Shown: in pieces, positions 1 to 37,549 of the stretch
Position numbering within the stretch: the first letter of the stretch is position 1
Layout of the letters: each line of letters starts with the position of its first letter
DNA from: a virus
IMG/VR virus record: IMGVR_UViG_3300046002_003599
Span: 1-37,549 of that record
DNA: 37,549 bases
Strand: one strand, 5' to 3'
Translations under genes and position numbers: made by a program
The notes under the pieces: generated by a model
Database searches by the model: none
The model's input: only the letters and a program-made list of their open reading frames with translations
What the model was told of the DNA's origin: nothing

Positions 1-272
1 GGAAAATAATTTCCACCCCAAATTATTTGGTTTTTAGACACTCTCATTAATTCCTTAAAATATTCAGGTCTTGGAATTTCATCATCCCATTTCTTTTCCT
101 TAAAACTTTCTTTGTATTTTTTCATGATATCTTTGCCTCCACCATCTACAAGTCTATTTCCAATCCCGTAAGGCGGGTCAACAATTGCCAAATCAAAATA
201 ATTATCAGGATATTTAGCCATCAAATCCATATTATCGCAGTTGTACAATTCAATCTTATCTGTTATTTTCAT
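1..272 (-). CDS. DNA amino-methyltransferase, N-terminal part (gene crosses the circular join)
   Basis: Starts at ATG 272..270 and runs off the left edge. Residues 32-38 read DPPYGIG, the motif IV signature of N6-adenine/N4-cytosine methyltransferases, which transfer a methyl group from SAM to DNA. Bases 3-128 are duplicated at the right end, where the rest of the gene lies (37058-37549); the joined protein is 211 aa. Motif IV precedes the SAM-binding motif, the order of the beta class (N6_N4_Mtase). The ATG overlaps the TGA of the gene before it (ATGA). Likely role: protecting phage DNA from host restriction or an orphan modification. Bases 1-2 (GG) disagree with the right-hand copy (AT), which would put Pro instead of Ile after the Asn-Tyr-Phe. 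Confidence 0.85.
   Translation of the reverse strand, partial: MKITDKIELYNCDNMDLMAKYPDNYFDLAIVDPPYGIGNRLVDGGGKDIMKKYKESFKEKKWDDEIPRPEYFKELMRVSKNQIIWGGNYF
3..128. repeat. terminal direct repeat, left copy
   Basis: These 126 bases are identical to 37424-37549. The overlap lies inside the methyltransferase gene and restores one intact reading frame when the ends are joined. This is what an assembler leaves on a circular or circularly permuted genome, giving a unit length of about 37421 bp. A true short terminal repeat is possible but is less likely inside a coding sequence. Confidence 0.9.
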
Positions 273-505
273 ACCTCACTATTTTGTATTAACTCCCAAA
301 ATGATTTCTTACCCGCATTTCTGCAACTCAATAACGAGTCTTTATCCACGTCTTCTATAAACTCAAAATTTTCGATTAAGATATTCGCTAAACGTTTTGA
401 GGGTTTCTTTAAAGCAATCCATTCTTTTACGGGTGTTTTCGTTGGATTTTCGTAACGCTTGATAGTTTCTAAGGCGTTGTGGTATTCTTTTAGTGTTGGT
501 TTCAT
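269..505 (-). CDS. small helix-hairpin-helix protein resembling the RNA polymerase alpha C-terminal domain
   Basis: 78 aa. The C-terminal half (about residues 36-75) follows the alpha-CTD pattern: KRLANILIEN, then a spacer with VDKDSLLSCRNAGKKSFWEL, which mirrors the family's LL..pNfGrKSL.EI segment. In host alpha this fold contacts UP-element DNA and activators. Here it stands alone without the assembly domain, so it could mimic or compete with host alpha-CTD, or simply bind DNA. This is inferred from motif resemblance only. Its TGA overlaps the methyltransferase ATG, so the two are co-transcribed. Confidence 0.6.
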   Translation of the reverse strand: MKPTLKEYHNALETIKRYENPTKTPVKEWIALKKPSKRLANILIENFEFIEDVDKDSLLSCRNAGKKSFWELIQNSEV

Positions 506-512
506 AAATAAT

Positions 513-707
513 TTAGTTTACATTTTCATTTAATATTTTAATAGCATTTTGAAGTTCAATTATTTCTAATTCAATATTTGCTAAATCATTTTGTAAAAAT
601 GCATATTCACTATTCATTTCGCATTCATCAAATTGTTTGTTTTTTTTATCCCATTCTTTATTAAGAAGTTCAATTCTTTTTTCGAGTACCTTAATCGCTT
701 GTTTCAT
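513..707 (-). CDS. small coiled-coil protein, unknown function
   Basis: 64 aa, highly charged. Heptad-like spacing of Ile/Leu runs through most of the length (VLEKRIELLNKEW near the start, IELEIIELQNAIKIL near the end), so it is probably an antiparallel helical hairpin or dimer. Its ATG overlaps the TGA of the gene before it (ATGA at 707..704), tying it into the operon. No catalytic motif is visible. Confidence 0.6.
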   Translation of the reverse strand: MKQAIKVLEKRIELLNKEWDKKNKQFDECEMNSEYAFLQNDLANIELEIIELQNAIKILNENVN

Positions 708-865
708 TTCTTATATCTGTTTAGTTTTGATGCAATAACTACAAAGTCACCTACAATATTGAAATTCCTTTGAGCTATTCCCATTTGTTTACCTACTTTA
801 ATTTTCAAATCCATTAATGAATCTAATCCTTTTAAACGGTGTTTCTGCTCTTCGCTATACTTCAT
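704..865 (-). CDS. small hypothetical protein (53 aa)
   Basis: Runs from ATG 865..863 to TGA 706..704. Both ends overlap neighbours: TAATG with the cysteine-rich gene upstream and ATGA with the coiled-coil gene downstream, strong evidence for a real translated frame. The protein is basic and mostly helical in character (KYSEEQKHRLKGLDSLMDLK). No family recognised. Confidence 0.6.
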   Translation of the reverse strand: MKYSEEQKHRLKGLDSLMDLKIKVGKQMGIAQRNFNIVGDFVVIASKLNRYKK

Positions 866-1173
866 TAGTTTAAAATAGATATTTCATTACCTTTTTTAAT
901 CCATTCCATAACCTCGTTGTAAGTTGTATTTGAAAGGTGTTGTTTTGGATTAAAACGTTTTGACGAAAACATATTAGCACAATTTGTTAAACAACCACAA
1001 GTACAATTCATTGAATTATATCCCGTATCAATTCCTATACCTAAAACACAAATACCGCAACATTCTGTATTAGAAATTGATTTAATTATAAATTCATCAC
1101 CTTTTTTAAAGTAACCTTGTGAATGGTCTGATATTGCGACCACTTCCTGACCTACATAAAATTTATTTTCCAT
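865..1173 (-). CDS. cysteine-rich hypothetical protein, probably metal-binding
   Basis: 102 aa. The N-terminus (VGQEVVAISDHSQGYFKKGD) resembles a small beta-barrel seen in uncharacterised Bacteroidota proteins. The centre holds CCGIC and then CTCGCLTNC: seven cysteines in about 30 residues, suggesting a zinc site. Function unknown. It overlaps the next gene by TAATG. No transmembrane segment or signal peptide is visible. Confidence 0.6.
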   Translation of the reverse strand: MENKFYVGQEVVAISDHSQGYFKKGDEFIIKSISNTECCGICVLGIGIDTGYNSMNCTCGCLTNCANMFSSKRFNPKQHLSNTTYNEVMEWIKKGNEISILN

Positions 1174-1177
1174 AATT

Positions 1178-1300
1178 TTAGTTTTTAGTAATTCCTATAA
1201 AGATAATATTAAGCACGATTAAAGCGACGATTCCCATGATGATAATTCCGGTAACTGATTCGGACAGTTTAAGGATAAGTTGTTCTATTTTGTTTCGCAT
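1178..1300 (-). CDS. single-pass membrane mini-protein (40 aa)
   Basis: ATG 1300..1298, stop TAA 1180..1178. Begins with a short charged segment (MRNKIEQLILKLSE) followed by one hydrophobic helix, IIIMGIVALIVLNIIFIGI, and a TKN tail. It overlaps the end of the upstream gene by 16 bases and fills an otherwise empty gap. Could be a small lysis-regulating or host-takeover membrane peptide; nothing in the sequence decides this. Confidence 0.5.
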   Translation of the reverse strand: MRNKIEQLILKLSESVTGIIIMGIVALIVLNIIFIGITKN

Positions 1301-1563
1301 GGTTGTTCGTATAAAGATTTAAACTTTGATAATTCGTTTTCGTAATATTCACAAGTTGATTTTAAAGAATAAATTTTAGCGTTTAATTTACCTCTCAAAT
1401 AACTAATTGCATCTTCTTTATTTAAAAAACTTTTTAAATAGTTTGTATCTAAATGATTTCTTCTATTATTCATAGTCCAATATGAATTGTCTGTAATTCT
1501 TAAACACTCAACTTCCTTTATTTCAAGGCTTAAATTTGTATATACTTGATAAATTTTTGTCAT
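1285..1563 (-). CDS. hypothetical protein
   Basis: 92 aa, soluble, rich in Tyr and Asn. The N-terminal half looks beta-rich (TKIYQVYTNLSLEIKEV), the C-terminal half helical (KSTCEYYENELSKFKSLYEQ). No family recognised. Follows the 55-aa gene with a 5-base gap, in the same operon. Confidence 0.55.
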   Translation of the reverse strand: MTKIYQVYTNLSLEIKEVECLRITDNSYWTMNNRRNHLDTNYLKSFLNKEDAISYLRGKLNAKIYSLKSTCEYYENELSKFKSLYEQPCETK

Positions 1564-1568
1564 AATTC

Positions 1569-1736
1569 CTAATTGTTTAATAGTTTCTTAATTGTTTTAG
1601 TTTCGTTTTCCATTACCGGCAAATCAAAATCTGATAGGTTTATAGCTCGTTTTACGTCAATTTTAGGCAAATCTTCAACTATTGAGAGAAACCGCTTTAA
1701 ATCGATTGCTTTTGCTATTTCGGGTGTTGTTTTCAT
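1569..1736 (-). CDS. small hypothetical protein (55 aa)
   Basis: ATG 1736..1734, TAG 1571..1569, directly after the stop of the gene at 1738. Acidic/basic mixed and helical in character (TPEIAKAIDLKRFLSIVEDL). It occupies the only space between two tightly packed genes, which supports it. No family recognised. Confidence 0.5.
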   Translation of the reverse strand: MKTTPEIAKAIDLKRFLSIVEDLPKIDVKRAINLSDFDLPVMENETKTIKKLLNN

Positions 1737-1737
1737 C

Positions 1738-2001
1738 TTACTTAGTTTTTAAAAATTTGATAATATTGTTTTTTGCTATAATAGCCGTTCCGTTTTCTGA
1801 AAGTTCTAATAGTTCGATTAAACCTTTCATAAACTCTTTTGTTAGTCTTAACTCTTTTGCGGTTGCATTTGCAAAGTGTTCAAGGTCTAAAAGTATTTCA
1901 GCATCTGTTGAATAGATACAGTTGTTTTCAATGATTTGCTCTACTTCGGTTAATTCCGTTTCGTTGTCTTGAAGTGGGTTGATTTCGTTTAAGTTTGGCA
2001 T
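1738..2001 (-). CDS. acidic helical hypothetical protein
   Basis: 87 aa with a strongly acidic N-terminal third (NETELTEVEQIIENN) and leucine-rich helices after it (LRLTKEFMKGLIELLELS). Two bases separate it from the upstream gene. Size and charge would fit a host-interacting or DNA-mimic early protein, but this is speculation; no family recognised. Confidence 0.55.
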   Translation of the reverse strand: MPNLNEINPLQDNETELTEVEQIIENNCIYSTDAEILLDLEHFANATAKELRLTKEFMKGLIELLELSENGTAIIAKNNIIKFLKTK

Positions 2002-2003
2002 GA

Positions 2004-2261
2004 TTACTGTACTCTTATAATGATTGATAAACTATTTTTGTCACCTCTTGTTTCTAAAAAACTCATTCTTTCAAATGGTTTTAAATTTAAGACATCATCT
2101 AAAGATTCTAATAAACTAAATCTCATTTCGGTATCAAAAAAATCGGATTCCTGATTAATACCTATAAGTTCATCAAAAGTAATTTTAAACTCTTGCACAT
2201 CTTCTCTGTCAAAAAATGTAATTTTAAACTCTCGCATTGAATTGTTTTGTAAATTTTTCAT
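2004..2261 (-). CDS. small hypothetical protein, first gene after a promoter
   Basis: 85 aa. The start at 2261 lies about 17 bases below the predicted transcription start of the promoter at 2285-2315, making this the first gene of the leftmost operon. A second Met (residue 9, MREFKITFF) could be the true start. The body alternates short beta-like segments (EFKITFFDREDVQEFKITFD, which contains the repeated EFKITF). No family recognised. Confidence 0.55.
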   Translation of the reverse strand: MKNLQNNSMREFKITFFDREDVQEFKITFDELIGINQESDFFDTEMRFSLLESLDDVLNLKPFERMSFLETRGDKNSLSIIIRVQ

Positions 2262-2284
2262 AATATTTGCTTTTAATTATACAC

Positions 2285-2315
2285 CAAAGATATATTAAAC
2301 AAACATTCATTGCAA
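2285..2315 (-). promoter_or_regulatory. Bacteroidota-type promoter
   Basis: On the minus strand, TTG at 2315-2313, a 20-base spacer, then TATCTTTG at 2292-2285 (TAnnTTTG). Initiation is expected a few bases below 2285, just upstream of the ATG at 2261. Two 11-base direct repeats (2322-2332 and 2342-2352) sit immediately upstream. Confidence 0.65.
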
Positions 2316-2321
2316 ATCTTT

Positions 2322-2352
2322 TCGATGAAATGCACAAATAATCGACGAAGTG
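2322..2352 (-). promoter_or_regulatory. paired direct repeats upstream of a promoter (possible activator site)
   Basis: On the minus strand, CACTTCGTCGA (2352-2342) and CATTTCATCGA (2332-2322): 9 of 11 bases match, and the copies are exactly 20 bp apart, about two helical turns. They end 7 bases before the -33 TTG. This placement is typical of an activator that binds two sites on one helix face. Confidence 0.4.
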
Positions 2353-2369
2353 TTAGTTTTGGAGTTGTT

Positions 2370-2660
2370 TTATCTATTGTGCATAAGAACTCCGCAATGA
2401 ATACAAGACCATTTTTTAATATTATTTTCTGAAAATCCGTTTTCTAAAAACTCATGAAGTCCTTTTTTACATTTATTTAACCTCGTTTTACTTGCGGGTT
2501 GTTTTTCATTTAAAAAAGCATAATTGTTTTTATATTCATAAATTTCCTGAATAGCATCATGATAAATGCTTTTGTTTTCTATATCTAATACATTTTTAAT
2601 TGCAGTAGTTAGAGTAGTTTTACCTTGATCTATGTGACCTATTATTCCAATTTTTTTCAT
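2370..2660 (-). CDS. P-loop mini-protein with EF-Tu-like nucleotide-binding motif and a C-terminal CxxC
   Basis: 96 aa. Residues 4-18 read IGIIGHIDQGKTTLT, a Walker A motif close to that of translational GTPases (GHVDHGKTT). None of the later GTPase motifs (switch II DxxG, NKxD) is present, and the protein is far too short for EF-Tu. The C-terminus holds a cysteine and a CxxC (WSCIHCGVLMHNR), probably a zinc knuckle. Function unknown: perhaps a small ATPase/GTPase or a nucleotide sensor. It follows the spanin-like gene with a 2-base gap. Confidence 0.65.
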   Translation of the reverse strand: MKKIGIIGHIDQGKTTLTTAIKNVLDIENKSIYHDAIQEIYEYKNNYAFLNEKQPASKTRLNKCKKGLHEFLENGFSENNIKKWSCIHCGVLMHNR

Positions 2661-2662
2661 AT

Positions 2663-3082
2663 CTATTTCATTAACTGTTTATAACCTATTACACCCCCAA
2701 CAACACCACAACCAAAGTAAATCCATTTATTTGCCTTTTTGCGTTTGACTTCTTTTTGAAGTGCTATTTTTAAATCGCTTATAGTTGTTTCCGCTTGTAG
2801 CATTGCTAAATCTTGTTTTGCTATAATATCGTCACGCTTTTGTATTTCCGCAATAGACTCTTTTACAAGTTGTCTAAAATGGTTTGTAATGATTTCGTAC
2901 TGCTCTAAAGAATTGGTTAAGATTTCATTCTCTTTTTGGTTGTAATCACAGTTGATTAACCCCGATATTAATTGCGTTGTAATTTGCCTATTGAGGTAAA
3001 TGCCCGTTTCTTTTTGCCCATTCTGTGATGAACTTAACCATGTCATCATCAGAAAGATTACTGATAGAATTAATTTTTTCAT
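2663..3082 (-). CDS. spanin-like exported coiled-coil protein with C-terminal membrane anchor
   Basis: 139 aa. Residues 1-20 form a signal peptide (MKKLILSVIFLMMTWLSSSQ, no lipobox cysteine). The middle is a long coiled coil (LVKESIAEIQKRDDIIAKQ and on). Residues about 118-138 form a glycine-rich helix (WIYFGCGVVGGVIGYKQLMK). The gene starts 95 bases inside the preceding TM/coiled-coil gene in another frame, as Rz1 starts within Rz. With the amidase just upstream, the likely role is bridging the envelope to disrupt the outer membrane at lysis. The topology differs from textbook lipoprotein o-spanins, so the assignment is inferred. Confidence 0.6.
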   Translation of the reverse strand: MKKLILSVIFLMMTWLSSSQNGQKETGIYLNRQITTQLISGLINCDYNQKENEILTNSLEQYEIITNHFRQLVKESIAEIQKRDDIIAKQDLAMLQAETTISDLKIALQKEVKRKKANKWIYFGCGVVGGVIGYKQLMK

Positions 3083-3374
3083 TTCGTAGTTTGTTATTTT
3101 CGTTGATTAATTGTTTAATTTTTTTGTCTTGATACTCTAATTCTAAATCTTTCGATTGTAATGCATCTGTCAAATCTTCAACGGGTGTTAAATCTTCTTT
3201 AGATTGTTTAATTTCGCCTTTGATTTCTGATAGTTCTAATTCGTTTTCTTTTATCTTTTCATAGTCAGTATTCGTAAATACAAAATAACCGATTACAAAG
3301 CCCGTAAGTAACGCAATAGAGTGCGTTATGATTGTCTGTTTGTATGAGAGTAGAAACTCTTTTATTTCTTGCAT
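2988..3374 (-). CDS. i-spanin-like membrane coiled-coil protein
   Basis: 128 aa from the ATG at 3374; an upstream in-frame TTG at 3383 is less likely. One N-terminal transmembrane helix (THSIALLTGFVIGYFVFTN) is followed by a periplasmic coiled coil rich in Glu/Lys (YEKIKENELELSEIKGEIKQ onwards). This is the layout of Rz/i-spanins. The last 30 or so codons overlap the signal-peptide region of the next gene in a different frame. It follows the amidase directly, the usual endolysin-then-spanin order. Confidence 0.6.
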   Translation of the reverse strand: MQEIKEFLLSYKQTIITHSIALLTGFVIGYFVFTNTDYEKIKENELELSEIKGEIKQSKEDLTPVEDLTDALQSKDLELEYQDKKIKQLINENNKLRNEKINSISNLSDDDMVKFITEWAKRNGHLPQ

Positions 3375-3376
3375 GA

Positions 3377-3886
3377 TTAACAAAATGTATCTATTAATAA
3401 TTTAGCGTATTTATTTACGTCTTTGAATTTAAGTACCTCTTTGTTATCAGCAAAAAAAGGCTCTAAAATCAAACAAGGTGCATCCATAAGTTTAAAAAAC
3501 CAATATCCCCTATCGGCTTTCGTTGCTATCGGTTTAGCACCACGATTAACAGTTTGATAGGTGCTACTAACATTTTTACTAAATAGTTCAGCATATCGCT
3601 TCCCTACGCTTGACGAGTGCCAATACAAACCCTCGCATCCCTCTGCTTTGCCGTTAAAAGAGTTGTAATGCAATTCAATTACTAAAGTGTAACCTTTGCC
3701 GTTTATTTGCTTAGACAGTTCCACCATTTTTTCGTAATAATTACCTTTTGTTGAACGGTAATAAATATCGAAAGGAAGTAATTTAACTACTTCGCTATTG
3801 TATTTAAACTCTGATTGTTTTAGTAGGTTTGAAAATGCACCTTGCTCTATTGAATCGTGCCCTACTACTATTGCTATTTTGTTCAT
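3377..3886 (-). CDS. N-acetylmuramoyl-L-alanine amidase (endolysin, Amidase_3 family)
   Basis: 169 aa, a full single amidase domain. Candidate zinc ligands are H10 (VVGHDS), E26 and H73 (VIELHYNS); the catalytic glutamate is E142 (LILEPFF). The enzyme cuts the amide bond between muramic acid and the stem peptide. No signal peptide or cell-wall binding domain is present, so a holin is expected to release it; several candidate membrane proteins are encoded at 6.8-8.2 kb and nearby. Spanin-like genes follow directly. Confidence 0.85.
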   Translation of the reverse strand: MNKIAIVVGHDSIEQGAFSNLLKQSEFKYNSEVVKLLPFDIYYRSTKGNYYEKMVELSKQINGKGYTLVIELHYNSFNGKAEGCEGLYWHSSSVGKRYAELFSKNVSSTYQTVNRGAKPIATKADRGYWFFKLMDAPCLILEPFFADNKEVLKFKDVNKYAKLLIDTFC

Positions 3887-3887
3887 T

Positions 3888-4271
3888 TTATTTGTTGTTA
3901 AAGGTTAATTCTTCTCCACATAAACACCAATAAAGGTTTTGAAGTTGGTGTAAATATCTTATTGGATTTTCACGCATAACGGATAAAGATAATTTACTTC
4001 CTTGTATTTCATAAGTTCCAACACTTGGCGAAATACTTATTATATTTTTTTGATACCAAAATTCATTTTCACATTGAACAAAACCACACTTCAAAAGTAT
4101 TTCTTCCGTTATTGGGATTGGTTTGAAGTTATTAACCATTAATTCATGAGTTGGATTTTCATGAAAGTTCATAATAGTTTTTCCTTTTATTGCTTCAATT
4201 TTCCATTCATTTGTAAAAGGATTTAGCACATTTAACATAATTCCAACCCTTAATTCATTAACTTGTATCAT
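3888..4271 (-). CDS. uncharacterised Bacteroidota phage/host family protein
   Basis: 127 aa. Contains KPIPITEEILLKCGF in the middle and LHQLQNLYWCLCGEEL near the end. I recognise both as hallmarks of an uncharacterised family frequent in Bacteroidota phages and genomes. The fold seems beta-rich at the N-terminus (NELRVGIMLNVLNPFTNEWK). Function unknown. Its ATG overlaps the TGA of the small HTH-like gene upstream. Confidence 0.6.
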   Translation of the reverse strand: MIQVNELRVGIMLNVLNPFTNEWKIEAIKGKTIMNFHENPTHELMVNNFKPIPITEEILLKCGFVQCENEFWYQKNIISISPSVGTYEIQGSKLSLSVMRENPIRYLHQLQNLYWCLCGEELTFNNK

Positions 4272-4444
4272 ACCTCTTTAGTTTTATAAAATTCAAATCC
4301 TCCTATTTTTACAATATTCTTTGAGTGCAATTTGTTGTAAATCGAAGCGGGTTTAATCCCTTTAAAAATTGCATACTCTTTAGCATTTTTTAAGCCTAAC
4401 TTTTCAAATGTTTCGTTGGCTTGTGTGATTAGTTGTTGTTCCAT
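4268..4444 (-). CDS. small helix-turn-helix-like protein (58 aa)
   Basis: ATG 4444..4442, TGA 4270..4268, overlapping the next ATG. Residues 22-55 (KEYAIFKGIKPASIYNKL, then IVKIGGFEFYK) resemble the compact HTH-plus-wing of AlpA/excisionase-type DNA-binding proteins. It may regulate nearby genes or be a minor DNA-binding protein. The call rests on motif shape only. The 14-base gap to the RNA ligase stop suggests co-transcription with it. Confidence 0.55.
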   Translation of the reverse strand: MEQQLITQANETFEKLGLKNAKEYAIFKGIKPASIYNKLHSKNIVKIGGFEFYKTKEV

Positions 4445-4458
4445 TTTTGTTTTTGGTT

Positions 4459-5379
4459 TTAAAATATATTAGGTAATCTTTCACGAACTTTAGCAAAAAT
4501 AAAATGTTGCAAAGTTTTAAAATTAATAGTAGGGTTACGATTTTCTTTTACGAAGTTCCAACATTCCTCTTTTACAATTTCGTAGTAAATAACATTTAAT
4601 AATCTAGGTATCATTTTAGAAGTCCAACCCTCGATACTTTCGATTTTAGCGTATTCTTTCTCGCAAAATGCAGTAGTAACATATTTATCAGCAATTTCTT
4701 CTTCAATCATTTTTTTACCCTCAATAGTTGATTTACCCATTACTTTAGCGTGTTTTTCTTTAAACTCACTTGTTACAATTTTTGCCCATGTTTTACGTCC
4801 AAATTTATTTTTAAAATCATAATTCTTTAAAACAATTCCCTCTCCATAACCTTTGCCATCCTCAATAAGAAAATCATTTTTCATTAATTGATTTACTAAT
4901 TGTTCGTAGTTACTATTTCTAATTACTGAAATAGGAGGTATAAAATCTATTTCGTGTTTTTCTAATAACGGCTTGTAATCGTTGTAATGTAAGTAATTAA
5001 ATTTTTCGTCTGCATCGTGTTGTAATTCTGATAAATCTTTATCTTCTACAACTTCAAAAACATAAAATTTTCTCCACGCATCTGCTCTATATGTTTTTAA
5101 CGAGTGAGGTATTAACCATTCACCAAACAACCTATGAGTTGGATTTTCTTTTAGATAATTTAATAATTTTTCATTTTGTAAAACCCATTCTAAAAAACCT
5201 CCATTGTCTTTATCAATGGTTAAGTGTCTTGTTCTACTTCCCGCTTGTATTTCCCCATTATGAAGCCATACACTTGCGTTAGTTCCGTCTATTTTAGGAA
5301 ATATAAAACATTCCCCTAATTCAATGTTTTGAACCTCTGTTGTTCCAAATCTTTCTAAGTGTTGATACTTTTTAAACAT
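4459..5379 (-). CDS. ATP-dependent RNA ligase (T4 Rnl2-like nucleotidyltransferase)
   Basis: 306 aa. Nucleotidyltransferase motifs in order: motif I K29-I-D-G-T-N (the lysine is adenylylated), GSRTRH at 47-52, motif III FGEWL around E87, motif IV GEGIVLKNY at 179-187, and motif V WAKIV with K200. A helical C-terminal region of about 100 residues follows, as in Rnl2-like ligases. It should seal 3'-OH/5'-phosphate ends in RNA, for example to repair host-cleaved tRNA. It is the first gene after its own promoter (5402-5432) and sits downstream of a phosphoesterase gene and a predicted small RNA. Confidence 0.8.
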   Translation of the reverse strand: MFKKYQHLERFGTTEVQNIELGECFIFPKIDGTNASVWLHNGEIQAGSRTRHLTIDKDNGGFLEWVLQNEKLLNYLKENPTHRLFGEWLIPHSLKTYRADAWRKFYVFEVVEDKDLSELQHDADEKFNYLHYNDYKPLLEKHEIDFIPPISVIRNSNYEQLVNQLMKNDFLIEDGKGYGEGIVLKNYDFKNKFGRKTWAKIVTSEFKEKHAKVMGKSTIEGKKMIEEEIADKYVTTAFCEKEYAKIESIEGWTSKMIPRLLNVIYYEIVKEECWNFVKENRNPTINFKTLQHFIFAKVRERLPNIF

Positions 5380-5401
5380 ATTTATTTATTTAAAGTTTAA
5401 G

Positions 5402-5432
5402 CAAATATAGTTTGTTTTATTTACATAAACAA
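5402..5432 (-). promoter_or_regulatory. Bacteroidota-type promoter for the RNA ligase operon
   Basis: Minus strand TTG at 5432-5430, 20-base spacer, TATATTTG at 5409-5402. The -33 element begins directly after the T-run of the terminator at 5431-5461, so one unit stops the upstream transcript and starts a new one about 20 bases before the ligase ATG. Confidence 0.7.
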
Positions 5433-5461
5433 AAAAACCACCCTATTTTTTTAGAGTGGTT
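5431..5461 (-). terminator. Rho-independent terminator after the metallophosphoesterase gene
   Basis: On the minus strand, AACCACTCT (5461-5453) pairs with AGGGTGGTT (5444-5436), 9 bp with one G-U, an 8-base loop, then a run of seven Ts counting the last stem bases. Confidence 0.75.
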
Positions 5462-5480
5462 CGGGTTGTGGTATTTGGAA

Positions 5481-5552
5481 ATTATACCTTAATGAATATA
5501 AATTGTTACAATGTGCCTTAATTTATACCTATTTGAATATAATTAGTTACAA
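5481..5552. repeat. two imperfect 31-32 bp direct repeats between gene stop and terminator
   Basis: Copy 1 at 5481-5511 and copy 2 at 5521-5552 share the order ATTATACCT, then GAATATA, then GTTACAA, with small differences between blocks; their starts are 40 bp apart. They lie in the 3' untranslated part of the metallophosphoesterase transcript. They could be protein-binding sites or remnants of a duplication. Confidence 0.55.
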
Positions 5553-5572
5553 CCGATTTAGGGCAAAAATGG

Positions 5573-6568
5573 TTAAACGATTTTATAATCTATAATTCTA
5601 ATATTTTTTAAATGATAATTTCCATCTTTATCTGTTTGAACGTGAGCAAAGCCATGATTATAATTATTGTAAGGTGCATAATCAGGTTGCAACCCGCATA
5701 AACAACCCGTACTCCATGTAGTTGTAACCTCCCCTGATAATGATTTTTCCGTATGTTCGCTAGTTCTATGATGATGTCCTATAATACAACTTTGTTTAGC
5801 TTTCATGTACAAACCTCTTGCGGGATTAACCGGTGGTGCAAATCCGCCTTGCCATTCGTGCCCGTGCATTATTGGTAATTTACCCGCCATTGCTATCTGT
5901 TTGTCTTTTACTAAAGTTACTCCAAACTCTCTAAATCTCAAAATAGTTTCAAGTTCAAAGTCTGCAATTCCTAAAAGTTCAGGTGCTTGTATTCTCAAAT
6001 AATCTTCCCATCGTTTCTCATGATTACCTATTTTAAAATAGATAGGACACTTAAATACGTCTTGTAGTTGTTTTAGGAAGTTACGCCCTATTTCTAATTC
6101 ACTCGCTAAATCTCTTTTTCTACGGTCTTTAACAAATCTACTACCGTGATACATATCTAACGTATCACCGTTTAAATAGATTGCATTTACCTTATTTTCA
6201 ATTCCGTACTCTAAAGCTAAATTTAAAGCCTTATTATCTTGATAAGGAAAATGAATATCCGATAAAATTAAAATGTTGTTTTGTCCTTTTGGGATGATAA
6301 AGTTTTCCGTTTTTTGGTAGTCTGACTCAGGAAGTTCAAAGTTACGTTTCATAAATTGTTTTTTAGTTTTTGAATCTCTACTTTCAAAAATACCCTTTCT
6401 GCCCGTGCTTTCATTTCTAAGCCTTTGCACCATTGAACGTGCATTTGATTCGGTAAAATCTAAAGGGTGGTCTTTTATTAAAAGTCTAGCTATTGCACGA
6501 GTAGAAAAGTCAATATATTTCTCGCAATACTCAATAGCGATGTCACATTTATAAGTTTGTTTTGGCAT
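5573..6568 (-). CDS. calcineurin-like metallophosphoesterase with N-terminal HTH-like region
   Basis: 331 aa. Two-metal phosphoesterase motifs in order: D104-x-H106 (LSDIHFP), G134-D135 (NGDTLD), G181-N-H-E184, HGHEW around 235-239, and GHHH at 264-267. The first 60 residues look like a helix-turn-helix (STRAIARLL, then SNARSMVQRLRN), suggesting a nucleic-acid-binding front end. It may remove phosphates from DNA or RNA ends, which would complement the RNA ligase encoded next. The gene has its own promoter (6588-6614) and terminator (5431-5461), so it is a one-gene unit. Confidence 0.8.
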   Translation of the reverse strand: MPKQTYKCDIAIEYCEKYIDFSTRAIARLLIKDHPLDFTESNARSMVQRLRNESTGRKGIFESRDSKTKKQFMKRNFELPESDYQKTENFIIPKGQNNILILSDIHFPYQDNKALNLALEYGIENKVNAIYLNGDTLDMYHGSRFVKDRRKRDLASELEIGRNFLKQLQDVFKCPIYFKIGNHEKRWEDYLRIQAPELLGIADFELETILRFREFGVTLVKDKQIAMAGKLPIMHGHEWQGGFAPPVNPARGLYMKAKQSCIIGHHHRTSEHTEKSLSGEVTTTWSTGCLCGLQPDYAPYNNYNHGFAHVQTDKDGNYHLKNIRIIDYKIV

Positions 6569-6587
6569 ATTGCTTATTTAAGTTAAG

Positions 6588-6614
6588 CAAACGTACAAAA
6601 TTAAATTGAAACAA
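6588..6614 (-). promoter_or_regulatory. Bacteroidota-type promoter for the metallophosphoesterase gene
   Basis: Minus strand TTG at 6614-6612, a 16-base spacer (slightly short), then TACGTTTG at 6595-6588. It lies directly below the terminator at 6631-6657, repeating the terminator-then-promoter layout seen at 5.4 kb. Confidence 0.6.
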
Positions 6615-6630
6615 AATAATATTTGTAAAT

Positions 6631-6657
6631 AAAAAAACCACCTCGTTTGAAGTGGTT
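6631..6657 (-). terminator. Rho-independent terminator of the predicted small RNA
   Basis: Minus strand AACCACTTC (6657-6649) pairs with GAGGTGGTT (6644-6636), 9 bp with one G-U, AAAC loop, followed by TTTTT. It ends the transcript started at about 6758. Confidence 0.75.
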
Positions 6658-6760
6658 ATAATACTAAAGAATTAGCGAGTACGTATATTTGCCTCTTTAC
6701 TGTGAGTACTACGCCTCCCGTATTACTCTAATTCCATTACTTCAGTAAAAGTAATTAGTT
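6631..6760 (-). ncRNA. predicted small structured RNA of about 125 nt
   Basis: No reading frame of note lies here, yet the segment has its own promoter (6765-6795) and a strong terminator (6631-6657). The minus-strand RNA can form: a 7-bp hairpin (6755-6749 with 6742-6736); a 10-bp hairpin with one mismatch and loop GGAGG (6728-6719 with 6713-6704); a closing helix GAATTA/TAATTC (6734-6729 with 6674-6669) that encloses that hairpin; and the terminator stem. It matches no RNA family I know and is not a tRNA (no T-arm or CCA end). The GGAGG loop resembles a Shine-Dalgarno sequence. Confidence 0.55.
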
Positions 6761-6764
6761 TCTG

Positions 6765-6795
6765 CAAAATTACAAAACCTTTTTTAAACCACCAA
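6765..6795 (-). promoter_or_regulatory. Bacteroidota-type promoter for the predicted small RNA
   Basis: Minus strand TTG at 6795-6793, 20-base spacer, TAATTTTG at 6772-6765. It starts 8 bases after the stop of the 91-aa membrane gene and is followed by no gene before the terminator at 6631-6657. Confidence 0.65.
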
Positions 6796-6802
6796 ACTTT
6801 TT

Positions 6803-7078
6803 TTAATAAATCGTATCACTTTCTGAAATTCGTATTAAAGAATCATTCTCCAACTGCATAGTTTCAACAACTTTTAAGTTGCTTTCTATCTTTACTTTAT
6901 AAATATCAATGGTTTGAACGCATTTAGAAAGGTCTTGTTTAACGTTATTACTCGGAATAGTAGAAACGTTAGTAGGATGCCAAACAACCTCTTTATACAC
7001 TCTCTGTTCTTTTGGAAAGGTAATGTACCCTACAAAGAAAATAAACCCTGATACACAAAATCCTAATACTGTCTTCAT
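6803..7078 (-). CDS. membrane-anchored hypothetical protein
   Basis: 91 aa. An N-terminal hydrophobic helix (TVLGFCVSGFIFFVGYITF) is followed by a polar extracytoplasmic part with a helical end (IYKVKIESNLKVVETMQLEN). The Cys at position 8 is not in a good lipobox. It is last in a run of small membrane genes downstream of the tail fibres, next to a TM/coiled-coil gene, so a lysis role (spanin partner) is possible but unproven. Confidence 0.55.
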   Translation of the reverse strand: MKTVLGFCVSGFIFFVGYITFPKEQRVYKEVVWHPTNVSTIPSNNVKQDLSKCVQTIDIYKVKIESNLKVVETMQLENDSLIRISESDTIY

Positions 7079-7079
7079 C

Positions 7080-7412
7080 TTAATATTTATTTTTTAAGTT
7101 TTGCGATTTGAGGTACAAGTCCCTATAATCGTTTGAAACTCTTTCAATAGCTTCGTTATACTGTTTATAAATTTCTTTAGTTTCAACCTCCCGAACACGA
7201 TTAATGCTATCAAATCTAGCAGTAATGTTCCTAAGATTACTGTCATATTCTCGGTCAATATTTCGACTAATTTCCTCATTTTTTACGGCTTGTTTATATT
7301 GGTAAATAATAACTACACCCTCGCCAATAAGGATTGAAACGAATAAAATTACAACTAAAGCTCTACTTTTTTGAGCTGAAATCCATTTAATAAATTCTAA
7401 TATTTCATTCAT
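7080..7412 (-). CDS. membrane coiled-coil protein, i-spanin-like
   Basis: 110 aa. One transmembrane helix at about residues 18-37 (ALVVILFVSILIGEGVVIIY) is followed by about 65 residues of charged helix (NEEISRNIDREYDSNLRN onwards) able to form a coiled coil. The layout resembles Rz-type proteins, but another pair with this layout sits beside the amidase at 2.7-3.4 kb, so this copy may have a different envelope role. Its ATG overlaps the end of the upstream gene by 4 bases. Confidence 0.55.
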   Translation of the reverse strand: MNEILEFIKWISAQKSRALVVILFVSILIGEGVVIIYQYKQAVKNEEISRNIDREYDSNLRNITARFDSINRVREVETKEIYKQYNEAIERVSNDYRDLYLKSQNLKNKY

Positions 7413-7756
7413 TTTTTTATAAATATTATTGAGGCATAAATTATGTTTAAAACTAAAAGCACAAAGAAAATAGTATAGTAAACCATATTGCTAAAATGAA
7501 TTAATACATCAATACAATTAAGTAAAGATATTAAAATTAATGTTGTCAAAATTCTTTGTACTAAAAATTTCTTTTCATCTGATTTGCCCCAACAAATCAA
7601 TAAAAGAATCAAAAAAGTAAGGTTTTCAAATATAGGATAAATCGATTTATAAATATTAGATTGTAAGTTCATTGCATCAATTCCATAACACGCAAAAACT
7701 AATATAATCAAAATTACATAAAAAAACTCCTCATTATATTTGAAAATGTTTTTCAT
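7409..7756 (-). CDS. multi-pass membrane protein, holin candidate
   Basis: 115 aa with four hydrophobic segments: YVILIILVFACYGI, LTFLILLLICW, ILTTLILISLLNC and YTIFFVLLVLNIIYASIIF. The tail is KK. Size, position after the tail genes and polytopic layout would fit a holin, but no holin family motif is visible. It overlaps both neighbours by four bases. Confidence 0.55.
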   Translation of the reverse strand: MKNIFKYNEEFFYVILIILVFACYGIDAMNLQSNIYKSIYPIFENLTFLILLLICWGKSDEKKFLVQRILTTLILISLLNCIDVLIHFSNMVYYTIFFVLLVLNIIYASIIFIKK

Positions 7757-7908
7757 TTTGGTCGTCTTGGTCTTGGTAAAATACCGCTTTCATTCTCAAA
7801 AACTACTTCGCAATCTAAAGACTCTAAAGCCCGTGCAAATTCTTCTTCAATTTTTGTGATTGTTTCCATATCCGCTCTTTCAGGATATTTAATTTTAATT
7901 GTTGTCAT
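7753..7908 (-). CDS. small acidic hypothetical protein (51 aa)
   Basis: ATG 7908..7906, TGA 7755..7753 overlapping the next ATG. The 97-aa gene upstream ends immediately before it (TAA then ATG). Acidic helix (TITKIEEEFARALESLDCEV) with a Pro/Arg tail (LPRPRRPK). No family recognised; the perfect fit between two genes supports it. Confidence 0.55.
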   Translation of the reverse strand: MTTIKIKYPERADMETITKIEEEFARALESLDCEVVFENESGILPRPRRPK

Positions 7909-8202
7909 TTATAAATGTATTAAAGTTTTTATTAAATAAGTAAAAATTGAGCCGTATGCCGTCCAACGAATATCCGCCCAATCAAATACCGCTTTCTTTT
8001 TAGTAACGTAATACCACTCTCTAAACACCGCTAAAACAGTTACAAAGAATCCAACGGCTAAAGGGTAAAACGCAAAGGCACATATTAAAGCGTTAATTCC
8101 AAAGTGAAGATAATAACGCTCCGATATAAATTTAGCTAAAGTAAACTCTTTAAAATCGTTTACAATAGGCATAAAGTCTAATTTTACAAATCTGAATTTC
8201 AT
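7909..8202 (-). CDS. membrane protein directly after the tail fibre gene, holin candidate
   Basis: 97 aa. Hydrophobic segments at about 33-60 (INALICAFAFYPLAVGFFVT and on) and at the C-terminus (AYGSIFTYLIKTLIHL), with an aromatic basic loop between (FREWYYVTKKK). It starts one base after the fibre gene. Candidate holin or tail-to-membrane accessory protein; undecided. Confidence 0.5.
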   Translation of the reverse strand: MKFRFVKLDFMPIVNDFKEFTLAKFISERYYLHFGINALICAFAFYPLAVGFFVTVLAVFREWYYVTKKKAVFDWADIRWTAYGSIFTYLIKTLIHL

Positions 8203-8203
8203 A

Positions 8204-9721
8204 TTATGATATTTTAATTAATGATGTATAACTACCCGCGTCGGTTACACCCGTTGTCGGTGATGTTCCAAATCCAACTGCTGGGATAAATGTTCCACTT
8301 CCTGAAAATGTCACTTCGCCCTCAATTGTCATAACACATGATATACCCGCACTTGCACCCGTTACACCAATAGCGCTTGTTACATTACCGTAGGCTATTT
8401 GATTTGTATTTGGAAATGTATTTTGCTTTGCACCGTTTGAAGTCCAACCTATAACCGTAACGGGTGCAGTTCCTAATAATCCAAATTGACAATTACCTGA
8501 CGTTGCTAATCCACTCAATGTATAACGACAATAGAATCGATATGTACCCGCAACAACATTATGAGCCGTACCCGTTAATGATTGCAAAGCCGTTGTACTT
8601 GTTAATGCGTGTGAAGATGCTAATTGTATGAAATCTTCTTTGTTTTGTTTAGCATTTAAAGCCGTATTAACCGTATTTTGGTCTACTGCTCCGTCGGTGT
8701 TACTTCCTAAAGAAGTGTATAGTTTTGCAATACCTTTAACGGTAGGTGTTGCGTCGGGTACTGTTACACCCGCAATAGCATTATCTACATATATTTTCTG
8801 TACATAAGTTAAATTATCGTAATCTGCTGAAAAATCTATAAGACCAACTAAACCTTTATCCCCTACATTTCCTATAACCTTTATATTGTCTAAAGATATA
8901 TCAAATCCCGTATCTGTACCCACACCATCTGAACAAAACAAAGTCAATAAATCTTTTCTAAGTCTAACAAACGATAATGCTCCCGTTGTGTTATCTTTGT
9001 GTGATAAACCATATAATGAACCTCCATCAGGGTCATTTATAAATATTTCAAAAGTAGTATCCCCATATTCGGTATTGTTACTAAATATTCGTCTTGGAAT
9101 ATAGCTAATAGTATCTTCTTGAAATTCAATATCTTTTGTAGTAGTATTACCCTCTGTTAAAACTTCTTCTAAATTTGGAGTAGTTCCACCACCCGCAACA
9201 AACTCCAACCCCGTTTCATCGGCTTTAACCGCTACAACTTTTGAACCTTGTCCCGTATAACTTGCGGGTACGTCGGTTAATTCGATGAACTCGGTAACAC
9301 CACCGCCACCGCCCGTTATAGTAATAGTTACACTATCGTCACCGTTATTAACAACCGTTGCACCATCAAAAATAAGTTTGTTAACGTTTGAAATAACAGT
9401 TTCTCCTTCTTCTTGAACTCGTAAGTTAAAATCTAATACCGCACCGCTTTCATTCCACGCTGGAAAGTTTAATTCTTCTAAACGTAAAAGTAAATCTTCT
9501 ATTGATAACCACCCCGTTTCTGGTGTACCGCCCTCACTTGCGTAAACTGTAATATCAGCTAATTGGTAACTGTTTGTAGTAGCACCGCCTTGCGAAACAA
9601 TTACAAATCTATCACCATCTGTATCAACTTGTAATTTACTAAAGCTAAAATCAGCGGGGACATCGGATGCAATAAACTTCCAAACTTTGTTACTATATTT
9701 TGTAATTGATAATGTTGCCAT
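8204..9721 (-). CDS. tail fibre / receptor-binding protein
   Basis: 505 aa. The N-terminus (MATLSITKYSNKVWKF) should attach to the tail. A Gly-rich break (GGGGG near residue 137) precedes short fibre-like segments, including TEFIELTDVPASYTGQGSKV and the TPTVKGIAKLY type seen in many phage fibres. The last 130 residues look like a beta-sandwich or C1q-like trimer head (GTYRFYCRYTLSG, GVTGASAGISCVMTIEG). It is the last and longest of three fibre/appendage genes and so is the best candidate for host-receptor recognition. Confidence 0.7.
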   Translation of the reverse strand: MATLSITKYSNKVWKFIASDVPADFSFSKLQVDTDGDRFVIVSQGGATTNSYQLADITVYASEGGTPETGWLSIEDLLLRLEELNFPAWNESGAVLDFNLRVQEEGETVISNVNKLIFDGATVVNNGDDSVTITITGGGGGVTEFIELTDVPASYTGQGSKVVAVKADETGLEFVAGGGTTPNLEEVLTEGNTTTKDIEFQEDTISYIPRRIFSNNTEYGDTTFEIFINDPDGGSLYGLSHKDNTTGALSFVRLRKDLLTLFCSDGVGTDTGFDISLDNIKVIGNVGDKGLVGLIDFSADYDNLTYVQKIYVDNAIAGVTVPDATPTVKGIAKLYTSLGSNTDGAVDQNTVNTALNAKQNKEDFIQLASSHALTSTTALQSLTGTAHNVVAGTYRFYCRYTLSGLATSGNCQFGLLGTAPVTVIGWTSNGAKQNTFPNTNQIAYGNVTSAIGVTGASAGISCVMTIEGEVTFSGSGTFIPAVGFGTSPTTGVTDAGSYTSLIKIS

Positions 9722-9722
9722 A

Positions 9723-10535
9723 TTATCTAGCTATTTTAACGTTAAAAGTTCCACTTGCTGGGTCAACTGCTCCACCATCATAATTAATACACCTAACCGT
9801 AACAACATCGGTTGCTGAAACAAAAGATGTAAAGAAATACTTATCCGTTGTTAAAGCGGGTGTTCCTAATTGCACCGCTTCACCTACTTTAGCACCTACT
9901 AAAGCAATAGTTAAATCAGCGTAATCATTTGCACCGATTGAACCAAAATTTAACGTTGCACTATTAGAAATAACGTTGTAAGGCTCACGATAAATAGGAG
10001 GTAATCCTAATTGTCTATCATCTAAAACGATATTCAAACCACCAAAATAAATACGTGCTCCAACCGTGTCGGACTCTGTTTTAAATTCACATTCAAATAA
10101 GTCACCCGCATTTAAAGGAATGATTTGAGTAAATGTATTCCACGCACCAAATACAAAAGCATCGTTATCGGTTGTAAAATCAAAATCGTTACTAGCACTA
10201 TTTATAAAAGTTGCTATTTTGCCCGTTATAATTGAAGTATCATAATCAGTAGGTACAAATATTTCACAAGACATGATATAATTACCATCACTCGGTGCGG
10301 TAAAAGTTAATGATGAACCGATATTAAAAGTTAACGTTCCCGTGTCGGTAAATATAACTCTTAATGAATTTAATCTGTTAAATATTGGTACAAGCGTTCC
10401 AACTATTTCAGCCACACCGTTAGCGCCTCCTCCCGTTGTCGTTACTGTTAAAGGTAGGTTTAATGTAGATTCATACGGAAATAAGTTTTCCGCATATCTA
10501 GCTTTTTTCTGTTGTGTTATTACTACTTCTGCCAT
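9723..10535 (-). CDS. tail appendage protein
   Basis: 270 aa, beta-rich, few charged residues. The central part (FTAPSDGNYIMSCEIFVPTD, then FECEFKTESDTVGARIYFGG) resembles C1q/TNF-type jelly-roll domains of phage fibres. The C-terminal 80 residues may form a second small beta domain ending in SGTFNVKIAR. It lies between two other fibre-type genes with 1-base gaps, so it is probably part of the distal tail or a fibre. Confidence 0.6.
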   Translation of the reverse strand: MAEVVITQQKKARYAENLFPYESTLNLPLTVTTTGGGANGVAEIVGTLVPIFNRLNSLRVIFTDTGTLTFNIGSSLTFTAPSDGNYIMSCEIFVPTDYDTSIITGKIATFINSASNDFDFTTDNDAFVFGAWNTFTQIIPLNAGDLFECEFKTESDTVGARIYFGGLNIVLDDRQLGLPPIYREPYNVISNSATLNFGSIGANDYADLTIALVGAKVGEAVQLGTPALTTDKYFFTSFVSATDVVTVRCINYDGGAVDPASGTFNVKIAR

Positions 10536-10536
10536 A

Positions 10537-10983
10537 TTAATCTTGTGTTATGTATGTTTTAAAATCGAAACTAAAACCTTGATTAGCCATTTGCGTAACT
10601 ATTTGAACACCCGCATCGGTTAGATTTAGTCTTACTGAACTTGTGGAATTTTCAGCCTTAAATAATAAGTTATTAACTATGCTTTTAGGTCTAAATTCAG
10701 TATCTTTCCAAGTAAATATATATTGAGGGTTTAGAAAAACACCCGTAACATTTGTTATCTGTCCGCTAATATGTGCAATATTTCCGCTTTTAACTATTCT
10801 AATTGAATAAGTTATATTAGTAGATGATTTGTTTGTGTAAGTTTCAGTTACTTGCGTATCAATTACCGAAGTAGGGTAAAGTTCATCCGATACAGTACTA
10901 AAGGCACTCCTAACCTTAGCTTGTGTTATTAAAGCGGTTATAAAGCCGTTTATTGTACTTAAAAAATTTGTCTTTGTTGCCAT
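10537..10983 (-). CDS. small tail appendage protein
   Basis: 148 aa. N-terminal helix (INGFITALITQAKVRSAF), then a beta-rich body (YSIRIVKSGNIAHISGQITN is characteristic of short phage fibre or tail knob domains). Adjacent fibre genes suggest a trimeric distal-tail component; the exact role is unknown. Confidence 0.55.
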   Translation of the reverse strand: MATKTNFLSTINGFITALITQAKVRSAFSTVSDELYPTSVIDTQVTETYTNKSSTNITYSIRIVKSGNIAHISGQITNVTGVFLNPQYIFTWKDTEFRPKSIVNNLLFKAENSTSSVRLNLTDAGVQIVTQMANQGFSFDFKTYITQD

Positions 10984-10984
10984 A

Positions 10985-12109
10985 TTAATCTATTAAAAAT
11001 TCATCACTAAAATCACTACTATCAAATTCACCCGCTGTTACGGTAAATGCCCAAGTTGTAGTATCTGCAATACTAAAAATTTCATTATCTATTGAGGTAA
11101 TTAAACCCTCTGAAATTAAAACATAATAATCACCATTTTCAGTAACTAAATTATCATAAATCCAAAGTTCATTATCTGTTATTGAAATATCTGATTCTGT
11201 AAAAGTATGAAATAAAATCCCATCTTTATAAACTTTTAAAGTTCCAAATCCTAAAACTATATCTTTATTAAAAGTAGCTTTTAATATTATAGGTAAACCG
11301 CCTAAAGTATAATCACCAAAAGGCACAAAATCAATCGCTTCAAAGTTTGGAAATATTTGGTAAGTATCTGTAAAAGTATCGTTTGAATCAATCGGTACAA
11401 TTATCTCCTGACTCCAATAGTTTGTATCTCCATCCCTTGCAACGGAATTTAATATTTGTTTATTTGTTACTCGTTTGCTATTAAAATAAACAATCGGAGT
11501 GGTTAATAAATTGTTTAAGTTTTTAAATGTAAAGCCATCCAAAAAGTCAAACTTGTAAATTTCTAAATCGGTTTTAATTGCACGACCTGAAACTTTATTG
11601 CCGTTTATTTGTGTGTATTCTATTATTTCGCTATCAGCATCAGCATCTTCACGGTCAAAATACATATTCAAACGAATCGACTGATATAAATTTACGGGTC
11701 TTGTATAATCTAAATAATCAATTCGAGTAGTTTTAGAATCATTCTTAACAATAAATCGATTTGAATATAGTGTTAAATCTGATACACCGTGTTTGAATTT
11801 AAGTAAAACGGGTGTGTAATAAGAAACCCGCAAAGGAGCAATCTCGAAGGCAAATTGAGTAAGACCATCGACTACCATTTCGAGTATTGCAACCTTTGAT
11901 GTTATATCTAATAATTCCGTTCCATCACATCTACAAATATGAACCGTATAATTTCCATCAAAATCAACACCGCCTGAAACATCGCTATATTGTAAATATT
12001 GCTCGTTTGGATTGAGTGCAACTTGCGTAAAGTTCCAAATATTCACACTCGGACTTGCTCCCGTGTTAAGTGCCTCTTTTAATGTTCTTTTTAGCTTTAT
12101 AAAACTCAT
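10985..12109 (-). CDS. tail tip protein with Ig-like C-terminal domain
   Basis: 374 aa. The first two thirds are unlike anything I can name. Residues about 250-360 look like a bacterial Ig/SbsA-type domain (ILKATFNKDIVLGFGTLKVY, NGDYYVLISEGLITS). The acidic end is FDSSDFSDEFLID. It overlaps the preceding 861-aa gene by 4 bases and lies where distal tail or baseplate-hub genes are expected. Confidence 0.55.
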   Translation of the reverse strand: MSFIKLKRTLKEALNTGASPSVNIWNFTQVALNPNEQYLQYSDVSGGVDFDGNYTVHICRCDGTELLDITSKVAILEMVVDGLTQFAFEIAPLRVSYYTPVLLKFKHGVSDLTLYSNRFIVKNDSKTTRIDYLDYTRPVNLYQSIRLNMYFDREDADADSEIIEYTQINGNKVSGRAIKTDLEIYKFDFLDGFTFKNLNNLLTTPIVYFNSKRVTNKQILNSVARDGDTNYWSQEIIVPIDSNDTFTDTYQIFPNFEAIDFVPFGDYTLGGLPIILKATFNKDIVLGFGTLKVYKDGILFHTFTESDISITDNELWIYDNLVTENGDYYVLISEGLITSIDNEIFSIADTTTWAFTVTAGEFDSSDFSDEFLID

Positions 12110-14691
12110 TCTAACGCTGTTATTAATGCTTCTTCAAATTCAATTTTATCCGTATAAATCACCCCGTTTAATTTCATTTTAGTAAATTCTCTAGGTGTTA
12201 TAATTAGTTGCTCATTTGAATCATACAAACTTACAAAATTTCCAACCATTTTAAACGATTCTACAAAAATTATATTTATTTCGTAATATTCACTTTCTGT
12301 TTTAGGTCTTAACTTTAATTCTAACGAATTGTCCGCCCATTTATACTCCGCTTGTTTAACGTAACCCAACAACACACTACCATCAAATTTATTCACTCTA
12401 GCATAACCTTTTTTACTTTCAATCTCATCAAAGAAATCGGTAGCCGTTTTAAAGTCTGCAAATACATTAACAGTTTCAATTCTAGGCTCAAATTTACGCA
12501 TTTCTTTTATAGTTTCAATATCAATATTTTCTGAATCCGCTAAACTATTTGCCTCACTTGTTAATTGAGTAACTAAGTTACCGTTAATCTCAAATAATGT
12601 ATTTTTAATTTCACCGCTTAAATAACGAGTAAACGAACCTAACAATGAATAGAAATCTTTTAAATTGCGTTTTATTGAGTAACGTAAATTACCATAATTT
12701 AATGGATTTGCAACGCCCTCAATTAAAGTAAACGGTTCAAATGTTTCATTAATTAAAGATACACCGCTTAAAATATATTCAACTGTAACGGTTGTAACTC
12801 CTGAAAAGGTAATCGCTCCACCACCTAATAAGGTAATCAAATTTGGCTCAATTTCCATAATTGTATAAGTACCAATGTTTTCACCCGCTGTAATGTAAAA
12901 CAATCCACCAACTTGCACACCTAATAAATTAAATGGTACTTGGGTAGATAGTATTTTTAAACCAACGTAAGGGTCTGTAAATATTTGCATCGTAACTGTT
13001 GCTGTAAATCCTGACTTTCTACTTGGCGCAATTCCACCGCCTTTAATCATAAATAACTTAGTATCTTCTGATAATGCCGTTGTCGTTTCCTGATTAAAAG
13101 TACGTCGTCTTTGCTCCTCAATTAAAAAAGCACTCCTTATGTGGTCAAATTCCCATTTAATAACTTTTTCTATTCGTTTACTAGGGTTTAACCATTGTGT
13201 TTGTCCGTGTACATCATCAATCGAACCCTCACTATTTGTTTCACGGTCTTTTGATGAATTTTTGTAATTGTACTCAAATTGCATAATAGCACATTCAGTA
13301 TCAGCGTTACATTCATCCCTTAATTGTGGAATATCAATAAACGATGCAATTTCTTCATCTTCATAAAAATTATCAAAATGCAAAATCTCAATTTCACCGC
13401 TTCGATTAATTTGATAACCGTTATTGCGTTCCATTGCTATCTGTAACAATGATTTTAATGTATTATTAAACGGTTTGTCTGTAACTTGTCCTAATAAGTA
13501 ACCAGTTGTAGCAAAGTTGTTATAGTGGTCGCCTCCTAAATCCCATTGAGGACAAACAACGTCACCACCTCCAACTGATTTATAAGCGTGTTTAAGTACG
13601 TCGATATACCGTACAACTTTTACAACCGTGTCGATTGCGGTTGAAGTAGCACTTGCCGTTACGGTACAATTATAAAATGTATTTTTACAAACGTCGTTAC
13701 CATTTGATAAATGTAGAAATACAAAAAACACTAATTCACCTTGCTCAACTGCGGGAATATTTACTGTAAATTGACTGTTAACAGTTACAATAGGATTTGA
13801 ACTATTAATAACGGGTGTTATGTAAAATGGTTGAGCATTATCTGTAAAATCATTTTCTATTGTCGCTTGTGTACCTTTGAAAATATATCCCGCCACTTGC
13901 AAATCATTTTCTAAACCTACTTGAATATGCTCAAATTTCATATTTAAGTCAATAACAAACTCTAAGTCTGTTAACTGTGTTTGTGCTTCAATTATTCTAA
14001 AGTTAGAAATTTCATCCCAATCCGTACCCTGATAATAATCATCAAACCAAATTAATGAATTTTGTATATCGCTTTGAGTTAGATTTTTTATAACATTAAA
14101 CCACGCTGGGAAACCCGCTGAACCCTCACTAAAAATAATACTATCTAATTTGTTTTCCCAAATAGAAACTTGGTCAATCGGTTTGGCTCTCATTAACATA
14201 TCCTGAACAACACACGGCTCAATATCGTTACCATCTAAATCCTTATCCGCAAACGCATTTATATTAGTTTCTAAACGTCTTTTTATTTCTTCACGTTTAC
14301 TAGCTTGAATAACTTTAAATCTTATTTCATCTTTTGAAGTAAGTGCGGTTAATCCATCGATAATACCTTTTGAAAATTCAATACCATCTTTAAATAAAAT
14401 ATACTCTACATCTAATTCCCAACCTTTGGTTTTAATTTCGTTAACTAAATAGTCAAAAGCATGGTTTAAATGATTTGTAAGCGTTCCATCGGTTTGTATT
14501 TGTGTTATGTGTGGTCTTTCAAAATGTGTTCTATCAATTATTAAATCAATATCTTCGTCGCCTAAAACAACGTCACGACCATAGAAAGTATCTTGTTCCG
14601 CTTTGTGAGTAGAACCATCAAAACCAAACGGCTCTGATATTTCTATCCTACCTATATCACCTTTAAAATCAAAGAAGTGTTTTAAATCCAT
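12106..14691 (-). CDS. large tail protein downstream of the tape measure (distal tail / tail-tip hub candidate)
   Basis: 861 aa. It follows the tape measure gene immediately (stop and ATG share a base), the position of Dit/Tal-type proteins. The N-terminal 170 residues (SEPFGFDGSTHKAEQDTFYG onwards) look beta-rich; mid-protein has a long region of mixed structure. No peptidase motif is visible. Typical hub proteins are of similar length. Role inferred from order and size. Confidence 0.6.
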   Translation of the reverse strand: MDLKHFFDFKGDIGRIEISEPFGFDGSTHKAEQDTFYGRDVVLGDEDIDLIIDRTHFERPHITQIQTDGTLTNHLNHAFDYLVNEIKTKGWELDVEYILFKDGIEFSKGIIDGLTALTSKDEIRFKVIQASKREEIKRRLETNINAFADKDLDGNDIEPCVVQDMLMRAKPIDQVSIWENKLDSIIFSEGSAGFPAWFNVIKNLTQSDIQNSLIWFDDYYQGTDWDEISNFRIIEAQTQLTDLEFVIDLNMKFEHIQVGLENDLQVAGYIFKGTQATIENDFTDNAQPFYITPVINSSNPIVTVNSQFTVNIPAVEQGELVFFVFLHLSNGNDVCKNTFYNCTVTASATSTAIDTVVKVVRYIDVLKHAYKSVGGGDVVCPQWDLGGDHYNNFATTGYLLGQVTDKPFNNTLKSLLQIAMERNNGYQINRSGEIEILHFDNFYEDEEIASFIDIPQLRDECNADTECAIMQFEYNYKNSSKDRETNSEGSIDDVHGQTQWLNPSKRIEKVIKWEFDHIRSAFLIEEQRRRTFNQETTTALSEDTKLFMIKGGGIAPSRKSGFTATVTMQIFTDPYVGLKILSTQVPFNLLGVQVGGLFYITAGENIGTYTIMEIEPNLITLLGGGAITFSGVTTVTVEYILSGVSLINETFEPFTLIEGVANPLNYGNLRYSIKRNLKDFYSLLGSFTRYLSGEIKNTLFEINGNLVTQLTSEANSLADSENIDIETIKEMRKFEPRIETVNVFADFKTATDFFDEIESKKGYARVNKFDGSVLLGYVKQAEYKWADNSLELKLRPKTESEYYEINIIFVESFKMVGNFVSLYDSNEQLIITPREFTKMKLNGVIYTDKIEFEEALITALE

Positions 14692-17435
14692 TATGATTTT
14701 ATTCTTAATCGGTTACTTACTAAAATCTTTTTTTGCCCTTGTTCACGTTTGTAAACTCTTTCGCCTTGAATATCCCTAACAAATGTTACTTCTGATTTGT
14801 TTTTAATTATACTAGCTAAATTGTCTAATCTACTGTTTAACGGACTCAAATCTACGTTATTATTTACAACGCTGTTTGAAATACCGTTATTGGTTAAAAT
14901 ACCGTTTAATTCGTTGTTAAACATTATATCCTTAGTTTCTTTAGCTGTAAAGACTTTATCCCCTTTGTTTAAGTACGTCATTTGAGCACCTTTATTACTA
15001 CCGTATGATTTAATATTACCTTTTTTATCAGTAATTAATTCCGCTCCTTTCTCTTGAGTCCATGCTAATCCTTCGGGTGCGTTATCCGTACCTTTATAAA
15101 ATTGTGGTATTTGTTGACTCGCAATTAAAGCAATTTGAGCCGCACCAATAACACCCACCGCAATAGCATAAGGAATACTTGTTTTTAAACCCGCAATCAC
15201 CGCACCCGCTGTATTAATAATGGCTTGTGTAATTGCTAAAGCCTTGTCTTGTTTGGCTTGTCTGTTTAACAAAGCACGTCTTTTTTCGTCATATTGTCTA
15301 TCAACTTCTGCTCTTGCATCGGCACTTTCACCCGCAAACAAAATGGCGGTATCACGTTGTTTTTCTAAATTATAAAGTTCACGTTCATTCGCTTGTTGTT
15401 GTGCTTGTTGTACGGTGTTAATAGCATCTAAAGCGACTTGACTCCACTCTTGAAAAGATTTTTGCCAATCATCTGTCATTTCTTCAACACTATCTTTACC
15501 ATCTTTGCTAAACTTTTGGAATCCTTCGGGTGTCAATCCCATTTTCTCAAAGTCTAACTTTAACCCTTCACCTTCTAAAGCGGTTAATTCACCCCTTAAC
15601 GCTTTTAAACCATCTTCTAAAATAGCCAATTGAGCATCAAAAGATTTGTATTCTTCGGTTGTGTCTGCTGTTGTTGAACGCAATTCTTTTAATAAAGAAA
15701 TTTGTTTTTCATACCAAGACTCACTACCTTTTAAAAGTTCAACTTCTTTTTTCTTTTCGTCGTTGTTGTCTTTTATGGCTTTTGTATTTCCCTCTGTTGC
15801 GTTTGTGTTTGCTATTATTCCTTTTGTTTGTTTATTAGCTAAATCAACTGTATCGTCTAAAACTTCCGCTTGTCTTAAATATTGTTCATAAAGTACTTTT
15901 AAAGCATTAATTTTTTTATTGTTTTCTCTAATTTCTGACGTGCCGCCAATACCATAATTAGCTAAAACTTTGTTACGTTCTTCTAACGCTTCAACTTCTT
16001 TTCTTATACCTATTGCACGTTCAATATCGGCTTTTGCAACTATTTGTAAATTACGGACAACCGCTTTATTTGTTAAGTCTAAAGTTTCAATATAGCCCTG
16101 ATATTCTTTAACTCTTTTATCAACTATTTGCTTTTGCATTTCACTAGCACGTTCTTTTTCTGTCATTGTCATTAATCGCAAACCGTCCATAACTTTAGCT
16201 AAACTACTAATAGTTTTAGTTAGGAATTTAGTTAAAACACCATCACTAGCTGAAATAGTTGCTACAAAATTAGTCCATGCGTTTGAAAGTCTATTTTGTG
16301 CCGTTGTCATTGTTTCAATACGGTTAATATTTTCAATACCGTATGTAATCTCCAACTGTTTAGCAAACTTTGGCAAAACCTCTGACGCTAACAATTCACC
16401 CGCTTTCATCATCTTAGCAAGTTCTTGCTCTGTAACTCCAACCGCTTTAGCCATAATCCCAAAAGCACCCGGCAAAGCTTCACCTAATTGCCCTCGTAAT
16501 TCCTCTGCTTGTATTGTGCCTTTAGACATCATTTGGTTAAGTGCTAAAAATGCCCGTTCTTGTTGTTGAACACTTAACCCCATTGCACCCCCCGCTTTTG
16601 CAATACTCTCGAAAATACCTTGTATTTCTTTACCGCTTATTTTGTCTTTAGCCGATACATAGAATTGAGTAAATTGTTTAGTTAATCCCATTAACTCCAA
16701 CCCATAAGCCTCCGCAATTCTTTGCAAAAATTGTTGTTGTTCTGCAAAATTAGCTTGACTATCTGTAACTAACATTAAAGAATTATTTAACCCTTGTAAC
16801 TCTTTTGCGGTGTTAAAAATATCACGGCTAATAGTTGCAAAAAGAGTAACTCCACCAATCACACCAAAAGCACCCATTAAGTTTTTAGCAAATCCTATTG
16901 AACGCTCGCCCGTTCTGTTCCATTTATCCACCGCTTTATCCGCTTGTAAAACCCGTGCTTGAAGTGTTCTAAACTCGTTTTGTGCTTGTCTTAATTCACG
17001 GTTGTATTGTCTTTGTGTTTGCTCCGCTAATTTACCTCTTACTATAAGATTTTGATAACGTTCCGATGCTATTGCTACTTGTGCTGAAAGATTACGATAT
17101 GCACCCGCTAATTCACTATTAACTAAAACCTGACGCTTTGCATTTTGGTTAAGTATTCCGTTATTAACAACCTCTTGTGCTGTTTGTTGATTTATTTGCT
17201 TTTTAGTTGCTGAAACTTGTAATAATTCCTTTTGCAAATCAGCGTATAGCTTTTGTGACTTTAGTAATTCAGCGTTTAATGATTTAATTGCACTATCTGA
17301 ACTACTTGGGCTCTTTGCTCCAATAAGGTTTTTATTAGCTTCTTTTGAAAGTTCAATAGTTTTTACAATCTTAGCATTTACCGCTTCAATATCAGCGAGT
17401 GCCGAAGGACTAATTACATCTATAAATTCACTCAT
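14691..17435 (-). CDS. tail tape measure protein
   Basis: 914 aa. The long alpha-helical N-terminus is rich in Gln/Ala/Lys. Residues about 205-360 match the conserved tape-measure domain (LQGLNNSLMLVTDSQANF, KGTIQAEELRGQLGEALPGA). Hydrophobic stretches lie around 775-800 (IAVGVIGAAQIALIASQ). The protein sets tail length and is ejected with the DNA. By the usual rule of about 0.15 nm per residue, the tail would be near 135-140 nm. Preceded by a chaperone-like gene and followed by tail-tip genes. Confidence 0.85.
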   Translation of the reverse strand: MSEFIDVISPSALADIEAVNAKIVKTIELSKEANKNLIGAKSPSSSDSAIKSLNAELLKSQKLYADLQKELLQVSATKKQINQQTAQEVVNNGILNQNAKRQVLVNSELAGAYRNLSAQVAIASERYQNLIVRGKLAEQTQRQYNRELRQAQNEFRTLQARVLQADKAVDKWNRTGERSIGFAKNLMGAFGVIGGVTLFATISRDIFNTAKELQGLNNSLMLVTDSQANFAEQQQFLQRIAEAYGLELMGLTKQFTQFYVSAKDKISGKEIQGIFESIAKAGGAMGLSVQQQERAFLALNQMMSKGTIQAEELRGQLGEALPGAFGIMAKAVGVTEQELAKMMKAGELLASEVLPKFAKQLEITYGIENINRIETMTTAQNRLSNAWTNFVATISASDGVLTKFLTKTISSLAKVMDGLRLMTMTEKERASEMQKQIVDKRVKEYQGYIETLDLTNKAVVRNLQIVAKADIERAIGIRKEVEALEERNKVLANYGIGGTSEIRENNKKINALKVLYEQYLRQAEVLDDTVDLANKQTKGIIANTNATEGNTKAIKDNNDEKKKEVELLKGSESWYEKQISLLKELRSTTADTTEEYKSFDAQLAILEDGLKALRGELTALEGEGLKLDFEKMGLTPEGFQKFSKDGKDSVEEMTDDWQKSFQEWSQVALDAINTVQQAQQQANERELYNLEKQRDTAILFAGESADARAEVDRQYDEKRRALLNRQAKQDKALAITQAIINTAGAVIAGLKTSIPYAIAVGVIGAAQIALIASQQIPQFYKGTDNAPEGLAWTQEKGAELITDKKGNIKSYGSNKGAQMTYLNKGDKVFTAKETKDIMFNNELNGILTNNGISNSVVNNNVDLSPLNSRLDNLASIIKNKSEVTFVRDIQGERVYKREQGQKKILVSNRLRIKS

Positions 17436-17980
17436 TGTTTTATAATTTTTTGATATGCCACAAACTCGGCTAAACTAATATCTTGATTTAATTGCATTTT
17501 ATGAATAGATGAAATTCCCGCTAATTGCTTAAAGAAATTAAAAGGTTTGTTTTCACCACCCGTTAACTCGTTAAATTCAGTTTCTAAAAAAACTAAATCG
17601 TTATCAATTTCACCTATTTTAAACGTCAATCCGTATTGGATTTTATCGTAAAAATCACCGTTATCGTCAATCTCTAAAGCAGTTAATAAATCGTTAACCA
17701 TTTTTTCTGTCATTAAGTGCTTATGTAAAAATACAAAACTCAATGAATATTTTAAAAACTCTCTTTGTGTTTTTAAGGCTGTTATTTGATTTGATAAAGT
17801 AAGAAATCGTATTGCTATTGGGTCGTTCATTTCTTTAAAATAATCATCGTAAATAGTCAAAAAAACCGCATCTAAATCCTTTTCGCTTGGTTTTGGTTTA
17901 AGTAATTGAAAGTCTTTAGTTTCTAGCACTTTAAAAAATACTTTTGCTGGTATGTTTTCTATGTTACTGTATTTGGGCAT
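17432..17980 (-). CDS. putative tail assembly chaperone
   Basis: 182 aa, helical, acidic. It lies directly before the tape measure gene with a 4-base overlap, the slot of gpG/gpGT-type chaperones. The start NIPAKVFFKVLETKDFQLLK is typical of the equivalent gene in related phages as I recall them. I see no slippery sequence for a frameshifted fusion inside it. The name rests on position and character. Confidence 0.55.
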   Translation of the reverse strand: MPKYSNIENIPAKVFFKVLETKDFQLLKPKPSEKDLDAVFLTIYDDYFKEMNDPIAIRFLTLSNQITALKTQREFLKYSLSFVFLHKHLMTEKMVNDLLTALEIDDNGDFYDKIQYGLTFKIGEIDNDLVFLETEFNELTGGENKPFNFFKQLAGISSIHKMQLNQDISLAEFVAYQKIIKQ

Positions 17981-18419
17981 ATTTTCTAATTCTATTTACT
18001 AATACAAATGTATAAACGTCTTTTTGTCTTTTTTCAAACCAATCCTGATTTAAACCCATTATATCTAAACCATATTTACCTACTAAATTGCCCGTTTTTA
18101 CGTCTGTTGAATCAAACAAATAACTACCTTTTGTAAATGGTCTAACATACATTTTACCTACAAATGAACGACTAAGCATTAAATCTACATAACCGTTTGC
18201 TATTGGATTGATAGATTGTTTAAAAAATGCGTATTCAGCATCCTTGTAAATACCTATATTTTTACCATCAGGTCGTTCACCTTTAGTAAATTCATCAATC
18301 TTTCTGTCCTTTAGACTTTCGTTGTCGCTTATTACTATTTGTTTCGTCATGTCCTGAATCACTGACAAACTCCGCACTTTCTGTAACCTTCGATGATATT
18401 CCGCTGGTGATATTCCCAT
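17964..18419 (-). CDS. tail-associated protein (neck/tail completion candidate)
   Basis: 151 aa from the ATG at 18419 (MGISPAEYHRRLQKVRSL). A longer frame begins at 18461 with a low-complexity Val run and is less likely. The central part has KDRKIDEFTKGERPDGKNIG and TGNLVGKYGLDIMGLN, a pattern I associate with virion proteins encoded between major tail and tape measure genes in Bacteroidota phages. It overlaps the upstream gene by 125 bases in another frame and the downstream one by 17, so translational coupling is likely. Confidence 0.6.
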   Translation of the reverse strand: MGISPAEYHRRLQKVRSLSVIQDMTKQIVISDNESLKDRKIDEFTKGERPDGKNIGIYKDAEYAFFKQSINPIANGYVDLMLSRSFVGKMYVRPFTKGSYLFDSTDVKTGNLVGKYGLDIMGLNQDWFEKRQKDVYTFVLVNRIRKYAQIQ

Positions 18420-18612
18420 TTGTTTTAGATTTGTTACCTCCACAACCACAACCACAATCACGTTGTTTAGGTGGATTTGTTAAAAAATCAGTTATTAATT
18501 CTTCGTTGGTTTGCTTTGTGTATTTCGCAATCCATTCACGCTTTAGTTCGTTGCTAAGTTTACAAAATGCCTTAGCATCGTCACCTGATAAAATTCTTCC
18601 AAATATTTCCAT
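18295..18612 (-). CDS. small protein with a CGCGC cysteine cluster, after the major tail protein
   Basis: 105 aa. N-terminal 45 residues are helical (ILSGDDAKAFCKLSNELKRE), followed by RDCGCGCGGNKSKTNG and a Ser/Lys-rich, probably disordered tail. The tail is encoded in the same DNA as the start of the next gene. The cysteine cluster may bind metal. Function unknown; the position fits a tail assembly factor. Confidence 0.55.
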   Translation of the reverse strand: MEIFGRILSGDDAKAFCKLSNELKREWIAKYTKQTNEELITDFLTNPPKQRDCGCGCGGNKSKTNGNITSGISSKVTESAEFVSDSGHDETNSNKRQRKSKGQKD

Positions 18613-18626
18613 TTTAGTTTTAAATT

Positions 18627-18657
18627 AAAAAAAGCAACCAAAGTTAATTGATTGCTT
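18627..18657 (-). terminator. terminator-like hairpin in the leader of the CGCGC-protein gene
   Basis: Minus strand AAGCAATC (18657-18650) pairs with GGTTGCTT (18639-18632), 8 bp with one G-U, 10-base loop, then TTTTT. It sits between the terminator/promoter-like pair at 18673-18712 and the ATG at 18612, so it is either a second terminator or an attenuator. Confidence 0.5.
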
Positions 18658-18672
18658 CTCATTCGTGTCTTG

Positions 18673-18680
18673 CAAATATA
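18673..18680 (-). promoter_or_regulatory. possible Bacteroidota-type -7 element
   Basis: TATATTTG on the minus strand just below a strong terminator. The nearest TTG (18707-18705) gives a spacer of 24, longer than usual, so this promoter is weaker evidence than the others. Confidence 0.35.
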
Positions 18681-18682
18681 AT

Positions 18683-18712
18683 AAAAAAAACCGTTGCTTT
18701 TACACAACGGTT
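18683..18712 (-). terminator. Rho-independent terminator after the major tail protein gene
   Basis: Minus strand AACCGTTG (18712-18705) pairs perfectly with CAACGGTT (18696-18689), 8-base loop, then a run of Ts. It closes the head and major tail transcript. Confidence 0.8.
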
Positions 18713-18742
18713 AACCAAAACTAAATAAATATGAAAAACTAA

Positions 18743-19675
18743 CTATGCAACAGCATTAAAAGAGGTCGTTGCTCCTTTGTAAAAGCGTGAACCAATTTTA
18801 GTTGAATCAGCAACCGCAACCGCATCGTAAAGTTGTACAACTAAATCTTCTGCCGTTGTAATGGTTGTTGTTGGCTCGAAACTGTATTCTTTTGTTACGG
18901 GGTCTTGGCTTAACGATAAAGCCGTAATAGTATCAGAAACACCATCAATCGTAAAGCGTAAATTAGCAATAGCGATGTTGTTTAAGTTTTCCGCTTGGTT
19001 CATTGCAAACTTAGCAAAGAAATATACTTTTTGCTCTGAAACATCAGCACGACCCGTTAAAACAATGTCACTAATTGGGTAAAGTGCGGAATTAGGATTG
19101 AAACCTAAAGTAGCACTTGTTAAAATACTTGCGTTTGTCATAAACAAATCAGCGTTTGTAATTTGCATTGTTACAGAAACGGAATCAGAAACAGAACCGT
19201 TTGTAAACATATAAGTTCCCGTATTTAACATTCCTAAAGGAAAACCACTTAAAGTAGTTCCATCAACTAAAGCACCGATTGCACCCGTGTCGAATACGAA
19301 AAGCACGTCAAACGCTTGAAAACTATTCCAAGTGTATAAAGCACTTGCATATTTCCATCCTCTTTTTACAAATTTGAATGTAAATTGTGGTAATCCGTTA
19401 CGGACAACCGACATAACACCACTTTCGTATTCCTCTGTTGTTGGTTCAGGTGTGTTGTTACTAGCTTCAACCGCATCCAAAACGGGGTTAAAGTTTCCTA
19501 ATTGGATTTGCTCATTTACATAAGCTAAATCAAAATCGTCTGTTGTAGTATTCAAAGACCATCCTTTTGGTACTTGAACAAAGCCAACTAAACGACCTTC
19601 ATTGATTATACAATTTGGAGCACCTAGATTTTTTCTAGTTGTACTACAATCTTTTTGGTCAAATAATATTGCCAT
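18743..19675 (-). CDS. major tail tube protein
   Basis: 310 aa, beta-rich, low charge. It lies between a tail-completion-like gene and small pre-tape-measure genes, followed by a strong terminator as highly expressed virion genes often are. Segments such as GLPQFTFKFVKRGWKYASAL and GVSDTITALSLSQDPVTKEY fit a tube domain plus a possible Ig-like C-terminal decoration. Assigned by order and composition rather than a specific motif. Confidence 0.65.
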   Translation of the reverse strand: MAILFDQKDCSTTRKNLGAPNCIINEGRLVGFVQVPKGWSLNTTTDDFDLAYVNEQIQLGNFNPVLDAVEASNNTPEPTTEEYESGVMSVVRNGLPQFTFKFVKRGWKYASALYTWNSFQAFDVLFVFDTGAIGALVDGTTLSGFPLGMLNTGTYMFTNGSVSDSVSVTMQITNADLFMTNASILTSATLGFNPNSALYPISDIVLTGRADVSEQKVYFFAKFAMNQAENLNNIAIANLRFTIDGVSDTITALSLSQDPVTKEYSFEPTTTITTAEDLVVQLYDAVAVADSTKIGSRFYKGATTSFNAVA

Positions 19676-19690
19676 AATTTTATGTGTTTT

Positions 19691-20203
19691 TTAATTGTTA
19701 AAAAATATTTCGTTTATACATGAATTATCAGAAATTGCTAATTCTAAATCTAAAGAAATTACATTCCAAATATCAATCTCACCGTTATTCTCTCTTACTG
19801 AAAAGTTAGGTAAAAATTTACGTTCAATCTCATTTCTTACTATCTGACTTATTCCTGATTGCGTAAAGCATTGGATTAAGTTTTCTAATACTGGAATTAA
19901 AACATCTTTGTAATCGGTTTGATAAATAAAAGGGTTCATTTCACTTTGTTTGTCGCTTACCGTTGCAATTAACAACTGTGTTTGACGTCTAACTTCGTGT
20001 GCTGATAAATTCTCTTTATCCGTTCCGTTTATTAACCAAATCAAAGGATAAGGACTATCTTGTCTTGGCAAAGCTAAATACTTATTGAGTTCGTCTTGCG
20101 TTCCCCATCCGTATTTTATTGGAAATTCCGTTGCTGTTACCGTGTTAATATGTGGTGGCAAAACATCAACTAATTCCCCTAAACGTTCTTCAAAGACTAT
20201 CAT
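19691..20203 (-). CDS. tail completion / tail terminator-like protein
   Basis: 170 aa. Sits between the connector and major tail protein, where tail terminators are encoded. It has the mixed alpha/beta pattern of that group: an N-terminal segment VLPPHINTVTATEFPIKYGWG, a YPLIWLINGTDK strand, and QTQLLIATVSDK, consistent with tail-terminator folds. It overlaps the connector gene by 4 bases. Confidence 0.55.
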   Translation of the reverse strand: MIVFEERLGELVDVLPPHINTVTATEFPIKYGWGTQDELNKYLALPRQDSPYPLIWLINGTDKENLSAHEVRRQTQLLIATVSDKQSEMNPFIYQTDYKDVLIPVLENLIQCFTQSGISQIVRNEIERKFLPNFSVRENNGEIDIWNVISLDLELAISDNSCINEIFFNN

Positions 20204-20853
20204 AATCCAAATGAATTTTTAAACTCGTTTTCTCCGTAAATTCTAAACTTTTCAATATCAAAATCTACAAAATCAGCTTTTTTTTCATTCATGTATTGGT
20301 AAAAACTAACGTTAACACCCTCTGCACTTCCAAACCAATCAACAAATTCAACACCATCAATTATAGAAACCATCGGATAGTGACAGTAACCGCCTTGATA
20401 TTTTAATAAAAACTGTTGATTTGCATCCGCTATTTTATAAGCGGGTGAATAGTTTGATGCGTTTTGTGTATTTACTTTAGTTTCTCCCGTGCTAGTTGTT
20501 TGGCTTTCCGTTGCTGTTCTAAACAGTTCATAAACACGATAGGCGATAAGGCTATAATCGTAATCTAAACCGCTCCAAACTTTACCATCGTAAGTATAGC
20601 CTTGAACTAACTTTTTATAACTAGCGTATAGCGGATTATCAATATCCGCTAACGCTAATTGTAAGGTATTATAAGTTGCTAAACCTAACGCATTTAAAAG
20701 TATCTCTTTCTCTACCTTAATACATAGTAATTCTAAGGCACTTGCAAAATTAGGAGATGCTTGTGCTGTTACCGATGTAGGGTGTTCAACTGACATTGGA
20801 ATATACAGTCCGTTGTTTTTGTTGAAATAAGATTTTGATACAATTTGTGGCAT
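20200..20853 (-). CDS. head-tail connector-like protein (DUF6712 type)
   Basis: 217 aa. Helical protein with ALELLCIKVEKEILLNALG near the N-terminus and a YSLIAYRVYELFRT helix in the middle, matching my memory of the DUF6712 family found after capsid genes of Bacteroidota phages and thought to be the gp6-like adaptor. It bridges portal and tail. Its ATG overlaps the TAA of the 52-aa gene. Confidence 0.65.
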   Translation of the reverse strand: MPQIVSKSYFNKNNGLYIPMSVEHPTSVTAQASPNFASALELLCIKVEKEILLNALGLATYNTLQLALADIDNPLYASYKKLVQGYTYDGKVWSGLDYDYSLIAYRVYELFRTATESQTTSTGETKVNTQNASNYSPAYKIADANQQFLLKYQGGYCHYPMVSIIDGVEFVDWFGSAEGVNVSFYQYMNEKKADFVDFDIEKFRIYGENEFKNSFGL

Positions 20854-21011
20854 TATTTCTCTGTTTTAGCTTCTTTAACTTCTTTTGCTTTTTTCGCTAC
20901 AAATACTTTGGCAATTTGTTTTCTAATTAAAGAAGTTGCTAAAGAGGTGGGTAAATCTATAACCGTTCCTTTTGCTTTATCTCCAAAGTATTGCAATATT
21001 TCAACTTTCAT
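20853..21011 (-). CDS. small protein after the capsid gene (52 aa)
   Basis: ATG 21011..21009, TAA 20855..20853; TAATG overlap with the next gene, and its ATG abuts the capsid stop. Begins KVEILQYFGDKAKGTVIDLP, like short virion proteins (DUF7210-like) that carry a small beta domain, and ends in a Lys/Glu-rich tail. Probably a minor head or neck protein. Confidence 0.6.
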   Translation of the reverse strand: MKVEILQYFGDKAKGTVIDLPTSLATSLIRKQIAKVFVAKKAKEVKEAKTEK

Positions 21012-22225
21012 TATGGTGTTGGTGCTAAAGCTAATAAAGCGGCATCAATATCATCACATAAAACAAAAGCACCTACTTCATTGTTAGAAACGTAAAGACC
21101 TATTTCTTGTTCAGCTAAGATAGTGCGTAAGTTTTTAGTATAATCATTTCCATCTAAGTTAATAGAAACTTGGATTTGGTCACGATATACATAATTAGCT
21201 TTTGTAAAATCACCTACTAATAATTCATCATCTGTAAATTCGTTTGATGCAATTACTCTAACACCCGCAATAATTCTATTGTCGATTGTAGAAAAAGGAG
21301 GTAACACATAATGTCCATCACTTGCTTTTTTTAAATCCATTCCCGCTAATCTATCGTGTGATAAAATTGCGTAAGTAGGATAAAAATCATCAGCAACGTT
21401 TTGGATTTGAGCAACAATAACTCTAATTAAGTCATTCAAATTTGGCTCTAATACAGTTCCCGCAAATGAACCCGCTGAATAAGCCGTTGCCCATTCTTTG
21501 ATTCCTTTAATTTCAGGTGCTGTTCCAGTACCGGATAATAATTGGCTTTGTTTTTTCAACTGTAATTTTCTTAACAAAGTATTTCTAACCGCCTGAACAA
21601 TATAAGAAGGTTGTTTTAACATTTTAGTTGATACTTTGATAAAGTGAGTTACATTTTGCAAAACAAGTGTACGCTCTACATAATCAACATCGGACTGTGA
21701 TTTTGTACCGCCTTCTGCCGTCATACCAGCACCACCTTCACCAGCAACCTCATCAATATAAGTAACTTGGTCAGCATCTGTTGACATACTTTGCATAATA
21801 CCCTCAGCAAATAAACGATTGTCGTTAGTTGCATAAAGTTCACCCGTTGATTGAGTCATTGCAACCACATTTCCACCAGCACTAGCTGTAACGTTTGTTG
21901 TCAATACTGGCCCTACTGCTTTAATAGTAAAGTTTGCAATAGTACCTGTTGATTTTTGGTTTTTGATTGCTTCGGCTTTCTCTTTGATTCCTTCTTCTAA
22001 TTCTTTAAAAGGATTTTCAGATACATTACCTTTGTTTTCAAATTCTTTTAACTCTAAAGCTAAATCATCTAATTGACTTTTTAAATTGTCGATTGTTGAT
22101 TTTTCAACTCCGCTAGTTTTTAGCGTGTCTAATTCTGTTTTTAAAGCATCATAATCCGCTTTAGTTACAGTTTCATTTTTAAAGGCGTCTATTTTTTCGC
22201 CTAATTGTTTAATAATTTCTTCCAT
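21011..22225 (-). CDS. major capsid protein, HK97 fold
   Basis: 404 aa. Residues 1-100 are a charged coiled coil (IIKQLGEKIDAFKNETVTKA onwards) like the delta domain removed by the prohead protease. The capsid domain follows (RLFAEGIMQSMSTDADQVTY, E-loop region with GGAGMTAEGGTKSQSDVDY, and KVSTKMLKQPSYIVQAVRNT). The end (EIGLYVSNNEVGAFVLCDDI) is typical of Phage_capsid family proteins. It shares a base with the protease stop (TAATG). Confidence 0.9.
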   Translation of the reverse strand: MEEIIKQLGEKIDAFKNETVTKADYDALKTELDTLKTSGVEKSTIDNLKSQLDDLALELKEFENKGNVSENPFKELEEGIKEKAEAIKNQKSTGTIANFTIKAVGPVLTTNVTASAGGNVVAMTQSTGELYATNDNRLFAEGIMQSMSTDADQVTYIDEVAGEGGAGMTAEGGTKSQSDVDYVERTLVLQNVTHFIKVSTKMLKQPSYIVQAVRNTLLRKLQLKKQSQLLSGTGTAPEIKGIKEWATAYSAGSFAGTVLEPNLNDLIRVIVAQIQNVADDFYPTYAILSHDRLAGMDLKKASDGHYVLPPFSTIDNRIIAGVRVIASNEFTDDELLVGDFTKANYVYRDQIQVSINLDGNDYTKNLRTILAEQEIGLYVSNNEVGAFVLCDDIDAALLALAPTP

Positions 22226-23085
22226 TACTTTAACTTTTTTAATAATTGTTTTAATTGTTCTTTTTGAGCTTCTTGCTCGGCTTGAAGTGATTGCTCGGCT
22301 TCTATTTCATCAAGTGATTGCTCGGCTTGTTTACTACTTTGTACTTGTCCCGTTGCGTGGTTACTACCCGCAACTACTAAACTACTTTCCCTAACGTTTT
22401 GTGCTTCTTTTATGATAAAGAAATAAGGGATATATTCAAAATCATTTCTATTAGCTATCTTATTGATATAAGCATCATAATTAGCTTTCTCTGTTGCATC
22501 TTCGGGATTGTTTGAATCCATTGCTAAAAGAATAGTAACGTAACGCATTCTAACGGATGCCTCAATACTATCCCCGCTATCTAACCACTCCTTAACCGCT
22601 TCAATTTTAATTTGATTCTTAGGCACTTTGTAAACCAATATTTCAGTTTCACCCTCGTAAGGTTGTCCTATTAATGAAAATGGTACTTTAGCCGTAAATA
22701 TTTCAATGTGTTCTTTTCTTGCAACCGTTTGCAAAATTTCCATTTCATGGTCACAAACAAGATAGTTTTTTCTTTGTATTTCCTGAACTGATTTTTTCCA
22801 AATACCGTTGTCGTGCATATCCTCATGACTGTCTAGTATTAAAGTAGAATTAACAGCAATGTAATAGAAATTATCATCTATTTTAATTCCTTTTAATTGG
22901 TCGGAAAACTTTAATAAATCTAAACACTTAGATACTACACTAGCATTTTTATCAACTGATTTTTGAATTACTGACTTTTTAGCATCAATAATTATGTCTT
23001 TATTCTCTCTTAAATGCTTAAAAAGTTCATCTTTAGAATTGAATAAAGTAGTTTTGTTTTCGGTATTTGTAAATTTTAAAATCAT
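22225..23085 (-). CDS. HK97-type prohead protease with scaffold-like C-terminus
   Basis: 286 aa. The protease domain includes STLILDSHEDMHDNGIW, LVCDHEMEIL with a candidate catalytic His, and SIEASVRMRYV where the catalytic Ser of this family is expected. Residues from about 245 are a Gln/Glu-rich helix with repeated AEQSL, a probable scaffold. It matures the capsid and cuts the capsid N-terminus. It starts with a good ribosome binding site (AAGGAGG) and a TGA/ATG overlap with the 39-aa gene. Confidence 0.75.
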   Translation of the reverse strand: MILKFTNTENKTTLFNSKDELFKHLRENKDIIIDAKKSVIQKSVDKNASVVSKCLDLLKFSDQLKGIKIDDNFYYIAVNSTLILDSHEDMHDNGIWKKSVQEIQRKNYLVCDHEMEILQTVARKEHIEIFTAKVPFSLIGQPYEGETEILVYKVPKNQIKIEAVKEWLDSGDSIEASVRMRYVTILLAMDSNNPEDATEKANYDAYINKIANRNDFEYIPYFFIIKEAQNVRESSLVVAGSNHATGQVQSSKQAEQSLDEIEAEQSLQAEQEAQKEQLKQLLKKLK

Positions 23086-23201
23086 TTTTTAACCTCCTTT
23101 TCTTTATTATCTAAACGTTTGTGTAATTCTTTTTTAGCTTTCTTTAATTCTTCGTTTTTCAACTCTGCGTCTATTTCTTTTTGTGTTAATCTCGTTCCCA
23201 T
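23082..23201 (-). CDS. charged mini-protein between portal and protease (39 aa)
   Basis: ATG 23201..23199 overlaps the portal TAA (TAATG); its TGA overlaps the protease ATG (ATGA). Nearly all residues are Lys, Glu, Leu or Arg (KEIDAELKNEELKKAKKELH), a single helix or coiled coil. Its last codons contain AAGGAGG, the ribosome binding site of the protease, so translating it may regulate protease output. Possible scaffold helper. Confidence 0.6.
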   Translation of the reverse strand: MGTRLTQKEIDAELKNEELKKAKKELHKRLDNKEKEVKK

Positions 23202-24421
23202 TACAATCCTAATTTAATTAATAAATCCGTTGTTTTTTGTTTAGCTTCTGCATCGGTCATAGTTCCATTTTCTAAACTTAATTTAATAACCTCTTGGAAT
23301 GTTTTTAAAGTTGCTATCTTTTCATTCATTACGGGTTGCATAATATTCAAATGGTCATAACTAGCAATTAGCTTTTCACCGTTATCTATTAACCCCCATT
23401 GTGAACTAAAAGAGTTCATTGTATTATCCGCTGTTGTTTGTATTGAGTTTTGTAAATATCTTAACTCTCCTTTCTCCTGATTTTCATAAGTAGAACCACC
23501 AATTAACGAATAGTTAAGAATATCTTTATTCATGTCAAACGCTAACAAACATTTTAACGCATCACTACTAAACTGCTCATCTAAAAATAAACGTTTCATA
23601 TCACTAACTAAGTGACTTACTTGAATATCGTTATTAGTGATTTGCATTGATTTAGAACCTAACACCCGTTCAATAGCTGTACGGTCACCATCTTGTAAAG
23701 GTGTTGCAACCCCTTGCATATTGTTTTTATTCGTCGCTAAGTACTTTTGCGACATCTGTAAATTAATATGTTTAGATTTTAGGTTTTGCTCAATGTTTTC
23801 CAATACCTTAATAATTCCTTTTACCCTACTTGGTGAAATCATAAAAGTATTTGATTTTAACCCGTTGGCTAAATCGTAAAATGGAATAATATCGGATAAC
23901 TTTATTTTGTACTCGGTATCATCTAAAGTGTATTTAATCTGTCTTTCACCGTATGTTTTTTTGTCCTTTTCAGTAACTATAAAATTGTTAATCTTATGTA
24001 CTTTATCAAAGTCAATATCACTTGGAATTAAATTGTATAATGCTTTTGGCAATTCGTTTAAAAACGCTTTTTTCTGATAGGTGTAACAATTACCCGTTGC
24101 GGATAAAAACCACATCTGTTGAAAGAAAAAATCTTGTTGGGATTGAAAGAAATTAGGTTGTGATAGTATTTTAACGTAAGGACTGCCTTCTACAACCTCA
24201 CCCTTTGCGTTAATATGCTTTATCTTCATTTGACTATATATCTTTGAACGTAAAGCACAAATAGTCATTAAAACGGGGTTGGTAAGTGACGTTTCCAAAT
24301 ATCTTTCACTTTGAATAAAGTCATTACCACCATCCATAATAGTATACGAGAACTCTCCGAGTCGATTACGTTCAACTCGGAAAAGTTCTTTACCAAATAA
24401 ACTCAATGATTTTACAACCAT
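23201..24421 (-). CDS. phage portal protein (HK97 family)
   Basis: 406 aa from the ATG at 24421 (MVVKSLSLFGKELF); an in-frame GTG at 24436 is less likely because it lies within a few bases of the predicted transcript start. Portal features: TNPVLMTICALRSKIYSQMK, a wing region with NCYTYQKKAF, SPSRVKGIIKVLENIEQNLK, and the long C-terminal helix. Twelve copies form the DNA channel. First gene of a transcript from the promoter at 24451-24478. Confidence 0.85.
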   Translation of the reverse strand: MVVKSLSLFGKELFRVERNRLGEFSYTIMDGGNDFIQSERYLETSLTNPVLMTICALRSKIYSQMKIKHINAKGEVVEGSPYVKILSQPNFFQSQQDFFFQQMWFLSATGNCYTYQKKAFLNELPKALYNLIPSDIDFDKVHKINNFIVTEKDKKTYGERQIKYTLDDTEYKIKLSDIIPFYDLANGLKSNTFMISPSRVKGIIKVLENIEQNLKSKHINLQMSQKYLATNKNNMQGVATPLQDGDRTAIERVLGSKSMQITNNDIQVSHLVSDMKRLFLDEQFSSDALKCLLAFDMNKDILNYSLIGGSTYENQEKGELRYLQNSIQTTADNTMNSFSSQWGLIDNGEKLIASYDHLNIMQPVMNEKIATLKTFQEVIKLSLENGTMTDAEAKQKTTDLLIKLGL

Positions 24422-24450
24422 ACATCTACGTTTCACAACGTTAATTTTGA

Positions 24451-24478
24451 CAAATATACAAATTTATTTTATATTCAA
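24451..24478 (-). promoter_or_regulatory. Bacteroidota-type promoter for the head operon
   Basis: Minus strand TTG at 24478-24476 (inside the last codons of the terminase gene), 17-base spacer, TATATTTG at 24458-24451. The portal ATG follows about 25 bases later. It separates late head genes from the terminase transcript. Confidence 0.7.
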
Positions 24479-25657
24479 GTGAAATTGTAAAAAAGTTTTT
24501 ATATATCTATCTGCGTTAAGTAAGTGGTCGTCTTTTTTAACGGGTCTTTCTAAGTTCATACCGTTAACAATTTCCCACTCGTAATTTTCTAATTCGTGTT
24601 CAAAATCTTCTGAACTTGCCGTATAATGATTAACGGAATTATTTATAAAGTTGATACCTTGATTAACTGAACCAGCTCCTTTGATAGCTGGTATAACATT
24701 TAACCCCGCATTGAGTAATTCTGCTATTGACAAAGTATCGGTTTGCCCTCCCGTGTCTGCTACAATTAAATCTTTTTTAGTAAATCCCATCGCTAATAAA
24801 GTAGATGAAAGGCTTGTTTCTAACTTACTAGCGGGTTTGTATAGCCGTTGCTTTGTAAAGAATAAGTTAGGTTGTAAAAATTTAACTTCAACTAATCCAC
24901 AAGGGTTTGTAGTTCCAAAGTCTAAACCAAAGTAATTAGGTGCAATTAATCTATTAAACTCCTCATCTGATATTTTAATCCAATCTTTATGTATTCTGTT
25001 TGGTTTTTCTGCTTTTAGCCCTAAACCGTAAACACTCCATTTATAGGGGTCTGCCGTTTTTTGTTGTTCGTTGTATGGTGTTGGCTCGTAACCTAAAATT
25101 TTTTTCTTTTGCTCTAAAGGTATAAAAGGATTATCTAAAAAAGTAGAATGTATTAACTTTGCGTTGTCTTGTTTAACTAAATCATCACTCCAAAGTTTTC
25201 CAATAGGGTTGTAATCCATAAATACAGCGGTAGTACAACGCATATCTAATTGGTCGAATGTATCTTTACTCATTCGGTAAAACTCATTGAACCAAAGATA
25301 ATCTGAATGATAACCGTGAACTTTTAAATCATCGTCTGTACCCTCAATATTTATAGTTGAACCGTTAGGAAACGTTAAAACTGATTCTGTTTTATTGTAG
25401 ATTATTTTATCCCAATTATCTAAAGTAGGATAGTATTTAAGCATATCTTGTAAGATAGTATCTTTACAATCTTTTTTGGTGTTTCTAAATACTGATAGCT
25501 TTGTACGTGGTTTAGTCCATGCAACAATCCAAAAGATTTGTAAAATACTAAAGGTCTTACTCGACCGAGAAGACCCTGAATTTATAATATACTTATATTT
25601 CCCTGAATTTAAAGCATCCCAATTATTCTGAAATACTGGTGTCGCTTGTATCTTCAT
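24464..25657 (-). CDS. terL: terminase large subunit (Terminase_3 / PBSX type)
   Basis: 397 aa, full length for the family. The ATPase domain has Walker A GSSRSSKT at 28-35 and a Walker B-like YLWFNE at 120-125. The nuclease domain has the acidic residues D246 (GLDFGTT), D301 (VADTGG) and D376-D377-H378 (KKDDHLLNADRY). It packages DNA into the prohead and cuts it. Members of this family usually package by headful, which fits the circularly closing contig. It overlaps the small subunit gene by 35 bases. Confidence 0.9.
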   Translation of the reverse strand: MKIQATPVFQNNWDALNSGKYKYIINSGSSRSSKTFSILQIFWIVAWTKPRTKLSVFRNTKKDCKDTILQDMLKYYPTLDNWDKIIYNKTESVLTFPNGSTINIEGTDDDLKVHGYHSDYLWFNEFYRMSKDTFDQLDMRCTTAVFMDYNPIGKLWSDDLVKQDNAKLIHSTFLDNPFIPLEQKKKILGYEPTPYNEQQKTADPYKWSVYGLGLKAEKPNRIHKDWIKISDEEFNRLIAPNYFGLDFGTTNPCGLVEVKFLQPNLFFTKQRLYKPASKLETSLSSTLLAMGFTKKDLIVADTGGQTDTLSIAELLNAGLNVIPAIKGAGSVNQGINFINNSVNHYTASSEDFEHELENYEWEIVNGMNLERPVKKDDHLLNADRYIKTFLQFHLNIK

Positions 25658-26087
25658 TTGTTTTTACTATTTCAACTGAAATTACAGAAGGGTTTTGTAT
25701 TTTTTCTCCACCACTTGTTATGTCGGTTCTATCACCGTATTTTTTAGGAATCATTTTTGAAAGCATCCATTTACGGGCATCAATTCTAATCCTTGAACGG
25801 TTTATAACATCGTGATTTGTTTGTGGTATTCCGTTTTCATCAATGATAATATCATCATCTGATTTATCCGCTATCGCTAGAATATCCTCGAAAATCATTT
25901 CGGCTCGTGCTTCTGTTGCGTATGCGTAATGCTTGGATTTTTCATCATCTTCTTTTAACCAAACATAAAAAGTTGATAAGTCAGGCATCCCATCATCTTT
26001 AATTATAGAACGTAAAGAGCGACCTTTTTGTATTTTGTCACATATTTCGTTAAATATATTTTCTTTATCTTCTATTGAATAAGCCAT
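25623..26087 (-). CDS. terS: terminase small subunit
   Basis: 154 aa. The N-terminal HTH region (KGRSLRSIIKDDGMPDLSTF) is followed by RSRIRIDARKWMLSKMIPKK and YGDRTDITSGGEKI, the signature of terminase small subunits in many phages. It recognises phage DNA and loads the large subunit. It lies directly upstream of terL. Confidence 0.85.
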   Translation of the reverse strand: MAYSIEDKENIFNEICDKIQKGRSLRSIIKDDGMPDLSTFYVWLKEDDEKSKHYAYATEARAEMIFEDILAIADKSDDDIIIDENGIPQTNHDVINRSRIRIDARKWMLSKMIPKKYGDRTDITSGGEKIQNPSVISVEIVKTNEDTSDTSISE

Positions 26088-26090
26088 TAC

Positions 26091-26273
26091 TTATTTATTT
26101 TTACACTTTTTACACTTTCTAACTTTAAAAGCAAAATATTTAGAAGTATAGTATTGACAATTAGGACAATCTTCACAACCTATTTTGTGTAATTCTTTAA
26201 CTTGTACTATTGTGCCATTTAAAAGAGAAATGTAATTTTCGGGATATTTTAAAAATAAATACATATCACTCAC
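26091..26273 (-). CDS. small zinc-ribbon-like protein
   Basis: 60 aa. Contains CEDCPNC and, near the end, CKKCKNK; two CxxC pairs could form a zinc ribbon. The N-terminus looks hydrophobic but not membrane-spanning (MYLFLKYPENYISLLNG). It lies directly before terS; it may be a small DNA-binding or packaging accessory protein, unproven. Confidence 0.55.
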   Translation of the reverse strand: MSDMYLFLKYPENYISLLNGTIVQVKELHKIGCEDCPNCQYYTSKYFAFKVRKCKKCKNK

Positions 26274-26511
26274 AAATTAAATGAAATCTACTTAAAAACT
26301 CACTTTTTGGTATAGGTAAATATTCGTCACCGTAACCCCATTGCTCACACTTATATTGAGGTGCTTCAATCTGTTCAATCAGTACTGTATCAACTCCGTT
26401 GTTTAACCAAATTGTTTCTTTATAACATTGGCACATATTAGGTTCGTTGTCTATTGGTGCTTCACATTGAAAAGCATAAATAAACGGTAAAAGTAATAAT
26501 AGTTTTTTCAT
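26266..26511 (-). CDS. small cysteine-rich putative lipoprotein
   Basis: 81 aa. MKKLLLLLPFIYAFQC is a lipoprotein-type signal with a weak lipobox (AFQC). Cys16 would be lipidated and is followed by EAP. The mature part has CQC and two further cysteines. It resembles in layout the lipoprotein at 28855. Possible roles include superinfection exclusion or receptor masking. It overlaps the zinc-ribbon gene by 8 bases. Confidence 0.55.
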   Translation of the reverse strand: MKKLLLLLPFIYAFQCEAPIDNEPNMCQCYKETIWLNNGVDTVLIEQIEAPQYKCEQWGYGDEYLPIPKSEFLSRFHLICE

Positions 26512-26514
26512 TGT

Positions 26515-26721
26515 TTAGTTTGGTTTTATTTCTCCTATTAGAATTTTATCTTTTTCAAGAAATTTGTTTTCTATTATTTGTATTCCATCAACTTCAAACT
26601 TTTCTAAATTATTATAAACATTTGATGAAACACATATTTTAAAACTATATACTTTTTCTCCCACAATCTTTTTTACTTGTAAATATATAGCATAAATAGC
26701 TTCGTAATTAGTTGGTGTCAT
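26515..26721 (-). CDS. hypothetical protein (68 aa)
   Basis: Small alpha/beta protein (AIYAIYLQVKKIVGEKVYSF, DGIQIIENKFLEKDKI). Its ATG follows the TAA of the upstream gene directly (TAAATG), consistent with coupled translation. No family recognised. Confidence 0.5.
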   Translation of the reverse strand: MTPTNYEAIYAIYLQVKKIVGEKVYSFKICVSSNVYNNLEKFEVDGIQIIENKFLEKDKILIGEIKPN

Positions 26722-26970
26722 TTAATTTTGGTTTGTATTCAACAAATTAAAATATGCTTCTAACTTATCGAATGTTTCTTGTTCATACTCAAAAAAATAT
26801 TCAGTTCCTCCGATACAAATAACTAACTCATCATCTTCAACACCGTACATCTGTACACTATCCATTCTAACTTTCTTTTCTACGAACTCCCCGTTAGGAA
26901 TTAAAGAGGGAGTAAATATACTATCCTCATCTTGGAAGTGTTCAATCCATCGTTTTAGAGTTAGTATCAT
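26722..26970 (-). CDS. hypothetical protein, first gene of the pre-terminase operon
   Basis: 82 aa from the ATG at 26970 (MILTLKRWIEHFQDED). An upstream ATG at 26988 lies inside the -7 element of the promoter at 26986-27016 and cannot be in the mRNA. Acidic and beta-rich in the second half (MYGVEDDELVICIGGTEYFF). No family recognised. Confidence 0.55.
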   Translation of the reverse strand: MILTLKRWIEHFQDEDSIFTPSLIPNGEFVEKKVRMDSVQMYGVEDDELVICIGGTEYFFEYEQETFDKLEAYFNLLNTNQN

Positions 26971-26985
26971 TTGCTTAGTTTGAAT

Positions 26986-27016
26986 CAAAAGTAATTCATT
27001 TATTTTAATTACGCAA
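26986..27016 (-). promoter_or_regulatory. Bacteroidota-type promoter before the packaging genes
   Basis: Minus strand TTG at 27016-27014, 20-base spacer, TACTTTTG at 26993-26986. It decides the start of the following gene (26970 rather than 26988). Confidence 0.65.
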
Positions 27017-27034
27017 GTTTTTAGGGGATAAATT

Positions 27035-27064
27035 AGAAACTACTCGAATAACCAAGTAGTTTCT
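27035..27064 (-). terminator. perfect 10-bp hairpin around a stop codon
   Basis: AGAAACTACT (27035-27044) and AGTAGTTTCT (27055-27064) pair perfectly with a 10-base loop; the TAG of the gene ending at 27040 lies within the stem. It is followed by AATTTAT rather than a solid T-run, so it may be a weak terminator or an mRNA end-protecting hairpin. Confidence 0.5.
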
Positions 27065-27318
27065 GTTATGTATTCTGTTTCTTGATATTTGCATCCTGAC
27101 ATCAAATTAACTTCTCCAACTCTTTTAGCATCAAATCTTGGATTTTTTATATCTTCAATTTTTAACCCTGTCACTTTAGAAAAACCTCTTTTTAAAATTA
27201 CTGTTTTTTCAATACTGTTTTTTGAAGTTGTTGAACATTGTAAAAGTTGGTATTCTTCGCTTACAAATCTTTTTGATAATTCTTTTACTGTTAAAATTTC
27301 GTTTCTTAAAGTTGTCAT
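27040..27318 (-). CDS. hypothetical protein (92 aa)
   Basis: Starts at ATG 27318 (MTTLRNEILTVKELSK); the longer frame to 27348 would begin inside the promoter at 27346-27374. Basic N-terminal half (VILKRGFSKVTGLKIED), then a C-terminal strand-rich end (YQETEYITETTWLFE). Flanked by a promoter above and a hairpin at its stop, so it is a one-gene unit. No family recognised. Confidence 0.55.
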   Translation of the reverse strand: MTTLRNEILTVKELSKRFVSEEYQLLQCSTTSKNSIEKTVILKRGFSKVTGLKIEDIKNPRFDAKRVGEVNLMSGCKYQETEYITETTWLFE

Positions 27319-27345
27319 AATTTCTATTTGTTTAATTTTGATATT

Positions 27346-27374
27346 CAAAGATACGGCAGATTATCAAACTACAA
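27346..27374 (-). promoter_or_regulatory. Bacteroidota-type promoter
   Basis: Minus strand TTG at 27374-27372, 18-base spacer, TATCTTTG at 27353-27346, followed by the ATG at 27318. A close match to the consensus. Confidence 0.7.
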
Positions 27375-27401
27375 CTATAATTTAATCACTTTAACAAAAC
27401 T

Positions 27402-27581
27402 TTAACACTTTAGCACTTCCGCATCAACTACCTCGATTTGATTTACAAATTTATAATTGAGCCGTTTAAGGGTTGGATTCGGCTCACGTTTTGGTTGTGG
27501 TTCTTCTTGAAGTGAACCATCCAATTTAGATAAATCTCCTCCGTTTGATTTGTGTTTGTTGTAAAATTCTTGTGTGCTCAT
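27402..27581 (-). CDS. small hypothetical protein (59 aa)
   Basis: ATG 27581..27579 overlaps the TGA of the upstream gene (ATGA); stop TAA 27404..27402. Begins STQEFYNKHKSNGGDLSKLD, then a Pro/Arg/Glu stretch (EEPQPKREPNPTLKR), then a short helix. No family recognised; last gene before a promoter. Confidence 0.5.
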   Translation of the reverse strand: MSTQEFYNKHKSNGGDLSKLDGSLQEEPQPKREPNPTLKRLNYKFVNQIEVVDAEVLKC

Positions 27582-27769
27582 TCCATTATTTGTTTAGTTA
27601 ATATTTCAGGTTCGCCATAACTAAATTCCTCGTTCGTTTTCGCAAGGTAGTTAAGTATTTTTCGCTGTGAGCGTTCCTTTAAAAATTGCAATTCGTATTC
27701 TGTTTGACAGATTCCATTTGTTGCAATTCTAACTATCTCGTCACGTCTTTGTTGGTTTAGGATTGGCAT
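27578..27769 (-). CDS. hypothetical protein (63 aa)
   Basis: Helical, mixed charge (LNQQRRDEIVRIATNGICQT, LQFLKERSQRKILNYLAK). Overlaps the 59-aa gene by ATGA and follows the membrane protein gene with a 3-base gap. No family recognised. Confidence 0.5.
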   Translation of the reverse strand: MPILNQQRRDEIVRIATNGICQTEYELQFLKERSQRKILNYLAKTNEEFSYGEPEILTKQIME

Positions 27770-27772
27770 GGG

Positions 27773-28090
27773 TTACTTCATTTCGTTTCTTAAAGCTATT
27801 GCGAAATATCTGTTAACTTGTTTATGAAGTTTTGACCATCTAGGTATTCTACCTAAATCTTCAATATGATATTTTGTAAATAAACTAAAAGGAACATTTG
27901 TAATATAACGGTTAGTTGAAAGTATTGAGGCATTATATGAGTTTAATCTTAATTTGCTTTCGTCTAAATTCATATAAATTTCTTCAACTTCTTTTGTTAT
28001 AAATCCGCCATAAACGAAATAACAACTAATTTCCATTACTATAATAGCAATTAAAAAAGCAATTCCAAATCCATAAATAATATTTTCCAT
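27773..28090 (-). CDS. single-pass membrane protein
   Basis: 105 aa. One N-terminal transmembrane helix (IIYGFGIAFLIAIIVMEISC) and a basic C-terminal region (SKLHKQVNRYFAIALRNE). Role unknown; accessory region of the genome. Confidence 0.5.
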   Translation of the reverse strand: MENIIYGFGIAFLIAIIVMEISCYFVYGGFITKEVEEIYMNLDESKLRLNSYNASILSTNRYITNVPFSLFTKYHIEDLGRIPRWSKLHKQVNRYFAIALRNEMK

Positions 28091-28120
28091 GATAACTTAT
28101 TTTTTGTTAATTATTTTCCA

Positions 28121-28333
28121 CTATTTACGCAAAGTGGTTAGGCGGGTTTTTGTTACTAATTGCCCATTTATGTAATAGGCTTTTCTTTTTTCGTTGTATG
28201 TTAACTTTCTAAAAGTCTTAGTTCGTTTAAGTGGGCAATGCTCTAATTGATATAAAAATCCATCATTCAAACATACGATATTTTCGTATATTTTAAACGT
28301 TGCTGTAACTGTTTTATTTTTAGGTAGTTGCAT
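28121..28333 (-). CDS. small basic hypothetical protein (70 aa)
   Basis: Begins with MQLPKNKTVTATFKIYENIV, then short beta-like segments (CLNDGFLYQLEHCPLKRTKT, KAYYINGQLVTKTRL). Strongly basic, probably nucleic-acid binding or a small regulatory fold. No family recognised. A 30-base gap without promoter motifs separates it from the next gene. Confidence 0.5.
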   Translation of the reverse strand: MQLPKNKTVTATFKIYENIVCLNDGFLYQLEHCPLKRTKTFRKLTYNEKRKAYYINGQLVTKTRLTTLRK

Positions 28334-28369
28334 AAGTTAGTAAATACAATCGATTAGTTAGCAAACAGC

Positions 28370-28783
28370 TTATGACGTAGTTTGAGTTGAAAGTTTGTAA
28401 ATAATCCAGTCTCGAAAATCATCTTGAATTTTCAATGCTTTTTTCTCATCAAAATTATATCCACCAATACCAGTTAGATTTCCCCAACCACGAATACAAA
28501 TTATTGATTTATTTTCATTATTTGTATTCAAAATTCTATCTTCAAAAAATGTAAGATTAATGCTTTCTATTGGTTCATTATCTAAAGAGTTTAATGAAAA
28601 TATGATTTCTTTTTGTAGTTCTTTAGAAACTCCTTTTTCAAATTCAAACACAAAATTATCTTTTGCATCATAAACTTGACGACCATATTCATACATTTTA
28701 AAAGGTCGTGTGTAAAAAAGCCGATTTGCTAACACATTATTGTCGCAAGTGTCGGGCTTGGTATTCTCTGAATGTTTATTCAT
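28370..28783 (-). CDS. hypothetical phage protein (137 aa)
   Basis: Contains MYEYGRQVYDAKDNFVFEFE and, later, IRGWGNLTGIGGYNFDEKKA followed by KIQDDFRDWIIYKL. I recognise this FEYGR...RGWG...QDxF layout from uncharacterised phage proteins of many hosts. Function not known. Downstream neighbours in the operon are small unknowns. Confidence 0.6.
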   Translation of the reverse strand: MNKHSENTKPDTCDNNVLANRLFYTRPFKMYEYGRQVYDAKDNFVFEFEKGVSKELQKEIIFSLNSLDNEPIESINLTFFEDRILNTNNENKSIICIRGWGNLTGIGGYNFDEKKALKIQDDFRDWIIYKLSTQTTS

Positions 28784-28854
28784 TTCTTTTATTTTTAGTG
28801 ATTAATAAATACTTTGTTTTGTGTTTGTCGCCACCTGACGACAATAATCATACG

Positions 28855-29100
28855 TTATTCTTCAAAACATTCGCCATCTTTCGGAATGTTATTTGCGTTT
28901 GTGGTTACATAATGCATCTGTATAACAATGGTATCACACTTTGGCACACCGTTAAAATACGTTGTAAAGGTCGTAATTCCGTTAACGGTTGCGTTGTGAG
29001 TGAATGGGTCTGTAACCGCAATACAATCGCAAGGATTTGGAATTGTATCATCACTCGAACAACTCAATAAAATAAGCGGGATAAGGATTAGTTTTTTCAT
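28855..29100 (-). CDS. small lipoprotein with Bacteroidota surface-export signal
   Basis: 81 aa. MKKLILIPLILLSC is a clear lipoprotein signal. Cys14 is followed by SSDD, close to the acidic lipoprotein export signal that sends Flavobacteriia lipoproteins to the outer face of the outer membrane. The mature protein contains CDC and two more cysteines. A surface lipoprotein made by a phage may block receptors against superinfection. It is a possible distant relative of the lipoprotein at 26266. Confidence 0.65.
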   Translation of the reverse strand: MKKLILIPLILLSCSSDDTIPNPCDCIAVTDPFTHNATVNGITTFTTYFNGVPKCDTIVIQMHYVTTNANNIPKDGECFEE

Positions 29101-29112
29101 AACTGATAAGTT

Positions 29113-29460
29113 TTAACTGCGTTTGGTGTTATTTAAAAGTTTACGTAATTCACTACCTAAATCCATATCGTTAGTATGTTTCTTTGTTAACTCAATAACC
29201 ATTTCGATTGTTATTTGTTTATGTAACTCAATTTCGGATAGGTTGATTGAGTTTGAAAAGTTTTTTTCATTCCAGCCATCCCACTGTAATTTATCATATT
29301 CCGCTACTACATAATATTTTGAATTTCCTTTTGTGGTATCTGTATCACAAGGAAAACAAAACTTCAACACCTCATTCAACTTCTCAACACTATCATCATT
29401 ACATATTGCATAACCTTGATTTAAAACAAGGTCTTTCGCTTGGGTTAGGGTGTAACTCAT
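29113..29460 (-). CDS. hypothetical protein (115 aa)
   Basis: Start at ATG 29460 (MSYTLTQAKDLV), chosen because it overlaps the TGA of the upstream gene (ATGA); a longer frame to 29493 would run into that gene. Helical (NDDSVEKLNEVLKFCFPCDT, TIEMVIELTKKHTNDMD). No family recognised. Confidence 0.6.
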   Translation of the reverse strand: MSYTLTQAKDLVLNQGYAICNDDSVEKLNEVLKFCFPCDTDTTKGNSKYYVVAEYDKLQWDGWNEKNFSNSINLSEIELHKQITIEMVIELTKKHTNDMDLGSELRKLLNNTKRS

Positions 29461-29723
29461 AATTTCTCTATTTCTGTTTTTACTTCGTTCCAATAGTTAA
29501 TCTCATCATAGCCCTCGTTACCTTCTTCAATATTTGGCATAGGAAAAAAATAAACATATTCAGGTTTAGAAATTCTATTTAATAATTCTATTATCTCATC
29601 AACTGCTATTAATGCACATTGTCTAGTATCTCTATATAAATCAACATTAAAGTCTTTTTCAACCCAATTAAATTCATTTCTAAATTTGTCAACTAATTGC
29701 TTCGCTTTCTCTTTCGCTGTCAT
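29457..29723 (-). CDS. conserved small Bacteroidota phage protein (88 aa)
   Basis: Pattern TAKEKAKQLVDKFRNE, RQCALIAVDEIIELL, YWNEVKTEIEKL, which I recognise from many Bacteroidota phage genomes where it is annotated only as hypothetical. Two or three helices; probably a small helical bundle. Confidence 0.65.
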   Translation of the reverse strand: MTAKEKAKQLVDKFRNEFNWVEKDFNVDLYRDTRQCALIAVDEIIELLNRISKPEYVYFFPMPNIEEGNEGYDEINYWNEVKTEIEKL

Positions 29724-29725
29724 CT

Positions 29726-30124
29726 CTAATTATTTTTAAATTCGTAGTTAAACTGCATCGGTCTGTCTTTTGTAGTGTACTTGCTATCTCTACCTAATAT
29801 ATCGGATATTGCGATATTATTAAAAAATAGCTCCCATCGGCTTTGCTCAATACCTCTTTTGAAAATATACAAGCCTTGAAGCCGTGTGCAAAACTCACGG
29901 AAATTTAACCCGTGTCGTTTAATTCCGTCGCCTGATACAAAGTAATCTTTACACTCGTTAAGCGGGTATTGTACGATAATTGTATCTACCTTACGGCTTT
30001 TGATAATTGCAAACTCTACTTCAACGATATTGTTTTCTATTGTAATTATATCTCCGGTTAGGTTCTTTACTCTGTGGTGGTTTGGTTTGTCTTGTGTAGG
30101 AATGAATCCGATTAGTTGTTTCAT
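29726..30124 (-). CDS. hypothetical protein (132 aa)
   Basis: A beta-rich start (KQLIGFIPTQDKPNHHRVKN, GDIITIENNIVEVEFAI) and an aromatic C-terminal region (SRWELFFNNIAISDILGRDS). No family recognised. Two bases from the next gene and two from the pentapeptide-repeat gene. Confidence 0.5.
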   Translation of the reverse strand: MKQLIGFIPTQDKPNHHRVKNLTGDIITIENNIVEVEFAIIKSRKVDTIIVQYPLNECKDYFVSGDGIKRHGLNFREFCTRLQGLYIFKRGIEQSRWELFFNNIAISDILGRDSKYTTKDRPMQFNYEFKNN

Positions 30125-30126
30125 GA

Positions 30127-30564
30127 TTATATTGTTGTTGCTTTGGTTAAAAATTCTAAATATGCTTTTAATGCTAAATAATTAGCGTGTATAAATTTAA
30201 ACGATTCGTCACTTCTAGGTGTTGAAAATTCATCATTTGAATTAAAAAAAGAATCCCATTGCTCAATGTTCATTTCTTTACATCCAATTTGTATTGTTTG
30301 TTTCTCTAAGTTAACACTTGTTGACCATTTATTAAAAATCGGTAAAACAGCACCTCTCAAATTAGCACCACTCAAATCAGCACCACTCAAATTAGCACCA
30401 CTCAAATTAGCACCACTCAAATAAGCACCTCTCAAATTAGCACCACTCAAATTAGCACCACTCAAATTAGCATGTTCTAAAGTTTTTTTAATTGAATTAT
30501 TTTCTGATGTATGTGAAAACAAAACTTTTCCAAAAATACTTTTAATATCAATAGTAGTTTCCAT
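30127..30564 (-). CDS. pentapeptide-repeat protein
   Basis: 145 aa. Residues about 31-75 consist of A(N/D/Y)LSG/RG pentapeptides (ANLSG repeats), which fold as a right-handed four-sided beta-helix. Some such proteins mimic DNA and bind gyrase. The nine or so coils here are few, and a separate C-terminal region ([19 protein letters not shown] and on) follows. The DNA is an almost perfect 15-bp tandem repeat. Role unknown; host gyrase or nuclease inhibition is one possibility. Confidence 0.7.
30356..30475. repeat. 15-bp tandem repeat (8 units) inside the pentapeptide-repeat gene
   Basis: CTCAAATTAGCACCA recurs with 0-2 changes every 15 bases from 30356 to 30475. Near-identity at the DNA level, beyond what the peptide needs, suggests recent expansion and possible length variation. 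Confidence 0.85.
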
Positions 30565-30581
30565 AATTATTTAGTTTTAAA

Positions 30582-30839
30582 TTATTTTAAAAACAATAAT
30601 AAAGTATCAAATTCTTCAGATGTCATTCTTTCAAAAAAGAAATGAGTAGAACTAGATAATCTGTTTTTAAATTTACGTTTGATTTTTGCTAATCTACCAC
30701 CTTTTTTAATTGATTTAAAAGATGTAGGTTCACCACTACTTTGACTAAATAAAGCGATTTGATGTAATTCTCTCCCGATACTAATATCAAAGCCTTTAGC
30801 TTTAATAATTGTATTTGTTTTAATTTCTTGCGTTTTCAT
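30582..30839 (-). CDS. basic hypothetical protein (85 aa)
   Basis: First gene after the promoter at 30864-30894. Central basic stretch (KKGGRLAKIKRKFKNRLSSS) suggests nucleic-acid contact; the end is helical (RMTSEEFDTLLLFLK). No family recognised. Confidence 0.55.
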   Translation of the reverse strand: MKTQEIKTNTIIKAKGFDISIGRELHQIALFSQSSGEPTSFKSIKKGGRLAKIKRKFKNRLSSSTHFFFERMTSEEFDTLLLFLK

Positions 30840-30863
30840 TGTTACTTAGTTTTAAATTATATT

Positions 30864-30894
30864 CAAATTTACATAACTTGAAATTGACTGCCAA
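30864..30894 (-). promoter_or_regulatory. Bacteroidota-type promoter for the accessory operon
   Basis: Minus strand TTG at 30894-30892, 20-base spacer, TAAATTTG at 30871-30864. The next ATG is at 30839. Confidence 0.65.
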
Positions 30895-30929
30895 AGAAAG
30901 TTTGTGTTTTAACATTTTTTTAACTAAAA

Positions 30930-31100
30930 TTAGATTTTTTGGAGTGCTTTATAAAAATAATCTTTAGACTTTTTTAACCCGTACCACTTTGAAAGTGTCA
31001 TTTCACTTGTAAATTCCTCACCCGTTGTTTTATAGTATGCCTTAACAATTACTATTGTATTTGCGTCTAACGGACTATCTATTTTTACTTTTTTAGACAT
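30930..31100 (-). CDS. small hypothetical protein (56 aa)
   Basis: ATG 31100..31098, TAA 30932..30930, starting 8 bases inside the NinG gene. Begins SKKVKIDSPLDANTIVIVKA and ends in a basic helix (KWYGLKKSKDYFYKALQKI). Possibly a small DNA-binding protein of the recombination operon; no family recognised. Confidence 0.55.
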   Translation of the reverse strand: MSKKVKIDSPLDANTIVIVKAYYKTTGEEFTSEMTLSKWYGLKKSKDYFYKALQKI

Positions 31101-31779
31101 AAATACCTAACATTTTATTATATTTTTTTCTTAACTCTATTCTTTCAACTGAATTGTAAATTTTATTTTCTAATTTTAAATGCTTAACTATTGACCTTGC
31201 AATTATAATTTTTTCTTTTAAATCTTCTTTACTTAGTTTTATAGTATTATAATCTGATTTAAGACGCATTACAATCGATTTAAGACCGTTTCCGTAATTT
31301 TCCTCAATACCTTTAATAAAATTAATTTGGTCGCCTGACAAGTATTGATTTGCATAAACAGATTGAGCATAAATATTTAAAAGATTAAATCTTAACGTTG
31401 GATTACTGCCTACTGAAAAAAGGTGTCCCGCATCAAACTTATCATTTAATGGTTTGCCAGTTGAAATACATTGAAAACCTTTATCTATTAATCTAACTAT
31501 TGTATTTATTTCCTTTTGTAATTCTTTTTGATAGTCTGATAAAGTTTTAATATTTTCTTTTAAAGTATTTTTAAATGCGTTTTCGCTTTTCTTAGTTTCT
31601 TTCTTTGCATAGATGATTGACTTTGCAAGTTTTATTTTACCGTTTTCGCTATTGAGTAAAAAATCGGTATAACAACACATTTTCCCTAATCCGTTAACTC
31701 GGTGCGTAGTTAATTTTCCACATCCGTAACCGTGTGCAATTCCGATTCCTTTACAGGGTTTCTCTTTTGGTTTAATCAT
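31093..31779 (-). CDS. ninG: NinG-like recombination protein (Rap family)
   Basis: 228 aa. N-terminal zinc-finger-like cysteines (PCKGIGIAHGYGCGK, MCCYTDF), a helical middle with lysines (YQKELQKEINTIVRLIDKGF), then CISTGKPLNDKFDAGHLFS with the FDAGH motif typical of NinG/Rap, an HNH-related structure-specific nuclease acting on D-loops and Holliday junctions in lambda. It overlaps ninB by 4 bases, matching the nin order. Confidence 0.75.
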   Translation of the reverse strand: MIKPKEKPCKGIGIAHGYGCGKLTTHRVNGLGKMCCYTDFLLNSENGKIKLAKSIIYAKKETKKSENAFKNTLKENIKTLSDYQKELQKEINTIVRLIDKGFQCISTGKPLNDKFDAGHLFSVGSNPTLRFNLLNIYAQSVYANQYLSGDQINFIKGIEENYGNGLKSIVMRLKSDYNTIKLSKEDLKEKIIIARSIVKHLKLENKIYNSVERIELRKKYNKMLGIYV

Positions 31780-32204
31780 AAGTCTAAAATTATTTCCTCG
31801 TTTGGATTTGGTATTTCTGTATTAAAATATTCTATCGCAAACTTTTGTACTTCCATTATCAACTCCATAAATTGAGTAGTAGTTAACTCGGTTGTTGATT
31901 TTATCCGTTCGATATATTCCCCGTTATCATTTGCTAAAATAGTTTCTTTTAAAAATCTAAGTTTTAACAATTCATGCGTTTGCTCTTTTGTCATAACGTG
32001 CCCCGCATCTTTTAAACAGTTTTGTATAATAACTACAACCACACCGTGCCAAAATGAATTTTGCGGGTTGCTCCTTTTCTTTTTAGCTTTCTCAATCGTC
32101 ACTATTACATTTTGCCCCTCAAAAGATTTTATTGCATCGATTAATAAATTGCGGTTACGTTTTAGTATTCCGTTTTCTACGTTGGAGCGTATTTCGTATT
32201 TCAT
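31776..32204 (-). CDS. ninB: NinB-like recombination protein
   Basis: 142 aa. KKKRSNPQNSFWHGVVVVII matches the conserved RSxxQN segment of NinB/Orf family proteins, which in lambda help RecBCD-independent recombination by binding single-stranded DNA and SSB. Next to ninG and downstream of replication genes. An 85-base spacer with two perfect hairpins separates it from the gene upstream. Confidence 0.7.
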   Translation of the reverse strand: MKYEIRSNVENGILKRNRNLLIDAIKSFEGQNVIVTIEKAKKKRSNPQNSFWHGVVVVIIQNCLKDAGHVMTKEQTHELLKLRFLKETILANDNGEYIERIKSTTELTTTQFMELIMEVQKFAIEYFNTEIPNPNEEIILDL

Positions 32205-32223
32205 AATTATATTTTTTAACTAA

Positions 32224-32284
32224 CGCTTTGCGAGATTAAAACCATCGCAAAGCGGACAGTTAGCGGTCATTGTAGTATGACCGC
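32224..32284. repeat. two adjacent perfect hairpins (10 bp and 8 bp)
   Basis: CGCTTTGCGA (32224-32233) pairs with TCGCAAAGCG (32245-32254); GCGGTCAT (32263-32270) pairs with ATGACCGC (32277-32284). There is no T-run, so they are not ordinary terminators. GTTAGCGGT at 32259-32267 is inverted at 32729-32737 on the other side of the gene between. Confidence 0.7.
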
Positions 32285-32289
32285 ATAAA

Positions 32290-32679
32290 TTAGAAACTAT
32301 CCAAAAGTTCGTACAATTTAGAAGTTTGAATAAACTCAATTTTCCAATCAGTAGAATTGCCATAATATTCATCTTCTGAATAATCATTATAATCAATTAA
32401 TTGTTCTATTTGTTTGTATTGTAAATAAGAAATATTTGGACATAATTCCATTAATACAATTTCAAGAACTTTCATTTTGTCTTTAGGCACATCTTCTGTA
32501 TATGGTTGTGGGTCGCTATCATCCCAACAACTTCCCCCAGAATATCCACCTGTTTCATATCGGCAATAAATTACAGGTTCTTTTATGTTTGTAGGTATTC
32601 CGTAAGGCTCTACAAAAACACCTTGATTATAAGGACATTTATTGTTTATTTCTTTAATTTGTTCTTTAGTTAATTCCAT
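32290..32679 (-). CDS. acidic hypothetical protein carried between hairpin elements
   Basis: 129 aa, acidic, with many Tyr and Asp (YETGGYSGGSCWDDSDPQPY, DYNDYSEDEYYGN). No family recognised. It interrupts the replication-to-nin gene order and is bounded on both sides by spacers with long perfect hairpins and a shared 9-bp inverted repeat, unlike the overlap-packed genes around it. This suggests a later insertion (moron-type gene). Confidence 0.6.
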   Translation of the reverse strand: MELTKEQIKEINNKCPYNQGVFVEPYGIPTNIKEPVIYCRYETGGYSGGSCWDDSDPQPYTEDVPKDKMKVLEIVLMELCPNISYLQYKQIEQLIDYNDYSEDEYYGNSTDWKIEFIQTSKLYELLDSF

Positions 32680-32728
32680 TTTTTATTTATTTTTAAAGTT
32701 TATATTTTGTACGTAAAAAAAACAACGA

Positions 32729-32793
32729 ACCGCTAACAAGCAATAACCTCAATTTGCCGAATCAACTAACCGCATAGGCAAACTGCGGTTATT
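32729..32793. repeat. mutually exclusive hairpins upstream of the inserted gene
   Basis: Fold 1: TAACCGCA (32767-32774) with TGCGGTTA (32784-32791), 8 bp perfect. Fold 2: AATAACC (32742-32748) and TTTGCC (32753-32758) with GGCAAA (32777-32782) and GGTTATT (32787-32793). Both use the same right arm, so only one can form. ACCGCTAAC (32729-32737) mirrors GTTAGCGGT at 32259-32267. Confidence 0.65.
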
Positions 32794-32800
32794 TATAACG

Positions 32801-33667
32801 TTAAAATTTAGGTTTTTCTTTGTTATTAATTGGTTTATCTGAAATTTGATAATCTACTACAAAAGGTAACCAATTACTATCGACTGCAAACGCAAACGGC
32901 TCAAATGGTTGGTTACGGGTGTACTCTGGGTTAACTAAAGTAAGTTCGTTTTCCTTTTCAACAAAGATAACGGTTTCTGCTTTTTTTAATATTGCACTCC
33001 CTAAGTGTCCCGTTGGTTTCTTAGTTCCAAAATTACGGTGCAACACGGTTATAATGTGACAATTTTCTTTAGCACTCCATTCTAACAACTTTTGAGCAAC
33101 GTTATTACTCGCTTCTAAATCGTTAACATCGTTTACTAAATCCGCAACCCCATCGATTGACACTAAACCGATATTACCTACATACTGACTTTTTGTAAAT
33201 AACCAATCGATAAACTCAAAACGTTCTTTAGCTGACAATTTACGCAAAGAAAACGGTTTATAAAAATCAGGGTTAACCCCTACTAATTCAACGACTCGTT
33301 TAAAAACTCTTTGTGAATGATATTCTGATTGCTCTGTATCAATATCAATAACGTATTTATCCGTTAATCGGTGTCCTTTTATTTCTGGTGCATTAATAAC
33401 CGTGTTACCACCAATATAACCACCTACTAAAAGTGATTTTAAAAACGATTTCTTTGCTTTTGATGCTCCTACAATACATGAAAAGTCACCGTATGAACCC
33501 ATAGGAATAGGGTAATTAGTGCCTTTATATTCTGCGTGTCCTATCGATATTGCAACGGGTTGAGGTTTTAAAATCTCATCAACTGAAACAAAATGTTCAT
33601 CGTGTATTTTATTAAAATCCTTATCTAAGGAAGTTAAATCTGATTGTATTACTATTGGTGCTATCAT
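32801..33667 (-). CDS. RepA/DnaB-like replicative helicase ATPase (AAA_25 type)
   Basis: 288 aa. Walker A is GASKAKKS at 67-74 (a Lys replaces the usual second Gly), Walker B GLVSIDG with D172, and a sensor-like LHRNFGT at 209-215. The layout matches RecA-fold replicative helicases of the RepA/AAA_25 group common in Bacteroidota phages. It likely unwinds DNA at the phage origin. Overlaps the gene upstream by ATGA and comes two genes after the initiator. Confidence 0.75.
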   Translation of the reverse strand: MIAPIVIQSDLTSLDKDFNKIHDEHFVSVDEILKPQPVAISIGHAEYKGTNYPIPMGSYGDFSCIVGASKAKKSFLKSLLVGGYIGGNTVINAPEIKGHRLTDKYVIDIDTEQSEYHSQRVFKRVVELVGVNPDFYKPFSLRKLSAKERFEFIDWLFTKSQYVGNIGLVSIDGVADLVNDVNDLEASNNVAQKLLEWSAKENCHIITVLHRNFGTKKPTGHLGSAILKKAETVIFVEKENELTLVNPEYTRNQPFEPFAFAVDSNWLPFVVDYQISDKPINNKEKPKF

Positions 33668-34092
33668 GGTTTGCTAAATGATTTTAACGCTAGAGTTATC
33701 ATTGCGTTTGTATTTTCTTTTGTAGTTTGTAAATCGTATGTTTCAAAACCTCGTTTTAATAATGGAAAATCTAAAACACCTTTTTTGCAAAGTTCCGATA
33801 ATTCCGTATTGTTTAATTCGTTCATCAAATCGATGTAAAGACTATCAATGTTTAGGTCTAAAACTTGATGCAGTTTTTGTTGTGCAACATCTAAAGATTG
33901 ATAATATTTTATGTAGTGAATTAAATTGTAAATATACAACTTTGCAAAGCATATATTTTTATTAGGGTTTGTTTCTATCGATTCATTAACGAACCATAAT
34001 AGCTTATTAAAAGCCTCTGCATCGTTTGCGTTTGGTTTATTCTGATTTGATATAGTAAATCCTAATCTTTGAAGTGCGTCTTTTACTTTCAT
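33664..34092 (-). CDS. unknown protein between initiator and helicase (possible helicase loader)
   Basis: 142 aa, mostly helical (EAFNKLLWFVNESIETNPNK, IYNLIHYIKYYQSLDVAQQK). It overlaps the initiator and the helicase genes by 4 bases each, the position of lambda P-type loaders. No ATPase motif, so it would be a non-ATPase loader or a replisome accessory. Role is inferred from position only. Confidence 0.55.
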   Translation of the reverse strand: MKVKDALQRLGFTISNQNKPNANDAEAFNKLLWFVNESIETNPNKNICFAKLYIYNLIHYIKYYQSLDVAQQKLHQVLDLNIDSLYIDLMNELNNTELSELCKKGVLDFPLLKRGFETYDLQTTKENTNAMITLALKSFSKP

Positions 34093-34961
34093 AACATTCC
34101 AATTTTAGTAACGTCTTTTTGATACTTACTTACCATAGATGAATAACTGAAAGTATCAATAGTAACATCTGTTAAATTTTCACGGTCTTTTTTTGCGTTA
34201 TCAAAAGCAATTAATAAATGGTCTTTTGAAAATCCACATTGTAACAAATTCAAATAACGTTTTTTTGTTTGCTCAGGAACTTCTGATAATTTTATTTTAG
34301 GATTAAACAAATCATTAAAGTAATCTAAAAATATTTTCCAATCGATTCTTTTATCTTCCGGCAATTCACTTTCTGTATCTTTTTGCTTATAGTCTTTTTT
34401 AAGCCATGTTTTTGCGGTTAAATAAAGAGATTTATATTTTTTGTTTTGTTTATAGTTTTGTATCTTTTCAAAACAATCAAATATATCTTCTTCTTTATAC
34501 TCATTAAGCAATTTACTAAAATCTAATTCCGTAATAGACAAATGCTCAAAAGAATATATTATATTGTTATTTTGTTTTATTATACTATCAGTGCTTTGTA
34601 CTGTGCTTTCGCCTTGCTTTGTATCGTGCTTTATTAGTGCTTTGTCTAATGCTTTGTTAGGTGCTTTATCAAAATTTGATAGAGCAACTATATTGCTACT
34701 AAATTGATTTTTTGATTTTTCAACTAAGATAATTAAACCAAAATCTACTAAATCGTTTAGCGTTTCCATGTAAGTATTGTAACTTCTTATCCCAATAGCT
34801 TCTTTTGCCATTGTAGTAGGTAGTCCTAATTTATCACGCCACCCTAATCTATTGTTATGTTCAACAATAAATAAAAATAATGCACAATGATTTGGTTTGA
34901 TTTTGTCGGGGTTTTCAAAAGCAAAATCCCAAAATGAACGGGTTAATGTAAAGTAATCCAT
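34089..34961 (-). CDS. replication initiator with N-terminal winged helix, origin encoded inside
   Basis: 290 aa. N-terminal 95 residues look like a winged-helix domain (HCALFLFIVEHNNRLGWRDK, SYNTYMETLNDLVDFGLIIL). Residues about 99-124 are a linker encoded by seven heptamer repeats. The C-terminal part (SELPEDKRIDWKIFLDYFND, CGFSKDHLLIAFDNAKKDRE) resembles phage replication organisers. By analogy with lambda O, it should bind the iterons within its own gene and recruit the helicase. The leader upstream contains three hairpins. Confidence 0.7.
   Translation of the reverse strand: MDYFTLTRSFWDFAFENPDKIKPNHCALFLFIVEHNNRLGWRDKLGLPTTMAKEAIGIRSYNTYMETLNDLVDFGLIILVEKSKNQFSSNIVALSNFDKAPNKALDKALIKHDTKQGESTVQSTDSIIKQNNNIIYSFEHLSITELDFSKLLNEYKEEDIFDCFEKIQNYKQNKKYKSLYLTAKTWLKKDYKQKDTESELPEDKRIDWKIFLDYFNDLFNPKIKLSEVPEQTKKRYLNLLQCGFSKDHLLIAFDNAKKDRENLTDVTIDTFSYSSMVSKYQKDVTKIGML
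34550..34667. other. putative replication origin: seven phased heptamers plus AT-rich tract
   Basis: GTGCTTT or one-base variants begin at 34591, 34603, 34614, 34626, 34637, 34649 and 34661, so spacing is 12, 11, 12, 11, 12, 12 bp, about one helical turn. In the coding strand AAAGCAC is read in all three frames, so the repeat is conserved as DNA, not as peptide. The adjoining stretch 34550-34588 is almost pure A/T, a candidate unwinding element. The arrangement copies lambda ori inside gene O. Confidence 0.75.
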
Positions 34962-34976
34962 AATATTATTATTAAA

Positions 34977-35069
34977 GACAAAACCCCTAAAGAGCCACTA
35001 CACATCTTTAAGGGTTTGTCGGTGCTAAAATTAATTAGCAAAATTTTCCTTGTAAGCAGTGGTTTACAA
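34977..35069 (-). promoter_or_regulatory. structured leader of the replication operon with complementary loops
   Basis: Between the promoter at 35073-35102 and the initiator ATG the RNA can form: hairpin 1, TTGTAA/TTACAA (35069-35064 with 35055-35050), loop ACCACTGC; a small GCTAA/TTAGC hairpin; hairpin 3, a 15-16 base imperfect stem (35020-35006 with 34992-34977). CCACUGC in loop 1 can pair with GUAGUGG in loop 3 (7 bp, one G-U that exists only in the transcript strand). Hairpin 3 ends 16 bases before the ATG. Confidence 0.5.
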
Positions 35070-35072
35070 ATG

Positions 35073-35102
35073 CAAATCTAAGTAAAAAAAAGTTACCCGC
35101 AA
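35073..35102 (-). promoter_or_regulatory. Bacteroidota-type promoter for the replication operon
   Basis: Minus strand TTG at 35102-35100, 19-base spacer, TAGATTTG at 35080-35073. The -33 element lies inside the loop of the terminator at 35084-35117, the same terminator/promoter stacking seen at 5.4 and 6.6 kb. Confidence 0.65.
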
Positions 35103-35117
35103 AATAATTACGGGTAA
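35084..35117 (-). terminator. Rho-independent terminator after the single-strand DNA-binding protein gene
   Basis: Minus strand TTACCCG (35117-35111) pairs perfectly with CGGGTAA (35099-35093), 11-base loop, then CTTTTTTTT. Confidence 0.8.
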
Positions 35118-35126
35118 ATTTTAAAA

Positions 35127-35177
35127 CTAGCAGGCGGTCAGGTGACACCCCAACCCTTATCTTGTTAGACCTACTAG
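35127..35177 (-). other. GC-rich stem-loop in the 3' untranslated region
   Basis: CTAGTAGG (35177-35170) pairs with CCTGCTAG (35134-35127), 8 bp with one G-U, enclosing a 35-base loop with GGTGTCACC. It stands out as GC-rich in very AT-rich surroundings and lies between the end of the SSB-like tail frame (35190) and the terminator. Purpose unknown. Confidence 0.45.
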
Positions 35178-35189
35178 CTTTTTTAAATG

Positions 35190-35280
35190 CTAAAAAGGCA
35201 AATCATTAGCAGCCTCGTTCAACTCGCTAACCGTTTCAAAAGGTTGTCCTACTACTTCATTAACTACATTGTTAACTTGT
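35190..35280 (-). other. out-of-frame acidic tail of the single-strand DNA-binding protein
   Basis: Just past the TAA at 35274-35272, the +1 frame encodes VVGQPFETVSELNEAANDLP then Phe and a stop at 35192-35190. DUF3127 proteins and SSBs normally end in such an acidic tail with DLPF. The frame is therefore part of the same gene, separated by one base: mutation, sequencing error or programmed +1 frameshift at AGT-TAA-C. Confidence 0.7.
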
Positions 35281-35541
35281 TGTGAATGCGTTAATCTTCC
35301 AACCTTGTAAATTTACATAAAACTTACCGTTATACTCTGAACCTCTCACGTTAACATCAACGGTTATTTCTTGTCCTACTTTGTAACTATCTAAAATACT
35401 ACATTTGTCTTTTATAAAATCAATAGCAACCTTTTGCGGGTATTGCTCGCTGGTTTCAACTACAATTTGTCTTTTGGTAAATCCGTTGTTACCTACTGTT
35501 TCTGTTTGTCCAATTAAATGAACCTTTCCAATGATTTGCAT
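35272..35541 (-). CDS. single-strand DNA-binding-like protein (DUF3127 type), tail out of frame
   Basis: 89 aa from ATG 35541 (MQIIGKVHLIGQTETV); the longer frame from 35619 covers the previous gene and is rejected. Contains TKRQIVVETSEQYPQKVAID and SYKVGQEITVDVNVRGSEYN, an OB-like domain of the DUF3127 family. Expected role: coat single-stranded DNA in replication and annealing, together with ERF upstream. The stop TAA at 35274 cuts off the conserved acidic tail, which lies in the +1 frame down to 35190. Confidence 0.75.
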   Translation of the reverse strand: MQIIGKVHLIGQTETVGNNGFTKRQIVVETSEQYPQKVAIDFIKDKCSILDSYKVGQEITVDVNVRGSEYNGKFYVNLQGWKINAFTTS

Positions 35542-35581
35542 AATTATATATTTAAAGTTAATATTACGGTGATTATCGCCG

Positions 35582-35797
35582 TTATTTGTGCCTCTTATCA
35601 AAAAGATATTTCTGTACATCGTTTTTAGCCTTACGCTCCGCTTTCTTTAAAGATAGATAATATTTATCCTCTTTATTTATTTCGTACTCGTCAGACTCCC
35701 TTAATTCTACATAAGTAAACTGCCCTCTTATTTCGTTTGGTAAGTTGTCAAAATCTTGACTTCTCATTCTTAAAAAATATTCCTTTGAACCTGTCAT
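35582..35797 (-). CDS. small charged hypothetical protein (71 aa)
   Basis: Highly charged helices (TYVELRESDEYEINKEDKYY, SLKKAERKAKNDVQKYLFDK). Overlaps the HNH gene by ATGA. Probably a small early protein acting with the recombination genes; no family recognised. Confidence 0.55.
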   Translation of the reverse strand: MTGSKEYFLRMRSQDFDNLPNEIRGQFTYVELRESDEYEINKEDKYYLSLKKAERKAKNDVQKYLFDKRHK

Positions 35798-36288
35798 AAT
35801 AATTGTTTTAATGCGTTATTGTATGTGTTACTTGCATCTATTTCACATTCAAAATTTCCTAAAAATTTTTGCTTTCCATTTATTGTTATCTGCGAACGAT
35901 ATTTTTTTATTGTATTACAAAAATGAACACCTAAATACTTACTACTGCTTGATAAATGTTTTTGATTTGCATTTTCTCTTTGAGTAATTATTTCTAAATT
36001 TTCAACTCTATTGTCTTTTCTTATAAAATTTTTATGATTTATAACAATTTTATATCCATTAGGAATATGATTTAAAAAAACAATAGCAACTAAATGATGT
36101 ACATATCTTGTTTTACTTTTATTATTTTTTCTTAAAACAACAGTATCATAATTAGAAACTCCACTACTTTTTATTAAAGCAATTTCTTTTTTAGACCTTT
36201 TATAATTTAAGCTCTTTACGTTTCCTAAATTACTAACCTGATAAAGTCCTTCATACTCAGGAATGTCTTTATAAATTTCTTCTATCAT
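35794..36288 (-). CDS. HNH homing-type endonuclease with NUMOD4 and AP2-like domains
   Basis: 164 aa. NUMOD4 motif IPEYEGLYQVSNLGNVKSL at 9-27; the HNH core runs from VHHLVAIVFLNHIPNGYKI through VINHKNFIRKDNRVENLEII; residues about 115-160 form an AP2-like DNA-binding domain (KYLGVHFCNTIKKYRSQITI, GKQKFLGNF). This is the structure of free-standing homing endonucleases. It sits between ERF and the SSB-like gene but with ATGA overlaps at both ends, so it is well integrated into the operon. Confidence 0.8.
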   Translation of the reverse strand: MIEEIYKDIPEYEGLYQVSNLGNVKSLNYKRSKKEIALIKSSGVSNYDTVVLRKNNKSKTRYVHHLVAIVFLNHIPNGYKIVINHKNFIRKDNRVENLEIITQRENANQKHLSSSSKYLGVHFCNTIKKYRSQITINGKQKFLGNFECEIDASNTYNNALKQLL

Positions 36289-36800
36289 TGTAAAGTGTTT
36301 TTAAGTTGGTCTTTAAGTTTTAACGTTGCGGTTTTTTCAGCGGGTGTAAATGACGTATAAACCGTTTGTAATTCCGCTTTAGTAGTACAAGCCATTAACC
36401 TTGCGTTTAGTTTTTCAACGTTTAACGTTAAAGTAGGTTCTTTAGTACTCGCTTTATTTGCGTCGTCGTCCTCCGCTTGAAGTCCTAATAAAGATTGAAG
36501 TGTATAACGTCGATAATATGTTATTGCACTTCCTAACTTTTGAGGGTCGTTAAATTGCGTTAATTGGATTGAACTCTCAACACTCAATTCACTTTCACAA
36601 TGATAAATAATTGATTTTACCTCGTTGTTAATTATCGGTTGTAATAGTAACAATCCGTTTTTTTCTAGTAACGGTTCGACTTGCTCAATCAAACTATTAA
36701 TATCAAAATACTTTGATTTAAAGAATGGGTTTGTTTCCGTTTTAGATAACTTACCTACTTCTTTTTTTACGTTGGCTAATGCTTTTAGTAATTCTTTCAT
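36285..36800 (-). CDS. erf: ERF-family single-strand annealing protein
   Basis: 171 aa. KTETNPFFKSKYFDINSLIE, then DPQKLGSAITYYRRYTLQSL and LLGLQAEDDDAN form the ERF signature. Such proteins anneal complementary strands for recombination and genome circularisation. The C-terminus (EPTLTLNVEKLNARLMACTT onwards) is a separate helical region. First gene after a structured leader; followed by the nuclease and the single-strand DNA-binding protein. Confidence 0.85.
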   Translation of the reverse strand: MKELLKALANVKKEVGKLSKTETNPFFKSKYFDINSLIEQVEPLLEKNGLLLLQPIINNEVKSIIYHCESELSVESSIQLTQFNDPQKLGSAITYYRRYTLQSLLGLQAEDDDANKASTKEPTLTLNVEKLNARLMACTTKAELQTVYTSFTPAEKTATLKLKDQLKNTLQ

Positions 36801-36817
36801 AATTAATTTAGTTAAAA

Positions 36818-36901
36818 ATGCCTTTAAAAATTGTGTAAGGTATCAGGTTACACGCATTTTAAAGGCTAATTCTTTTTAGTTACCCCGTTTGATACCGTAA
36901 C
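36818..36901 (-). promoter_or_regulatory. structured leader of the ERF operon with two loops able to kiss
   Basis: Hairpin A: GTTAC/GTAAC (36901-36897 with 36883-36879), loop containing GGTATCA. Hairpin B: GCCTTTAAAA/TTTTAAAGGC (36866-36857 with 36829-36820), 3x3 internal loop, GTGTAA/TTACAC (36853-36848 with 36838-36833), loop CCTGATACC. TGATACC in loop B is fully complementary to GGTATCA in loop A (7 bp). Hairpin B is followed by ATTTTTAA, and the ERF ATG is 20 bases below. Confidence 0.6.
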
Positions 36902-36908
36902 TGTTTAG

Positions 36909-36916
36909 CAAAAATA
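36909..36916 (-). promoter_or_regulatory. possible -7 element of the ERF operon promoter
   Basis: TATTTTTG on the minus strand, fitting TAnnTTTG, directly above the structured leader. No TTG is seen at the right distance upstream, so the promoter is uncertain; transcription may also continue from the methyltransferase gene. Confidence 0.4.
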
Positions 36917-36929
36917 CAATTAATATTGT

Positions 36930-37058
36930 TTACTTCTTAGAATTTAATGTTAAAATTTTGAAGTAAAGCGAATTTATACGCTCGGAATTTACGCCACGTG
37001 AGTAGTAAAAGTTCATTACTCGTTTAATTCTCGTGATAGGTTTTAACTTTGATTTCAT
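36930..37058 (-). CDS. small basic protein (42 aa)
   Basis: ATG 37058..37056 overlaps the methyltransferase TAA (TAATG); stop TAA 36932..36930. Very basic with aromatic residues (KSKLKPITRIKRVMNFYYSR), suggesting nucleic-acid binding. No family named. The start-stop overlap is the main support. Confidence 0.6.
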   Translation of the reverse strand: MKSKLKPITRIKRVMNFYYSRGVNSERINSLYFKILTLNSKK

Positions 37059-37549
37059 TAGAATAGTTTTTGTTGTGAAACGTGGTTTTTTACTCGTTGT
37101 ATTCCTTTATCGTAGTACTCTTTATCCAATTCTGCCCCAACCAATTCAAATCCGTAATCGTGACAAGCTATTGCGATTGACATTGAACCTAAATGGGTGT
37201 CTAGTATTTTGTCGCCTTGTTTGGCATAGTTATCTAAACAGAATTTATATAATTGTATTGGTTTTGCAGTAGGATGAAACCTATTTACGTCTTGGCTTCT
37301 TACTTCGTATGTTTTAGCCACTTTGTCAAAAGAAGTCCACCTAAATTCCCAACGGCTTAAAGTTTCCATCATTTGTTTTTTATCCCAACAAATAATTCCT
37401 CTTGTATTGTAAAGATGTTCTATAAAATAATTTCCACCCCAAATTATTTGGTTTTTAGACACTCTCATTAATTCCTTAAAATATTCAGGTCTTGGAATTT
37501 CATCATCCCATTTCTTTTCCTTAAAACTTTCTTTGTATTTTTTCATGAT
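37058..37549 (-). CDS. DNA amino-methyltransferase, C-terminal part
   Basis: Continues the gene begun at 1-272; the window edge falls inside it. NQIIWGGNYF (conserved after motif IV), EIPRPEYFKELMRVSK before it, and near the end KILDTHLGSMSIAIACHDYG plus FELVGAELDKEYY, which correspond to motif I (SAM binding) and the following acidic residue. HLGSMS replaces the usual FxGxGT, a variant common in phage enzymes. Its stop overlaps the ATG of a 42-aa basic protein. Confidence 0.85.
   Translation of the reverse strand: MMKKYKESFKEKKWDDEIPRPEYFKELMRVSKNQIIWGGNYFIEHLYNTRGIICWDKKQMMETLSRWEFRWTSFDKVAKTYEVRSQDVNRFHPTAKPIQLYKFCLDNYAKQGDKILDTHLGSMSIAIACHDYGFELVGAELDKEYYDKGIQRVKNHVSQQKLF
37424..37549. 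repeat. terminal direct repeat, right copy
   Basis: Identical to 3-128. The two bases before it (37422-37423, AT) differ from bases 1-2 (GG). See the left copy for interpretation. Confidence 0.9.

Follow-up and report, generated by a model that had tools for sequence, protein, structure and literature searches.

The stretch of DNA analysed here, referred to as the window, is a 37,549-base virus record of a siphovirus-type phage. Its TerL is 65% identical to that of the Flavobacterium phages snusmum and hattifnatt, its head and tail genes are arranged in an order resembling theirs, and its called genes lie on the minus strand. The locus under study is a gap of 234 nt (6569-6802), read on the minus strand, which separates the gene for a 91-aa protein (6803-7078) from a phosphoesterase gene. 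The phosphoesterase and the RNA ligase that an earlier note on this DNA had placed downstream were confirmed by matches to PF00149 and PF09414, respectively. The features of the gap are listed in Table 1, together with those of two further loci in the window that are described below.

Table 1. Features of the gap, of the neighbouring genes and of two further leaders in the window.
Feature	Coordinates	Strand	Details
Promoter P1	6765..6796	-	-33 TTTG 6796-6793, 20-nt spacer, -7 TAATTTTG 6772-6765
Non-coding transcribed region, ~130 nt	6629..6764	-	predicted; promoter, terminator, no ORF, no Rfam match; predicted start near 6760, give or take a few nt
Hairpin 1 (HP1)	6736..6755	-	AUUACUU[UUACUG]AAGUAAU; pair probability ~0.9; kissing strand UUUACUG 6749-6743
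Hairpin 2 (HP2), long, imperfect	6669..6734	-	outer stem GAAUUAG/CUAAUUC; part of the MFE structure
HP2, apical part	6693..6706	-	CUC[ACAGUAAA]GAG; CAGUAAA 6702-6696; flanks AGUA (5') and GCAAA (3')
Alternative hairpin	6704..6728	-	GAGUA-A-UACG[GGAGG]CGUA-G-UACUC; probability ~0.32; competes with HP2
Intrinsic terminator	6629..6657	-	9-bp stem 6657-6636 and U7 tract; stem pair probability ~1
Promoter P2	6588..6616	-	TTTTG ... TACGTTTG; -7 TACGTTTG at 6595-6588; directly before the phosphoesterase
Calcineurin-like metallophosphoesterase, 331 aa	5573..6568	-	PF00149 4.5e-7; phrog_221 1.9e-41
RNA ligase, 306 aa	4459..5379	-	PF09414 1.4e-16; phrog_548 1.9e-47
Second member, promoter 35103-35073	34962..35103	-	score 19.0; before the replisome-organizer gene
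Second member, hairpins	34962..35103	-	HP1 UUUGUAA[ACCACUGC]UUACAAG; HP2 AAACCCUUAAAGA[UGUGUAGUGGC]UCUUUAGGGGUUU
Replisome-organizer gene	34089-34961	-	phrog_13246 5.5e-6
Third member, -7 TATTTTTG 36916-36909	36801..36916	-	score 16.0; before the Erf-like gene
Third member, HP1	36801..36916	-	AGUUAC[GGUAUCAAACGGG]GUAACU
Third member, HP2	36801..36916	-	apical GUGUAA[CCUGAUACC]UUACAC within a GCCUUUAAAA/UUUUUAAAGGC hairpin
Erf-like gene	36285-36800	-	phrog_2324 1.2e-38

Promoters of Bacteroidota follow a -33/-7 consensus, and a scan for sigma-70-type promoters was uninformative for this phylum. On the minus strand of the window, the pattern TTTG-N17-21-TAnnTTTG has five matches (1.3 in shuffles), all of them intergenic and with spacers of N19-20, even though intergenic sequence makes up just 8% of the window. 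P1 is one of these full matches, in agreement with the consensus promoter claimed for the gap. About 105 nt without an ORF lie between P1 and the terminator, which reads AACCACUUC-AAAC-GAGGUGGUU-U7 on the minus strand. The strong terminator that had been stated is present, with a 9-bp stem, a U7 tract and a pairing probability of ~1; terminator-like sites as such numbered two in 3 kb, against 1.1 in shuffles. A promoter for the next gene, said to follow at once, is indeed present right behind the terminator, but P2 is weaker than P1 and its spacer of 16-17 is shorter than those of the other promoters of the window.

The gap RNA contains no ORF of at least 20 aa. ARAGORN and Rfam found no tRNA in it, and an Rfam search of the gap on both strands, weak matches included, returned chance-level matches only. 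The 6S-Flavo RNA (RF01685), which is named for Flavobacteria and comprises 108 positions, is likewise a short structured RNA; it has no match above the gathering threshold in the window, and control genomes were silent too. Inspection by eye for an anti-terminator of the riboswitch kind revealed nothing that would pair strongly with the arms of the terminator, whose own pairing has a probability of ~1. Promoter, terminator and lack of an ORF are supported computationally. The prediction of a short non-coding unit that is transcribed from a promoter and ended by a terminator of its own is well supported, and the small RNA of no known family that had been proposed stands in outline.

The MFE structure of the gap RNA (-33.4 kcal/mol) contains two hairpins together, HP1 and HP2. 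HP1 corresponds to the 5' hairpin described earlier and, with a probability of ~0.9, is robust. Its loop strand UUUACUG (6749-6743) is perfectly complementary, over 7 bp, to CAGUAAA (6702-6696) in the apical loop of HP2, which would allow the two loops to kiss. When the region was shuffled 5000 times, 2-4 of the shuffles reached a kissing score like that of the gap at the right spacing.

The earlier note had overlooked this loop complementarity and, while right about the outline of a small RNA, emphasised the wrong structural feature, namely a 10-bp hairpin with a GGAGG loop. Such a hairpin can form (nine Watson-Crick pairs and one A-G mismatch, -8.5 kcal/mol), but it is a minority structure that accounts for ~0.32 of the ensemble. 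Because of this, and because no member of the family described below uses GGAGG as its kissing loop, the idea of the GGAGG loop as a target-seeking centrepiece is unsupported, and we dropped the hairpin as functional core. The closing helix proposed along with it forms with a probability of 0.15-0.39 only, and the complete fold suggested there reaches -25.2 kcal/mol versus the -33.4 kcal/mol of the MFE structure. The description of the RNA as highly structured goes too far: z is -2.8 when the terminator is included and -1.5 for the RNA body without it, whose predicted fold is not well defined.

Relatives were fetched for three genes: 80 for the phosphoesterase, 21 loci for the RNA ligase and 7 for TerL. 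When the RNA was sought by sequence in two phage genomes and the whole of 78 virus records, the terminator alone was recovered, and in L022, L031 and L039 the terminator and the next ~10-30 nt are the sole part kept, at the corresponding position upstream of the phosphoesterase. Since only the terminator was found in relatives, the RNA body appears private to the window phage at the sequence level. Phage and plasmid records yielded nothing beyond one chance-level match, exact core patterns of the gap RNA were absent from viral contigs, and no relatives came up through the 861-aa tail protein or through the 91-aa gene upstream, nor in bacterial genomes through TerL or the phosphoesterase. A 24-nt match in the L130 record was rejected as it lies inside a coding region. 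A gap in L031 was set aside as well: it holds a structured RNA and the same terminator, but no promoter. We found no evidence for a functional link of the gap RNA with the RNA ligase or the phosphoesterase, and an RNA body recognisable by sequence occupies the same place in 0 of 78 relative records. In one relative (L033), the leader before the phosphoesterase (from ~2560) contains AUAGCUACA, complementary to the loop of a terminator hairpin (UGUAGCUAU) directly before the start; this arrangement is a related pseudoknot type on the same phosphoesterase gene.

The space before the phosphoesterase is shorter than 75 nt in most relatives and reaches at least 100 nt in 14 of 76 loci, the window included. 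Some relatives have a tRNA or tRNA-like gene next to the phosphoesterase: L013 (3119-3602) has five tRNAs upstream of it and L072 (3751-3822) has one, and the gene in L055 (~3430-3640) comes with a promoter and a terminator of its own. In view of these tRNAs, found at the same place in relatives, we considered that the gap might be a decayed remnant, i.e., the promoter and terminator of a lost gene such as a tRNA, with a kissing complementarity that is coincidental. An RNA body that has no homologue in the records searched and whose structure is weak once the terminator is removed would fit such decay. However, a kissing pair at the right spacing is rare in shuffles of the region, the same genome contains two other strong members, and the gap RNA itself carries no tRNA or Rfam signal and so lends no support to a tRNA origin. 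We regard a remnant as distinctly unlikely.

These two other members came to light when we read all intergenic gaps of the window and found a matching layout behind two other promoters, with unrelated sequences and complementary loops. A detector devised after the pattern had been seen in the window (octamer TAnnTTTG, HP1, HP2 and a loop complement of at least 6) picked out just three places on the coding strand, at 6764, 35072 and 36908, each of them intergenic, compared with 0.075 in shuffled genomes. The second and third members, which precede a replisome-organizer gene and an Erf-like gene, are clearer examples than the gap copy. A kissing match on the plus strand at 8728 lies inside a gene and was taken as chance. 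Two more places in the window deserve mention. At 18462-18742 (minus strand), a terminator, a promoter and a second terminator-like hairpin directly before a small ORF form a possible attenuator without a kissing loop. At 32680-32800 (minus strand), an HP1-like hairpin, AACCGC[AGUUUGCCUAU]GCGGUU, with GGCAAAUU downstream may be a further kissing RNA; it has no obvious promoter.

We then scanned related records totalling 1.58 Mb, or 3.16 Mb when both strands are counted. At a score of at least 16, 28 cases were found versus 0.67 after shuffling; with the family geometry there were 45 versus 1.2, and 44 versus 0.6 at a score of at least 13.5, all of these counts taking in related phages and not being fully independent. 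With ten mock octamers in place of the promoter octamer, the scan gave 0.3-2.4 cases per 1000 sites, compared with 13.4 for the real one. As a check for circularity, leaders were chosen solely for having the octamer, HP1 and, 85-125 nt further downstream, an ORF, while complementarity was ignored. Among the 51 distinct loop pairs obtained in this way, 22 match by at least 6 bp, whereas swapping the partners gave a mean of 0.8 and a maximum of 4 in 2000 trials. Seven homologous leaders keep every pair of the kissing helix (100%), four of the eight pairs having changed on both sides; the whole structure exceeds all 500 shuffles, and the pairing is lost when the partners are slid by 1-3 columns. 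The loop pair GUGAGACG/CGUCUCAC of hattifnatt, for example, corresponds to GUGGAACG/CGUUCCAC in snusmum.

Members were found in the Flavobacterium phages hattifnatt9-1 (two, at 9366 and 14342), snusmum6-1 (two), sniff9-2 and 11b. None was seen in Cellulophaga phi19:3 (first 50 kb), Polaribacter P12002L or Leeuwenhoekiella Arctus_1, and single matches in Flavobacterium phage 6H and Bacteroides phage B40-8 were unconvincing. A typical member begins with the octamer, followed after 2-9 nt by HP1 (5-9 bp, loop of 6-14) and an A-rich linker of ~15-25 nt; in every member HP1 falls at the very 5' terminus of the predicted transcript. HP2 then has an outer stem of ~8-11 bp and an inner stem of 3-6 bp with the complementary loop; between the two stems is a small internal loop, which often reads GGA/AAA or AGUA/GAAA. 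This terminator-like hairpin is found ~85 nt behind the promoter, with 8-25 nt left to the start codon; a U-tract comes after it, and the ATG is ~100-111 nt after the octamer. A U-run of at least 5 precedes the ATG in 14 of 14 aligned members compared with 16% of ordinary genes, and a hairpin with a U-tract does so in 13 of 14 compared with 9%. Kissing complementarity, covariation and terminator-like placement are thus supported computationally for the family.

The genes behind the members include, besides those for the Erf-like annealing protein and the replisome organizer of the window, genes for a DnaD-like loader, a helicase, a primase-helicase, DUF6291 proteins and proteins of unknown function. 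Variants also occur, with the ATG at +144-155 or, in one member, without an adjacent ORF. The latter, at L210 4315-4847, is a kissing leader that comes after a peptidase-like lysis gene; the long non-coding stretch next to it appears to be structured and has no Rfam match. This member suggests that stand-alone versions are not unique.

An Rfam search of the family members gave no family matches, and the literature searched, which comprised open-licence papers, contained no description of such leaders. Judging from the sequences, the family looks like an undescribed group of kissing-loop leader RNAs in viruses of Flavobacterium and relatives. It would escape ordinary homology searches because it combines strong covariation with a lack of conserved sequence. 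Two observations were made alongside. The loop pair in which GUGAGAAG or GUGAGACG meets its complement has the HP1/HP2 order swapped between L157, L173 and L196 (8477) on the one side and L220, L180 and L108 (14342) on the other. In addition, a second leader type is found behind the same promoter in L166 (6580, plus strand), L169 (17241, reverse-complement offset), L185 (3168, plus strand) and L193 (11710, plus strand). In this type, the HP1 loop GUGAAG and the linker (~AACGNNAACACNAAUUU) are both conserved and the terminator is long; it lacks a kissing loop and precedes genes starting MVTKS/MVIKS.

Against this background, the gap RNA is probably an outlying, diverged member of the leader family. 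The TAnnTTTG octamer TAATTTTG (6772-6765) stands directly upstream, with a full -33 element. HP1 and HP2 start 9 and 58 nt after the octamer, within the family ranges of at most 10 nt and 40-72 nt, the loops match over 7 bp where the family requires at least 6 bp, and the junction AGUA...GCAAA resembles those of other members. On the other hand, with a score of 13.5 the gap copy is the weakest credible member: two of the seven pairs of its kissing helix are G-C, and the apical stem of HP2 has 3 bp. It also lacks a U-tract directly behind HP2, since the one present is part of another hairpin, and its first ATG comes at +196 rather than at the typical 100-111. We did not treat the position of U-tract and ATG as defining because the +144-155 variants and the ORF-less member exist. 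Covariation of the kissing pair is seen in the family, whereas the gap copy has no sequence homologue in the records searched. As kissing pairing is common to dozens of phage leaders, the gap RNA is best read as an outlier of this family and not as an isolated oddity.

In most members the terminator-like HP2 lies just before a replication or recombination gene, which makes cis-acting attenuation or antitermination the likeliest function of the family as predicted from its layout. In the nascent RNA, the loop of the 5' hairpin would pair with the apical loop of HP2, and the resulting kissing structure would decide whether the polymerase stops or runs on, either with a phage or host factor or by acting on RNA polymerase directly. 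At the gap, a minus-strand RNA of ~130 nt would start at the Bacteroidota-type P1 and end at the intrinsic terminator; a polymerase coming from P1 would fold the kissing RNA and meet this separate terminator shortly downstream. Because the separate terminator and P2 split the gap copy from its gene, most P1 transcripts would be expected to be released as a short, stable RNA of ~130 nt. Suppressed termination would instead permit readthrough into the phosphoesterase and RNA ligase genes, with P1 transcripts adding to those of P2. All evidence is computational; that the gap copy belongs to the family, is transcribed in infection and has a regulatory role, and the direction of that role, are inferences. 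The explanation as a whole, a diverged member exerting cis control of elongation, seems to us an even bet.

A rival reading is an antiterminator of the HK022 put type, in which the two-hairpin kissing RNA would bind the elongating polymerase and make it ignore terminators, at the gap the one a little further downstream, so that phosphoesterase and RNA ligase are read from P1. The put RNA binds RNA polymerase and suppresses termination with no need for a protein. The putL and putR sites share sequence, comprise ~70 nt, lie behind early promoters and act on terminators (PMC9378689). As in put, two stem-loops of a phage RNA lie close behind the promoter (PMC9378689), a likeness in gross shape only; the gap copy has a strong terminator immediately downstream, and family members head replication genes. 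Unlike put, however, the family members share no sequence and belong to another host phylum, their loops kiss, and a typical HP2 carries a U-tract right behind it and looks like a terminator itself. The put sites are described as two stem-loops, with no kissing loop (PMC9378689). We consider a put-type mechanism unlikely. Attenuation and put-like antitermination predict opposite effects of kissing mutants.

That HP1 occupies the very 5' terminus of the predicted transcript in every member is also what one would expect if hairpin and kissing fold merely stabilised mRNA ends, shielding transcripts from ribonucleases without any regulated switch. Such a role would let the sequence vary freely while pairing is kept, but it leaves the U-tract after HP2 in 14 of 14 aligned leaders and the terminator of the gap copy unexplained, and we think it very unlikely. 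The proposal of the earlier note, a stand-alone trans-acting small RNA whose exposed loops pair with phage or host mRNAs, is consistent with the gap's own promoter and terminator, with the lack of an adjacent ORF and with the L210 member, which likewise has no ORF directly behind it. Yet the two main loops are probably occupied since they are complementary to each other, the loops differ among the copies of one phage, which fits pairing in cis, and the GGAGG loop belongs to a minority fold. A trans-acting role thus appears quite improbable.

Several well-known RNAs share parts of this architecture. The phi29 pRNA is a phage RNA of ~120 nt, made from its own promoter, with two complementary loops that pair between molecules, but it is a single packaging RNA, which binds the packaging motor, whereas the family described here has several copies with different loops before different genes. 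The purine riboswitch consists of two hairpins joined by a loop-loop contact; unlike it, the gap RNA has no conserved ligand-binding core and no Rfam match. The HMP-PP (thiS) riboswitch is a metabolite-binding, terminator-embedded aptamer with a highly conserved loop (PMC6478431). The phage leaders resemble it in that a terminator hairpin in a 5' leader has a constrained loop able to join a pseudoknot with upstream sequence, the gene following close behind (PMC6478431). In contrast to the riboswitch, the loops of the phage family vary freely with only their mutual complementarity kept, and they sit before phage replication genes. No conserved aptamer or loop sequence like that of the HMP-PP riboswitch was found, and there is no Rfam match at gathering scores.

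The leader family is the more interesting result than the gap copy. Our broadest proposal, which we put forward tentatively and hold at somewhat less than even chances, is that flavobacterial phages use a novel class of kissing-loop RNAs defined by structure alone, with no conserved sequence, as switches of replication and recombination operons, i.e., as attenuators or protein-free antiterminators; the copies would be insulated from each other by private loop pairs, and the gap would represent a copy turned stand-alone by a separate terminator. With two or three copies in a genome, placed ahead of replication and recombination genes, the leader RNA makes the timing of genes in Bacteroidota phages testable in the isolates hattifnatt9-1, snusmum6-1 and 11b, and its copy-specific complementary loop pairs could also serve Flavobacterium genetic tools as insulated RNA parts.

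Follow-up and report, generated by a model that had tools for sequence, protein, structure and literature searches.

What is a short DNA word doing when it recurs seven times, every 11-12 bp and in three different reading frames, within a single phage gene? The window analysed here, that is, the whole stretch of 37,549 nucleotides, represents a tailed Bacteroidota phage that encodes terminase, portal, capsid and tape measure and has nearly all of its genes on the minus strand. The ends of the window, 1-128 and 37422-37549, are the same 128 bp but for 2 mismatches, and one DNA methyltransferase gene runs across their junction; thus, the genome in this record is probably complete, and either circular or terminally redundant. 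The gene that carries the repeats (34089-34961, minus strand) is an open reading frame for a replication initiator of 290 aa, assigned through weak PHROG matches, in which an N-domain, a linker with the array and a C-domain follow one another.

The array, the initiator and the neighbouring genes

On the coding strand, the array is made of seven copies of AAAGCAC (core AAAGCA) between 34591 and 34667 (minus strand), separated by steps of 12, 12, 11, 12, 11 and 12 bp and conserved in relatives. Along the gene, the copies are AAAGCAC (34661-34667), AAAGCAT (34649-34655) and AAAGCAC (34637-34643) in frame 0, AAAGCAC (34626-34632) and AAAGCAA (34614-34620) in frame 2, and AAAGCAC (34603-34609) and AAAGCAC (34591-34597) in frame 1, all on the minus strand, at coding-strand offsets 294, 306, 318, 329, 341, 352 and 364 of the initiator gene. 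The two 11-bp steps bring the word out of frame 0, first into frame 2 and then into frame 1, and the residues that it encodes in its three frames are KA, KH/KQ and ES/QS. The sequence-only reading was therefore right in describing seven heptamers (GTGCTTT, that is, AAAGCAC on the coding strand), two of them with one change, that lie 11-12 bp apart and are read in three frames of the initiator (0,0,0,2,2,1,1). The same reading had called the array helically phased. The 11/12-bp steps average 11.67 bp, with a drift of ~1.2 bp per turn, so that the array is only roughly phased with the helix.

It had also been claimed that protein constraint cannot explain the heptamers, and this is borne out both by synonymous re-encoding of the linker and by codon choice in relatives (see below). 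When the linker peptide was kept fixed and its codons were drawn 3000 times according to the phage's own codon usage, a mean of 2.9 near-copies and 0.6 exact copies was obtained; seven near-copies were reached in 2/3000 draws and five exact copies in 0/3000. The best phased AAAGCAC chain in 13 other genes of the window was 3, and no second phased chain of at least three iteron words was found on either strand of the whole window. Three GTGCTTT words are also present within 76 bp at 19269-19344 (minus strand), with unphased spacings of 31 and 38 bp, a trio that probably arose by chance.

Just after the array lies an A/T-rich tract (34550-34590, minus strand), which is the proposed DNA-unwinding element. 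The tract, first described as A/T-only, does adjoin the array and is 88% A/T, but its longest uninterrupted A/T run is 13 bp; it falls within the top 0.8% of 40-bp windows for A/T content. In 67 relatives, A/T content just past the array is 6.5 points higher than in the following 105 bp (p=5e-8), and this enrichment, which covers ~45 bp, is family-wide although the encoded C-domains differ. As regards other origin signals, DnaA-box-like matches occur at five places in the window, none of them close to the array, and there is no switch in GC skew around 34.6 kb, a measure that is uninformative here because the major genes are all on the same strand.

The N-domain (residues 1-98; 34668-34961, minus strand) is the proposed reader of the array. 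AlphaFold2 models it with a winged-helix topology and a pLDDT mostly >90, and the C-domain (34092-34556, minus strand) is poorly modelled. When the N-domain was taken from the full-length initiator model for fold comparison, matches were obtained to 4pql (Z 9.1, 106 residues), 4pt7 (Z 9.0, 108), 5kbj (Z 8.7, 106) and 4pta (Z 8.3, 100), which are titled initiator or Rep-DNA structures and have the longest aligned stretches among the best matches, with the generic winged-helix proteins Fur, LexA and MarR scoring like them. We take these four structures to be pSK41-type RepA_N proteins. The matches came from fold comparison alone, as a profile search of PDB sequences with the N-domain returned none, and the initiator matches no Pfam family at E up to 1, hence not RepA_N. 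The weak PHROG matches of the initiator are to a replisome organizer (phrog_13246), falling on the C-domain, and to an O-like replication initiation protein (phrog_18020); the initiators of relatives match replication-initiation/primosomal PHROGs, with E-values down to 1e-20. In public records, gene starts clip the winged-helix domain of the initiator in PT33 (L035, 5001-5204) and CRP5 (L134, 704-811).

The neighbourhood of the initiator is a replication module, encoded throughout on the minus strand. The gene directly downstream in the operon (33664-34092) encodes a 142-aa protein with no Pfam match at E 1e-3 or better. It is followed by an AAA_25 (RecA-like) ATPase that is a candidate helicase or helicase loader (32801-33667; Pfam PF13481, 2.4e-06), by NinB (31776-32204; phrog_72, 8e-18) and by NinG (31093-31779; Pfam NinG, 6e-28). 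Upstream are a single-strand DNA-binding protein (DUF3127; 35272-35619; phrog_4932, 3e-30) and an ERF single-strand annealing protein (36285-36800; Pfam ERF, 1e-22). In relatives, the genes downstream of the initiator encode DnaC-like loaders (L008, L031, L113) or, in other members, a DnaB helicase (L123) or primase/helicases (L003, L012, L089). A NUMOD4/HNH homing endonuclease gene (35794-36288) lies between the recombination and single-strand-binding genes of the window, and a pentapeptide-repeat-like protein with ANLSG units is encoded at 30127-30564, where a 15-bp tandem repeat is found at 30349-30472.

The array very probably represents a theta-replication origin, or the initiator-binding half of one, that lies within its own initiator gene, where the linker is encoded. 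An origin of this intragenic kind explains the data best because the array and the DNA-binding N-domain segregate together and because helicase or loader genes adjoin the initiator in relatives. The initiator might instead bind its own gene as an operator, in order to repress or road-block the replication operon, the true origin being elsewhere. Although such winged-helix domains are common in repressors and plasmid Rep proteins are known to regulate themselves, this is improbable for an array that lies deep inside the gene, with many phased copies, an A/T-rich flank and no second array in the genome, and for an initiator whose C-domains match primosomal and initiator families and whose gene is adjoined, in relatives, by loader/helicase genes. 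A centromere-like (parS) array, serving partition or the spreading of a DNA-binding protein, is suggested by the top Foldseek match by E-value, the pNOB8 centromere-binding protein (4rs8, E 0.01), but it is very unlikely, as no partition genes occur among the scanned proteins, the neighbours being SSB, ERF, NinB, NinG and the RecA-like ATPase, and relatives carry replicative helicases or loaders. A plasmid with a window-type initiator would have offered independent evidence for a replicon; none is present in PLSDB.

Conservation and codon choice in related phages

Relatives were collected from viral contigs and bacterial genomes through protein similarity, mainly that of the N-domain, and the Polaribacter phage Danklef was added to the set. 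The bacterial hosts named among them are nearly all Bacteroidota, such as Flavobacterium, Chryseobacterium, Lutibacter, Winogradskyella, Cecembia and others. The repeats are kept in nearly all of ~90 related phages. Among 68 representatives with >8% difference in N-domain DNA, which are not statistically independent, four or more phased copies occur in 63 and the frame order 0-2-1 in 60, and spacings of 12 bp (221 occurrences) and 11 bp (100 occurrences) are found. The conserved core is the hexamer AAAGCA, base 7 being looser, and copy number shifts by in-frame 12-bp units. The alignment of related phages that the sequence-only reading had proposed thus finds the hexamers and their 11/12-bp phase persisting while the linker peptide varies, and the opposite case, a relative with the linker peptide kept and the repeats lost, was not found. 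In one relative (L030, 3294-3472), an 88-bp step splits the array in two groups, and the frame-1 copies resume past the gap.

Codons were counted in a fixed linker stretch that was picked blind to the motif. In this stretch, GCA accounts for 94% of Ala codons vs 31% in the N-domain, AGC for 52% of Ser codons vs 14%, and CAC for 64% of His codons vs 22%. Linker Lys before Ala is encoded by AAA in 180 cases and by AAG in 3, while before His it is encoded by AAG in 66 cases and by AAA in 6, a switch that preserves AAAGCA in another frame. In 51 of the 68 members, selected for near-canonical offsets, third codon positions hold 1.79 bits of information inside the hexamers, as compared with 0.89 in the spacers and 0.75 in the N-domain. 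The repeats are under DNA-level selection in three frames, and neither peptide constraint nor neutral slippage can give this codon pattern.

The codon data bear directly on two further explanations. A minisatellite that had expanded by slippage within a disordered linker, and that had no function at the DNA level, would accommodate the in-frame changes in copy number (15 in CRP5, 7 in CRP6, and extra 12-bp units in some relatives), but the hexamers are constant while the spacers vary, third codon positions are held inside the hexamers only, codons switch to keep the DNA word, and the two frame-shifting 11-bp steps are conserved. Neutral growth would conserve whole units and not hexamers, so that this explanation is contradicted by the codon data and has very little probability. 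Selection on the linker peptide, with the DNA repeat as a by-product, is scarcely credible even though a KALDKAL-type peptide recurs in relatives, since one DNA word encodes KA, KH/KQ and ES/QS and the synonymous choices follow the DNA.

Exchange of domains and a second, probable initiator family

Sixty-six relatives fall in one N-domain cluster and ten C-domain clusters with the array kept, and the exchange of C-domains among them occurs just past the array. A further locus (L010) has the C-domain of the window at 60%, a different N-domain and no AAAGCAC. Natural chimeras are also found. The N-domains of the Riemerella phages PT33 and CRP5/CRP6 start identically and their repeats are of one type, but their C-domains differ, and GRAP2, PJA1 and CRP19 have the C-domain of PT33 at 98-100%, combined with an N-domain of the DUF6291 type and with another linker. 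In GRAP2, this linker contains a clear array of eight AACCGAA copies in 11-bp steps, and the candidate array of PJA1 is weak, its four copies lying within the shuffle range. In particular, at least four phased AAAGCAC copies are found in 63/68 window-type vs 0/66 DUF6291-type genes, and at least four phased AACCNAA copies in 0/68 window-type vs 21/66 DUF6291-type genes. In these comparisons, the array travels with the N-domain and not with the C-domain.

Iteron number varies naturally, as CRP5 (L134) has 15 copies and CRP6 (L145) has 7 with the same N- and C-domains. The initiator in record OQ791282.1, named Shigella phage Henu10, is 100% identical to that of Riemerella phages, and the host label of this record may be wrong.

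Other initiators have 11-12-bp arrays of different words in this linker. Such arrays exceed a codon-resampled null in Bacteroides BS-TP3, Aeribacillus AP45 and Marinitoga MPV1. Those of Riemerella PT33, Gundel and bajarod4 are suggestive and less separable from repetitive peptides, the arrays of PT33 and bajarod4 being confined to a single frame and not clearly beyond a repetitive peptide. The automatic array test gave no resolved array in PLE3 and Dulem40, and scans for relatives of the bajarod4, Gundel and BS-TP3 initiators returned zero or one locus each. A Hymenobacter plasmid initiator has a weak repeat chain of 4.

A scan for DUF6291-type initiators gave 80 loci with 67 distinct genes, of which 30 have chains of at least six copies, with shuffle maxima of 2-5. 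The commonest core, AACC[A/G]AA, recurs in strict 11-bp steps that take it through frames 2,1,0,2,1,0, and the arrays reach up to 11-13 copies. Genes with AACC[A/G]AA arrays include L150-L228, L135 and L229. An AACC array is also present in the Nitratiruptor phage NrS-3, whose N-domain has 40% identity to the DUF6291 type. As AAAGCAC and AACCNAA are each tied to one type of N-domain, at least two unrelated N-domains have a matched intragenic array. DUF6291 proteins are probably phage replication initiators; no paper on DUF6291 was found in the literature searched.

The proposed origin, its known counterparts and its meaning

We infer initiator binding, spiral geometry, melting, loader recruitment and origin activity along the following lines. 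The winged helix of the N-domain would bind AAAGCA, with one copy per approximately one DNA turn, as their co-segregation suggests, and the spacing of the copies is consistent with bound initiators that align as a compact spiral. This spiral may strain the A/T-rich stretch downstream until the tract opens, a step for which the A/T enrichment and the precedents of lambda and SPP1 argue. The C-domain would then recruit a helicase or loader, here probably the AAA_25 ATPase at 32801-33667, as indicated by gene order and by C-domain families.

An origin inside the initiator gene is a known layout. In the best reading, the array functions in the manner of lambda ori/O, SPP1 oriL and, most of all, the pSK41-type RepA_N systems, while it belongs to none of them by sequence. 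Fold match and domain logic place it closer to the pSK41-type RepA_N initiators than to lambda O. In pSK41, the NTD of Rep binds Rep boxes inside rep and the origin-coded linker is dispensable as protein; in the chimera pPR9, NTD and origin were swapped and the CTD was retained (PMC5703833). A winged-helix NTD, mid-gene repeats, an origin-coded linker and an exchangeable CTD are common to both. The CTD of a RepA_N initiator is expected to be exchangeable and also to interact with host primase, and of these two traits exchangeability was seen here. However, the pSK41 repeats are bound by the NTD, whereas reading of the present array by the N-domain is suggested by co-segregation; there are four Rep boxes in pSK41, as opposed to words of 6-7 bp that recur every 11-12 bp over three frames; and pSK41 is a plasmid, while the present system belongs to a phage and lacks a Pfam RepA_N match.

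In lambda-type phages, iterons are bound by O dimers, four being present in lambda and six in Stx phages, and their number varies, adding residues to O (PMC7466680). The sequence-only reading had recognised a lambda-ori layout, and this holds for the mid-gene iterons in the initiator gene and for the adjoining A/T-rich tract, with NinB and NinG nearby here too. It does not hold for the iterons themselves, which in lambda are long, imperfect-dyad and dimer-bound, in contrast to the seven short non-palindromic direct repeats found here at a mean of 11.67 bp; moreover, the O-like PHROG matches of the initiator are weak. Similarly, the SPP1 replisome organizer gene (gp38/oriL) contains direct repeats and an A/T-rich unwinding element (PMC6316719). 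The likeness to oriL is one of layout, namely, intragenic repeats with an A/T element, and SPP1 also encodes a loader and a helicase; however, SPP1 has a second origin, oriR, whereas a single array was found in the window. Finally, DnaD-like initiators of Firmicutes/Thermotogota phages (PLE3, AP45, MPV1) have repetitive DNA in the same linker and an N-domain sequence-related to the Riemerella/MPV1 types, but differ in their repeat words and in their C-domains (DnaB_2 or Phg_2220_C).

What is novel here is the use of very short words, the conserved 11/12-bp mix over three frames and the strong codon footprint, together with the recurrence of the same design with unrelated N-domains. No description of the array in Bacteroidota phages was found in the literature searched, which took in few subscription journals. 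On a nearly balanced judgement, we tentatively suggest that frame-walking arrays of short words at 11-12 bp form a widespread convergent class of origins, with DUF6291 proteins among its hitherto unrecognised initiators. If this is true, unrelated N-domains (winged-helix, DUF6291) would each have a matching array in the linker, initiators would be arranged as one protein per DNA turn in a continuous spiral, and N-domain and array would be exchanged among phages as one specificity unit.

In uncultivated Bacteroidota phages, the array offers a route, from sequence only, to the origin and to the domain that gives the initiator its specificity, and it yields a prediction of the DNA word read by each N-domain. 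The chimeras found in nature represent ready-made swaps for studying the evolution of initiator-origin specificity. In these phages, DNA and protein coding are superimposed in three frames, and the proposed binding site sets the choice of codons.

Follow-up and report, generated by a model that had tools for sequence, protein, structure and literature searches.

The described systems that come closest to the leaders reported here include the c4 antisense RNA of P1, a phage RNA with its complementary target nearby, and the attenuator of pT181, whose repC is a replication gene. In pT181-type attenuators, according to excerpts of PMC3753616, kissing hairpins control a leader terminator, and the recognition hairpin has to carry an interior loop at its top; the motif table of PMC2864571 lists both c4 and c4-a1b1. 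The put RNAs of HK022 (putL, putR) are presented in passages of PMC9378689 as about 70 nt long with two stem-loops, one RNA per early operon, which act against intrinsic terminators without a dedicated protein and give read-through of downstream terminators via the β′ zinc-binding domain. In P4, as outlined in part of PMC4825925, an RNA that arises by processing of the leader transcript pairs with two sites, seqA upstream of it and seqC downstream, whereupon transcription of the replication genes ends prematurely. The leaders studied here resemble put in having a two-hairpin RNA near the start of both early operons, put being known to affect termination, and they resemble the P4 CI RNA in lying before replication genes with an upstream element complementary to later leader RNA. 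With pT181 they share conserved interior loops, often present in hairpin 2, whereas pT181 uses a separate antisense RNA and the leaders carry both loops on one RNA. None of the four systems, as described in these passages, has both kissing loops in cis together with free exchange of the loop letters.

The stretch of DNA analysed (the window) is a virus record of 37,549 bases, and the host of this phage is inferred from relatives only. The leader upstream of the replication initiator and a second one farther along the minus strand are laid out in Table 1. For the initiator gene, no Pfam match was obtained, while a second profile, PHROG 18020 (replication initiation O-like), matched with E 6.7e-4. 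The transcript start was predicted near 35068 because the TAnnTTTG box of Flavobacterium psychrophilum lies at −12 to −5 (excerpt of PMC9723704). This start lies within the 5′ arm of hairpin 1, and a fold from there keeps five of the six stem pairs (UGUAA/UUACA). The first-pass annotation had regarded a start below 35064 as evidence against its proposal; the start predicted here lies above that position. No TAnnTTTG box was listed on the plus strand between 34462 and 35407. The minimum free energy (MFE) fold of 35071-34960 has −30.6 kcal/mol (z −4.2), equalled by 1 of 200 shuffles, and an AU-rich stretch lies between hairpin 2 and the initiator ATG (34961) on the minus strand. Hairpin 2 was absent from the terminator prediction for the window, the rule of which admits only loops of 3-8. 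At 35177-35125 (minus), between the SSB-like gene and the predicted terminator, GCTAGTAGG ... CCTGCTAG may form an extra hairpin with a G-rich middle.

Table 1. Elements of the two leaders, the genes that follow them and the neighbouring terminator, in window coordinates.
Feature	Position	Strand	Basis or remark
Second leader, promoter box TATTTTTG	36916-36909	−	sequence
Second leader, hairpin 1, AGUUAC/GUAACU	36878..36902	−	element 1 GGUAUCA 36896-36890
Second leader, hairpin 2, GCCUUUAAA/UUUAAAGGC, then AUUUUU	36820..36866	−	element 2 UGAUACC 36845-36839
Erf-family ssDNA annealing protein, first gene after second leader	36285..36800	−	PF04404 E 1.2e-22; PHROG 2324 E 1.2e-38
Predicted terminator	35117-35093		parts initiator operon from preceding operon
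TTTG, −33-like promoter part	35100..35103	−	sequence; 19 nt upstream of −7 box
−7 box TAGATTTG, Bacteroidota promoter (TAnnTTTG)	35073..35080	−	sequence; predicted start near 35068
Hairpin 1, 5′-terminal, stem UUGUAA/UUACAA	35049..35070	−	MFE fold
Kissing element 1 CCACUGC, hairpin 1 loop	35056..35062	−	7/7 nt unpaired, folded from predicted start
Middle hairpin UGCUAA/UUAGCA, in linker	35023..35040	−	MFE fold
Hairpin 2, terminator-like, GACAAACCCUUAAAGA/UCUUUAGGGGUUUUGUC	34977..35020	−	MFE fold
Kissing element 2 GUAGUGG, hairpin 2 apical loop	34995..35001	−	6/7 nt unpaired, folded from predicted start
U-rich 3′ part and tail of hairpin 2	34972..34988	−	sequence; weak in window relative to relatives
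Initiator / replisome organizer, gene after first leader	34089..34961	−	PHROG 13246 replisome organizer E 5.5e-6

The complementarity of the two loops over 7 nt, noticed in the first-pass annotation, is present in the window as six Watson–Crick pairs and one G-U pair. Taken alone, this pairing is weak and not beyond chance: a match of 7 bp with at most one G-U and at least three G/C, between stretches of leader size, occurred by sequence alone in 15% of shuffles and 16% of swapped pairs, and 7.6% of swapped pairs reached at least 8 bp. The comparison with relatives makes the observation firm. Upstream regions of initiator relatives were picked by position, ignoring complementarity, and those above 85% identity were merged, leaving 56 non-redundant regions. 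A promoter box 70-125 nt before the start was found in 21 of them; several of the 35 regions without a box there (L015, L019, L024, L025, L027 and L028 among them) have a leader farther upstream. At least 7 complementary bp were present in 19 of the 21 box-bearing regions, against the swapped and shuffled rates given above, and in the other two (L098 and L101) the upstream sequence looks coding. Loss of the complementarity in relatives had been named beforehand as an observation that would speak against the pairing, and the relatives keep it. These 19 regions were also folded as single strands with loop-loop pairing left out; the stem of hairpin 2 was present in the folds, and 82% and 83% of the nucleotides in elements 1 and 2 were unpaired, compared with 44% of the other bases.

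RNA helices, including the kissing helix, and their compensatory evolution are well established at the level of sequence. The members of the two alignments used came mostly from a scan requiring complementarity, which inflates the figures that follow, while the 19/21 count is free of this bias. With that inflation, the kissing helix of one subtype (15 leaders) had 6 of 8 pairs changed on both sides and 90.8% of cells paired, and the whole structure was 84.6% paired, against 63% in shuffled alignments and at most 53.2% with partners slid by one column. The subtype of the window (window, L002, L043, L069 and L085; n=5, equally inflated) had all cells of the kissing helix paired (100%) and 3 of its 7 pairs doubly changed, double changes at 6 of 16 pairs of hairpin 2, and a covariation of 0.404 versus 0.180 when shuffled. 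The middle hairpin has other, still self-complementary sequences in L002, L043 and L069 (from folds) and in L085 (by inspection). Two additional members of this subtype are L181 (CCACUAC/GUAGUGG) and L187 (CUCUCAC/GUGAGAG). The selection on loop pairing at the RNA level proposed in the first-pass annotation is thus backed by compensatory changes in relatives, the covariation check having been run. The pointer originally given for it, a G-U pair that would be A-C on the opposite strand, was confirmed as a pair; as an argument it is weak alone. In the four other members of the subtype, and also in L181 and L187, that pair is A-U, from which the G-U of the window differs by a change on one side only.

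The strongest natural case of covariation, as read from the alleles, comes from cultured phages of the Flavobacterium hosts LMO6/LMO9, which are virulent according to the part of PMC7077304 that deals with them. At one locus, otherwise similar leaders carry three compensated alleles: GUGAGAC/GUCUCAC in sniff9-1 and others, GUGGAAC/GUUCCAC in mumin6-1 and snusmum9-1, and GUGAGAA/UUCUCAC in morran9-1. Three natural alleles within one phage group offer a straightforward test. Cultured records with a leader include Polaribacter phage Danklef_1, Flavobacterium phage 11b, Olleya phage Harreka_1 and Flavobacterium phage sniff9-1, the last with two.

The spread of the design was determined with a leader scan asking for a promoter box, element 1 shortly after it, the complement of that element within a stem-loop, and a T-rich tail. 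In 24 phage records, 33 leaders were found at a score of at least 44, against 0.4 per shuffle set, and 30 against 0 at a score of at least 46. A leader was present in 23 of the 24 records, which is not a prevalence because most records were chosen for carrying one. Nine records had two or more leaders (score of at least 44), and the loop sequences differed within each of the nine. Among 149 additional loci, 54 matches were obtained, with 0 in shuffled sequences. Both scans combined gave 79 non-redundant leaders with 61 distinct first elements, a set that includes a few doubtful cases (e.g., L011 minus, L124 minus and L183 at 4632). In these 79, element 1 starts at a median of 12 nt from the box and element 2 at 64 nt, and a TTG lies 17-23 nt upstream of the box in 31, compared with 4 at a control offset. 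The first four positions after hairpin 2 are T in 81, 80, 77 and 72% of 64 leaders, T having been scored in the selection, and beyond them the share is about 35%. Hairpin 2 comes in different builds, one with a 4×4 interior loop UGAA/GGAU, one with an AGUA/GAAA interior loop, which we take to resemble the bulged-G motif, and the build of the window. Covariance model R3 picked up other leader subtypes only weakly, and model R1, run against five bacterial genomes, gave only weak matches (best E 0.06), in two of the five. A minimal leader without a clear hairpin 1 was seen in L151, L168 and L170, where TTCGCTACAA stands shortly after the promoter box and TTGTAGCGAG in a terminator-like hairpin loop about 37 nt later. 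Its letters are identical in these three different phages, and it precedes unknown and lipoprotein-like genes.

The second leader of the window had a scan score of 45.9, between the thresholds at which shuffles gave 0.4 matches per set (≥44) and none (≥46). The operon behind it also holds an HNH gene and a DUF3127 SSB-like protein in addition to Erf. The claim that two early operons have the same design was borne out by this leader before Erf, and the two-leader pattern was found again in cultured Flavobacterium phages; the shared regulatory principle that had been drawn from it is plausible, its mechanism being conjectural. Twenty ORFs behind leaders elsewhere were tested and comprised replication initiators belonging to other families, HNH endonucleases, a DNA helicase, Erf, RecT and one RNase H-like protein, as well as some unknowns and one lipoprotein-like protein. 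Since unrelated families follow the leaders, the element appears to track function and not one protein family. Autoregulation by the initiator through its own leader was likewise considered unlikely, given these unrelated gene families. On the sequences compared, a fixed position after the promoter box and placement before early DNA-metabolism genes are well-established properties of the leaders. HNH-type endonuclease genes often stand directly after a leader (L024 6680, L027 3520, L134 12937, L171 on the minus strand, and L181 1777), identified by search in L171 and by N-terminal resemblance or record annotation in the other four, so the leader may travel with HNH genes.

The most likely role of the leader is to determine how much transcription passes the U tract in front of early DNA-metabolism operons. 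With modest confidence, the cis-acting leader RNA can be regarded as an attenuator based on a kissing complex within one molecule. From the early promoter, transcription would begin at or just upstream of hairpin 1, which would thus be the 5′ end of the mRNA and would be ready by the time loop 2 emerges. About 50 nt later, the terminator-like hairpin 2 would form, and 7-9 bp would join its apical loop to that of hairpin 1. This pairing would leave the stem of hairpin 2 free, and both could coexist. Termination versus read-through at the U-rich tract before the start codon would then set the output of the replication (or recombination) operon. Hairpin 2 presumably terminates in vivo, and the kissing complex may alter termination, most likely in that it stabilises hairpin 2 or sets its timing; the outcome could be modulated by the infection stage or by a factor of the phage or the host.

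Interaction energies were calculated for 76 leaders, i.e., the 79 minus three that were too short. The upstream RNA paired with loop 2 at a mean of −12.8 kcal/mol, against −5.3 kcal/mol when shuffled, while its pairing with the 5′ arm of hairpin 2 (−6.05 versus −5.48 kcal/mol shuffled) gave no conserved antiterminator. A classical terminator/antiterminator switch, with an alternative pairing of that arm, therefore had no signal, and the terminator-like hairpin and the loop-loop complex probably form jointly. Arguments against the attenuator are that the pairing is compatible with hairpin 2, so the way in which it would switch termination is not obvious, that the U tract of the window itself is weak, and that hairpin 2 is missing from the terminator prediction.

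More tentatively, the leaders might represent a large, undescribed class of RNA regulators in Bacteroidota phages, in which a 5′-terminal hairpin and a terminator hairpin of one nascent RNA kiss through their loops, thereby setting early-operon read-through without a sequence-specific protein. If this were true, any complementary loop pair would work, so that each leader could be addressed independently as a switch of its own, and two elements with equal loops in one cell should interfere. If the kissing complex controls termination, it would be a natural cis counterpart of the antisense attenuators of synthetic biology, with freely rewritable loop letters.

Among the alternatives to the attenuator, a post-transcriptional element is fairly unlikely. 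The kissing complex would here protect the mRNA 5′ end or shape ribosome access, with the U-rich tract as a translation-friendly spacer. Hairpin 1 does coincide with the predicted 5′ end, the distance from the end of hairpin 2 to the candidate start codon is 3-23 nt in 38 of the 41 leaders measured, and a U/A-rich stretch in front of that codon could be of use to translation where hosts lack Shine–Dalgarno sites. However, T rather than A dominates just after the stem (in part through selection), and the distance to the start can vary widely between near-identical leaders, being 17 nt in L126 and 47 nt in L125.

A protein-free antiterminator of the HK022 put type is also unlikely. In such a case, the kissing complex would stay on the nascent RNA, bind RNA polymerase and allow it to pass hairpin 2 and later terminators in both early operons. 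The leaders are likewise compact RNAs with two key hairpins, one such RNA behind each of two early promoters, but the put passages of PMC9378689 describe no loop-loop complementarity and present copies that share their sequence, whereas the leader loops vary freely and hairpin 2 is terminator-like.

An improbable reading is a trans-acting RNA comparable to the P4 CI RNA, in which a hairpin 2 set free through processing or termination would pair with element 1 of other transcripts and stop the replication genes, giving a sequence-coded phage exclusion. The order of the elements and the target operon match P4, and loops that differ within each of the nine multi-leader records would suit exclusion. 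Nevertheless, cis pairing should outcompete trans pairing, the carriers include the virulent Flavobacterium phages, and the complementarity of the leaders lies in two hairpin loops. Only 4 of 64 leaders (null 1.5%) had a third copy, seqC-like and at least 6 nt long, so the third copy at the start codon suggested by L001, L005, L006 and L059 was rejected as a general feature. Nor do the loop letters evolve faster than the rest: in seven leaders of one scaffold (L237 left out), 587 of 2000 random column sets were as variable as the kissing columns, and the immunity-type idea of diversifying selection on the loops was left unsupported. L059, at about 2640-2776, appears from its sequence to have the clearest seqA/seqB/seqC-like arrangement, with ACAACACAATGA near the 5′ end, its complement later and a third copy immediately ahead of where the initiator starts. 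L040 and L001 share the start region ACTCACTATGG despite differing loops.

Inverted repeats acting in the DNA, as operators or origin sites of a DNA-binding protein, are very improbable. The elements do form an inverted repeat near the replication initiator, yet they sit in the loops of separate, independently covarying RNA hairpins, the window pair includes a G-U, the design stands before unrelated genes, and strand-swapped pairs exist (GTGAGAA/TTCTCAC in L136, TTCTCAC/GTGAGAA in L003 and L111). Chance complementarity, for which the expectation of about 15% for a 7-bp match at one locus might be cited, is practically negligible in view of the 19 of 21 relatives, the covariation alignments and both leader scans.

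In Rfam 15, no match at the gathering threshold was obtained for the window or for 19 leader loci, which also separates the leaders from P1 c4 (RF01695) and c4-a1b1; at E up to 10, the region 34900-37000 gave unrelated sub-threshold matches only. In the open-licence literature, no description was found linking kissing loops, terminators and leaders with phages of Bacteroidota, nor one of early-gene control of such a kind in these phages. A covarying RNA element before replication and recombination operons, occurring also in cultured virulent phages of Flavobacterium, is thus absent from Rfam 15.

Two further observations were made in the window. An RNA ligase gene (PF09414, E 1.4e-16) adjoins a metallophosphoesterase gene (PF00149) at 4459-5379 and 5573-6568, both on the minus strand, and the two are possibly an RNA repair pair. 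At 37058-37546 (minus), on the edge of the record, a match to N6_N4_Mtase is confined to the C-terminal portion of the profile, and the record may therefore be truncated at that end.
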